A model generated the notes under the pieces. The model was not told the origin of the DNA. It did no database searches and saw nothing but the letters and a program-made list of their open reading frames with translations. Below are positions 1 to 40,055 of a stretch of DNA of 40,055 nucleotides, in pieces; the first letter of the stretch is position 1, and every line of letters starts with the position of its first letter. The translations under genes were made by a program, and so were the position numbers. The DNA is from Planctomycetota bacterium (GTDB lineage Bacteria; Planctomycetota; Planctomycetia; Planctomycetales; Planctomycetaceae): the NCBI GenBank assembly GCA_003671275.1, contig QWPB01000185.1, forward strand, positions 1 through 40,055. Reading direction: 5' to 3'.

Positions 1-2592
1 ACAACGTTTTCTCACCAGATACAAGCTGCGGACGTTCGTCTGTTCCACGGGGTCGGTGAACCAGCCCTGCATGCGTCCCCCATCTTCGCCTTTCAGGGCC
101 TCCTGAATTCCCGGCTGGGCGTACAGCAATTCCTGAGGCACCTCCGGCCAGCGCGGTTTCCCTCCCCCTTGATTCTGAAGAAGTCCAGAAACCAGTAGCA
201 AGCTGTCGCGGAGCGTTTCTGCATCAAATCGGCGAATATTCTGCCTCCACAACAGTCGGTTCTCGGGATCGATCCGCCGCGCGGTTTCGCGATCGTGCGA
301 TGCCTGACGATAGGTGGCGGAGGTCACGATCAGCCGGTGCAACTGCTTCACGGACCAGCCCCGTTCGCGAAACTCAACGGCCAGCCAGTCGAGTAACTCC
401 GGATGCGCGGGGCGAGCCCCACTGTATCCGAAGTCATTGGGGGTCGTGACCAGCCCCGCACCGAAGTGCTGCTGCCAGATCCGGTTGACGAAGACCCGGC
501 TGGTCCACGGATTTTCTGATGCGACGATCCAGCGTGCGAGAGTGGATCGTCGCCCCGTGGCCCCCGGATGAGGCGGCTCAATGGCAGCTGGTCCGGGGTG
601 GAGCAATGAGAGGAACCCGGGAGCCACGGCTTCTTTGGGGGAATGGAAATCCCCCTGATAAAACAGGTGCGTTGCCGGTGGATCGGAGCGGTCGGTCGTC
701 CCCATCGTGACCTGTGGGTACTGCCGACGTTTTTCCAGGTCGGCGATTTGCTGCTCCAGCTCCACGTGCCGGGGCTTGTCGGACTCCTTCTGGGGATCGA
801 GTTTTGCCTGTTCATCCTTGAGAGGGGCCGCTTCGCGGTCGAGTTCGGCATTGTGAGCGTTGATCGCTTCCCGCTCAGCGGGCAGATCAATCACCAAATC
901 ATCCCGTCGTTCGACCCCGGCAAAAAAAGCCCGCAGCCGATAATGGTCCGCCTGCGACAGGGGATCGTACTTATGGTCATGGCACTGACAACATGAAATC
1001 GTCAGCCCCAGGAATGCCGCTGCGGTCGTATTGGTAAGGTCCGCCTGCTCCTCCGCTCGCAGCCGGTCGGACTCCTGAAAGATGGTCGCGGTACTGTCCC
1101 ACTGCCCCAATTGAAGATACCCGGTGGCGACCAAGGCATCGGCTTCTTCGGGAGATGCGGGAGGACCGCCGACGATCTCATCTCCCGCCAGCTGCTCCAT
1201 CACGAAGCGGTCAAATGGCTTGTCCTGCTGAAAGGCCCGGACCACATAATCCCGGTAGCGCCACGCCAGCGGACGGAACTCGTCTCGTTCGTACCCGTGG
1301 GTGTCCGCATACCGCACCACATCCAGCCACATTCGGGCTTGTCGTTCCCCATACGCGGGAGACTCCAGCAGTTGGAGAACCAGTGATTCGTAAGCATCAG
1401 GCGAGCGGTCCTGAAGGAAGGCGTCGACCGCTTCGGGAGTCGGGGGCAGCCCAGTCAGATCGACCGTCAGTCGCCGGATCAGCGTGCGCCGATCTGCTTC
1501 GGCAGAGAGAGTCAGGCCCGCGGCAGTCAATGACTGACTGATAAACTGGTCGATAGGATGTTCGCGGGAGATTGAGTGGGGAAGTGGAGTCTTTACCGGT
1601 GGCCGGAGTGACCACAGGTCAAGTCGATCCCCTCCCCACAATTGACGGATCGGGTTCCGGGCGTCCGTGAAGGCATCCCCCACAGTGCGATCAGGAGCCG
1701 GTGGAGAATGAACGAGATTCCCTCGCCCCGGACGGTAGGCCGCGAGGCTCTCGCGAGTTGGCCCCAGAATGATCGAGTCGAATTGAGCGGAACCAGACTC
1801 GACACAGGTCGGTGCGATTCCAGTCAGGAGGGTATCTCCCAGCGCCTCCCAAAGATCAACGGTCACCACCGTCCATTCGGTCGGAGCGGTCTCGGATAGA
1901 GTCCGGGCAGCCCACTCGGTCGTATTGGGACCAGCCACAAAACGCCCGGACGCCGTCTGGGGGGCGGGCCATCGCCCTTGCGTGGCCAGTTCGATCATCG
2001 CGGCCCCAGGCCCCGTCTTCTTCCAAGCCCATTGCAGATAGCGATGCTCGCCGGATTGGGGGATCTTTCGAATGGGAAAGTTCCAGCCGCGAATCCGTTC
2101 GGAAAAGCGTTGAGGCGGGGTGATCCGTAACGCCGCTTCTCCGGCGTACGGTTGCTCGGTCACCCGCTGGGCCTGCCCCTCCCCCTGAGTCAGCGATTCC
2201 ACGAATAGCGCCTCGTCTTCGAACAGGACGGTCACCGGTTCCGGCCAGACGGCCCCCTGTTCGATCCACTGTGTCAAGATGGCAATCTCATCGTCCCCTA
2301 ATGGTTCCTTAGGAGGCATCTTCAAGTCAGGATCGCTGAACTGAACCGCCTGGATGAGCAGGCTTTCCGATGGTTTTCCGGGAACCAGTGCCGGACCGGT
2401 CTCCCCTCCCCGCAAGGCTGCCGCGCGCGAGTCCAGCCGCAGCCCCCCCTCCTGTTTGTCGGGACCGTGGCAAGTGATGCATTTTGCCCGCAGCAGCGGT
2501 TCCATCCGATCGGTCGCAAAATCAGACCGCTCATCAGCGTCAGCCGATGAGCCGCTGAGGATCAGTACCGCCCATAGTCCCATCCAGCGCAT
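1..2592 (-). CDS. DUF1549/DUF1553 protein with planctomycete cytochrome c motif (partial, 3' end beyond left edge)
   Basis: This frame stays open from an ATG at 2592 to the left edge, giving at least 864 residues; the stop lies outside the window. A short hydrophobic N-terminus (about residues 1-19) looks like a signal peptide. A first heme-type motif, CITCH, lies at residues 38-42, followed by the usual [12 protein letters not shown] context of the PSCyt1 domain. A DUF1549 region ends in a second CxxCH (CCQCH, residues 534-538) followed by DHKYDP. A DUF1553 region follows, with [13 protein letters not shown], and reaches the edge with a [12 protein letters not shown] stretch. Family members are usually around 1000 residues, so most of the protein is present. 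The role is not established; it is probably an exported c-type-heme protein. It resembles the gene at 6307-9447, which suggests paralogues. Confidence 0.9.
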   Translation of the reverse strand, partial: [864 protein letters not shown]

Positions 2593-2712
2593 TGTGGGCT
2601 CCGCGTGACCGTGCGTATTCGGAAATTGATGGTAGCACAACAGGCAAGATGTGTCCTGTTCTCAGTTTCGAGCGACCGATTCTCCGCGTGGCTGTCGAGC
2701 GTTGACCGACTT

Positions 2713-2718
2713 TATAAT
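2713..2718 (+). promoter_or_regulatory. Possible -10 element
   Basis: A perfect TATAAT lies about 75 bases before the small membrane-protein gene, in the roughly 200-base gap after the divergent DUF1549/DUF1553 gene. No good -35 hexamer is seen at 16-18 bases upstream; a TTGACC is present but only 5 bases away. Weak evidence. Confidence 0.25.
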
Positions 2719-2792
2719 TGTTCCGCTGTCATTGGACCGCGCAGTCCGCCAGAGCCGGAATTCCGGTCGTACCAAGCCTGGAAAGTGTTCGC

Positions 2793-3329
2793 ATGACTCG
2801 CATTTTTGCCACCTTAGCCGCGCTGGGAAATCTGGGTTTGGCAATTATCTTTGGATTGGGCTGGGTCATCGGTGACAACCCGCTCTCGGTGGAAGTACGG
2901 GCGCAGATGGCCACTCACTTTCGAGCGGCCCTGATCATGATTCCCGTGACGATGCTGGTTCACTCCATCGCCTTTACCTATTTCATGGGAACGGGACGCT
3001 GGATCGAAGAGACCTGCGAAGCCTACAAGCTGGGGCCGGATTTTCGCGCCCGGAATATTCAGCTCAAGTACCGGATCATTCCGGGGATGATGCTTTGTTT
3101 TGGCCTGATGCTGATCACGGGAGCGTTTGGGGCGATGTCGGACCCCGCCTCCAGCACGCGGATGGACTCAGCCAAAACGATCCATTTTGCACTGGCGATT
3201 ACAACTTTGCTGGCGAATCTGCTAGTGACGTGGATCGAATGGCGGACCATCGATCAGAACGGACGCCTCGTCGATGCCGTTATGGAAGAGGTCCGTCGGA
3301 TGCGCCGGGAACGAGGACTGGATAACTGA
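2793..3329 (+). CDS. Small integral membrane protein of unknown function
   Basis: The protein has 178 residues and about four hydrophobic segments: near residues 4-26, 45-65, 103-122 and 136-156. The C-terminus is charged (EEVRRMRRERGLDN) and probably cytoplasmic. The frame opens further upstream, but the chosen ATG gives a clean first membrane helix (MTRIFATLAALGNLGLAII), and the upstream extension has no membrane-protein character. A polar loop holds FMGTGRWIEE. I do not recognise the family. It lies 92 bases before nadK on the same strand and could share its transcript. Confidence 0.75.
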   Translation: MTRIFATLAALGNLGLAIIFGLGWVIGDNPLSVEVRAQMATHFRAALIMIPVTMLVHSIAFTYFMGTGRWIEETCEAYKLGPDFRARNIQLKYRIIPGMMLCFGLMLITGAFGAMSDPASSTRMDSAKTIHFALAITTLLANLLVTWIEWRTIDQNGRLVDAVMEEVRRMRRERGLDN

Positions 3330-3421
3330 ATAATCGGTCGGGCACATCGCAGATGCGGTGGACAATCGGGGCTGGGATGGCAAATATGGCAGTTGTTTCG
3401 CCCCCCTGCGTAGATTCACCG

Positions 3422-4294
3422 ATGCCCTCCCGTCTGCTTCGACTGGTGATTGTCACCCGCGATGACTCGCCCCGTGTGCAGTCGGAGTGGGAGGTATTGC
3501 AGTCGTTCCTCGCATCCCGCCCTCGCATTGAGATCGCCGAAGTCATCATTGGTGAAGAAATCGGCCCTCCCGCCGTACAGGCGGATCTGGCGGTGGTCCT
3601 GGGCGGAGATGGAGCGATCTTGCGGGCCTGCCGCGGCTTTGGGCTGAAGCAGATGCCGATTGTGGGGATCAACCTCGGTCGGCTGGGATTCTTGGCCGAT
3701 TTGTCCCCGCGTGATTTTCAGGAACGCATTACTCAACTGGAGTCACGGGATTACCGCGTGGTCCACCACCTGATGTTTGAATGCGAACACCGGTCGGCCC
3801 ATGGCAAAAGTCGCACGTATCTGGGCTTGAACGAGACCTCCATCCACTCGGCGGGTTCTCTGTCAATGATTGATGTTGAGCTATCGATCGGCGGCGTGGC
3901 GGTCACGACCTACAGTGCGGACGGACTGATTATCAGCACACCGGTCGGGTCAACCGCCCACAATCTGTCGGCGGGGGGACCGATCCTGCAACAGGATCTC
4001 CAGGCATTTGTGATCACGCCGATCGCTCCCCACCAGCTGACCAACCGTCCTCTGGTAGACGGGGCCGAGCATGAATACCACCTGCGGCTGCCGCGCGTGC
4101 CCGACGGGGTGATGCTTTCGATCGATGGACAGATCCGGGAACCTCTGCGTCCCGGCGATGAGATCATTGTCCGCAAGGCTCCGGTTACATTCCAACTGGC
4201 CCGGTTCGCAGGTCACAGCTACTACATGACGCTGCACCAGAAGCTTGGCTGGGGAGGAAATCCCCGATATCAGGGAACGCGATCGGACGGGTAA
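3422..4294 (+). CDS. nadK: NAD kinase
   Basis: ATP- (or polyphosphate-) dependent NAD kinase, which makes NADP from NAD in the cytoplasm. The protein has 290 residues, the usual family length. The GGDG motif is present as GGDGAILRAC; the residue after GGDG is Ala rather than the more common Thr. The substrate-binding LNE motif (GLNETSIHS) and the signature GSTAHNLSAGGPI are clear, and the C-terminal half has the expected ITPIAPHQLTNRPLV. I prefer the ATG at 3422 (MPSRLLRLVIV) because it starts directly at the first beta strand. In-frame ATGs at 3353 and 3377 would add 23 or 15 residues of low-complexity sequence. It is followed after about 120 bases by lgt. Confidence 0.92.
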   Translation: MPSRLLRLVIVTRDDSPRVQSEWEVLQSFLASRPRIEIAEVIIGEEIGPPAVQADLAVVLGGDGAILRACRGFGLKQMPIVGINLGRLGFLADLSPRDFQERITQLESRDYRVVHHLMFECEHRSAHGKSRTYLGLNETSIHSAGSLSMIDVELSIGGVAVTTYSADGLIISTPVGSTAHNLSAGGPILQQDLQAFVITPIAPHQLTNRPLVDGAEHEYHLRLPRVPDGVMLSIDGQIREPLRPGDEIIVRKAPVTFQLARFAGHSYYMTLHQKLGWGGNPRYQGTRSDG

Positions 4295-4412
4295 GTCCCT
4301 CGGGGGACTGCGGGATCGGACTGGATTCAAATGCCTTTTCTGGCCTAATCTTCGGGAGTGTGGCTCGGCGTTCCGGGTCCGAGGGTTCTCTGTTCGAATG
4401 GGCTCATCCCGG

Positions 4413-5492
4413 ATGCGTCAGGTTCTGTTCTACATTCTGCTTCAGCGCCCCTTCGCCTGGGCGGAGCCCGACCCGCAGAGTGGGGTTGTGGGGTTCGGGT
4501 TGGCCTGGGTGATTCTGGCCGTGGCTTTTGCCTGGCTGTTCGTCCGCATGATTCTGATCAGGAATGCGTGGACCCCGGAGGATCGCCAGACGGGGTTGAA
4601 ATATGTTGGCAGCCTGGTGGGGGCGCTGATTGTCGGACCATTGCTGTCGATTCAGAGGATTCCAGTTTTCGGATATGGCACGATGGTCTTGACCGGCTTC
4701 TTGACGGGGTTGGGTATGTCGCGGGTTCGCGCCCGACGAATCGGCCTCGACCCCGAACTGATGACCGACATGAGCTTCTGGCTGTTGATCTCGGGCGTGG
4801 GCGGAGGGCGGCTGGCCTATCTGGGGCAGTATTGGCGTGAGATCTATCGCCATTGCACGACGGTGCCCCAATACCTGCTGGCCACTGTCAATCTGACGGA
4901 AGGGGGACTGGTCCTGATTGGTGCGCTGGTCGGGGGGATGCTGGGCTTTTTGATATACTGCCGGGCGCGGAAGTTGTCGGCCCTGATGCTGGTGGATGTG
5001 GTAATGCCGGGCGTCTTCGTCGGGATCGGATTTGGCCGGATCGGGTGTCTGCTGAATGGGTGTTGCTTTGGAGACGCTTGTAATTTGCCTTGGGCAATTC
5101 AGTTTCCCCAAGGGAGTGTTCCCTGGACGGATCTCGTGATTCGAAAGCTGTTGCCAGAGGATGCTGCATGGACCATGCCGCTGCACCCGACGCAGATCTA
5201 CAGTTCCATCGATGGCTTCATGCTCGGCACGATTCTGTGGAATCTGTTCCCGCTGCGGACCCGCAATGGTCAGCTATTGGCAGCAGCATGCATGATGTAC
5301 GCCACCACGCGATTCAGTATCGAGTTTCTTCGGAATGATGAACCGGGGCGTTTCGGCACGCGATTCACTATTTCGCAGTGGTATAGCATGGGGATTTTCC
5401 TGATTGGCCTGAGCCTGCTGCTCTGGCTTTGGAAGCGCGGGGCTGCCGCCACGGTACGCCTGGCTCCTTCAGAGACAGCCCCCCTCGGATAA
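4413..5492 (+). CDS. lgt: Prolipoprotein diacylglyceryl transferase
   Basis: This inner-membrane enzyme transfers diacylglycerol from phosphatidylglycerol to the lipobox cysteine of prolipoproteins, the first step of lipoprotein maturation. The protein has 359 residues and many hydrophobic segments. The Lgt signature appears as GFGRIGCLLNGCCFG, a Cys-rich variant of the common GRIGNFING. HPTQIYSSIDG and the late RFSIEFLRND are also typical. The ATG at 4413 gives MRQVLFYI, which I judge the natural N-terminus. An ATG at 4398 adds five residues, and the longer frame from 4245 would overlap nadK and adds sequence with no Lgt character. The protein is somewhat longer than the roughly 290 residues of proteobacterial Lgt. 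Confidence 0.92.
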   Translation: MRQVLFYILLQRPFAWAEPDPQSGVVGFGLAWVILAVAFAWLFVRMILIRNAWTPEDRQTGLKYVGSLVGALIVGPLLSIQRIPVFGYGTMVLTGFLTGLGMSRVRARRIGLDPELMTDMSFWLLISGVGGGRLAYLGQYWREIYRHCTTVPQYLLATVNLTEGGLVLIGALVGGMLGFLIYCRARKLSALMLVDVVMPGVFVGIGFGRIGCLLNGCCFGDACNLPWAIQFPQGSVPWTDLVIRKLLPEDAAWTMPLHPTQIYSSIDGFMLGTILWNLFPLRTRNGQLLAAACMMYATTRFSIEFLRNDEPGRFGTRFTISQWYSMGIFLIGLSLLLWLWKRGAAATVRLAPSETAPLG

Positions 5493-5569
5493 ATCCACGT
5501 CCCATGGAACCGTCCATTGCTGAGGCCAAGCAGAAAATCGCGGCGGGTTTACGGATCACTCACAGACGG

Positions 5570-6124
5570 TTATAGCAACCCATAGCGGTTCAGGACTTCA
5601 CCCGTAATCGGGTCGAGGTCGTCGATCTTGTGGAGCTTCCATTCTCCTTTTTCCAATCGCCAATACCCCATAAAGCGAAACGGCTTGGGCCCCAGATTGC
5701 CCTGTGTGGCCATCCGGATATTGCCGTTCACGCGGAAGTGGCTGGTCGCCTCGGTGTTGTTGGAATGCAGTGTGATCTGCATGTCGGTCAACCGGTATCC
5801 CTCATCGAGATCGACCGTAGCAACTGCGAGTTTGGCCAGCAACACCAGAGGAATCGCATCCAATCCAGCGGATAAGTGCCGAACCGTGGCGGCCTCGTCA
5901 TTCTTCTGAAAGGCAGCAACCAGTTCGGTCACACGGGATTCAACAACCTCGGAGGGGGTCACAATCCACCCTTCGACGAGCCACACGCCCCATGCCGCCG
6001 CCAGACACAAACCTACTCCCGCCATCCAGGAGGTTCGCTGTGTCTGCCAGCCGATCCCAAACAAGATCAAACCGACAAACAGCAGAATCCCCATCGGCGG
6101 CCACGGTGTTTCGGTGAACCACAT
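5570..6124 (-). CDS. Membrane protein of unknown function with a soluble C-terminal domain
   Basis: The protein has 184 residues from the ATG at 6124, which has an AGG about 6 bases upstream; an in-frame ATG at 6145 adds seven residues. Two hydrophobic segments lie near residues 9-27 and 31-50. After them comes a soluble alpha/beta region with FQKNDEAATVRHLS and, at the end, GYWRLEKGEWKLHKID. This looks like the NTF2/SnoaL-like fold often attached to small planctomycete membrane proteins; that assignment is by eye only. It is convergent with lgt (77-base gap). Confidence 0.7.
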   Translation of the reverse strand: MWFTETPWPPMGILLFVGLILFGIGWQTQRTSWMAGVGLCLAAAWGVWLVEGWIVTPSEVVESRVTELVAAFQKNDEAATVRHLSAGLDAIPLVLLAKLAVATVDLDEGYRLTDMQITLHSNNTEATSHFRVNGNIRMATQGNLGPKPFRFMGYWRLEKGEWKLHKIDDLDPITGEVLNRYGLL

Positions 6125-6306
6125 GAGGGCCTCTTCGTGTTGCATCTTGGCAGGGTTTCGCGACGGCGTCCTACCGGAAAGATACGCTGGTCACCGGGTG
6201 CGATGTGGGAAAAATCATTCGTCAGATCCGGCTTCCTCCAAAAACTGTCCGCCCGTCCGTAGACACCCGACGGCACGAATCTTGGCACTCGAGCGTCGGG
6301 GCGTTC

Positions 6307-9300
6307 TCATGGACGATAGATGAACTCGCTGGACGCCAGCAGCGCCTGACACAGATCGGTCAGCGCCTCCTGCTCCGGGGCCGGGCGCTTCGCCGCGTTG
6401 TACTTCTCAGCCTGCTGCGTCAGGAAGCCCGTCGCCACGGTCAACTCGTGGGCCTGGGGGAGTCGCCCGTAGCACAGGCGGTAGGCCTGCTGTACCTTCT
6501 GGTCGGAACTGCTGCCCCGTAGACGTCCGGCGAGTGCCGCTCCGTAGCGACGTCCCTGAGGGCTGTTGAGGAACAGCAGGGCCTGGGGGGCCACGGTGGT
6601 ACGAGAACGCTGACCAATGCTGACCAGATGCTCGGGCCAGTCAAACAGCATCATGAACGGGACCAGCTGACTGCGTTTGATGAAGAAGTAAATGCTGCGG
6701 CGGTTCATGTTCTGGTCCAGCGTGCCTGCGCCGAACATTCGTGAGTCCAACTGTCCCGAAACGGCCAGGAGCGAGTCGCGAATGGGCTCTCCCTCCAGAC
6801 GCTGCGGGGTCATCCGCCATAAGCGGACATTCTCTCGATCACGGGTCGCGCGAGCCTCGTCGAAGCTCGTTGACTGGCGGTAGGTGGCACTGACCATCAT
6901 CGCCCGGTGCAGCCGCTTGAGTTTCCATCCGCCATCAATCAGATCGCGAGCCAGCGCATCAAGCAACTCTGGATGCGAAGGGCGTTCTCCCTGGAATCCA
7001 AAGTCACTCGGCGTCGCCACGATTCCCCGACCAAAATGGTGCTGCCACAGCCGGTTGACCATCACGCGGGCGGACAGTTGACCGGCTCCGTCACTCGGGT
7101 CTGTAATCCAGTTTGCCAGTGATGCCCGACTGTAACGTGTTCGGGTCCAGTCCTGGGGCGGATCGACTTTCCAGTGTTCAGAAGTGGCTGCGGCAGGCAT
7201 CAACACCCGCAGGTAGCCCGGCGGGACCGGCTCGACCTTCTGATGCAGATCACCGCGTTTGAGCAGGAACATCTCCGGGTAAAAATGCGGGAAGCCTCGC
7301 CCATCCGCGTGGTGGCTCATATGCGGTAGCCCCTCGCTGGTCACCATCACCTTCGTCAGCTGTACGCTGGGACCAGCGGCGATGAGTTTGTCCAGTGCCG
7401 CCTTCTGAGTCCGATACGCGTCCGAATGATTGACCTTGTACCAGTCGAGGGCATTGCGGAACTCTTCGGAGTCCGGTTTGGCCCCCGCTTTGGCAGCGAG
7501 GAGAGCTGCTCGAACTCGGGCATCGGGCCCCGTTCCGCCGACGGTCGGAGGCTGGTTCTCTCGATCCGTAATCGACAGCCGGAATCGCCCCAGGATGTGG
7601 TGCGGATTCGGATGCGGAAACGCCAGTGTGATCGTCAATGTGACCGGCTCACCCGTCCCCACCGGATTCTGGAGATCGAATACCGCCGCGTTGCTTTTTC
7701 CAATCCCTCCCATGTCGACCGCCCAACCCGTGCTGCGTTCCGCGTCGATCGAGGCGGCCACCGACAGATCCCCTGTATTCTGCTGATGCGATGCCCGTGC
7801 GTTGGTCAGCGGGAGATCGCGTGTTCCGGTGGCATCGGTCACCGAAATCTTCAGATCCCCCAAGACGAAGTTTCCATTGCCCGCCCGCCCCGGCCCCTTG
7901 GACGGCAACGAATCGTCCGCCAGCGCTTCCACACGCAAGCTGCGGATACCACGCAGCATGGACTTGCCCGTCAGCGTGAATGTCTCCTGGTTCGGCGTCT
8001 TCCCATTCACCAGATAAGAACCATCGGGCAATCGGGTGTATGGGCTGCGGGCATCACCCAGCACCTCACCCAGATCCAGCACTTCCCACGGGTCAAAGGC
8101 CGCCGCCGGTTCAAACTTGGCGAGCCATTCCTGAAACTGACCGGCGAGCGGTCCCTGCTCGAGTGCCGCGAGTTGTCGGGCCAGTTCGGTCTGAGCGACC
8201 TCAAACTGTTCACGACGTTTCTGGTTCTCTTCGGGAGTCAGATCAAGCTCGATTTCCGAACGGATGGCGGTCGTGAAGCAGGCCGCCATCTGGTAGTAAT
8301 CACGGGCCGGAATGGGGTCGTACTTGTGGTCATGACAGCGGGCACATCCGATCGAAAGCCCGAGAAACGCCACGCCCGTCGTCGCCGTCATGTCGTCCAG
8401 TTCGTCATAACGAGCCCTCTCGAACTCGTCTTCAGTCAACTGGGTCGGAAAAGCTCCCGCCCCCAGAAATCCGGTAGCCATCAAGGCATCGGGAGAGTTC
8501 GGAGCCAGTTCGTCGCCTGCCAGTTGCCACTTCACAAACTGGTCGTAAGGCATGTCCGCATTGAATGCCCGAATCAGAAAATCACGGTAATGAAACGCGT
8601 GAGGCCGATCGTAATCCTGCTCATACCCATGCGACTCCGCGAACCGGGCGATATCCAGCCAGTGACGAGCCCAACGCTCACCATATTGCGGCGAATCTAG
8701 AAGGCGGTCGATCAGCTTCTCATAGGCCGCCGCATCCGTGCTGTTGATAAAAGAATCCACCTCTTCGGGGGTCGGCGGCACACCCAGCAGATCCAGATAG
8801 GCCCGCCGGATCAGCGTCAGACGACTGGCTTCGGGGTTGGGGTGCAGCCCCTGGGCTTCCAGGGCGGCGAGGATGTAGTGATCGATTTCATTTTTGGCCC
8901 ACGCCGCGTTCTGGACCACGGCCACTTTGGAAACGCCGAGTGGACGAAAGGCCCAGAACTGGCGGTCTGCCTCGGTCACTTCCCGTTCTTTGTTCGGGTC
9001 TTTCTGCTCGACCAGCGGAGCATCATAAACAAACACGGTATCGATCCACTTCTTGATCACGGAAATCTGTGCGTCCGGCAGTTTGGGAGCCTTGAACGGC
9101 ATTCCCGGATCTTCTTCGTGGGTCACCAGCTTAAACAGATGGCTCGCTTCCGCCGTCTTCTCGACATATCCGCTGGCCAACAATTTTTCTCGCGAGGAGA
9201 TATCGAAATCCGCCTTGGTCGACTTGCCGCCGTGGCAGTCCAGACAGTGCTGAACCAGCAGCGGCTTCACCTGAGTCTTGAACAGTTCCAAGGATTCAGC

Positions 9301-9447
9301 CGCTTTTTTCGCATGCTCCGCATCCACGGGGGCCGTGGTGGGGTTTTCCCCAGGAACGGGCAGGGAGTCCTCCGCAGGCACCCCGCTGACAATCAGTGTG
9401 AGCAGAAAGACGGTCCACGGAATGGCAAACAGAGTCCAGCGTGTCAT
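6307..9447 (-). CDS. DUF1549/DUF1553 protein with planctomycete cytochrome c motifs
   Basis: The complete protein has 1046 residues. The signal peptide is about residues 1-25 ([20 protein letters not shown]). The PSCyt1-type motif CLDCH lies at residues 68-72, and a second CxxCH, CARCH, at 368-372 at the end of the DUF1549 region, followed by [13 protein letters not shown]. A central region of about 450-700 looks beta-rich ([18 protein letters not shown], then [16 protein letters not shown]), probably a carbohydrate-binding-like insert. The DUF1553 region follows, with [21 protein letters not shown] and [18 protein letters not shown], ending in SSEFIYRP. These proteins are abundant in planctomycetes and are often near sulfatase genes; their biochemical role is not settled. 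It is divergent from the PSP1 gene. Confidence 0.93.
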   Translation of the reverse strand: [1046 protein letters not shown]

Positions 9448-9656
9448 GGTGAGTTCAGGCGGGAGTATCTGGTGGGAACAACACAGCCAGCCAGTTTGAT
9501 GGGGACTTCCCCATAGACCGATCAGCCGATTTTGATTCTACCGCACACCCCTTGGTACAGGAAACGGTAGAGCCCTTCGGAATGCGATTGGGAATTACGA
9601 TAGTTGCCACGCACGGAACGGGTTAGAATAAAATCACACCCAGCGGAAGGACCCCC

Positions 9657-10535
9657 ATGCATCTTCGATACGTAGTTCGCTTCGGCACACTTCGCAATGT
9701 GGCGGAGTTCAGTACTCGCGGGAGCGATGAGGTTTATTGCCGGGGAAATCAGGTCATCGTTCGCAGCCCCCGGGGCATCGAATGGGGTGAGGTGCTGTGC
9801 GAAGCATCGGATCGAACTAAGAGCTACCTGGGAGGGCGAGACGTCGCCGGCAAAATCCAGCGACTGATGACGGCGGACGATCAGCGGCAACGCGAAGAGA
9901 TCTGGAAGCAGGAACAGGCGGCCTTTCTCAAAGCCCGTGAAATCATCTCCGAACAAAAACTGGCCATGCAGCTGGTCGATGTCGAACAGTTGCTCGGCGG
10001 GGAACGTCTGACATTTTACTACACGTCCGAAGCGCGGATTGACTTTCGCGACCTGCTCAAGGCGATGGCGCAGCATTTCCAGCTGCGGGTCGAGATGCGG
10101 TCGATCAGCATACGCGAAGAAGCCAAAGTGCTGGCCGATTACGGTGATTGCGGCAAACCGGTTTGCTGTAACACGCATTTGACGGAGATGCCTCCCGTAT
10201 CGATGAAGATGGCCAAATTGCAAAAGGCCAGCCTGGACCCGAACAAGCTGTCAGGGCGTTGCGGGCGATTGAAATGCTGCCTGCGTTACGAGTACGACAC
10301 GTACGAAGAGTATCGCCACGAGCTTCCAGGAGTCGGCAAGTTTGTCGTAACGAAAGAAGGCAAAGGGAAGGTGCTGGCACAGGAAATCCTGGCTAAAAAA
10401 GTGCTGATCGGTTACGAAGACAATCGTCGGGTGCTGGTGGATGCAAACGACATCGTGACTGTGGTCAGTGCTCCCGGGGGGGCTCGTCAGGAATCCGCCG
10501 GATCAGACAACGATCGCGACGAATCGCGACCGTGA
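9657..10535 (+). CDS. PSP1 C-terminal domain protein (YaaT/RicT-like)
   Basis: The protein has 292 residues. A GGAAGG sits 6-9 bases before the ATG. The PSP1 domain is clear: VKFG-like N-terminus (RYVVRFGTLRNVAEF), FYYTSEARIDFRDLLKAMAQ, and the Cys-rich GDCGKPVCCNTHL and SGRCGRLKCCLRYEYDTYEE. The HLTEMPPVSMKMAKLQ segment is also conserved in this family. In Bacillus the homologue YaaT (RicT) acts in a complex with an iron-sulfur cluster that influences RNA processing; the conserved cysteines here fit that, but the role in this organism is inferred. The C-terminal tail of about 20 residues is polar. The next gene starts 25 bases downstream on the same strand. Confidence 0.9.
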   Translation: MHLRYVVRFGTLRNVAEFSTRGSDEVYCRGNQVIVRSPRGIEWGEVLCEASDRTKSYLGGRDVAGKIQRLMTADDQRQREEIWKQEQAAFLKAREIISEQKLAMQLVDVEQLLGGERLTFYYTSEARIDFRDLLKAMAQHFQLRVEMRSISIREEAKVLADYGDCGKPVCCNTHLTEMPPVSMKMAKLQKASLDPNKLSGRCGRLKCCLRYEYDTYEEYRHELPGVGKFVVTKEGKGKVLAQEILAKKVLIGYEDNRRVLVDANDIVTVVSAPGGARQESAGSDNDRDESRP

Positions 10536-10560
10536 CAAACCTCTGGTGTGAGGAGTCAAG

Positions 10561-11514
10561 ATGCCTCGCAAACTGATCATTGATGCAGACACCGGGATCG
10601 GGGATGCCCTGGCGGTGATGTTGGCGTTATGTGATCCAGAGATCGAATTGCTGGCCGTGACCGCCACCGGGGGAATGGTCTCGGGTGAGCAGGCCACGCG
10701 GAATCTGCTGGCCCTCGTCTCGCTGATCGACCCTCCCCGCTGGCCCCGGTTTGGGATTTCGGACGGGCCGGTGGCTGCCTGGTCAGAGATCGATATCCCC
10801 GGACCGCATGCCTTTCATGGCCCTCGCGGGTTGGGCGATTTCCCCGATCTGTCCGTGGACTTTCACCAGAAGCACGACTCCGCCAAGGTCATGATCGACC
10901 TGGTCCGGGCACATCCGAACGAGATCACCCTGTTGACTCTCGGCCCGCTGACCAATGTGTACCGGGCCGCCGAATTGTCTCCGACTTTTCTGAGCGAGCT
11001 ACGCGGACTGGTGATTCAAGGAGGAGCCTATGCCTGTCCCGGCGATGTGACGCCGATGGCGGAATTCAACATACTGGCCGATCCGGAAGCTGCGCGGTAC
11101 GTCTTGCGGCAACCGTGTACCAAGACGCTGGTACCACTCGATGTCACCCGACGACTCGAGCTGACCTTCGAACAGTATCAGCGACTGAACCCTGGTCCCG
11201 AGACCCGCCTGGGACAGGCCCTGGTCTGGACGCTGCCCTTTGCCATGCGGGCCGCCCGACAGCATCTAGGGCAGGAATCGGTCATGCTGCATGAATCCGC
11301 AGCGCTCTCCGCCATTACCTGCCCGGATCTGTTCGAGCGGGAGTCCGGTGCGGTGGATGTCGAATTGCATGGGCGGTTAACGCGCGGCATGACGGTCTTT
11401 GATCGTCGGGGAATTTCCCGCTGGCAACACAATATCGATGTCCTGACGAGTATCGAAGGACAAGGCGCCCTGGATTACTGTCTGCGGATTCTCCAGCCAC
11501 GACTACAGTCGTAA
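10561..11514 (+). CDS. Nucleoside hydrolase (IUNH) family protein, altered metal site
   Basis: The protein has 317 residues, the normal family length, with GAGGA about 6 bases before the ATG. The family is inosine-uridine-preferring nucleoside hydrolase, which cleaves the N-glycosidic bond of ribonucleosides and binds Ca2+ in the active site. The N-terminal signature is IIDADTGIGDALAV where the family norm is close to DTDPGxDDA, so one of the paired aspartates is Gly. LGPLTNVYRA and AEFNILADPEAARYVL match the family. The late HDPLA-type motif is LHESAALSA, so the expected Asp is Glu. Substrate and even activity are therefore uncertain. It is probably co-transcribed with the PSP1 gene 25 bases upstream. 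Confidence 0.85.
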   Translation: MPRKLIIDADTGIGDALAVMLALCDPEIELLAVTATGGMVSGEQATRNLLALVSLIDPPRWPRFGISDGPVAAWSEIDIPGPHAFHGPRGLGDFPDLSVDFHQKHDSAKVMIDLVRAHPNEITLLTLGPLTNVYRAAELSPTFLSELRGLVIQGGAYACPGDVTPMAEFNILADPEAARYVLRQPCTKTLVPLDVTRRLELTFEQYQRLNPGPETRLGQALVWTLPFAMRAARQHLGQESVMLHESAALSAITCPDLFERESGAVDVELHGRLTRGMTVFDRRGISRWQHNIDVLTSIEGQGALDYCLRILQPRLQS

Positions 11515-11599
11515 CACCAGTTGGCAAAACTCTCACCCTGCGACCGTCTCGCTGAGTTGAGCATGGCCCCGTCCCTGCGGATGATTTTGGAACGAATTC

Positions 11600-13135
11600 A
11601 TGAATCTGCTGATTTTCGCACTGCTGATGGGACTGTGGACGGGGCTCACCGAGCTGGCTGCGGCAGAGACGCCGAATGTGATCGTCATCATGGCCGACGA
11701 TCTGGGGTATGGCGATCTCTCCATCTACGGGGGACGGGTCGCCACACCCGCAATCGATCGTCTGGCTGTCGAGGGTCGCCGATTTACCAGTGGTTACTGC
11801 TCCGCATCCACATGTACGCCATCGCGGTATTCGCTGTTGACCGGAACGTATGCCTTTCGTGTCCCGGGGACCGGGATCGCAGCTCCGAATGCTGCGGCTC
11901 TGATCTCACCGGAGACGGTCACCCTGCCATCACTGATGAAACAGGCGGGCTACGCGACAGCTGTCGTCGGCAAATGGCACCTGGGGCTGGGGGTGGGACG
12001 ACCGGACTGGAACGGCGAACTGAAGCCTGGACCCCGCGACATCGGATTCGATCACTGTCTGATTCTGCCAACGACCAACGACCGCGTGCCGCAAGTCTTT
12101 GTGCAGGACCGGCGGGTTCGGAATCTGGATCCGAACGACCCTCTGTGGGTCGGAGAAAAAATTCCCTCGCCGGATCACCCGACCGGACAATCACATCGGC
12201 ACACGCTGAAGCTCGACTGGGATCAGGGTCACAATGGAACCATCCACAATGGCATCAGTCGCATCGGCTTCTATACCGGGGGGCATCAGGCACGCTTTCG
12301 CGATGAAGATCTGGCCGATGAGTGGATTCGCGAGTCCCGGCACTGGATCGACTCGCATCGGGCCGAGCCGTTCTTCTTGTTTTTTGCGTCGCATGACATT
12401 CATGTACCGCGCGTCCCCCATGAACGCTTTCAGGGAAAGAGTGGCCAGGGGCCGCGCGGGGACTGCATTCTGGAATTTGACGCGTGCGTGGGCGAACTGA
12501 CACAGACCATCGAACAACTGGGGATCAAAGAGAAGACGATGATTATCGTCTGCTCGGACAACGGTCCCGTGCTGAACGATGGTTACAAAGATCAAGCTGT
12601 GGAAAAGGTGGGAGACCACCAGCCCGCCGGGCCGTATCGTGGCGGCAAGTACAGTGTGTATGAAGGCGGAACACGCACGCCGTTTATTATTCATTGGCCG
12701 GGGCGAATCGCTCCTTCCGTGTCCGACGAAATTGTCTGCACGATCGACTTACCCGCAACGCTGGCCGCTCTGACGGGGCAGTCACTGCCGCCCGACGCAT
12801 GCCGCGACAGTCTGGATTTGCGAGGAGTGTTCCTAGGGGAAACCGGGGCCCGGGGTCGTGATCATCTGGTCCAGCAGGACAATGGCGGTGGGAATTTTGG
12901 TCTGCGTGACGGTCACTGGAAACTCGTCCGTCAAAAACTCCCTGCCCGAGCCACCCGGCAGGCCAAGTCCGCTGGTGAAGATCTTCCGGCTGTCCAGGAA
13001 CAGCTGTTTGATCTCTCTCGTGATCCGGGGGAGCAGACTAACGTCGCAGCCCAGCATCCCGAGGTTCTGAGTCGCCTTCGGGAACGGCTGGAGGCGATTA
13101 TTCGGGATGGTCGGACACGACCGCACATCCCTTGA
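11600..13135 (+). CDS. Exported sulfatase (arylsulfatase family, type I)
   Basis: The protein has 511 residues. A signal peptide covers about residues 1-22 (MNLLIFALLMGLWTGLTELA). Metal-ligand Asp pair in VIVIMADDLGYGDL (residues 33-34). The active-site motif is CTPSR with the formylglycine-precursor Cys at residue 72, followed by YSLLTGTYAFR. VGKWHLG and the later CSDNGP motif are present, as is a C-terminal LFDLSRDPGEQTNVAA. It should hydrolyse sulfate esters, probably of polysaccharides, outside the cytoplasm, after oxidation of Cys72 by a formylglycine-generating enzyme; a strong candidate is encoded at 19921-21138. It starts 85 bases after the nucleoside-hydrolase gene. The substrate cannot be read from the sequence. 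Confidence 0.93.
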   Translation: MNLLIFALLMGLWTGLTELAAAETPNVIVIMADDLGYGDLSIYGGRVATPAIDRLAVEGRRFTSGYCSASTCTPSRYSLLTGTYAFRVPGTGIAAPNAAALISPETVTLPSLMKQAGYATAVVGKWHLGLGVGRPDWNGELKPGPRDIGFDHCLILPTTNDRVPQVFVQDRRVRNLDPNDPLWVGEKIPSPDHPTGQSHRHTLKLDWDQGHNGTIHNGISRIGFYTGGHQARFRDEDLADEWIRESRHWIDSHRAEPFFLFFASHDIHVPRVPHERFQGKSGQGPRGDCILEFDACVGELTQTIEQLGIKEKTMIIVCSDNGPVLNDGYKDQAVEKVGDHQPAGPYRGGKYSVYEGGTRTPFIIHWPGRIAPSVSDEIVCTIDLPATLAALTGQSLPPDACRDSLDLRGVFLGETGARGRDHLVQQDNGGGNFGLRDGHWKLVRQKLPARATRQAKSAGEDLPAVQEQLFDLSRDPGEQTNVAAQHPEVLSRLRERLEAIIRDGRTRPHIP

Positions 13136-13285
13136 TACGATGTCACGGACCAGAATTCGGGTTGCGAGAACCAACGCTGGGCATCATCACGGGGCGAATC
13201 CGATCACGCAGTGGATGCCCGCACCCCGACAGCGAGTCCCGATAAAGGCGATGACATCCGGGAAAGTGATTTCCGGGCATCGGGC

Positions 13286-13546
13286 CTAGCCACCAACATC
13301 GGCGGACATTAGCAGGACACGGTCGGTGGACGACAATTCGGCCATGGGATCGCGGATAAATGACCGCTCATTCAGGCAGGCCGTCACCCCCTCGGGGAGT
13401 TGATCGGGGACAGGGCAGCGCTGGGCAAACTGCGGAAAACGTTCCCCGATTTCACGAACGACCGTCCCCAGCGTCTGGCCGGGAATGTCCAGTTGCCGCA
13501 CTCCGGTATAGGTAAAAGCCAGACCCAGAAATTCAATAACGGCCAT
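13286..13546 (-). CDS. MoaD/ThiS-like ubiquitin-fold protein ending in Gly-Gly
   Basis: The protein has 86 residues and ends exactly in SADVGG, the exposed C-terminal diglycine that MoaD, ThiS and related sulfur-carrier proteins need for adenylation and thiocarboxylation. The pattern VIEFLGLAFTYTG, then LGTVVREIGERFPQF, then DRVLLMSADVGG fits a beta-grasp fold. An AGGA lies about 10 bases before the ATG. It lies 39 bases after the FHA gene on the same strand, so the two are probably co-transcribed. No E1-like activating enzyme, molybdopterin or thiazole gene is seen in the window, so whether it serves molybdopterin synthesis, thiamine synthesis or protein conjugation is open. Confidence 0.85.
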   Translation of the reverse strand: MAVIEFLGLAFTYTGVRQLDIPGQTLGTVVREIGERFPQFAQRCPVPDQLPEGVTACLNERSFIRDPMAELSSTDRVLLMSADVGG

Positions 13547-13585
13547 GGGATGACTGATCCTGCGAGCGGGAAGGCCACGCAGGGC

Positions 13586-14314
13586 TCAGGCACTGACACG
13601 CTGGGACGAGGTCGACGTCGTTTGCTCCCAGCGGGAGATCATCTCGGCCATTTCCGCAATCTGCTGAGCCAGTGCCGATTGTGATTCCTGAAGCGCGGCC
13701 GCCCGACGCTGGCACTCGGCATCCTGTTCGGCCACTCGCTGGCTCTGGTCACGCAGGAAATTCGTGAGTTGCGTCAACGTCGTTTCGCTACGATAGGCAT
13801 TGATCGAAAGCGCTGCGGGCACCGCCGCAGACCGCATTTGAAGAGCCGCTTCCAGCAGGGCAGCTGCCCCGCCTTCACGTCCGAGTTCAAAGGCGTCGAT
13901 CTGTTCTTGCTCATCTTCAATGCGCTGGATGAGCTGATGAACGCTCAGTTCTGTCGGACTCACCGAGGACTCGCCATCGACAGCGGATTGGGCCTGGAGA
14001 GGGGCTCCCGCATTCACCACTCGATGAAACACGAACTCAAATTCGCCAATCTCGACCTGATCGCCATCCCGAAGATCAACCGCCCGACGTGCGTCCCCGT
14101 TAATGAGAAGTGGCGGATCGGACACAACCGCTTCCAACGTAACGAGCGGACCGTCGATCACCAGCAAACTGTGCAACAAGGGGCAATGTTCGCCACCCAA
14201 TTGCAGGTGACAATGACTGCCAGCCCCAATGAGGAACCGGTCCCCGGTGATCGGACGGAGGGGAAAGTTGGTCTTTCCCCGACGAATTTCAAGCCACATG
14301 CCGGCGTTCGACAC
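13586..14314 (-). CDS. FHA-like domain protein with coiled-coil C-terminus
   Basis: The protein has 242 residues from a GTG at 14314 with AGGA about 6 bases upstream; an ATG five codons later is an alternative. Residues 1-100 look like a forkhead-associated domain (WLEIRRGKTNFPL, DRFLIGAGSHCHLQL, then LRDGDQVEIGEFEFVFH). The usual Ser/His phosphothreonine-binding residues are only partly recognisable, so binding is uncertain. The rest is helical, with Gln/Ala/Glu-rich stretches (LRDQSQRVAEQDAECQRRAA) that probably form a coiled coil. No membrane segment is seen. It is followed at once by the MoaD-like gene. FHA proteins normally read phospho-Thr marks, and this window encodes two Ser/Thr kinases, but no direct link is shown. 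Confidence 0.75.
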   Translation of the reverse strand: MSNAGMWLEIRRGKTNFPLRPITGDRFLIGAGSHCHLQLGGEHCPLLHSLLVIDGPLVTLEAVVSDPPLLINGDARRAVDLRDGDQVEIGEFEFVFHRVVNAGAPLQAQSAVDGESSVSPTELSVHQLIQRIEDEQEQIDAFELGREGGAAALLEAALQMRSAAVPAALSINAYRSETTLTQLTNFLRDQSQRVAEQDAECQRRAAALQESQSALAQQIAEMAEMISRWEQTTSTSSQRVSA

Positions 14315-14523
14315 GGGGTGTCCTTTCCAATGCGTTCTCCGGACGTCTCCACGCTCCGGCTCATTTAGTTTCTCGACTCACGGGGAAGCAATTCGCAAGA
14401 AAAAACAGGCCGAAGATTTGCTTGCGAAGCAGTTCCTGCTCGAACTTCGGACTGTCCAACTCGGACCCGACGTTCGGTCTGGGAAAACTCTACCGCCTGC
14501 CGAAGATATACCATGCATGCGAC

Positions 14524-14554
14524 CGGTTCCCGAGGGGGATTCCCTCGGGAACCG
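14524..14554 (-). terminator. Strong hairpin downstream of the DUF4432 gene
   Basis: A perfect 13-bp inverted repeat (GTTCCCGAGGG with its complement, extended by one G and one C-G pair) with a 5-base loop. It lies 11 bases past the stop of the DUF4432 gene on the minus strand. There is no T-run after it in that direction, so it is terminator-like rather than a classical intrinsic terminator. It could also protect the mRNA end. Confidence 0.5.
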
Positions 14555-14565
14555 CCGAAAACCAC

Positions 14566-15855
14566 TTACTCGACCGACCAGCCTTTGGCGGGCTGCGGAT
14601 GAATGGCCGGGGCCTTTTGAGCTTGCAGATCGGCGATCTCTTTTTCGACAGCCGCGACCTCCGGAGCTGTGATATGGACCGCAAACCGCAGGACCGAGCG
14701 GTAAGTCTGCCCCGGTTCGAGTGTCATGACCCGGCCCATCTTGCGTTCAAACGATTTGTGGTTCGGGAAGTTCGTAGCGGGTTCCAGTCCGGTCACGTAC
14801 CCCTCCCGTTCCAACTGAGTGCATTTCCAAGTGACAAAGCACGGCAGCTCTCGTGTGGAAAACCGCAGGCTGAGTCCTCGGTCGCCCGCCTGATTCCGGA
14901 GCAGTGCAACTGTCCGTCCGGCCGGGTCCCCCAGCAGGCGGTGGTAGTAAACCTGTTCCGCGAAGCCGGGCGTGGGCCCCTGATAAACGTTGTGCGTCGC
15001 CAGCCCTTCGGCGGCCCGGGCATCGCGTGGAGCGATCTCGGCAATCGGGCAAAGCACTTGGGCCCCGGCATCCAGAAACGGTTCGCCAATGTTGGTGTGG
15101 TACAGCAGCTGGAACTCCGTAGGACTGCCGCCGATGTTGGTCACCTCGTCGACGACTTCAAAGCCGTTCGAGCCGACGATGGTGTTGATCGTTGACTCCA
15201 GCCGCAGTTGCGGGCCAAACATGGTGCATTCGTCGACAATCCCCGTCAGGCGTAAATTGCCGGTTTCGGGATCGACATCGACTTCGCGGTCGTGTGCGGG
15301 ACGATTGGCAATCCGCCCGTGCAGAGTCAGATCGGACTCGACCGGACTTCGGGCTCCTGGGTCATGACCAGGCGGACCGTTGAAGGCCAGACCACAACGG
15401 ACCAGCATTTCGTTGAATCCGTCAAGCCAGCCCAAGCCGTTGCGGGCCTTGAGGTCCACATACCGGGGGTGGGTCAGGCGTTGCACCGGCGAATCCCAGC
15501 CGATCGGGATTCCCTGGTATTCCGCCCGCCAGATCCCCATGCCGCGTGTGGGACTGACCCACAGCGTGAGCGGGCCATTCTTCAATTCGAACAGTTCCAC
15601 ACCTGCCGAGACACCTTCCTCCAGCACTGTCCAGCGAATTGACCAGTCCTTGGCCCCACGCAGCTTCACTTCGCTGGGGTCCGCCAGCACCTGCCAATGC
15701 GGACCATCGTCATCATGGTCATGATCGTGGTCGTGTCCGCAATCACTTCCACAGTCATGAGAATGGTCGTGACTGTGATCGTGACTGTGGGAATGGTCGT
15801 GACTATGGTCATGACTGTGGTCGTGGCTATGGTCGTGATCGTGGCGGCTGGCCAT
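14566..15855 (-). CDS. DUF4432 (aldose-epimerase-like) protein with His/Asp-rich N-terminus
   Basis: The protein has 429 residues from the ATG at 15855; an in-frame TTG 57 bases upstream is less likely. Residues 5-50 alternate His with Asp or Ser: 19 His plus a CGSDCG pair. The rest matches DUF4432, a galactose-mutarotase-like fold: GPLTLWVSPTRGMGIWRAEY, GWDSPVQRLTHPRYVD, LHGRIANRPAHD, then NIGEPFLDAGAQVLCPI and GLEPATNFPNHK. No signal peptide or membrane segment is seen, so it is probably cytoplasmic. The core probably binds a sugar; the His-rich tail probably binds metal such as Ni, Zn or Cu. Family function is not established. Repeat-driven length changes are expected in the tail. Confidence 0.88.
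   Translation of the reverse strand: MASRHDHDHSHDHSHDHSHDHSHSHDHSHDHSHDCGSDCGHDHDHDHDDDGPHWQVLADPSEVKLRGAKDWSIRWTVLEEGVSAGVELFELKNGPLTLWVSPTRGMGIWRAEYQGIPIGWDSPVQRLTHPRYVDLKARNGLGWLDGFNEMLVRCGLAFNGPPGHDPGARSPVESDLTLHGRIANRPAHDREVDVDPETGNLRLTGIVDECTMFGPQLRLESTINTIVGSNGFEVVDEVTNIGGSPTEFQLLYHTNIGEPFLDAGAQVLCPIAEIAPRDARAAEGLATHNVYQGPTPGFAEQVYYHRLLGDPAGRTVALLRNQAGDRGLSLRFSTRELPCFVTWKCTQLEREGYVTGLEPATNFPNHKSFERKMGRVMTLEPGQTYRSVLRFAVHITAPEVAAVEKEIADLQAQKAPAIHPQPAKGWSVE
15706..15843 (-). repeat. Coding low-complexity repeat: His-Asp/Ser codons
   Basis: Short near-repeats based on CAT/CAC, GAC/GAT and AGT/TCC codons encode the alternating His-Asp/His-Ser tail of the DUF4432 protein. On the plus strand they appear as runs of GTGACTATGGTC-like units. 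The mix of synonymous codons argues for selection on the protein rather than a purely recent DNA slippage. Confidence 0.8.
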
Positions 15856-15994
15856 GACGCAATCTCGGTAAGAAAGACTGGGGGCAGGTCGTCGGAAGAA
15901 CAGTTCCGGCAAAGGCCCGATAGTCTAACTCTGGAGTGATCTGAAAACACGCAACCCACGAATACGAGGGCGATTCCCCCAAGATGTCGTGCTA

Positions 15995-16119
15995 TGCGTC
16001 AGAAACGCAGGCCACCGCGATCTCTGGCCCCCTCTCCCCACAGTCGCGTCCTCGCCGATTGTCATGTAACCAATGGGGAGAGGGGGCAGAGGCTGATCGC
16101 TACCTGTTTTTCTGACGCA
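15995..16119. repeat. 125-bp imperfect inverted repeat (MITE-like), in the 355-base gap 15856-16210
   Basis: The two ends are TGCGTCAGAAA-CG-CAGG and, read on the other strand, TGCGTCAGAAA-AA-CAGG, a 17-base terminal inverted repeat with two mismatches. Inside come GCGATC in both arms and then CCCCCTCTCCCCA (16028-16040) facing TGGGGAGAGGGGG (16074-16086), with a loop of about 33 bases. The arms are about 46-48 bases each. No ORF lies inside. It sits between the divergent DUF4432 and kinase genes, so it may also affect their promoters. No clear target-site duplication is seen. Nothing else was recognised in the gap. Confidence 0.6.
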
Positions 16120-16210
16120 CATACCAGGATGCCCGAGAGTTGCTCCGGTTCCTCCCCTCTGCGCGTTCCGCTGGTATACTGCTTTCCTCCTCTCACCTCT
16201 TATTCAGGAT

Positions 16211-18856
16211 GTGTGGCCCTTGGATCAAGCAGCACGTTACGAACTGCTGGAAAATCTCGGCACCGGGGCGTACTCGACCGTCTATCGAGCGCGTGACAAC
16301 GAGCTGGGGCGGGAAGTCGCCATTAAGGAGATTCACGCCGAGCAGCTGGGAGATACCCGCGCCAGTGATCGCTACTGGGCGGAAGCTCAGGTACTGGCGT
16401 CGTTACAGCATCCGCACGTCGTCACGATCTATGACATCGTCCGCAGTCGAGGGTGGCTGGTTCTGGAACTGATGCAGGCCAGCCTGCGGAATCGGTTGAA
16501 TGGTCGTCCGATGGATGTCCGGGCTCTGCGGACGACCCTGATTCATGCCCTCAAGGCTCTGAAATATCTGCATGCCAGGGGATTGATTCACAGCGACATC
16601 AACCCAGGCAACCTGATGATCGACCACCGCAAGCGGGTGAAGCTCGGCGACTTTGGCGTCTCGCGGGGGTTGGCCGCCATGGAAGGCGGAATCGGTCGCG
16701 GGACAGCCAAGTACATGGCCCCCGAGTCACTCGCGGGCAAGGTGTCCCAGATCGGACCGGCCAGCGACCTCTACTCGCTCGGGTTCAGCTGTTACGAACT
16801 GTTGTGCGGCGCGGGATTTCGGGATCTATTCCCGGGGCTCGATCTGAGTGATCCCCAGGCCGATGCGACCTGGATGATGTGGCATGCCGCCGCGGATCGT
16901 CGCCTCCCGCCGATCAGCCAGGTACTGGAAGGGGTTCCTGCCGATCTTGCGTCGATCATTGACCGTATGATTTGCAAAGATCCCGCCGCGCGGTATCAGT
17001 CGGCGGACGAAATTCTCGACCAGCTGGGGGAGAACACACACTCCACCGATCGTGAGTCCCAGCCGACAACGGGGCCCGAAGAGGCACTGCCGCTGAAGAA
17101 GCCACGCCCATGGGTGGTCGCATTTTGTGTGCTGTCGATGCTGATGTCGGTGGGGCTGTTGCTCCTTCCCACCGGACCAGCCCCCGATGCGGCTCCGCCG
17201 CCGGTGATCCATGGAGTCGTTCGCGGGGCCGATCTGAATCGCCGGGTGATTGAGATCGAAGATCCCCAAAACGGAGTTCCCGAAGAGTTCCCGCTTCCCG
17301 CGAAGCCCAAAATCCTGCTTCTGAAGTCGGGAGAGGCCGATCAGTTCATCCTGCCGCGGGATCTCGCAACGGGTGACTGGATCCAGATTCATCGCCCCGC
17401 TGACCCGCAAGGGGAGCCCACGTTCAGGGTCTCGCGGCCGGTATTGCAGTCCGGTGAATTGCGAATGATCGATCTGGCATCCCAGCGGGTGACCATTTCC
17501 ATCGAGTCCGGAAGATTGCGGGACGAAGTGGTCATGCTGGTCACTCCTCGTACCCGAATCACGCTGAACGAACAGCCCGCTCAGCTGGGCGAACTCCGTC
17601 CAGGGGATCAGGTAACAGTGGAGCATTTGCTCGATCCGACGGGACAGGCCGGCCAACTGGTCAGTCGATTATCCGCCACCCGAGGTGAAGAAGTCACCGG
17701 TTTCATTCAATCGATCAACGCCGCCAACCGTCAGATGGCTGTGGCGGCCCGCCGCATGGCAAAAGACGGGCGTCTGCTGACCCTGGCCCAGAACTGTTCC
17801 AGTCAGCTGTCGACCGGTGAGCCGTTGCCCTGGGATCAGATCCGCATCGGGGATCGAGTCCATTTGCGGGTCGATTCGCAGGTCCGCTCGGTGACCATCA
17901 CTCGCGGAGATTCCACGGAATCGGGACTGTTTGCGGGCTCCGGCGATGCCCCTCGAACGTTTCAAGTCGCCAGCGATGAGGGGCAGACCATGACCTTCGC
18001 ACTGGCGGAAACGGTCGATATTCGCCTGCACGGAGAACCAGCGACGCTCGACCAGCTGCGTGCGGTGCATGACCGTGTCACGCTGACCATCCGGGATGGC
18101 GAAGATGGCATGTCGCAGGTGACAGCGCTCGATGCTCAACGGGGAATGCGGCATAACCGCTGGGTCATTGTGATCGGTTGTGGTGCCTACAGCGATCCGG
18201 CTGTGAAACCAGTTCCACATTTTGCGACCGATGCTCGCACCCTGCATCAGACACTGACCAGGTTCTATGGGGTGGACCCCACCTGGAGCCAATTACTCGT
18301 CGATCCCGAGATTCAGACGGTGCGAGAAGAAGTCCCCGCCCTGTTATCGCGGGTCACCGAGCCGATGCAATTGATAGTGGCCCTCTTTGGCCACGCCTAT
18401 CGCAACAAGGACGGGAGAGTCTATCTGGCGTATCGCGACTACCGCTGGGACGATCCGGCAGGCAGCGGATTACCACTGGATAGCATTATCCAGGCCTTGG
18501 AGCGGTGTCCCGCGAAGGACAAGCTGCTGCTGCTGGACCTGGCCCCGGAAGGGGCTCCACCCGACGGGGAAGGGACTCTGGACCTGCCGCGGATGCTGGC
18601 AACGCTGACGGTCCCGCTGAAAACCCTGCGGATCATTGGGGCCTCATCCGAGGGGGAGCAAAGCGTGGCACTCGATGGTCAACTGCAAGGCTGGTTTGGT
18701 AGCGAGCTGTCGATCGCATATCGCGGTGCCGCAGACGAAGACCGCGATCTGACGATCACACCCGATGACCTGATGAAGCATTTGAATCAGGTAGCGTTCG
18801 ATGAGCAGTCGCACCGCCAGCAACATCCCTTTGAATGGGACCGCGAGACGCCCTGA
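16211..18856 (+). CDS. Ser/Thr protein kinase fused to a caspase-like (pseudo-protease) domain
   Basis: The protein has 881 residues from a GTG start. Residues 10-275 are a kinase domain: GTGAYSTV glycine loop, VAIK with Lys39, catalytic loop HSDINPGN (127-134), DFG (147-149) and APE (170-172). The usual HRD Arg and the catalytic-loop Lys are replaced by Ser and Asn. One membrane segment lies at about 300-320. Residues 335-640 are beta-rich and hold three or four modules with RPGDQVTV/RIGDRVHL/VHDRVTL motifs, like DUF5666-type barrels. Residues 650-865 resemble a C14 caspase: WVIVIGCGAYSD, FATDARTLHQTL, LIVALFGHAYRNKDG (His728), LLLLDLAPEG and ASSEGEQS. The catalytic Cys expected in the LLLDAC motif is Ala778. 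The caspase-like part is therefore outside the membrane and probably inactive. Function unknown. Confidence 0.85.
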   Translation: MWPLDQAARYELLENLGTGAYSTVYRARDNELGREVAIKEIHAEQLGDTRASDRYWAEAQVLASLQHPHVVTIYDIVRSRGWLVLELMQASLRNRLNGRPMDVRALRTTLIHALKALKYLHARGLIHSDINPGNLMIDHRKRVKLGDFGVSRGLAAMEGGIGRGTAKYMAPESLAGKVSQIGPASDLYSLGFSCYELLCGAGFRDLFPGLDLSDPQADATWMMWHAAADRRLPPISQVLEGVPADLASIIDRMICKDPAARYQSADEILDQLGENTHSTDRESQPTTGPEEALPLKKPRPWVVAFCVLSMLMSVGLLLLPTGPAPDAAPPPVIHGVVRGADLNRRVIEIEDPQNGVPEEFPLPAKPKILLLKSGEADQFILPRDLATGDWIQIHRPADPQGEPTFRVSRPVLQSGELRMIDLASQRVTISIESGRLRDEVVMLVTPRTRITLNEQPAQLGELRPGDQVTVEHLLDPTGQAGQLVSRLSATRGEEVTGFIQSINAANRQMAVAARRMAKDGRLLTLAQNCSSQLSTGEPLPWDQIRIGDRVHLRVDSQVRSVTITRGDSTESGLFAGSGDAPRTFQVASDEGQTMTFALAETVDIRLHGEPATLDQLRAVHDRVTLTIRDGEDGMSQVTALDAQRGMRHNRWVIVIGCGAYSDPAVKPVPHFATDARTLHQTLTRFYGVDPTWSQLLVDPEIQTVREEVPALLSRVTEPMQLIVALFGHAYRNKDGRVYLAYRDYRWDDPAGSGLPLDSIIQALERCPAKDKLLLLDLAPEGAPPDGEGTLDLPRMLATLTVPLKTLRIIGASSEGEQSVALDGQLQGWFGSELSIAYRGAADEDRDLTITPDDLMKHLNQVAFDEQSHRQQHPFEWDRETP

Positions 18857-18896
18857 TGCGTTCGCGACATAACACATCCCCAATCGCCCGCAGGGG

Positions 18897-19595
18897 TTAC
18901 TTGGGAGAATACATCAGCCGATCACAGGATGAGCAGAACGTGGGCGTGCCCCCTTCGACCTGCACTCGCAGCTGGGGGGTCAGGCTGACATGGCAATTGG
19001 AACACATGCCATTGTCGATGGCCGCCAGTGAATCGGCACCGTACGCATCGACGAGTCGCCGGTAATGGGCTCGAATCGACTCGGGAATGACTTTTTCCTC
19101 AGTGGTCAATGAAACTGCGTGTTCCAACTCCTGCTGATGGAGAATCACGGACTTGGCTTCCAGTTCCTGAGCGAACTGATCGCGGTCAGCCTGCAGCTTG
19201 GCGCGGCGTTCCGCGATCTCTCCGAGTTCCTTTTGCAGACGATCGACCTTGTCGAGCAGTTCGAGGATTTCGTCTTGCAAAACGCTGCTGGAGACTTGGT
19301 CAGCGGCGATCTGGCGTTTGAAAATATCGAACTCGACGTTCGAGGAGGCCTCGTTCAGCTTACGATCCAAATCCTTGAGCTTGGCTTCGCTGGTCTTGAG
19401 GTCGAGATTCTTGCGATCGATCAGCAGACGGGTCTGCTTCAACTCCCCTTCTTTGGCGGCCTTATCGGCATCGCTCTGGGCCAGTTGATTGTCGCGGGCC
19501 TTGACCAGTCGCGGTCCACGGGCCAACTGATCCCGCACATCCTTCAGGGCCAGATGCACTCGGTGCAGACCAGACAGATCAACATTGGACAGCAT
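18897..19595 (-). CDS. Coiled-coil protein with C4 zinc ribbon (zf-RING_7/CdsZ-like)
   Basis: The protein has 232 residues from the ATG at 19595 (MLSNVDLSGLHRVH); the open frame upstream is rejected because the extension lacks homology-like sequence. About residues 10-165 are a long coiled coil rich in Lys, Glu, Leu and Gln. The C-terminal part holds CSNCHVSLTPQ and FCSSCDRLMY, a four-Cys zinc ribbon. Such proteins are widespread and conserved in bacteria; the exact role (nucleic-acid or ribosome-related binding has been suggested) is not settled. Convergent with the kinase/caspase-like gene (40-base gap). Confidence 0.88.
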   Translation of the reverse strand: MLSNVDLSGLHRVHLALKDVRDQLARGPRLVKARDNQLAQSDADKAAKEGELKQTRLLIDRKNLDLKTSEAKLKDLDRKLNEASSNVEFDIFKRQIAADQVSSSVLQDEILELLDKVDRLQKELGEIAERRAKLQADRDQFAQELEAKSVILHQQELEHAVSLTTEEKVIPESIRAHYRRLVDAYGADSLAAIDNGMCSNCHVSLTPQLRVQVEGGTPTFCSSCDRLMYSPK

Positions 19596-19627
19596 GCGGC
19601 ACCACTCCCAAACCCACGATGGCGGAC

Positions 19628-19657
19628 TTGCAACACCCCACATCAGCAGAACATAAT
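19628..19657 (+). promoter_or_regulatory. Likely promoter of tRNA-Gly
   Basis: TTGCAA and CATAAT are separated by 18 bases and lie so that transcription would begin about 8 bases before the tRNA. The -10 matches 5 of 6 consensus bases and the -35 matches 4 of 6. Confidence 0.5.
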
Positions 19658-19671
19658 AGACGGAATGGCAC

Positions 19672-19747
<76 letters not shown>

Positions 19748-19905
19748 GTTGTGGCTTGTGACTTGGGCTCTTATTGTGGCGTGGTGGTACAAGTTGATTT
19801 CATCGAACAGGCGGGCTAGGAACGTGCTCGCTGCTTGACAAACCTCCCGATGGCGGGTTTCCTGAGGGGATGGAAGCCGCAGTCTGCCCCATCCGACAGC
19901 CCGCC

Positions 19906-19932
19906 CCCGTGCCGCTGATACTACGGCACGGG
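19906..19932 (-). terminator. Hairpin enclosing the stop codon of the formylglycine-generating-enzyme gene
   Basis: CCCGTGCCG and CGGCACGGG form a perfect 9-bp stem around a 9-base loop. The TAG stop of the gene (19921-19923) is in the loop. There is no T-run, so it may terminate weakly or only stabilise the mRNA end. Confidence 0.4.
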
Positions 19933-21138
19933 AGCCGGTGGCCCTCGCCAGGCGGCAATTGCGGCTTGCCGCTCTTCGTACACGGAGCGTCCTGCCGGGT
20001 CAACGACTCCCCGAAAGCCGGTATGGAAGGTTCCGGACGTGAACTCTCCCTTCATGCGGGCTCCGGTGCGATAGCCCGTGCAGCTGTTGGTGTTGCACAT
20101 GAACGACCCACCGCGAATGATCCGTTTGATGATATGCGGTTCCATCGGGTCATGGCTGAATTGAGGACCACGCGGATTCCTTCGTGGTGACACGGCATAG
20201 TAATCCGCCCCATAGTAGTCGTGGCACCACTCCCAGACATTGCCCGAGATGTCATAGAGCCCCAGACGGTTCGGAGGAAACGCTTTCACCGGGGAGGATC
20301 CCTCAAATCCATCCAGGACTTCGGGGGCGACCGGGAATTCCCCCTGATAGTAGTTACACAGGTAAGTGCCATTCGGAGACAAGTTTTCCCCCCAGGGATA
20401 ACGCATTCGTTCGCCTCCATTGCGTGAGGCAAATTCGAATTCGGCTTCGGTTGGCAATCGCTTGCCAGCCCAATCCAGATAGGCCACTGCATCTTCCCAG
20501 TTCACGTGGACCACGGGATGATCCATGCGATCGACAAGGGAGGATTCCGGACCTTCCGGCTGTCTCCAATTGGCACCGGGGACGAACTTCCAGACCTGAT
20601 ATTCCCAGGCACACACCGATCGGTCGAGCGTTGATCTGTCAAATTCGGGGTTGTAGCAGAGCGAACCGGGAACCAGATCCTTCTCCTGAAACAACGCCCC
20701 ATCAAGGCCGCTGCGGGCCATTTCTTCGCGGGTCGGCTTCTTCTCCGAGAACGTCACATAACCGGTCATGGCCACGAACTCGGCAAATTGTCGGTTGGTG
20801 ACCTCCGCGGCATCCATCCAGTACCCGTCGAGTTCGACGGCGTGGGCGGGGTTTTCGTCCGGTTTAACCCGGTCGGGGTTTTCGGGGCCCTCAAGCGGAG
20901 AGGCGTTGGTCCCCATCATGAACTGGCCGCCGGGCACCCAGACCATTCCCAACGGGGCGGCAGCCGGGGCATCCACAATCAGGGAACTGGCCGAATGATC
21001 CCCGGGGGATTTCCCGGTTGGCCAGAGTGTGACCACCGCCCCGCCTCCGACAAAAACCAGTAGCGCTACAATCAACAAACCAGGCGAGAGGCGACTCTCG
21101 GGCTGCGAATCGGGCGATGGACTTGCGAAAACGGACAT
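19921..21138 (-). CDS. Formylglycine-generating enzyme (SUMF1/FGE family), membrane-anchored
   Basis: The protein has 405 residues. A single hydrophobic segment at about 20-40 (GLLIVALLVFVGGGAVVTLW) should anchor it, with the catalytic domain outside the cytoplasm. FGE-sulfatase motifs follow: GMVWVPGGQFMMGT, DGYWMDAAEVTNRQFAEF, VHVNWEDAVAYLDWAGKRLPTEAEFEFA, GLYDISGNVWEWCHDYY. In GGSFMCNTNSCTGYRTGARM the two cysteines (348 and 353) have the same spacing as the copper-binding active-site pair of known FGEs. This enzyme oxidises the Cys in CxPSR of sulfatases to formylglycine. The sulfatase at 11600-13135 carries CTPSR and would be a substrate. Many planctomycete SUMF1-domain proteins lack the cysteines, so their presence here is significant. 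Confidence 0.9.
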   Translation of the reverse strand: MSVFASPSPDSQPESRLSPGLLIVALLVFVGGGAVVTLWPTGKSPGDHSASSLIVDAPAAAPLGMVWVPGGQFMMGTNASPLEGPENPDRVKPDENPAHAVELDGYWMDAAEVTNRQFAEFVAMTGYVTFSEKKPTREEMARSGLDGALFQEKDLVPGSLCYNPEFDRSTLDRSVCAWEYQVWKFVPGANWRQPEGPESSLVDRMDHPVVHVNWEDAVAYLDWAGKRLPTEAEFEFASRNGGERMRYPWGENLSPNGTYLCNYYQGEFPVAPEVLDGFEGSSPVKAFPPNRLGLYDISGNVWEWCHDYYGADYYAVSPRRNPRGPQFSHDPMEPHIIKRIIRGGSFMCNTNSCTGYRTGARMKGEFTSGTFHTGFRGVVDPAGRSVYEERQAAIAAWRGPPAPVP

Positions 21139-21210
21139 ACCCAGCCGCTCAGAGGTAACAGACTCACACCTACAACTTCCTGATAACCGGGAGTGAATGC
21201 AAGTGTGCCT

Positions 21211-22203
21211 CTATTTGCGGATCGGAATGACGTGGCGCTGGGGCGTCAGTGCGGGACGGATGTGGGGGCCGGACGCAGGACGACCAGCGGTTTGCAGTGC
21301 CCGTTCGCACAGCAGGGTACAGAACTCGGGAAAATCAATTCCGGCATGGGCTGCGGACTTCGGGGACAGGCTATGGTCCGTTAATCCGGGAATCGTATTC
21401 ACCTCCAGTACCCAGGGCTGACCGCTGGGGTCGACCCGCAGATCGACTCGCGACAATCCCGTGCAACCAAGAGCCTGCACTGCCTGCTGGGCAGTTATCA
21501 GGATGCGGTCGACCTGCGAGGCGGGGACATCCGCAGGAAATTCGTATGCGGTCTCATTGCACAGGTATTTGGCCTCATAGTCGAAGAATGCCCGAGCGGT
21601 CCCGATCCGAATGGGCGGCAGACACTCCTCGTCCAGCAGGGGGACCGTCCACTCTTCCCCGGAGATGGCCTGCTCCAACAGCCCCGTCACATCGAACCGC
21701 AGCGCGGCCGCTCCCACAGTCGGAACATCTTCTATCGACAAGGCAAAGCCGACGCCAATACTGGACCCCTGACGGTCTGGTTTCGCCACAACAGGCAGCC
21801 CCAGCTGTCGTGCGGCAGCCTGCCAGATTTCGGGAGAGTCACCCTGTCGAATGGGAGACCATGCGGGTGTTGGTACTTGATGTTTCCGGAACCGGATTTT
21901 GGCCCGGGATTTATCGAAAGCTAAAGCCGAAGCCAGGGGACCGCTGCCGGTGTACGGCAGGCCCACGGCATCCAACTGTTCCTGAACGGTTCCGTCCTCG
22001 CCATATCGACCATGGAGGGCGATAAAGGCCACGTCGAACCATTCGGCGTGAATGTGGGCAATGGTCTCGTCGAGCGGATCGCAGATCGAAACCGTATGGC
22101 CTGCCAGACGGAGCGCATCGCGGACGGCCCGCCCGCTGGCAATACTGATTTCTCGCTCGGCGGAAGGACCGCCTGCCAGCAGCAGGACACGCAGCGGACG
22201 CAT
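21211..22203 (-). CDS. ddl: D-alanine--D-alanine ligase
   Basis: ATP-dependent ligase that joins two D-Ala for peptidoglycan precursor synthesis in the cytoplasm. The protein has 330 residues from the ATG at 22203 (MRPLRVLLLAGGPSAEREIS). Upstream in-frame ATGs add 11 or 42 residues with no domain character. ATP-grasp features are clear: VAKPDRQGSSIGVGFAL, the Asp/Glu metal region RVDLRVDPSGQPWVLEVNTIPGLTDHSLSP, and the N-terminal HGRYGEDGTVQEQLD. It lies 134 bases downstream of the flhB-like gene on the same strand, so it may be read through from the flagellar operon. Its presence supports conventional peptidoglycan synthesis in this planctomycete. Confidence 0.93.
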   Translation of the reverse strand: MRPLRVLLLAGGPSAEREISIASGRAVRDALRLAGHTVSICDPLDETIAHIHAEWFDVAFIALHGRYGEDGTVQEQLDAVGLPYTGSGPLASALAFDKSRAKIRFRKHQVPTPAWSPIRQGDSPEIWQAAARQLGLPVVAKPDRQGSSIGVGFALSIEDVPTVGAAALRFDVTGLLEQAISGEEWTVPLLDEECLPPIRIGTARAFFDYEAKYLCNETAYEFPADVPASQVDRILITAQQAVQALGCTGLSRVDLRVDPSGQPWVLEVNTIPGLTDHSLSPKSAAHAGIDFPEFCTLLCERALQTAGRPASGPHIRPALTPQRHVIPIRK

Positions 22204-22337
22204 TGAGGGGGCGTCAACCCGATACCGTGGAGCCATGGGAAGCGGACCGCAAGCGACGGGGTCACGACGGTTCGAATGACAACTGGGCCAAACGAAACGC
22301 TCGCGGAGTTTAAGCCGCAGCGGGGTCATCGCGCGAC

Positions 22338-22988
22338 TTACTGCCGCCGTAGTTCGTCATCGGACATTCGCAAGGACTCAGTCCAGCGTTTCCGCCGCCC
22401 CCCGGCATCGAGAATCCCACAGAACAGGCAGAATCCGCCGATCGCCCCCATTCCGCGCGACAGCAGCTTCACACTCTGCCCTAACCAGGCTTGCGGATCA
22501 TCCAGACTTACCACGCTCCCCCAGTGGATCCAAGCCAGGCCCAACAGGCCAGCCAGCCCCAAACTGACACGCCAGCTCAGACCAACCGCGCGTTCTAGCG
22601 GGGCTGCCGGGGCCCACTGTGAAACCGTCAGTAGCCGACGGGGATGTGGAATTACAGTGACCGGGTGCCAGACCATTCCCACCTGTCCCAGATCCGCCAC
22701 CAGGGCCGCCACCAGACACGCTCCCAGCAGTCGCCCCACTTCGATCACCACGGCCTGCACAGAGGTCCCAAGCGAACCGCCGTCACGCACCGTCGACAGG
22801 TCGATCTGAAAGCTGCTGGCCATCAAGTCTTGCAGGGCTCGCAGCAGATTCGGAACGCAGTACGGCACGACCCACGCCGCGACCAGCAGGACAACCCCTG
22901 CCGTTAGTTCGGCACTGCGAGGTGAATACCCCATCCGACGAGCCTCGGCCATCCGTTGCCGATCCAGTGTGACAGGCGACTCGCTCAT
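22338..22988 (-). CDS. flhB: FlhB-type export protein lacking the cytoplasmic autocleavage domain
   Basis: The protein has 216 residues. Its ATG overlaps the fliR stop (ATGA), so translation is probably coupled. The N-terminus, RQRMAEARRMGYSPRSAEL, resembles the FlhB start. About four hydrophobic segments follow, then HPVTVIPHPRRLLTVSQW and the end of the FlhB membrane part, WTESLRMSDDELRRQ, which matches the LRMS-QEVK motif. The frame then stops. The cytoplasmic domain with the NPTH autocleavage site, normally about 140 residues, is absent, and none of the other frames downstream encode it. FlhB normally controls the export-substrate switch by NPTH cleavage. Either this role is missing or the domain is encoded elsewhere. 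Confidence 0.83.
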   Translation of the reverse strand: MSESPVTLDRQRMAEARRMGYSPRSAELTAGVVLLVAAWVVPYCVPNLLRALQDLMASSFQIDLSTVRDGGSLGTSVQAVVIEVGRLLGACLVAALVADLGQVGMVWHPVTVIPHPRRLLTVSQWAPAAPLERAVGLSWRVSLGLAGLLGLAWIHWGSVVSLDDPQAWLGQSVKLLSRGMGAIGGFCLFCGILDAGGRRKRWTESLRMSDDELRRQ

Positions 22989-23782
22989 GGGGATTGTTCC
23001 CCCGATACAGCCATCAACGAGGGTCTCAGCAGGCGGTCGAGTTCCGCCTCGACCCGCTCCGCATTCCGAGGAAGCAGAGCCCCCAGAAGGATCAGCGCCA
23101 GAGCTGCCCGGATCGGCGAGATGGCTTGCCCGAGAGGAATTCCCCAACTGCGGGAGAACATGGCCAACGCTCCCTGCAGCAAAATCTGCATCAGACAGAT
23201 CGGCAAGGCAATTCCCAGGGCCAGAAGTGATCCAGCCCGCATCCAGCCCACCATCAGGCTCACCCACTGATCGGTCGACGAAAGCGTCCCCAGCGGGAGG
23301 GCGATAAACGAAGCCCGGAGCGACTCAATCCAGGGCCCTTCAGCCCCCAGCGTCATGGTCAGCAGGAGCCATGATCCGATCCAGACCAGGAGTTGGGCCG
23401 TGCCTTGCATGTCCGCATCTGCAGGGGTGTCCAGAACCGGTTCAGCGGTAAGTCCCGTACTGGTTTGTTCATCGATCCAATTGCCGGCTGACCGCAATGC
23501 AGTGAGCACGAATCGCATCCCCAGTCCCAGCAAAACTCCACTGAGCAGTTCACCCAGAACGGAGCCCCCTGTCAGTGTGACCTGGGGATGTGCCGGCACG
23601 GTGGCCGCCAACGGCCAGGCAATGACGAGAGCCATCGCCAACCGGGCCCGCCAGGGAATCACTCCCGCCCCGGCAAAGGGGCACGCCAAGACCATTCCAC
23701 TCAGCCGACACATCGCCAGACCCGTCACCACCCATTCGGGAGGCAGCATTCCGGAAACGTCCATGGCCAGCGGGAGAATCAT
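22985..23782 (-). CDS. fliR: Flagellar export component FliR
   Basis: The protein has 265 residues and about six hydrophobic segments. Matches the FliR/SpaR family: RLSGMVLACPFAGAGVIPWRARLAMALVIAW, then LGLGMRFVLTALRSAGNWID and the late ALPICLMQILLQGALAMFSRSWGI. It forms the membrane core of the flagellar type III export gate with FliP and FliQ. It starts 64 bases after fliQ and its stop overlaps the flhB-like start. Confidence 0.9.
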   Translation of the reverse strand: MILPLAMDVSGMLPPEWVVTGLAMCRLSGMVLACPFAGAGVIPWRARLAMALVIAWPLAATVPAHPQVTLTGGSVLGELLSGVLLGLGMRFVLTALRSAGNWIDEQTSTGLTAEPVLDTPADADMQGTAQLLVWIGSWLLLTMTLGAEGPWIESLRASFIALPLGTLSSTDQWVSLMVGWMRAGSLLALGIALPICLMQILLQGALAMFSRSWGIPLGQAISPIRAALALILLGALLPRNAERVEAELDRLLRPSLMAVSGEQSP

Positions 23783-23817
23783 GGACTAGATCGCACTCGA
23801 GATTGGAAAAGATCGAC

Positions 23818-23846
23818 GCCACCCACCCTGGTGGCAGAGGGTGGGT
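23818..23846 (-). promoter_or_regulatory. Two mutually exclusive hairpins between fliQ and fliR
   Basis: ACCCACCCT (23821-23829) pairs with AGGGTGGGT (23838-23846). GCCACC (23818-23823) pairs with GGTGGC (23830-23835). The first stem uses bases of the second, so both cannot form. The fliQ stop codon starts at the 23846 end. The arrangement resembles an intercistronic attenuator or a mRNA-stability hairpin; that role is inference. Confidence 0.35.
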
Positions 23847-24100
23847 CAGTGACGGGTCAATGCCTCACGGGTAAATTCTCCCAGTCGGTCAACCATCCAG
23901 GGCAGAAAGTACGCCAGTGCCAAGCCCCCCACCAGCAGGCGGGGAATCGTGGTCAACGTCGAATCCTGAAGCTGCGTCGAGGCCTGAAACAGGCTCACCA
24001 GACCACTGGAGATGAGCAGGCAGCATAACATCGGTCCGGCGATCACCAGGATCGTCCAGATCGACTGACTCAACAGGTCGATTCCGATCTCGGGAGACAT
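23846..24100 (-). CDS. fliQ: Flagellar export component FliQ
   Basis: The protein has 84 residues, typical for FliQ, with two hydrophobic segments (ILVIAGPMLCCLLISSGLVS and LVGGLALAYFLPWMV). The pattern LFQASTQLQDSTLTTIPR matches the FliQ cytoplasmic loop (Q-TQ-Q-TL). Its ATG overlaps the fliP stop in TGATG. It is part of the FliPQR export gate. Confidence 0.9.
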   Translation of the reverse strand: MSPEIGIDLLSQSIWTILVIAGPMLCCLLISSGLVSLFQASTQLQDSTLTTIPRLLVGGLALAYFLPWMVDRLGEFTREALTRH

Positions 24101-24825
24101 CAGACACTCACACTTTGAAGCAACATTCGCACCGTCAACGCCCAGCCATCAATCGACACGAACACCAGCAGCTTGAGCGGTAGCGATACCCACAGCGGGG
24201 GTAACGTCGACAACCCCATGCCTGTCAGCAGTGACGAGACGACCAGATCAATCACCAGAAACGGCAACAGAATCTGAAGGCCGATCAGGAACGCGACCTG
24301 CAACTCGCTCAGGACGAACGCTGGTAACAGGACACTGAGCGGCAGATCTTCGAAATACTGCGGGGCGGCCCCCTGGCCCTGACTGTCCCGCGAACGCAGG
24401 AACAGCGACACGTTGCGTTCGTTTCCGGCAGCCTGCAATTGCTGCACCATGAACCGTTTGAGGGGGTCCATGCCACGTTGTACCGCGTCTCGCAGGCCGG
24501 CCCGCTGGGCGTCGAGATCGGGGTAGCTGGTTCGCTGATAGGTCTCGATTCCATCGTGATAAGCGGTCTCCCAGACGGGAGCCATCACCGCGATCGTCAG
24601 CATCAACCCCAACCCGGTTATCACCTGATTGGGCAGATACTGACTGCCTCCCAGGGCCTGCCGCAAAAGCCCCAGGACGATCGCAAACCGCATCCAGCAG
24701 GTCGTCAGCAGGAAAATCGAGGGCAACAGCCCGATGATACTGAAAGCCAGCATCACTTGCACGGAGGAACCCACGCCGGCTGGTCCCAGCCAGCTGGCCG
24801 GAATCCAGCCTGTCCAGTCAGACAT
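24100..24825 (-). CDS. fliP: Flagellar export component FliP
   Basis: The protein has 241 residues. FliP motifs: ARG-like RFAIVLGLLRQALGG, LPNQVITGLGLMLTIAVMAP, the VLLPAFVLSELQVAFLIGLQILLPFLVIDLVVSS core, and LPLKLLVFVSIDGWAL. Unlike many FliP proteins it has no obvious cleavable signal peptide; its first membrane segment is LAFSIIGLLPSIFLL. It overlaps the fliO end by 8 bases and abuts fliQ. It forms the FliP5 core of the export gate. Confidence 0.92.
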   Translation of the reverse strand: MSDWTGWIPASWLGPAGVGSSVQVMLAFSIIGLLPSIFLLTTCWMRFAIVLGLLRQALGGSQYLPNQVITGLGLMLTIAVMAPVWETAYHDGIETYQRTSYPDLDAQRAGLRDAVQRGMDPLKRFMVQQLQAAGNERNVSLFLRSRDSQGQGAAPQYFEDLPLSVLLPAFVLSELQVAFLIGLQILLPFLVIDLVVSSLLTGMGLSTLPPLWVSLPLKLLVFVSIDGWALTVRMLLQSVSV

Positions 24826-25570
24826 CGCTCACCTCCGGAACAGCACGGGGAGGTGGTGTTGCCGTGGCTCGGGACACCGGACTGGTCGAGAAAGTGGCTC
24901 CCGCGAGCGGTGTGGAGCCCTCGGTTCGCCGCGAACGAAACAGATCGAGTACGGTCGGTCCCATCGCCGTTCCGACAGCAGGCCGCAGATCCTGCAACAG
25001 TTGGACCGCCTGTTCCGGATCGGTGACCTGAGCGAGAGTGGTCATGCTGGCCGGAGTCGCACCAATCAGCAGCACCTGCTGACCGAGTCGCACCAGAATC
25101 AGCTGTTGCTGAGAACCGATCGACTGTCTCGAAAGCAATTCCAGGGGACTGGTGGTCGCCATGCGCAGTGGACCGCTTGCCTTGAAGTAGCGTGTCCCGG
25201 CCCATCCCGTCAGCAGCAGTCCCGCGATCCACCACATCGTGGTTCCGATGCGGGATGGTGTGATCGGCGGTATCGATTCCGGGGCAGTCTGATCCCAATC
25301 AGGCAGTGGTGTCTTACTTTTTGCGGAGGTCTGAAATGAGTGCCCCGCCATTTCGGTCCCGGAATTCTCGGGGAGATTCGAAAGTGGGGAATGACGCGAT
25401 TCCGGACGATCCACGGAACCGAAGGCTGACTCGGGCTCAACGTCCGGATAGAACGGCGAGGGACGCCCGGAAGGTGTCACCGCCTCCTCGGCAGCGCTGA
25501 CCCCAGAACTCCAGGTCACGAGCCACCCAATAACCAGCAGCCATCGAGGCAATCTCCGGAGAACGCACAT
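24818..25570 (-). CDS. fliO: FliO-like flagellar biosynthesis protein
   Basis: The protein has 250 residues from the ATG at 25570, which has GGGAGGG about 8 bases upstream; an ATG eight codons earlier is possible. The N-terminus is a signal-like segment (LLVIGWLVTWSSGVSAA). A disordered, Pro/Ser-rich stretch of about 80 residues follows. A second membrane helix (IGTTMWWIAGLLLTGW) is followed by the FliO core: ATTSPLELLSRQSIGSQQQL, then ILVRLGQQVLLIGATPA. The last 50 residues are low-complexity. FliO helps FliP assemble. Position directly before fliP supports the call. Confidence 0.8.
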   Translation of the reverse strand: MCVLRRLPRWLLVIGWLVTWSSGVSAAEEAVTPSGRPSPFYPDVEPESAFGSVDRPESRHSPLSNLPENSGTEMAGHSFQTSAKSKTPLPDWDQTAPESIPPITPSRIGTTMWWIAGLLLTGWAGTRYFKASGPLRMATTSPLELLSRQSIGSQQQLILVRLGQQVLLIGATPASMTTLAQVTDPEQAVQLLQDLRPAVGTAMGPTVLDLFRSRRTEGSTPLAGATFSTSPVSRATATPPPRAVPEVSDV

Positions 25571-25637
25571 CCCCGAGCCCTCCCTGGCCGGCATCTGGCG
25601 AGCTACCTTTGACCATGCGCATGCATGATTCGGACGG

Positions 25638-25667
25638 AATTTACGTCCAGTGCGGGATTTCGGTCAA
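25638..25667 (-). promoter_or_regulatory. Candidate promoter of the fliO-flhB operon
   Basis: On the minus strand TTGACC and TAAATT are separated by 18 bases, about 65 bases before the fliO start. The match to the sigma-70 consensus is moderate. The gap 25571-25807 holds no other recognised feature. Confidence 0.35.
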
Positions 25668-25807
25668 CAGGAATAGGAACACGCAGGCTCGCCAAGGTGG
25701 GAGAGGCATTTGTGAGGCGGGAGTCGGCCATGGGAAAGAGGACTGAGAGGAAGAACCGTTGAGCCCTTCCATCCCGTTGGGACAGCGTCTCTCTGGCATG
25801 GCAAATG

Positions 25808-26560
25808 TCATGAGGCCCCCTCGGTGGATTTGGACTTTCGATCACTCAATCGGTCCATCTCCTCCGTACTGATGCGACCTCCTGACTGCAGCACAGCTGC
25901 GGTGAGGTCCACGACCCACGACTCAACGTTCTGTTTTCGCATGAGCTGGAGTGTTTCATCGATGTCGTACGCCACTCGATGAAACTCGACATTTCCCCGA
26001 TCAAAAATCGCATAAGAAGCCCGAGGGTCTCCATCTCGCGGTTGCCCGATACTGCCCGGATTGATCACCCGCAGCGAGTCGACCTCAATATCGAACGGGA
26101 CATGCGTGTGGCCGACGCAAATGAAATCGGCATCCACCCCCTCGGTTCGAGTTCGCCAGCTCGCCGAGTCAGCAGCCAGGTACTCATCCATCGGATCGCG
26201 CGGAGTCGCGTGCAGTAGCTGAAAGCGGTATCCGTCGATCTCGATTCGAGATGTAATCGGCAACCGTGCCAGAAATTTATTGCGGGCCGGGTCGATCAGG
26301 TTCCAGTGCAGTGGTCGCGTGGCCACGGCCAGTCGGCGAAACCCGGAGCCCCCTTTCGGCTGAATCCGCTGAGCCACCGCATGATCGTGATTGCCCCGGA
26401 CACAGTGCTGGGCATGCTGCCGCACCCAGTCAATGCAAGGGACGGGATCTGGACCGTAATCCACGAGATCCCCCAAAAACAGGCACAGATCAAAGGAAGT
26501 GGGAACCGCCCGCAGCGCTGGCCAGTTCGAGTGGATGTCGGCGATGAGCAAGATTCTCAT
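25808..26560 (-). CDS. Metallophosphoesterase (YfcE/MJ0936-like)
   Basis: The protein has 250 residues. All calcineurin-like motifs are present: DIHSN (Asp8, His10), GDLVDYGP (Asp31), GNHDH (Asn57, His58), and GHTHVPF with RVINPGSIGQPRDGDPRASY. This is the small bacterial phosphodiesterase type that needs two metal ions. It is probably cytoplasmic, since there is no signal peptide. The C-terminal 50 residues (IDETLQLMRKQNVESW and beyond) are helical and unassigned. The substrate is unknown; no partner genes are adjacent. Confidence 0.88.
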   Translation of the reverse strand: MRILLIADIHSNWPALRAVPTSFDLCLFLGDLVDYGPDPVPCIDWVRQHAQHCVRGNHDHAVAQRIQPKGGSGFRRLAVATRPLHWNLIDPARNKFLARLPITSRIEIDGYRFQLLHATPRDPMDEYLAADSASWRTRTEGVDADFICVGHTHVPFDIEVDSLRVINPGSIGQPRDGDPRASYAIFDRGNVEFHRVAYDIDETLQLMRKQNVESWVVDLTAAVLQSGGRISTEEMDRLSDRKSKSTEGAS

Positions 26561-26629
26561 GGCGGCGCAGAATTCTCATGACGGCAATGAGTTACATGAA
26601 CTGACGGGTGCATAATTCAAGGGCGAATC

Positions 26630-26658
26630 TTGACCTTGAGAGGTTCGCATCGTCTAAT
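26630..26658 (+). promoter_or_regulatory. Likely sigma-70-type promoter of the small gene at 26711
   Basis: TTGACC and TCTAAT have a 17-base spacer and match the consensus at 5 of 6 positions each. Transcription would begin about 45 bases before the gene start. Confidence 0.5.
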
Positions 26659-26710
26659 GGAGACTGTGAGAGTCTGTGGGATTGTTGGCTGAAGTCAAGA
26701 GGAGGGTCTC

Positions 26711-27001
26711 GTGCGTACCCCGGAATCGTTGACCTTACGCGATCAATTGACAGACGTGGATCGTTTGAGTCGGGAACTGGCAGATCACCTCGATAACGCG
26801 ATCGTACCGCAAACGCATGAACTGCGGCGGATGACTCGCCAAACGGGTGACCCGTCGGATGATGTGCCCGACATCACTCTTCGCAATCAGGTGGCCACCC
26901 TCCTGAAAGGCGATGATTACACTCGCAAGATGACGGATCGTCTTCGCTGCTACCTGGATTCAATTGGCAAGGAAGTCCGGAAAATCGTCTCCGGGGTCTG
27001 A
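26711..27001 (+). CDS. Small protein of unknown function (96 residues)
   Basis: The start is GTG, with AGAGGAGGG about 6 bases upstream, a strong ribosome-binding site. The protein is charged and helical (DVDRLSRELADHLDNAIVP, then RKMTDRLRCYLDSIGKEVRK), with no membrane segment or known motif. The quality of the ribosome-binding site and the upstream promoter make it a real gene. It is 162 bases before the second kinase on the same strand. Confidence 0.75.
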   Translation: MRTPESLTLRDQLTDVDRLSRELADHLDNAIVPQTHELRRMTRQTGDPSDDVPDITLRNQVATLLKGDDYTRKMTDRLRCYLDSIGKEVRKIVSGV

Positions 27002-27163
27002 TCCCGCAGGCTGTGCCGTATTCGTCTCCTTTCTGGGGACGGCCCTGTCTCTGATTCGTTCGCGTTCGCCACACCCACAATCTGTACACTCCGTTTTGAC
27101 GGAGGCTTTTCGCATCCCTGTCGATGTGGAACAGCCTCAGTCTGAACACTGCGTCGTTTTCTC

Positions 27164-29818
27164 ATGCCCACTGGCCTTCCCAAGTCGTCTGAAGTCATCC
27201 CACCACGCTCGGCGTTTGGTTTTGTGCGCCCACTGCCCACAGCTCGCACGGATGAGACCGCAGCCGAAGCCACACGTCTGGTGTCGGTTCCCCGCGAACG
27301 TGATCGCTGGGACCGGCTGTTCCCGAGTACCGCCGGTCTCAATGAGCCTGGGTCGTCCTATCAGGTCAATGGACTGCAGTTCGGCAACTACATTATTCAG
27401 GAGCGAATTGGCCGGGGCGGCATGGGAGCGGTCTTTCGGGCTGTCGACATCCGTCTCGACCGGGTGGTCGCACTCAAGGTGCTGGCCCCGGAATACACCC
27501 GCGACCCGGCTTCGGTGCAACGTTTTCAGAACGAAGCCCGGGCTGCCGCAAAACTCGATCACGATACCATCGCGCGCGTCTTTTCCTCGGGCGAAGACAG
27601 TGGGCAACAGTATATCGCCTTTGAATATGTGGCCGGAACGAACCTGCGTGAGATGATCCAGAACCGGGGGAGTCTGACTGTTCCCGAAACAGTGAGCATT
27701 CTCCTGCAGATGGCCGATGCCCTGCGGTATACCAGCGCCGCGAATGTCGTCCATCGCGACATCAAGCCCTCGAACATCATTGTGACAGCCGCCGGACGCG
27801 CCAAACTGGTTGATCTGGGCCTGGCGCGGCAAACACAGCTGCCCGGGGAGGAACTAACGGTCCACGGGACGACTCTCGGCACGTTTGACTACATCTCACC
27901 GGAACAGTCAGTCGACCCGCGAAATGTCGACGTTCGCAGCGATATCTACTCGCTGGGCTGCACGGCCTATCACATGCTAACGGGGGAACCTCCCTATCCG
28001 CAGGGCACGATGATCCAGAAAGTTATGGATCATCACGCCATGAAGATGCCCGACCCTCAAGCCAAAAACCCACTGGTTCCCCTAGTGCTGTCGCGGATCA
28101 TCCAGAAGATGATGGCCAGTCAGGTCGAGGCCCGTTATCAGCGTCCCGAAGACCTGATTCGCGACCTCACACCCCTGGCCCAGGCTTACGGCATCGCGAT
28201 CCGCCCCGGAGAGTTGAATTCGCCGAGTACCACACGCTGGTCCTGGTCCGAGTTTCGCGGGTGGATTCTGGCGGCAGGGATCTTGCTGGCGGTGGGGGTT
28301 CTCGCCAGCTGGCCGCCGACTGAGCCCCAACCCACCTCTTCCCCTGAGCGCCCCGCGATGGAGCTGGCCGCTGTGGCCGCGATTCCGCCCGCCGCAGAAG
28401 CGCATCGCGCGGCCACCGGAGGAGGGACGAACGATTCACCCTCCGAGAGCCCCGCTGTCGACCACTCGGTAGTGGGTGGTTTTAAGTCGGGAGCCATCTG
28501 GGGCAACAACAACGTGTCAGCCGCACCTGTCCTGGGTCAGCTGGCCACAGTGGGTAGCAGTGGCAGCCGAATGACCAGTGAGGGGCCCTCGCCGACAGCC
28601 AGCCCGCCGATTGAGGAGAATCGGTTCTGGATCGCCGAATCGGCCTTGGGGGAAGCCCATGGGGATCAGGAAAAATCCTATCCAACACTGGAGGCCGCCT
28701 GCCTGGATGCACCAGACAACTCGACCATTGAACTGCGTTACGACGGGGCCGCCCCACCACAGCGACCGATTCGGATCGAGGGCAAATCGCTTCGCATCCG
28801 GGCCGAGTCCGGTCGTCGTCCGACGCTGACATTTGAGGCCCCCGGGGTGGTCGGACTGTCGGTCACGCCACAGATGATTACCGTAACTAGCGGCGGGTTG
28901 ACGCTGTTCGATATCGACCTGATATTTCGAGTGCCTCGCGGGCGGGCTGCCAATCGCTGGAGCCTGTTCTCTCTACAACACGCCAAGAACCTGACGCTCC
29001 GGGGCGTCTCAGTGACCCTGGAAAATGCGCAGCGGCAGCAGCCGGCAACGGTCTTTGAGATTCGTTCCGCATCGGCCACGGGTACGGATCGGTTGATGCC
29101 GGATGGCATGATGAAGGGGCCGATTCAGATTCAGATTTCGCAGTCCATCTTTCGGGGTGAGGCGGATGGATTTCGGATGGACGAGTCGATCGAACTACAG
29201 GTTGATATGTCCCACGTGGCATGGGGACTCGCAGGAGTGCTGATCGGGATCGATACCCGGGAACGAGTTCAGATGGCCACCATGTCCGAACCGGTTGCCG
29301 TGCGGGTGGTGCTAAATAACGTCACCGCCGTACTGGAAAACGGCCTGGCACAGATGACCGCCGGAGAGGCCCTGTCGGCTCCCGTGCTGCGAGTGGAAAG
29401 CGAGAACTCGCTGATCTCGATGCTGCGAGCGGATCAGGCACTGGTCACCATGAGCGGGCCACTGGAGATGCGTGACTGGCAGGAGCGGCTTCACTGGCAA
29501 GGGAGCCACAATTATCTGGACGTGACCGGCTCCTGGTGGGAAATCTCCGCTCAGCGATCACTGTCGATGCCCAATCGACGCTACAACGCCGCCGACTGGG
29601 ATCTCCAGTGGAACAGCATGGGGGGGACGATCATTGATCGCAATGTCTACGAGTCCAGCGAACCCTGGGAGAACGCCGTCTTCCATGAAATCGAGGCCGA
29701 GGCGTTCCACCTGTACTCGCAGCCCGGCGTCTATAAGGCCCCCGAAGGTGCGGACGGACGACACGCGGGGATCGACTGGTCCCAGCCTCGCTTGCCGAAG
29801 CGGTTTCCCGATTTGTAA
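27164..29818 (+). CDS. Transmembrane Ser/Thr protein kinase with beta-helix-like extracytoplasmic domain
   Basis: The protein has 884 residues. Residues 1-70 are a low-complexity lead. The kinase domain spans about 74-340: GRGGMGAV glycine loop (83-90), Lys105 in VALKVL, HRDIKPSN (197-204), DLG (217-219, in place of DFG) and a SPE motif (245-247). It resembles PknB-type kinases. A membrane segment at about 366-383 (GWILAAGILLAVGVLASW) is followed by a Pro/Ser-rich linker. From about 500 the sequence resembles a parallel beta-helix: TIELRYDGAAPPQRPIRIEG, SLRIRAESGRRPTLTF, LTLFDIDLIF, LTLRGVSVTLE. That kind of domain usually binds polysaccharide. It is probably a surface sensor. The start has no clear ribosome-binding site. 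Confidence 0.85.
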   Translation: MPTGLPKSSEVIPPRSAFGFVRPLPTARTDETAAEATRLVSVPRERDRWDRLFPSTAGLNEPGSSYQVNGLQFGNYIIQERIGRGGMGAVFRAVDIRLDRVVALKVLAPEYTRDPASVQRFQNEARAAAKLDHDTIARVFSSGEDSGQQYIAFEYVAGTNLREMIQNRGSLTVPETVSILLQMADALRYTSAANVVHRDIKPSNIIVTAAGRAKLVDLGLARQTQLPGEELTVHGTTLGTFDYISPEQSVDPRNVDVRSDIYSLGCTAYHMLTGEPPYPQGTMIQKVMDHHAMKMPDPQAKNPLVPLVLSRIIQKMMASQVEARYQRPEDLIRDLTPLAQAYGIAIRPGELNSPSTTRWSWSEFRGWILAAGILLAVGVLASWPPTEPQPTSSPERPAMELAAVAAIPPAAEAHRAATGGGTNDSPSESPAVDHSVVGGFKSGAIWGNNNVSAAPVLGQLATVGSSGSRMTSEGPSPTASPPIEENRFWIAESALGEAHGDQEKSYPTLEAACLDAPDNSTIELRYDGAAPPQRPIRIEGKSLRIRAESGRRPTLTFEAPGVVGLSVTPQMITVTSGGLTLFDIDLIFRVPRGRAANRWSLFSLQHAKNLTLRGVSVTLENAQRQQPATVFEIRSASATGTDRLMPDGMMKGPIQIQISQSIFRGEADGFRMDESIELQVDMSHVAWGLAGVLIGIDTRERVQMATMSEPVAVRVVLNNVTAVLENGLAQMTAGEALSAPVLRVESENSLISMLRADQALVTMSGPLEMRDWQERLHWQGSHNYLDVTGSWWEISAQRSLSMPNRRYNAADWDLQWNSMGGTIIDRNVYESSEPWENAVFHEIEAEAFHLYSQPGVYKAPEGADGRHAGIDWSQPRLPKRFPDL

Positions 29819-30088
29819 TACTCACCGCGAATTTTCGAACCGCAGATCAACCCGAGATTCACCTTTACCGGATTTCCCGCGTCCACGAATACTGCAGAAC
29901 GAACCAGCGATCGCCCCCGCCGAAGCTTGCGAACGGCCCGAATTCGGCCTCGCCGAGTCCTGAAGCACACCGCTGACGTTGCCCCTTTTATGGAAAACTC
30001 TGCCCGCCCCCTTGAGTCAGTGGTCTGGGCGACTCATCGTGAGTGAATCCAAAGAATCCTCCCTCTTCCCACAAGTGACTTGAGTCTC

Positions 30089-30124
30089 GATGTGAGGCAC
30101 GGCTGGCCAGCCGTGGATGTGAGG
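30089..30124. repeat. 18-bp perfect palindrome flanked by 9-bp direct repeats
   Basis: CACGGCTGGCCAGCCGTG (30098-30115) is its own reverse complement. The 9 bases on each side are identical: GATGTGAGG at 30089-30097 and again at 30116-30124. The direct repeat could be a target-site duplication of a very small palindromic insertion, or part of a REP-like repeat unit. Confidence 0.6.
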
Positions 30125-30296
30125 TGAGGGGTAAATACCATTCGGGTCACCGATGATGGGGAGGACGCACTCCGCTGGGGGGCATCGGTAGAACGGGGTC
30201 CGGTCATTCGGGCAAGTTAAACTGTGCGCTCGGTATCGCAGATTCTCACGTCCTTCCGGGAGAATCGCGATAACTGACGCATCCAGACACCGGTGA

Positions 30297-30326
30297 CACT
30301 CGGAAACGGTCTGTCCGTTTCGGGTG
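30297..30326 (+). promoter_or_regulatory. Hairpin upstream of the gene at 30358
   Basis: CACTC-G-GAAACGG and CCGTTTC-GGGTG form a 12-bp stem with one bulged G, one G-T pair and a 5-base loop. It ends 31 bases before the next start codon. It may be a leader structure or a terminator of upstream transcription; there is no T-run. Confidence 0.35.
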
Positions 30327-30357
30327 TTCGTCTCGATCTGGGAAAGCGACACCCTCC

Positions 30358-30987
30358 ATGAACGGTCAGCACTCCTCCGAAGCGGTGCCCGCTGTGTTAC
30401 CGCCCCGCGTACTCAAATTCCTGGCTCGCGTCGGGCAGGCCCGAACCGGTTCCATACTCGAAGTGGGGCCGTTGCGTGCCGCGGCGATCCACGATTGGCA
30501 ATCGGTGGGTTACCAGCCCCTGATTCTGACCGATACGGCCCCCTCGACCCCGGCTCCCAGTGAGCAGGTTCTGATTGGGGATGTCGCGGGTGGGATGCCC
30601 GTGGCTGCACATTCGGTGGAAACGGTTGTGGTTCGATCGGCTCGCACGTTTGACAAGGGACTGGACACTCCCGAATCGCTACTGGGGGTCGCCAACCTGC
30701 TGTCCTGTCTGAAGGCCCAGCGTTCACTGCTGGTGGTGGGATTGGCCGGTCACGATTTCACGAACTGGCGCTCACTGGTCGGCGGACTGCCGGTCAAGGT
30801 GTCGGATGTCAGCTACCGCGATGGATTGGGCTGGTGGCTCGGCCTGCAATTTCTCAAAGGCAGCCCTCAGGTCCAGCTGTCGGCCCTTCGCCTGGAGATT
30901 GGCCAGGATCTGATCAGCCGCCTTCAGTGGCATCGCCTGGTTCGTGAATTGATCCTGAAACGGTCCAGCCATCGCGCTGCAGCATAA
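30358..30987 (+). CDS. Protein of unknown function, methyltransferase-like pattern
   Basis: The protein has 209 residues. Part of the sequence is like the core of SAM-dependent methyltransferases: GSILEVGPLRAAAIHDW, then LILTDTAPS, VETVVVRSAR and QRSLLVVGLAGHDF. The canonical GxGxG loop is absent, so it may be a degenerate methyltransferase or another Rossmann-like protein. The C-terminus is basic (RELILKRSSHRAAA). No ribosome-binding site is obvious before the ATG, so an internal start is possible. It is convergent with ribD across a strong hairpin. Confidence 0.65.
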   Translation: MNGQHSSEAVPAVLPPRVLKFLARVGQARTGSILEVGPLRAAAIHDWQSVGYQPLILTDTAPSTPAPSEQVLIGDVAGGMPVAAHSVETVVVRSARTFDKGLDTPESLLGVANLLSCLKAQRSLLVVGLAGHDFTNWRSLVGGLPVKVSDVSYRDGLGWWLGLQFLKGSPQVQLSALRLEIGQDLISRLQWHRLVRELILKRSSHRAAA

Positions 30988-31007
30988 CCCACACAGGAAC
31001 TCCGCAA

Positions 31008-31029
31008 CGCCCCGTGACTTCACGGGGCG
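31008..31029. terminator. Bidirectional hairpin between convergent genes
   Basis: CGCCCCGTGA and TCACGGGGCG flank two bases, giving a stem of about 9 bp with a tetraloop. A second G/C-rich hairpin (CCCCCC/GGGGGG) lies 15 bases further. Neither has a T-run, but the position between convergent stops fits a terminator. Confidence 0.5.
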
Positions 31030-31056
31030 ATTGCATTGGCGGCCCCCCAGGGGGGG

Positions 31057-32214
31057 TCAGTCCGTTGAAAGATCCCCGTGCAGGTACAGGTCATTCCCCA
31101 ATGATTGCCAGTGGGCGTGGGACAACTGCAACACATCGGCCATCCGTTCGGGACCGAGGCCGCCGACCGGAGTTGGGGCCAGTTTGCCGCCGATGATCTT
31201 GGGGGCCACAAAGACATGGAATTCCTGCGCGAGCGCGCCATCGAGCGCCGCTCCCAGCAATTCGCCCCCCCCCTCCAACAACACATGCGTCATCTTCCGG
31301 CGTCCCAACTCACGCAGCAGAACCACCAGTGAGGGGCGGTGGGAGGTGGCCTCTGCCGGTAATTTCAGGACTTCCACACCCGCCGATTGCAGCTGCCTCA
31401 CGGCCTCTTCCGGGGCCATTGGGCCGACAGCCACCAGGGTAGGAATTTCCCGGGCCGTTCTCACCAGCTGACAGTCCCAGGGAGTTCGAGCCCGAGAATC
31501 GAGGATCACGCGAGTCGCCACCCGTGGCCCGGCGGGACGGGCCGTTAGTTGGGGGTCGTCAGCCAGAACCGTTCCGATTCCGACGACGATGGCATCGCAT
31601 CGACCTCGTAACTGGTGAGCCATGGCTCGCGAGAATTCATTGGAGATCCACTGCGACTCCCCCGTACGCGTTGCGATCTTGCCATCCAGGCTCATCGCCC
31701 ACTTGGCGTGAACCCATGGCAGCCCTTGTCGATGCAGTCGAACGAATGGAGCGATCAGTCGTCCGGCTGCGATCTCACAGACGCCGACCTGAACGTCAAT
31801 CCCAGCCGCTCGCAGTCGGGCGATCCCCTGCCCGTTGACATGCGGTGCGGGGTCACCGGTGGCGATGACAACGCGACGGATACCGGCGGCGATCACCGCA
31901 TCGGCACATGGTGGAGTCTTGCCAAAATGTGAGCACGGCTCCAGGGTGCAGAACAGCGTGGCTCCCCGAGCGTTCTCCCCCGCCATCGCCAGAGCGTGGA
32001 TCTCGGCATGCGGCCCACCGTACTTCTGGTGCCAACCCTCGCCGCAGAGCTGCCCCGCCTGACTCAGAATGACCGCCCCCACCGGTGGGTTGGGTTCCAC
32101 CGAACCAAGTCCCCGCACTGCCAGCTGCAATGCATATTGCATGACAGCTGTTTCCGATTCGAAGGCGGGGGTGGCGGTGTGCATCTGGGTCAGGGCGGAG
32201 GGATGTTCCAACAT
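31057..32214 (-). CDS. ribD: Bifunctional riboflavin biosynthesis deaminase/reductase
   Basis: RibD deaminates and then reduces the pyrimidine intermediate of riboflavin synthesis. The protein has 385 residues from the ATG at 32214; ATGs at 32184 and 32142 are alternatives and no ribosome-binding site decides. The N-terminal deaminase has the zinc motifs PHAEIHAL and LEPCSHFGKTPPC. The C-terminal reductase has HAKWAMSLDGKIAT, ESQWISN, VGIGTVLADDPQLTAR and VLLEGGGELLGAAL. Both domains are complete. It is divergent from thiL with about 120 bases between starts, and no FMN riboswitch was recognised there. Confidence 0.93.
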   Translation of the reverse strand: MLEHPSALTQMHTATPAFESETAVMQYALQLAVRGLGSVEPNPPVGAVILSQAGQLCGEGWHQKYGGPHAEIHALAMAGENARGATLFCTLEPCSHFGKTPPCADAVIAAGIRRVVIATGDPAPHVNGQGIARLRAAGIDVQVGVCEIAAGRLIAPFVRLHRQGLPWVHAKWAMSLDGKIATRTGESQWISNEFSRAMAHQLRGRCDAIVVGIGTVLADDPQLTARPAGPRVATRVILDSRARTPWDCQLVRTAREIPTLVAVGPMAPEEAVRQLQSAGVEVLKLPAEATSHRPSLVVLLRELGRRKMTHVLLEGGGELLGAALDGALAQEFHVFVAPKIIGGKLAPTPVGGLGPERMADVLQLSHAHWQSLGNDLYLHGDLSTD

Positions 32215-32334
32215 CAGGCTCAATGGATCGAGGTATACACCCGAAGCGGATCGGAGTCGACCACCACAGACGATATGATACGTATCCAGCCGGGAATCCC
32301 CCGCTGAAATGTCCGCTCCAACGGATGGTGTCTC

Positions 32335-33252
32335 ATGCCGGGTGAGTTCTCGCTGATTGACTGGATTCGGCAGCAGACGCTGGCCTCCCCTGCGGTTCCG
32401 GTCGGGATCGGTGACGATGCGGCGTTACTGATGATCACTCCGGGTGAAGAACTGTTAGTCACGACGGACATGCTGATGGACGGTCGGCATTTTCGGGTTT
32501 CGGAAACGGCTCCCGAGCTAATCGGGCGAAAAGCGATGGCCGTTAATCTCAGCGACATCGCAGCGATGGCCGGTCGGCCCCTGGCGGCGTTCGTCAGTTG
32601 GGCCCTGCCGCGATCCGGAGGCCGGGCCCTGGCGGAAGGTCTGTTCCATGGACTGCACCAGATGGCTCAAGAATATGGAGTCTCCATCGCGGGTGGTGAC
32701 ACGAACAGCTGGGATGGTCCGCTGGTGATCAATGTCACCCTGATCGGCGAAACCGTACAAGGCCGCCGCGTCTTGCGAAGTGCTGCGCAGCCGGGTGACC
32801 AGATTTATGTCACGGGCCCGCTGGGAGGCAGCCTGACCCATCGACATTTGACATTTACGCCTCGACTGCAAGCTGCTCGGGAGCTGGCACAACGTGTCGA
32901 TCTGCATGCGATGCTGGACCTGAGTGATGGTGTGGCGTCCGATTTGCGGCATATTTTGCGGGCCAGTGATGTGGGCGCGACACTCATCGCGGAACAGATC
33001 CCGGTACATTCCGATGTCTCGCCGAAACTGACGGCCCCCCTGCGAATTCAGCACGCACTGACGGATGGCGAAGACTTCGAGCTGTTGTTTACGGCTCCTG
33101 CAATCTCGCCTGAAGTTCTGATTCAGCTTCGAGATTTGAGTGTTGACTGCTATTCCATTGGGACGATCCGTTCAGCCCCCGGCTGCACCCTGCGGTTGGG
33201 GGGACAAGAGGGGCCGTTACCTGTCGGTGGGTGGGAACACAGTATCGATTGA
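32335..33252 (+). CDS. thiL: Thiamine-monophosphate kinase
   Basis: ThiL phosphorylates thiamine monophosphate to the active diphosphate. The protein has 305 residues. Motifs in order: VGIGDDAALL, TTDMLMDGRHF, AMAVNLSDIAAMAG, AGGDTNSWDGP, VTGPLGGS, DLSDGVASDL and TDGEDFELLFT. All nucleotide and metal sites look intact. No TPP-riboswitch pattern was recognised upstream. Confidence 0.94.
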   Translation: MPGEFSLIDWIRQQTLASPAVPVGIGDDAALLMITPGEELLVTTDMLMDGRHFRVSETAPELIGRKAMAVNLSDIAAMAGRPLAAFVSWALPRSGGRALAEGLFHGLHQMAQEYGVSIAGGDTNSWDGPLVINVTLIGETVQGRRVLRSAAQPGDQIYVTGPLGGSLTHRHLTFTPRLQAARELAQRVDLHAMLDLSDGVASDLRHILRASDVGATLIAEQIPVHSDVSPKLTAPLRIQHALTDGEDFELLFTAPAISPEVLIQLRDLSVDCYSIGTIRSAPGCTLRLGGQEGPLPVGGWEHSID

Positions 33253-33479
33253 GTTCGCTCTCCTGGGTCTGTGGCTCCTATCGGGTAAACCTTGACGATT
33301 CCGGGGAGTCTGAGCGGCTTAATCGATAACGGTGTTCCGAAAACTCTGACGATGTTCACTATTGAAACTCATGAACGGGACAGAGCGTTCGTGTCGAGAA
33401 ATCTCCAATTTGCGTGACGGGGAACCGATTCCAGACCGTAGCTCCTCTGCCACGTCGCCTCGGCCGTCGGATACTGTCT

Positions 33480-34478
33480 ATGTGGAAATCGATTCTACGC
33501 TTTCGACCAGCTGGCGATCATCGCCACAACCTGTGGGCCTCCACGGCGGTCGTGATAACATTGCTGGTCTTCCACTGGAGCACCGATCCGGATGCCTGTG
33601 GCAGTGACCCGGTATCATCGGTGCGTCCATCGGCGCGGTTCCTGCTGCCTCAGGTGACCATCGCATCCACGACAACGGTGGTTCAGAGCGTAGGTGAGCC
33701 CGTTCCGTCGGGAACGAGTGAGACGCCTTCAACGGAACCTGCGGCGCCTCGTATGCCTGGCGCGGAACCGCTGACCGGTCGCTGGGCTCTGGAGTCCAGT
33801 CTCTCGCTGCTGGAATTGGGTCGTGAACGTCTCCAGAAGATGTCGGGATACTCCGTGACCTTCGCCCGGCAGGAGCGGATCGATGGCGAATTGCTGGATC
33901 CCCAGACGATCAAGCTCAAAGTGCGGCACGAACCGTTCAGCCTCTACATGAAGTGGACCGAAGGGGACAAAGGCCGCCAGTTGATCTATGTCCATGGCCA
34001 GAACGAGGGCCAGGTACTCATTCAGCCCGGCGGTTTTGTCGGACGGGCCACCGGAGCGTTGCCATTCGCCCCCGATCATCCCAAAATCCTGGCCGAATCG
34101 CGTTACCCGGCGACCATGGCGGGCTTCCTGGCGATGACGGATACGATCGCCCAGCATCATCGGGATGACCTGAAACTCACCCAGGGAGGCCTGTCGGAAA
34201 TTCGCGGTGACCAGTCGTTCGAAGAGCGTCCGTGTTACCTGACCACCCTCTGCTATGAAAACGAGACGATCAACCCCATCTATCGCAAATCGATGATCTA
34301 CATTGACAAGGAATTGTCGATCCCCGTTTGCGTCCGAAACTACACCTGGATCAAAGGCCAGAAAGTGGTCGAAGACAACGAAGAATCCTTGATCGAATCG
34401 TACAGCTTCACGGGAATGGAAGCGGCCGTTCAGCTGTCTGACAATGATTTTACGAAGTCACAATACAAGATGCGGTAG
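33480..34478 (+). CDS. DUF1571 domain protein, probably exported or membrane-anchored
   Basis: The protein has 332 residues from the ATG at 33480; a GTG at 33414 would add 22. One hydrophobic stretch lies near residues 18-33 (NLWASTAVVITLLVF). A Pro/Thr/Ser-rich linker of about 60 residues follows. The remainder matches DUF1571: YSVTFARQERIDGELLDPQT, KVRHEPFSLYMKW, IYVHGQNEGQVLI, and YYR-like IYRKSMIYIDKELSIPV. Folds of this kind resemble LolA-like lipoprotein carriers, but function is not established. It is followed by the FtsB-like gene after 54 bases. Confidence 0.85.
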   Translation: MWKSILRFRPAGDHRHNLWASTAVVITLLVFHWSTDPDACGSDPVSSVRPSARFLLPQVTIASTTTVVQSVGEPVPSGTSETPSTEPAAPRMPGAEPLTGRWALESSLSLLELGRERLQKMSGYSVTFARQERIDGELLDPQTIKLKVRHEPFSLYMKWTEGDKGRQLIYVHGQNEGQVLIQPGGFVGRATGALPFAPDHPKILAESRYPATMAGFLAMTDTIAQHHRDDLKLTQGGLSEIRGDQSFEERPCYLTTLCYENETINPIYRKSMIYIDKELSIPVCVRNYTWIKGQKVVEDNEESLIESYSFTGMEAAVQLSDNDFTKSQYKMR

Positions 34479-34532
34479 CCTTCCCGGGGCACCGGTGGAT
34501 GACCCGTGCCCCTCGCTCGACGCGAGCCTGCC

Positions 34533-35066
34533 ATGTTCCGCCCGGAGAGTCCGTCCCGCCCCGTTGAACGCAGCCTGCTGGTATCGCTGGCGTTCTGGTT
34601 CTGTCTGCTGACAGCGGCCTTTCTCTTTGGCAGCGTGGCCCTGGCATCCAAGCTCGTGATCTGGCATGAATTGGAATTGGAAGCCACGGACCAGCAGCAA
34701 CAACTGGTCACCCTGGAGCGGCAAGTCCAGCATCTGGACAAGATCGTCCACTCACTGGAACACGACAAACACTTTCAGGCGGAAATCGCCCGTCGGGAAA
34801 TCGGTAGCACGACTGCCGGGACCGAAATGGTCATCGTCGATCCCAGCTTACAGGTCGACATCCGCCTGCCTCCTATCGAGTCTCCCAACATCCCGCTGAT
34901 CGTGCCGTGGTACGTGCCAGTTCTCAGGTCACTGGCGGTGGCCTCTCCTTGGCGTCGACGACTGCTGTGGATGGCCGCCGGGCTGTGTGTCGTGGCGTTC
35001 ACCATTTTGAGAGATCGCCAGGGAGAGACCGTGAAATCGACCGCTCACCGATCGAGCCCGCAATAG
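34533..35066 (+). CDS. FtsB/DivIC-like membrane coiled-coil protein
   Basis: The protein has 177 residues from the ATG at 34533; a GTG nine codons earlier is possible. The first membrane helix is at about 15-40 (LLVSLAFWFCLLTAAFLFGSVAL). A coiled coil follows (HELELEATDQQQQLVTLERQ, with HLDKIVHSLEHDKHFQAEIA), then AREEI-like ARREIG. This is the septum-formation-initiator (FtsB/DivIC) layout. A second hydrophobic segment at about 146-160 (LLWMAAGLCVVAFTIL) is not usual for FtsB, so the function in division is an inference. It is convergent with speA (23 bases). Confidence 0.7.
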   Translation: MFRPESPSRPVERSLLVSLAFWFCLLTAAFLFGSVALASKLVIWHELELEATDQQQQLVTLERQVQHLDKIVHSLEHDKHFQAEIARREIGSTTAGTEMVIVDPSLQVDIRLPPIESPNIPLIVPWYVPVLRSLAVASPWRRRLLWMAAGLCVVAFTILRDRQGETVKSTAHRSSPQ

Positions 35067-35089
35067 GCCCCCTCCCGCCGTCAACCCAG

Positions 35090-37009
35090 CTACGCCTGAT
35101 CGGGCTCTTCCAGATACGTATAGCCGTCGAGCCCTTCTTCAATGAATTTGACGTACCGTCCCGCCTCGGCGTGGGTGATGCGTCCCTCGCGAATGGCCAG
35201 GTCGATCGACAACTGAAGCCGGTCGATCAGATCGCGGCCCTTGAACTGCACGTAGTCCAGCACTTCGTTGACGGTCTCCCCCTTGAGGATCTGGTTCAGT
35301 TCCACTTCCCCGGAGGCGTTCAAGTCAACATGCACCGCGTTGGTGTCACCGAACAGGTTGTGCAGATCACCGAGAATCTCCTGGTACGCACCAATCAGGA
35401 ACGCCCCCAGGTAGTAATGGTGCCCGTCATACGGATGTAGCAACAGCGTTTTTTTTACATCCCGCTGGTCGATAAAGGTGTCGATCTTGCCATCGGAGTC
35501 ACACGTGATATCGCTGATCACCGCGTGCCGCGTGGGCTGCTCATTCAGCCGATGGATCGGCATCACGGGAAACAGCTGCTTAATGGCCCAACTGTCGGGT
35601 AACGACTGAAACAGCGAGAAGTTGCCGTAGTAGGTGTCCGACAACATCCGATCAAGCCCCAGGAGCTCTTCGGGTGTATGATCCAGTTCCTCGACCAGTT
35701 TTCGAATCTTGTGAATGATGGCAAAGAACAGATTCTCGGCAATCACCCGCTGATCAAGAGGCAGATACCCCGCACTGAACAGAGTGGTGGCCGTGTCGAG
35801 AGCTTGAAGAGCATCGTGGTATGTTTCGAGTACGTTCCGCGCGGTGGCCTCCTGATAGGTAATCAGCAGATCGTGTAGCGGTTGTTCGTGCTCCTCCGGC
35901 ATTTCGGAGGGAATCTCGGTGACTTCCCCCTGAGTGGTCACCCCCAGCGTTCCAAACACCAGCACGCTGTGAAAGGCCGCTACGGCTCGCCCGCTCTCGG
36001 TGATGATGTTCGGATGTGGCACGCCGACTTCGTCACACACGGTCTGGATGTGATAGATCACATCGCTGGCATATTCCTGCCAGGTGTAGTTCATGCTCGA
36101 TTCGAAGTTGGTCTGCGACCCGTCGTAGTCGATTCCCAGCCCGCCTCCGACATCCAGGAATTTTAAGCCCGCTCCCCGCTTGGCCAGATCGGCATAAACG
36201 CGGATGGCCTCGGTCACGGCCCCCTTCACTTGCCGGATGTTGGTGATCTGGCTGCCGAGGTGGAAATGCAGCAACTGGAAACAGTCGGTCATGCCGAGGG
36301 TTTCCAGCTTCTGGTAACACTTCAGGAGTTCGCTGACGGTCAGTCCGAACTTGGATCGGTAGCCGCCCGAAGATTGCCAGCGTCCCGATCCCCGTGTGGC
36401 CAGCTTGACTCGCATGCCGATCTGCGGACGCACGCCGACACGTTCGGCATATTTCAGGACCAGATCGAGCTCTGACATCTTTTCCACGACGGGGATGACA
36501 TTCCGCCCAATCTTCTGGGCCATCATCGCCATCTCGATGAATTCGTCGTCCTTGAAACCATTGCAGATCAGCGGTGTGGTGGTATCCGCCAGAGCAATCA
36601 CGGCCATCAATTCCGGCTTGCTGCCCGCTTCCAGGCCGAAACCCAGCGGACGTCCGTACTCGATGATTTTCTCGACGACTTCCCGCTGCTGGTTCACCTT
36701 GATCGGGTAGACACAGCAGTATTTTCCCTTGTAGGCGTGTTCCTCGATAGCCTGCTGAAAGACATCATGGATCTCCTTGAGACGGTCTTTCAGAATCCCG
36801 TTAAAGCGAACCAGAATCGGGAGGTCCAGCCCCCGCTGTCCGAGCCGGTCAATGAGCACCTTCAGATCCAGTTTTCGCAGCGGATCGCGATCCGGGTGGA
36901 CGAAGAGATGACCGTTCTCTCCCACCGAAAAATAGCCCTTACCCCACCGTGGGACATCGTACCAGTCACTGGAGTCATCGCTGGTCCAGCGGTCGGCGGG
37001 TTCAATCAT
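35090..37009 (-). CDS. speA: Biosynthetic arginine decarboxylase
   Basis: PLP-dependent decarboxylase that turns arginine into agmatine for polyamine synthesis. The protein has 639 residues, typical of the family. The PLP lysine is Lys104 in YPIKVNQQREVVEKI. Other signatures are FGLEAGSKPELMAVIA, TRGSGRWQSSGGYRSKFGLT, LDVGGGLGIDYDGSQT, NIITESGRAVAAFHS and the late VITDITCDSDGKIDTF. Domain order is normal and the start has a strongly conserved WYDVPRWGKGYFSV. No regulatory element was recognised upstream. Confidence 0.95.
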   Translation of the reverse strand: MIEPADRWTSDDSSDWYDVPRWGKGYFSVGENGHLFVHPDRDPLRKLDLKVLIDRLGQRGLDLPILVRFNGILKDRLKEIHDVFQQAIEEHAYKGKYCCVYPIKVNQQREVVEKIIEYGRPLGFGLEAGSKPELMAVIALADTTTPLICNGFKDDEFIEMAMMAQKIGRNVIPVVEKMSELDLVLKYAERVGVRPQIGMRVKLATRGSGRWQSSGGYRSKFGLTVSELLKCYQKLETLGMTDCFQLLHFHLGSQITNIRQVKGAVTEAIRVYADLAKRGAGLKFLDVGGGLGIDYDGSQTNFESSMNYTWQEYASDVIYHIQTVCDEVGVPHPNIITESGRAVAAFHSVLVFGTLGVTTQGEVTEIPSEMPEEHEQPLHDLLITYQEATARNVLETYHDALQALDTATTLFSAGYLPLDQRVIAENLFFAIIHKIRKLVEELDHTPEELLGLDRMLSDTYYGNFSLFQSLPDSWAIKQLFPVMPIHRLNEQPTRHAVISDITCDSDGKIDTFIDQRDVKKTLLLHPYDGHHYYLGAFLIGAYQEILGDLHNLFGDTNAVHVDLNASGEVELNQILKGETVNEVLDYVQFKGRDLIDRLQLSIDLAIREGRITHAEAGRYVKFIEEGLDGYTYLEEPDQA

Positions 37010-37223
37010 TCAGGACGCTCCGGGAAACGGGACATTCTCGCCGCCGTACGGAGAGCCCTCCCACAGCGAGCACAGAATCTACCCGCGACAGAAGACGAAT
37101 TCAAATCGCGTCGAGAGGTTCGCATGAAATACAGTCGATGACTGCATGAACATCGATCACCGGATTCGCCAGACCTTTCGAAGCACGTTTTGCATTGGCC
37201 CCGCAATCCCAAGGGGCGAACGG

Positions 37224-39269
37224 TTACTTAGCCACCTGCGGATTGTACCCCGGGGCGGCCAACCAGTTCTTCAGGCTGGCTCCGTCTTCGGTATTCCAGA
37301 TGCGAACCTCGCCATCGTAACTACCAGTCGCCAGGCGGTTCACCGGACTGAAGCTGACCGCGTACACCCAGTCGCCGTGACCGGCGAACTGTTTGATCTG
37401 GGCCGCATCGTTCGCATTGTGCAGCCGCGCGGTTTTGTCCGCCGAACAGCTGAACACGCGGTTATCAGCCAGCACCTGAATTCGAAAAACCGCACCGCCG
37501 AAGCCGCCGATCTCGCGAACCTGCCCCGCATCCGCCGATTTCCAGACGCGCATGCGGTTGTCCCCACCCCCTGTAACCACATGGGCATTATCAGCCAGCC
37601 AGCCCACGGTGTAAACCACATCTCCGTGCGTGTTAAAGGTGGTTTGAGCATCACCCGTCTTGGCATCGAACACCTTGGCGGTCTTGTCTCGGCTGGCACT
37701 GGCCAGCTTGGTGCCATCGGGAGACCAGGCCACATCCATAACCCAGTCGGCATGGTCTTCGATGACCAGCTGCTCGGCGTATGTCGCGGCGTCAAACACC
37801 CGAATCGACCGGTCCGCCCCGCTGGCCGCCAGACGAGTTCCGTCTGCGCTGAAGGCAACTGAGAAGACGGCGTCTTCAACCGTGACTAAATCGGCGAGCA
37901 AGGCTCCGTCCGCGACTTGGAAGACTTTCACCTCGCCGACCTGACCGGGAGTGCCCCCCGCGATCGCGATCCGCTGTCCGTCCGGGGTGAAGGCAATGTC
38001 GTGGACCCGCTCAGCCACGTTGGTGATCCGGCGAACCAAGGCACCATCCGCCGGGTTGTACAGCAAGACTTCATGATATCCCGAGGAAGCCAGCAGCGTG
38101 GCATCACCATTCAGCGCCACCGCCGTGACCGGCACCGCCATCGGGTACGCCTCGGGAGCTGCGGGCTGGACGGCCTTGGGCATGACCTTAATCAAGGCTG
38201 CATTGGGATCAATCCCCGCGTCCAGCTGAGCCCCCAACGAGACCCACTTGGCAATCATGTCGATCTGTTCCTTGGCCAGCGGATCGGCATCCTTGGGCAT
38301 GGAACCGTCACCCACTTCACGGCACAGGTTGCAGTCGAGCTTACCCGGTTCGATCGCCGGTCCGGACTCTCCCCCCTTCATGAGCGAGGCAAACGACTCC
38401 ATATTCAGCCGCCCCTTGGCCATCCGGGCGTTGTGACAGGCGATACACCGCTTGTGAAAGATGTGGGCGACTTCCCGGCTGAACGAGACCCACTGCCCCA
38501 TCTCGGTCAGCGTGGATTCAACGATCCGCTGCTTGCCCAGCCAGTCGTCACGGGTAGCCTTCAGAGTGCCCTGGGTCGCGGCGACTTCGGTCCGAACAGC
38601 CACCAGCGTCTGGTCAACTTGTGCCAGCGAGGCCATTGCGGCAGACATCGTCTGCTTGGTGGCGTTGACCATCTCGGTGGTCTTCTTCGCCACGGCATCG
38701 GCATCCACGGAAGCCTTGGCCGCAGTTTCGGCTGCGACCTTCGCCGCATCGGCCTTCTTCTGGGCCTCGACCAGCGCAGCAACAGCGTCGGTGTTTCCCT
38801 TGTCAGCCACGACTTTGGCTTCGTTGGCCTTGGTCAACGCTTCGTTCTGGGTCACCAGCGTCTTCTCGGTCTCGGCCAGTGTTTTGGTGGCCTGTTCCAG
38901 TTCGCGTTTCAGCTTCAGCAGCTGTTGCTCAACCTCATTCAGTTTTGTCGCGGAGGCTGTCGCGGCGGCTTCAGCAGCAGCACGCTGCTGCAGGGCGGAT
39001 TCGGCTGCGGCCTTTTGCTCCGCCAATTTCTGCTCGGGTGTAGGGGCGGGCGGAGGGGTGGGCTCGGCCGGTTTTTCCGCAGCGGGCTTTTCTTCAGCGG
39101 GCTTCGTTTCAGCCGCCGGAGGAGCCGGTTCTTCAGGCTTCGTTTCCGGAGTGGGCACGGCGGGCGCTGCCGGAGTATCCTCCGCCCGCAGCTGAGGCTC
39201 CAGCCCAACACCGCAGGCCGCAACGCATGACACCAACAACGCCCAACAGCCCAGGAGGTTCCGACTCAT
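37224..39269 (-). CDS. Cytochrome c-motif / WD40-repeat protein with coiled-coil spacer
   Basis: The protein has 681 residues. A signal peptide covers about residues 1-29. Residues 30-80 are a Pro/Glu/Lys/Ala-rich linker, and about 80-255 a long Ala/Lys/Glu coiled coil. A PSCyt1-type heme motif, CIACH, lies at 275-279, followed by GRLNMESFASLMKGG and a second Cys pair (DCNLCREVGDGSMP). Residues 370-675 form about six to seven WD40 repeats, with GDWVYAVSFSPVNRLATG and ADWVMDVAWSPDGTKLASAS. The WD40 part probably makes a beta-propeller. A ribosome-binding GGAAG lies about 8 bases before the ATG. Role unknown; it is likely exported. Confidence 0.9.
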   Translation of the reverse strand: MSRNLLGCWALLVSCVAACGVGLEPQLRAEDTPAAPAVPTPETKPEEPAPPAAETKPAEEKPAAEKPAEPTPPPAPTPEQKLAEQKAAAESALQQRAAAEAAATASATKLNEVEQQLLKLKRELEQATKTLAETEKTLVTQNEALTKANEAKVVADKGNTDAVAALVEAQKKADAAKVAAETAAKASVDADAVAKKTTEMVNATKQTMSAAMASLAQVDQTLVAVRTEVAATQGTLKATRDDWLGKQRIVESTLTEMGQWVSFSREVAHIFHKRCIACHNARMAKGRLNMESFASLMKGGESGPAIEPGKLDCNLCREVGDGSMPKDADPLAKEQIDMIAKWVSLGAQLDAGIDPNAALIKVMPKAVQPAAPEAYPMAVPVTAVALNGDATLLASSGYHEVLLYNPADGALVRRITNVAERVHDIAFTPDGQRIAIAGGTPGQVGEVKVFQVADGALLADLVTVEDAVFSVAFSADGTRLAASGADRSIRVFDAATYAEQLVIEDHADWVMDVAWSPDGTKLASASRDKTAKVFDAKTGDAQTTFNTHGDVVYTVGWLADNAHVVTGGGDNRMRVWKSADAGQVREIGGFGGAVFRIQVLADNRVFSCSADKTARLHNANDAAQIKQFAGHGDWVYAVSFSPVNRLATGSYDGEVRIWNTEDGASLKNWLAAPGYNPQVAK

Positions 39270-39539
39270 GGTTCATTCTTCCATCAAGGCAGGTTTCGCA
39301 GTGAATCCGTTGACGGATCTAATCAGTGAGGAAACGGCCCTCGTTGATCGATCCGCCGGACACACCGCGAATGTATGGCAGGAGTGAGCCTCTCATCGAC
39401 GCCCACCGATCCATCAGAATCGTTGCATGACTCACTAAAGTCAAGCTGGTGAAGATGCTTCGACATTAAGGCTTGTGCTTGATCGGCAAGGCTTGCGGGC
39501 AATCTCATCGAAAATTGCCGATGGAATGGAATTGCTCAG

Positions 39540-39568
39540 TTGAATCCATTGGGCCCCCGCAATATCAT
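39540..39568 (+). promoter_or_regulatory. Likely promoter of tRNA-Leu
   Basis: TTGAAT and TATCAT are separated by 17 bases. Transcription would begin at about 39575, just before a hairpin and 35 bases before the tRNA. The -10 matches 5 of 6 consensus bases, the -35 4 of 6. Confidence 0.45.
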
Positions 39569-39576
39569 TCCCGCCC

Positions 39577-39600
39577 CACCAACCGAGCAATCGGTTGGTG
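39577..39600 (+). promoter_or_regulatory. Hairpin with GCAA loop in the tRNA-Leu leader
   Basis: CACCAACCGA and TCGGTTGGTG form a perfect 10-bp stem closed by a GCAA tetraloop (GNRA type). It ends 9 bases before the tRNA and would be at the 5' end of the pre-tRNA if the promoter call is right. Confidence 0.5.
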
Positions 39601-39609
39601 ACACGTGCA

Positions 39610-39693
39610 GCCCACGTGGCGGAATTGGCAGACGCGCTAGCTTCAGGAGCTAGTGAGGTTACACTCGTACAGGTTCAAGTCCTGTCGTGGGCA
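39610..39693 (+). tRNA. tRNA-Leu (anticodon CAG)
   Basis: Acceptor GCCCACG pairs with CGTGGGC, discriminator A. Anticodon stem CTAGC/GCTAG with loop TTCAGGA gives anticodon CAG. The long variable arm typical of tRNA-Leu and T-arm ACAGG/CCTGT with TTCAAGT loop are present. CCA is not encoded. It is the probable integration site of the element to the right. Confidence 0.94.
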
Positions 39694-39705
39694 CTCCAGA
39701 TGGCG

Positions 39706-39741
39706 AAAGGACTTACGGCGAATGGCCGTGAGTCCTTTTTT
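39706..39741 (+). terminator. Intrinsic terminator after tRNA-Leu
   Basis: A 14-bp stem (AAAGGACTTACGGC with its complement, one G-T pair) with a short loop is followed by six T. It should end the tRNA transcript before the integrase-like gene. Confidence 0.85.
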
Positions 39742-39755
39742 CATGGGTGAGGCGG

Positions 39756-39779
39756 TTGGGGGGCAAATTGGGGGGCAAA
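39756..39779. repeat. 12-bp perfect tandem repeat
   Basis: TTGGGGGGCAAA occurs twice in direct succession, 65-85 bases before the integrase-like start. Direct repeats of this kind next to an integrase gene and a tRNA often bind the recombinase arm domain; that role is inferred here. Confidence 0.6.
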
Positions 39780-39844
39780 ATTGGATTTACATTGGACCTG
39801 AACCGCTTGCCGTTCGGACGAGAATGTCGAGCGGAGGTCGAAAC

Positions 39845-40055
39845 ATGGCATGGTTGGAAAAAAAGGGGCAACGGTTCCTCTTGGTCTTTCGATTGAACGG
39901 TTCGCGGTACAAGAAGCTCCTGGACCTAACAGACCGCCGGGAAGCAGATGCGATCACCGCCAAGGTGGAACGCCGCATTGAAATGTTGGAACGCGGCGAG
40001 TGGCAACTGCCCGACCCGTCGAATGTGGCCGACTCGCTGATCGGCGAACTCGCTC
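39845..40055 (+). CDS. N-terminal part of a tyrosine-recombinase-like integrase (partial)
   Basis: The frame is open from ATG 39845 to the right edge, about 70 residues, with GGAGGT about 6 bases before the start. The opening MAWLEKKGQRFLLVFRLNGS, then RYKKLLDLTDRREADAITAKVER and MLERGEWQLPDP, looks like the arm-binding N-terminus of tyrosine recombinases common in planctomycete elements. The catalytic Arg/His/Tyr residues lie outside the window, so the family call rests on the N-terminus plus the tRNA context. Confidence 0.72.
   Translation, partial: MAWLEKKGQRFLLVFRLNGSRYKKLLDLTDRREADAITAKVERRIEMLERGEWQLPDPSNVADSLIGELA

Follow-up and report, generated by a model that had tools for sequence, protein, structure and literature searches.

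The question raised by the gene at positions 16211-18856 (forward strand) of the window, by which we mean the whole 40,055-nucleotide stretch of planctomycete DNA analysed here, is why a Ser/Thr protein kinase should be fused across the membrane to a caspase-like domain devoid of its catalytic cysteine, and which process such a protein might serve. The open reading frame begins with a GTG codon and encodes 881 amino acids, arranged as kinase, membrane helix, four beta modules and caspase-like domain; full-length relatives in other genera are about 35-40% identical. This architecture had been proposed in a sequence-only reading of the locus, and it is borne out by coordinates, motifs, domain matches and fold. 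The kinase domain of the Ser/Thr (Hanks) type covers residues 10-270 (16238-17020) and matches Pfam Pkinase (PF00069) with E 6e-46 and a score of 157.4 bits against a gathering value of 31.7. The single membrane helix of the protein lies at residues ~301-319 (17111-17167), with hydropathy of 2.5 over 19 residues and a modelled helix at 301-318. Since the motif LKKPRP precedes it, the positive-inside rule predicts a cytoplasmic kinase, with the remainder of the protein outside. There follow four tandem small beta modules (residues 331-645, 17201-18145), predicted to be extracytoplasmic and modelled mostly with pLDDT >90 as OB/cold-shock-like or DUF5666-like units; Foldseek returned partial matches to tandem cold-shock (7zhh) and S1 proteins. 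Comparison of the outer region with C14 caspases and DUF5666, suggested earlier, gave a caspase fold for its C-terminal part, but for the beta modules DUF5666, like CusF, yielded weak matches in single orthologues.

The caspase-fold (C14-like) domain comprises residues 648-862 (18152-18796). In the AlphaFold model of residues 331-881, built on 73 orthologues (pLDDT 92.8, pTM 0.85), this domain matched metacaspase-4 (6w8r; Z 20.0, rmsd 2.9 over 204 residues), procaspase-6 (Z 19.9) and MALT1 (Z 19.5), about 200 residues being aligned to each of the latter two; the fold, which had been set beforehand as the point open to refutation, was thereby confirmed. Because the whole domain aligns to residues 340-555 of MALT1 and 42-283 of procaspase-6, p10-like elements may be present in the modelled structure. 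The best sequence-family matches of the C-terminal domain are NCBIfam caspase_w_EACC1 (NF047832) and Pfam Peptidase_C14 (PF00656). The window domain, which lacks the nucleophile, matches the former with E 4e-16 and 59 bits, where the curated cut-off is 140, and does not match the latter, the gathering score of which is passed by orthologues (e.g., L015 at 49.8 bits). In the active site, His728 (codon CAC, 18392-18394) is present in the motif FGHAY, and the nucleophile position is occupied by Ala778 (GCC, 18542-18544) in LLLLDLAPEG, as had been read at first and as translation and orthologue alignment agree. A cysteine at an alternative aligned position was also looked for; some homologues have Cys777, and the window has Leu there. 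Judging by these residues, the domain cannot cleave by the standard mechanism, and the earlier proposal of a pseudo-protease outside the membrane is upheld by fold, topology and the lack of Cys at both 777 and 778. Behind the caspase domain a C-terminal tail of ~230 amino acids with weak TPR matches was observed in L010, L012, L013, L017 and most orthologues from outside the family; it is missing in the window and in much of its family.

Prokaryotic caspase homologues with broken dyads are already known (PMC3501461, PMC6426788). The dyad is intact in 84% of prokaryotic caspase homologues overall and in 64% of those from Planctomycetes (PMC3501461), and pseudo-orthocaspases have been described as proteins with the p20 fold and a substituted dyad, including His-Ala and Gln-Cys types (PMC6426788). 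The window domain shares both the prokaryotic p20 fold and the substituted dyad with these proteins, and is of the His-Ala type; unlike it, those described are found mostly in Alphaproteobacteria and Cyanobacteria and have other domain partners (PMC6426788), whereas here the domain stands behind a transmembrane kinase and has, as a rule, lost its dyad.

That such loss is the rule became evident from a search of whole genomes (E <1e-60), in which 57 of the 170 genomes from the window's family, and 13 from other families of its class, yielded orthologues, the named relatives being Planctomycetaceae, Schlesneria, Planctomicrobium, Pirellulales, Thermoguttaceae and Mariniblastus. In a MAFFT alignment of 92 orthologues the caspase-like domain is present in 84, absent from seven and cut by a contig end in one. 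On that alignment, upon which the dyad states depend, both His728 and Cys778 are kept in nine of the 84 domains; 19 have the His with Cys only at 777, 30 have the His and no Cys, and 26 have no His. Thus the same fusion, together with Cys-bearing versions, was recovered from other planctomycetes as had been proposed, and the loss of Cys, though real in the window, is usual in the family and not peculiar to this gene. Among 15 control C14 domains taken from other proteins of related genomes the nucleophile Cys is present in all, and the GH motif is readable in 14, the fifteenth and weakest match being gapped at the His in the alignment. Since only 9/84 dyads are intact in the fusion against 15/15 nucleophile Cys in the controls, dyad loss is, as far as the alignment allows one to judge, a trait of the kinase-caspase fusion family. 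On a quick, unrooted tree computed without the caspase columns, the His changed a minimum of 15 times, the Cys a minimum of 10, and the whole domain was lost at least twice; no convincing remnant of it was detected in the domain-less lineages (best E 0.003). The window belongs to a clade of seven members (SH-aLRT 99), none of which has Cys at 777 or 778 and one of which lacks the domain. One orthologous protein therefore offers a natural series, with the dyad intact, half lost or wholly lost and the domain deleted, that is useful for asking why a pseudo-protease is retained. Apart from the fusion proteins, a row of several C14 proteins with intact dyads was seen at 1-14000 of L087 (G086), one of them with two tandem caspase domains.

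The kinase half had likewise been considered modified, with HSDIN in place of HRDLK. The catalytic loop is indeed altered (I-H-S-D-I-N-P-G-N, residues 126-134, 16586-16612, HSDIN being residues 127-131), but the family norm, found in the other 91 orthologues, is HGD[ILV]K and not HRDLK, so that only Gly128Ser and Lys131Asn count as departures, and the Lys of HxDxK is replaced by Asn131. Gly128 and Lys131 are kept in 91/91 other orthologues and altered solely in the window. Lys39 is kept in 89 of the 92 aligned orthologues, and Glu58, His127, Asp129, Asn134, Asp147-Phe-Gly, Glu172 and Arg261 in 92/92, the window included in both counts; the sole changes of Lys39 are K39R (VAIR) in L007, L055 and L056, all with an intact caspase dyad. 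Over 60 near-invariant kinase columns the window shows four departures, the most of any row (the next has two), and the combination of G128S, K131N, R153G and G179S occurs among the 92 orthologues in its lineage only. The codons of HSDIN rest on one assembly, each genome of the window's clade being represented by a single assembly, and a check in same-genus sister species found no orthologue in two genomes that are 66-71% complete. Of the earlier statement that both enzyme halves are modified, the part on the caspase half stands, but the kinase half is strongly conserved family-wide; the scaffold deduced from it holds in part, the kinase loop changes being confined to the window's lineage. The activity of the window kinase is uncertain on these residues, and with the K131N loop its output may be weak or purely structural.

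A better clue to the function than the sequence motifs of the window protein alone is the link to Tad genes. Of the 84 orthologous loci that exceed 7 kb, 49 show, directly upstream on the same strand and at a median gap of 34 bp, a conserved gene of ~300 amino acids; its product has one membrane helix and either an FHA domain or a zinc ribbon. Upstream of the kinase gene the order is an FHA+T2SSE ATPase, two T2SSF genes, the ~300 amino acid gene and then the kinase, which in many relatives is the last gene of the Tad-pilus operon; the fuller operon of L195 additionally contains an A24 prepilin peptidase, TadE-like, Tad/TadG-like and CpaB/RcpC genes and a second T2SSE gene. The ancestral operon joined the kinase with FHA-TadA, TadB, TadC and the FHA or zinc-ribbon membrane protein. 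Because the relatives belong to this pilus-type machine, control of the Tad machine, not proteolysis, is the probable role. No linkage of the kinase family to T6SS was seen, its recurrent neighbours being Tad genes. Two further kinds of recurrent neighbour were discarded: at least one upstream family (family 8), which proved to be a shadow frame within the Tad genes, and opposite-strand families overlapping these genes. A conserved gene of 120-164 amino acids, receiver-like by eye, stands directly downstream of the kinase in L071, L072, L078, L118, L124 and L129; in the first three of these the kinase has no caspase domain.

Neither the window nor those members of its clade with long flanks show Tad operon linkage. 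All five genes are nevertheless kept in the window's genome on separate contigs: FHA-TadA on C133 (65% identity), the T2SSF genes on C163 (55%) and C42 (54%), the FHA membrane protein on C27 (33%) and the kinase on C196. The operon has broken up within the clade, the ATPase gene still adjoining one T2SSF gene in G121 and G122 and standing alone in the stretch examined in G123, G029, G061 and the window's genome; the Tad operon of G005 and G024 is intact but no longer includes the kinase gene. Every row whose FHA domain was examined retains the FHA Arg of TadA; the Ser that contacts phosphothreonine is Ala in the window's genome (IARKQ) and two others and Gly in two. In many of the upstream partner proteins a zinc ribbon takes the place of FHA, and the key Arg is missing from several FHA copies.

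Presence of the kinase follows, almost without exception, that of the FHA-TadA subfamily, delimited at ≥60% identity, a cut-off chosen at a gap in the data (other FHA-TadA proteins lie at ~50%). Both occur in 55 genomes of the class sample, the kinase alone in one, the ATPase alone in none and neither in 342; these counts are not corrected for kinship, and shared ancestry inflates any p-value for such co-occurrence. In the sample of the window's family the corresponding numbers are 53, 4, 1 and 112, and of the four genomes with the kinase alone three are 64-83% complete; outside that family the two genes agree in 13/13 genomes. The match persists over several families and where linkage has been lost. 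Another FHA-TadA group, ~49% identical, was seen in some genomes that lack the kinase-caspase protein (G345, G358, G177, G205 and others).

Considering these data, we favour, with moderate confidence, the explanation that the protein is a transmembrane kinase regulating the planctomycete FHA-type Tad machine, the pseudo-caspase serving as an extracytoplasmic sensor or docking module and not as a protease. With the kinase in the cytoplasm and the four beta modules and pseudo-caspase on the periplasmic side, the outer part would meet a ligand or partner, upon which the kinase would phosphorylate threonines on Tad components; the FHA domain of the motor ATPase would read the phosphothreonine, and assembly or activity of the machine would be altered. 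Within this scheme phosphorylation, its recognition by FHA, the sensing step and the effect's direction are inferred, and sensing or docking is the most likely role of the pseudo-caspase. The fuller picture, in which a kinase, with a protease fold recruited as its outer sensor, switches the Tad nanomachine by way of the FHA domain on the motor, making the machine a phospho-controlled Tad system, is put forward as a tentative and somewhat doubtful possibility; in the window itself, K131N and the Ala at the phosphothreonine-contact Ser of FHA-TadA count against a working phospho-switch.

Parallels to such regulation exist. In the T6SS threonine phosphorylation pathway of PpkA-Fha, membrane-located upstream regulators are thought to sense signals (PMC3953482). 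As there, a Ser/Thr kinase is here encoded with an envelope machine having an FHA protein, which in PpkA-Fha is the phosphothreonine reader; unlike there, the machine is Tad, the FHA domain is on the motor ATPase, phosphorylation is only inferred, and the outer part of the kinase consists of four beta modules and a pseudo-caspase. Closer in machinery is Kil, the Tad-like predation apparatus of Myxococcus, the KilF ATPase of which has an N-terminal FHA domain and which includes further FHA proteins (PMC8460266); its authors suggested a signalling cascade, and the word kinase is absent from their main text. The planctomycete system resembles Kil in being Tad-like, with FHA on the ATPase and other FHA proteins, but differs in the dedicated kinase and the TadG-like gene present at its locus. 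Class III CpaF/TadA proteins (PMC12019362) have the same order, FHA then T2SSE, as the partner ATPase here, but no cognate kinase is mentioned for them. A kinase is implied because FHA domains sit on Tad motors; the papers on Kil and on class III CpaF (PMC8460266, PMC12019362) name none, and the kinase-caspase family is a specific candidate. If our explanation is true, it supplies the kinase half of a cascade that, for Kil and other Tad machines with FHA, had been no more than a suspicion. As the candidate is tied to one ATPase subfamily by operon and co-occurrence, phospho-control of Tad pili is directly testable in cultured planctomycetes. No published description of the kinase-caspase fusion or of its Tad link was found in the open-licence literature.

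Residual proteolysis with a different nucleophile would give the outer domain another meaning, and His728 together with Cys777, present in 29 orthologues, could be cited for it. The window, however, has neither Cys, and since free C14 relatives often read DCCH at this position (several of the control domains and the sole other C14 protein of the window's genome among them), Cys777 is most readily understood as the first residue of a Cys doublet that has lost the second; moreover, having a Cys does not go along with having the His over 13 independent pairs. A shifted catalytic Cys at 777 was rejected on these grounds, and we regard a surviving protease as scarcely credible. Hardly more appealing is an immune or programmed-death effector: multidomain bacterial proteins with caspase-like domains are frequent in conflict systems (PMC7159879, PMC8195603), but the conserved neighbours are Tad and not defence genes, the active site is mostly lost, and across families the occurrence of the gene goes with that of one Tad ATPase. 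PADLOC kinase models do match the protein, by generic kinase homology alone, and a defence-system origin was rejected; we consider such an effector very improbable.

The domain could also be drifting baggage, a former protease for which the need has gone and which erodes while the kinase works alone. The few intact dyads, the many kinds of replacement at both residues, the repeated changes of His and Cys on the tree and the domain losses leaving no remnant agree with this, and since two lineages have the kinase without the caspase domain, the latter is dispensable to the core role. Against erosion, the domain is kept in six of the seven rows of the window's clade at a pairwise identity of 35%, compared with 36% for the beta modules, and is still modelled as a tight fold with pLDDT mostly >90; its retention in these dyad-less lineages argues for a structural role, and baggage is in our opinion a somewhat unlikely account. 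A different alternative supposes that the kinase, too, has lost its activity in the window's lineage, leaving a pure scaffold that holds Tad partners together, as K131N with G128S in the loop, the excess of departures over the 60 columns, the unlinked Tad genes of the window and the altered contact residue of its FHA-TadA would suggest. Yet Lys39, Glu58, Asp129, Asn134, the DFG Asp147, Glu172 and Arg261 are all present, and the window substitutions may be assembly errors. Kinases without the loop Lys can stay active, as tyrosine kinases, which have Ala there, demonstrate. We accordingly hold the pure scaffold to be unlikely, and retain the regulatory transmembrane kinase as the preferred explanation.

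Several other genes of the window deserve mention. An FHA/YscD-like protein is encoded at 13586-14314 on the other strand, ~2 kb from the kinase gene; with no recurrence next to orthologues, it was rejected as a conserved partner. The gene at 27164-29818 encodes another Ser/Thr kinase protein (Pkinase E 3e-45), relatives of which are encoded at eight other loci downstream of the kinase-caspase gene, mostly at ~2 kb. The window further contains a gene for a WD40 beta-propeller protein (37224-39269); among the genes near it are those for an arginine decarboxylase (35090-37009), FliP (24100-24825), FliR (22985-23782) and an FGE-sulfatase protein (19921-21138).

Follow-up and report, generated by a model that had tools for sequence, protein, structure and literature searches.

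Self-cleavage of FlhB is taught to be a general feature of protein export in both flagella and injectisomes. In the flagellum, the C-terminal cytoplasmic domain of FlhB docks the subunits of the rod and hook and, once cleaved at its NPTH site and read by FliK, turns export to the proteins of the filament. Published work describes docking of early subunits by this domain (PMC8983047) and its part, after self-cleavage and together with FliK, in mediating the switch to filament proteins (PMC7911332); the membrane part is described as wrapping FliPQR and integral to the gate, and FlhB as a whole as indispensable to type III secretion of every kind (PMC7064499). What, then, is an export gate doing with an FlhB that has no switch domain? 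The question is raised by a planctomycete genome, where, on the reverse strand of the window (the whole stretch of 40,055 nucleotides analysed here), flhB (22338..22988) encodes the N-terminal, membrane half of the protein only, 216 amino acids with the C-terminus LRMSDDELRRQ.

The gene runs as an open reading frame (ORF) from an ATG at 22988 to a TAA at 22340-22338. FlhB residues 11-215 correspond to positions 10-217 of the 335 in the PF01312 profile (E=2.6e-17; 63.5 bits against a cut-off of 24.4), so that the N-terminal four-helix membrane domain is present, and the ORF stops at profile position 217, leaving the C-terminal cytoplasmic domain with its NPTH self-cleavage site absent. As read from the sequence, the start of flhB and the stop of fliR share four nucleotides (ATGA), and flhB adjoins fliR in an export-gate operon with fliO-P-Q-R upstream, all on the reverse strand: fliR (22985..23782; 265 aa; PF01311, E=3e-28), fliQ (23846..24100; 84 aa; PF01313, E=1.2e-21), fliP (24100..24825; 241 aa; PF00813, E=4e-59) and fliO (24818..25594; 258 aa; PF04347, E=5.3e-10). 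The downstream neighbour on the same strand, a D-Ala-D-Ala ligase ORF (21211..22329; PF07478, E=6e-45; start and stop codons checked), is outside the export system but marks its boundary; because it begins 8 nt past the flhB stop, a C-domain of about 110 residues cannot fit there. No FlhB C-domain was found when six-frame segments of 15 aa or longer from the window and from 34 truncated-FlhB loci were searched with a C-domain profile of 18 rows (HMMER --max), a search in which 4 of 4 control loci scored. A sequence-only reading of this locus had described an intact gene overlapping fliR, a match to the four-helix half of FlhB followed by a stop, and no NPTH domain that a frameshift might have hidden downstream, and all of this is borne out here. 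The ordinary flagellar gene order that it reported holds for fliOPQR-flhB and goes no further, the flagellar query set having picked up no further flagellar gene in the window. Two large ORFs of the window (16211-18856 and 27164-29818) have N-termini that by eye resemble Ser/Thr protein kinases, the genes for which are common in planctomycetes.

A sequencing or assembly error at the stop codon would be conceivable in a draft assembly of 198 contigs, but the truncation recurs in many other genomes, and this recurrence takes the place of read support at the stop. Among the 170 family genomes examined, 142 of which have a PF01312 match, at least 41 carry an FlhB that stops short of the cleavage site, its end falling at profile positions 216-254. 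At least 29 genomes have only such an FlhB, namely the window's own, its genus-mate G002 (likewise truncated, profile 8-216) and 27 among the matches listed, and at least 12 further genomes pair a truncated copy with a full-length FlhB. Two Pirellulaceae loci among the named contigs, L152 and L169, are truncated as well. On a profile of full-length relatives, where the NPTH asparagine is position 269, 37 truncated proteins end at 225-271 with a median of 259 (a count that leaves out L001 and L002, duplicates of the window and of L033); the window FlhB is the shortest of the 37, its end falling inside the linker, and the end of L047 projects two positions past the cleavage site, yet the protein has no NPTH. 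The comparison with related planctomycetes that the sequence-only reading had proposed gave a divided answer: a full-length FlhB stands behind fliR in related genera, and the genus-mate G002 is truncated too. The truncation is therefore derived and fixed in the lineage rather than an error, and with no C-domain remnant in any frame we give an artefact at the stop codon practically no credence.

The history of these losses was approached through a tree built from the membrane half of FlhB (114 rows; near-copies, duplicate loci, rows below 30 bits and some contig-cut rows were left out, and L135, cut by a contig end, was retained as 'full'). Truncated copies sit among planctomycete FlhBs, with the window's copy and that of G002 joining (100/99) inside a group of 16 truncated copies (98/96). 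Six state changes are needed, at least two of them forced by supported branches; the C-domain must thus have been lost independently at least twice, the exact number of losses being unsure because the branches are long. In genus g16 (G055, L069), the C-domain is present with the cleavage motif TDGLA instead of TNPTH, and rod genes, flagellin and FliI are again absent. FlhB of this type is likely an intermediate, in which the site is gone, the domain is decaying and the axial genes are absent. C-domains with a degenerate cleavage motif are encoded at L069:7606-8697 (G055; TDGLA) and at L154:7878-8981 (TNGMA).

The NPTH motif is, as far as we know, called highly conserved. Many full-length planctomycete FlhBs read NPTE and some NPTQ, NPVH or NPEH (loci with such motifs include L004, L005, L011, L014, L015, L016, L133, L134, L141 and L145). 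Two genomes, G094 and G153, combine an NPTE FlhB with rod/hook and flagellin genes, and a flagellum may therefore function with NPTE. A separate arrangement is seen in several genomes, e.g. at L037, L067, L068 and L109 (G143) and in others of g52, which have two type III sets each: an ordinary flagellar set with a full FlhB beside flhA, and a reduced planctomycete set with a truncated FlhB. In some g52 genomes (L053-L057, L063, L064) the truncated flhB is separated from fliOPQR and lies close to a conserved gene for some 128 aa (L053:6305-6703 and its kin).

The missing domain could also be encoded elsewhere and act in trans, a split FlhB having been one of the explanations offered by the sequence-only reading. 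A protein of 953 aa from G081, whose own FlhB is truncated, gives this idea some substance: encoded at L118:3794-6655 (contig C265), it has a zinc-ribbon-like N-terminus, a coiled coil and a detached domain like the FlhB C-domain (PF01312, 29.1 bits against a cut-off of 24.4) in which NPNS replaces NPTH. However, G078, a congener of G081, gives no C-domain match at E<=1, and a profile search of the window's own genome found only one PF01312 protein, the window FlhB. The genome-wide search for a separate C-domain, which the earlier reading had recommended, returned a best match of E=0.012 that sits within a secretin and was taken as chance, whereas the same search recovered all 14 of the 14 full-FlhB genomes at E<1e-38. 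An FlhB divided between two genes is thus a very improbable explanation for this locus.

The remaining suggestion was that an ordinary flagellum uses some other mechanism to pass from hook to filament. Its flagellar gene order speaks for it, and so do two regulators: a sigma-54 activator adjoins fliF (L090:10614-12074), and a sigma-70-family factor, sigma-28-like by its place, adjoins flhA (L074:13461-14237). Since both are retained, the export set is probably still regulated. Against this, the genome, a draft that is 99.2% complete, yielded no match to rod/hook proteins (PF00460; 15 of 48 genomes were positive in the same search), flagellin (PF00669; 16 of 48), the FliG motor domain (PF01706) or FliM/N (PF01052), and no FliI above the TIGR01026 cut-off of 379.5 bits. 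Hook-to-filament switching therefore has nothing left to do, and we find a flagellum with a novel switch scarcely believable.

What the genome keeps is the membrane part of an export apparatus. The search for flhA, likewise recommended beforehand, found a single full-length copy (C69:11039-13024; 728 bits) whose motifs KFVRGDAIAG, LTIGDGL and RLVLNVASTR are all intact; these are the charged motifs of the ion path, a role described in Salmonella. FliF is a single divergent copy running into a contig end (C99:16330-16809). Homologues of SctJ, R, S, T, U and V are all present as FliF, FliP/Q/R/FlhB and FlhA, and those of SctQ and the ATPase SctN are absent, most reduced relatives keeping both. 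A secretin gene of this genome (G000) lies on a different contig from the window (C163). In G001 and G002, whose assemblies are only 66-71% complete, no fliH or fliI follows fliF and neither genome has FliI above the cut-off. The FliF of G002 has a trace of the FliG middle domain at E=0.0017, below the cut-off, and the window's genus shows no more than this. In several reduced systems, at L060:3-1619, L051:1-1794 and other fliF stretches, FliF and the FliG middle and C domains are encoded in one open frame. Clustering of the ORFs around the reduced loci brought up export genes, the sigma-54 activator, the flhA-adjacent sigma factor and a scatter of other genes, with no obvious conserved cargo neighbour.

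The association between the FlhB C-domain and the rest of the flagellum was followed in 48 of the 170 family genomes, a non-random sample of draft assemblies picked to cover all classes. It comprises 25 genomes with truncated FlhB only (G163 and G164 being assigned to the truncated class by score only), two with a degenerate full-length FlhB (G053, G055), eight with both forms, six with full-length FlhB only and seven with no clear FlhB (G001, G023, G044, G069, G123, G131 and G133, with weak PF01312 matches in G044, E 2e-5, and G069, E 1.5e-6). Rod/hook genes are found in all 14 genomes whose FlhB is intact and full-length versus 1 of the other 34 (Fisher p 3e-11, uncorrected for kinship), and flagellin in 14 of 14 versus 2 of 34 (Fisher p 2e-10, again uncorrected for kinship). 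The exceptions are G024, which is 79% complete and has a truncated FlhB, four flagellin-type matches and no rod match, and G116, where rod/hook and flagellin genes are present and the search recovered no FlhB other than a truncated one. Contig C53 of G116 carries a second, ordinary FliF with FliG, FliI and flagellin, and the assembly probably misses the flhA-flhB contig of this second flagellum, because the congener G110 has both.

Within the truncated-only class, FliF and FlhA are retained in all 25 genomes, FliN/M in 22, FliI above the cut-off in 20 and the FliG C-domain in 19, where the copy of G116 belongs to its other flagellum; in several genomes, e.g. G025, G169 and G081, the FliG C-domain shares an open frame with FliF. 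Gene order points to the path of reduction. The flagellated G026 has RR-flgB-flgC-fliE-fliF-fliG-fliH-fliI-fliJ-fliK-flgD-flgE-motA-motB-fliL-fliN-fliO-fliP-fliQ-fliR-flhB in one cluster (flgB-flgC, fliF, fliG, fliI, fliN and flhB named by family matches, the remaining genes by order, reading by eye and similarity to G098). In G169 and G025 the operon is reduced to fliF(with FliG domains)-fliH-fliI-fliJ-fliN-fliO-fliP-fliQ-fliR-flhB(truncated), and compared with G026 it is the axial, ruler and stator genes that are missing. Queries from G026 and G098 for FlgB, FlgC, FliE, FliK, FlgD, FlgE, MotA, MotB and FliL found none in 54 reduced or degenerate stretches, a search covering the stretches around the systems.

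These genes might nevertheless be functionless leftovers of a lost flagellum, from which the C-domain of FlhB was the first part to go. Such decay is the main rival to a working gate and is strongest for the window's own genus, where loss has progressed to FliI, FliN/M and FliG_C, and where FlhB is only 40% identical between the window's genome and G002 as against 72% for FliP. The ratio dN/dS is 0.12-0.39 in eight pairs of truncated flhB from several genera, raised values (0.29, 0.39) occurring in some pairs, against 0.05-0.12 in four pairs for the corresponding half of full-length FlhB. Judged by these ratios, truncated flhB is under purifying selection, somewhat relaxed, which tells against mere decay. 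In the comparison of the window's genome with G002, flhB is saturated for synonymous change and dS not computable, yet flhB, fliR, fliQ and fliP of the two align as open frames. The full-length FlhA with intact motifs, and the persistence of FlhA with FliF throughout the truncated-only genomes of the sample, also argue against a relic, which we hold to be unlikely.

The predicted structure is in keeping with a gate protein. An AlphaFold2 model of the truncated FlhB (pLDDT 84) shows the long helical hairpins, and its best Foldseek match in the PDB is 6s3l_K, the FlhB of a FliPQR-FlhB complex (probability 1.00, E=0.0029, TM 0.57/0.63; VIA Z 9.2 over 180 residues, rmsd 5.0), which is also the only match spanning most of the chain, the other rows being unrelated helical proteins. 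Gly20, Ser25, Gln102 and Asp194 are invariant in 22 aligned FlhBs. Asp194 aligns with LD(Y) of helix 4 and, by our reading of the alignment, would be equivalent to D208 of Salmonella FlhB, mutation of which is reported to harm motility (PMC7064499). The window's genus has not preserved the otherwise conserved R-x-NP-x-x-G-x-x-R stretch in the gate-wrapping loop, and this loss of NP-G-R argues for some functional change there; together with the divergence of FlhB, the lost loop stretch makes weakened function or decay possible in this genus. A bypass of the P28T type, at a position presumably equivalent to that of Salmonella FlhB, was considered for the lineages without FliI and set aside: the window has Pro and the other relatives lacking FliI have Ala, Pro, Thr or Val, by eye, with no pattern.

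On balance, we think it likely that the locus is the inner-membrane export gate of a former flagellum, now part of a non-flagellar machine, in which FlhB has shed its switch domain and kept the half that clasps the gate. Which genes are kept and which are lost is observed directly in this genome and its relatives. In the proposed mechanism, FliPQR would form the gate, with FliO as its assembly factor and FlhB as its clasp. With neither rod/hook cargo nor a second substrate class, the C-domain would have been left without a task and lost, and the membrane half would have stayed because it wraps FliPQR. FlhA would recruit any remaining cargo and the proton motive force would drive its transport, as the ion-path motifs of FlhA are kept and the ATPase is gone in the lineage; the putative destination is the periplasm, reached across the inner membrane. 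From this gene content we infer a gate with a single mode, addressed through FlhA. Export without the ATPase, on proton motive force, is possible according to one study (PMC4230889). In Campylobacter jejuni lacking FlhB-C, a hat structure and the flagellar complex both retain FlhA densities (PMC9380563), and truncation is therefore not bound to destroy the gate. Against such a gate stands the description of FlhB as a whole as essential (PMC7064499), and in the literature read we found no demonstration that a gate whose FlhB is the membrane half alone can export.

The same observations in Campylobacter lead to another reading, in which the core complex serves as a membrane platform, of the nanotube or 'hat' type, and not as a protein exporter. 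FliO/P/Q/R, FlhA and FlhB are the flagellar core complex and exactly the retained set, and that complex has been linked to membrane nanotubes and to a hat related to the flagellar type III system that persists without FlhB-C (PMC9380563, PMC7064499). But FliF is retained too, and most relatives keep FliH, FliI and FliN, which fits export better, and we rate a platform of this kind as distinctly unlikely. The export gate remains our preferred reading, and a broader form of it can be put forward with more reserve, at somewhat less than an even chance: that several reductions of the flagellum in planctomycetes may have led to a machine of FliF, FlhA, FliOPQR and the FlhB membrane half (here minus ATPase and sorting platform) acting as a proton-driven, single-mode, FlhA-addressed inner-membrane exporter, the FlhB C-domain being dispensable for type III export itself and required only to dock rod/hook subunits and to switch.

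A minimal type III gate has long been postulated as a stage between flagella and secretion systems, and these planctomycetes would offer living examples of one. They amount to a natural experiment, performed no fewer than two times: the switch domain vanishes with the rod, hook and filament genes and the gate is conserved, which separates two jobs of FlhB, gate clasping and substrate docking or switching. They also indicate that matches to fliP, flhA and flhB are insufficient ground for calling such planctomycetes flagellated. We found no description of a planctomycete FlhB without its switch domain, or of a flagellin-less export set, in the literature searched, outside which most subscription journals lie.

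Among known systems, the window's protein resembles flagellar FlhB (PF01312) in its membrane half, its place behind fliR and a predicted fold like 6s3l_K, and differs in having neither the NPTH site nor the C-domain and in a genome without rod, hook or filament genes. The C. jejuni deletion of FlhB-C is alike in that FlhA densities remain (PMC9380563), but it is a laboratory mutant of a flagellate, whereas the planctomycete truncation is natural and recurrent. The non-flagellated Lysobacter enzymogenes has likewise kept flagellar export genes without a flagellum, and its FT3SS-like genes are described as still functional; unlike the present case, flhB and fliI are required there both for twitching and for exporting a test flagellin (PMC7277350). 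The nearest precedent is the needle-less and secretin-less type III systems of Myxococcales, the 'Myxo' T3SS of Abby and Rocha (2012), which have a type III core without FlgBCDEK, FliE, FliG and MotAB, and for which those authors propose protein translocation without delivery into host cells (PMC3459982). The Myxo systems belong to the non-flagellar T3SS clade (PMC3459982), whereas the window's set derives from a planctomycete flagellum and, in its genus, has additionally dispensed with FliI and FliN/M.
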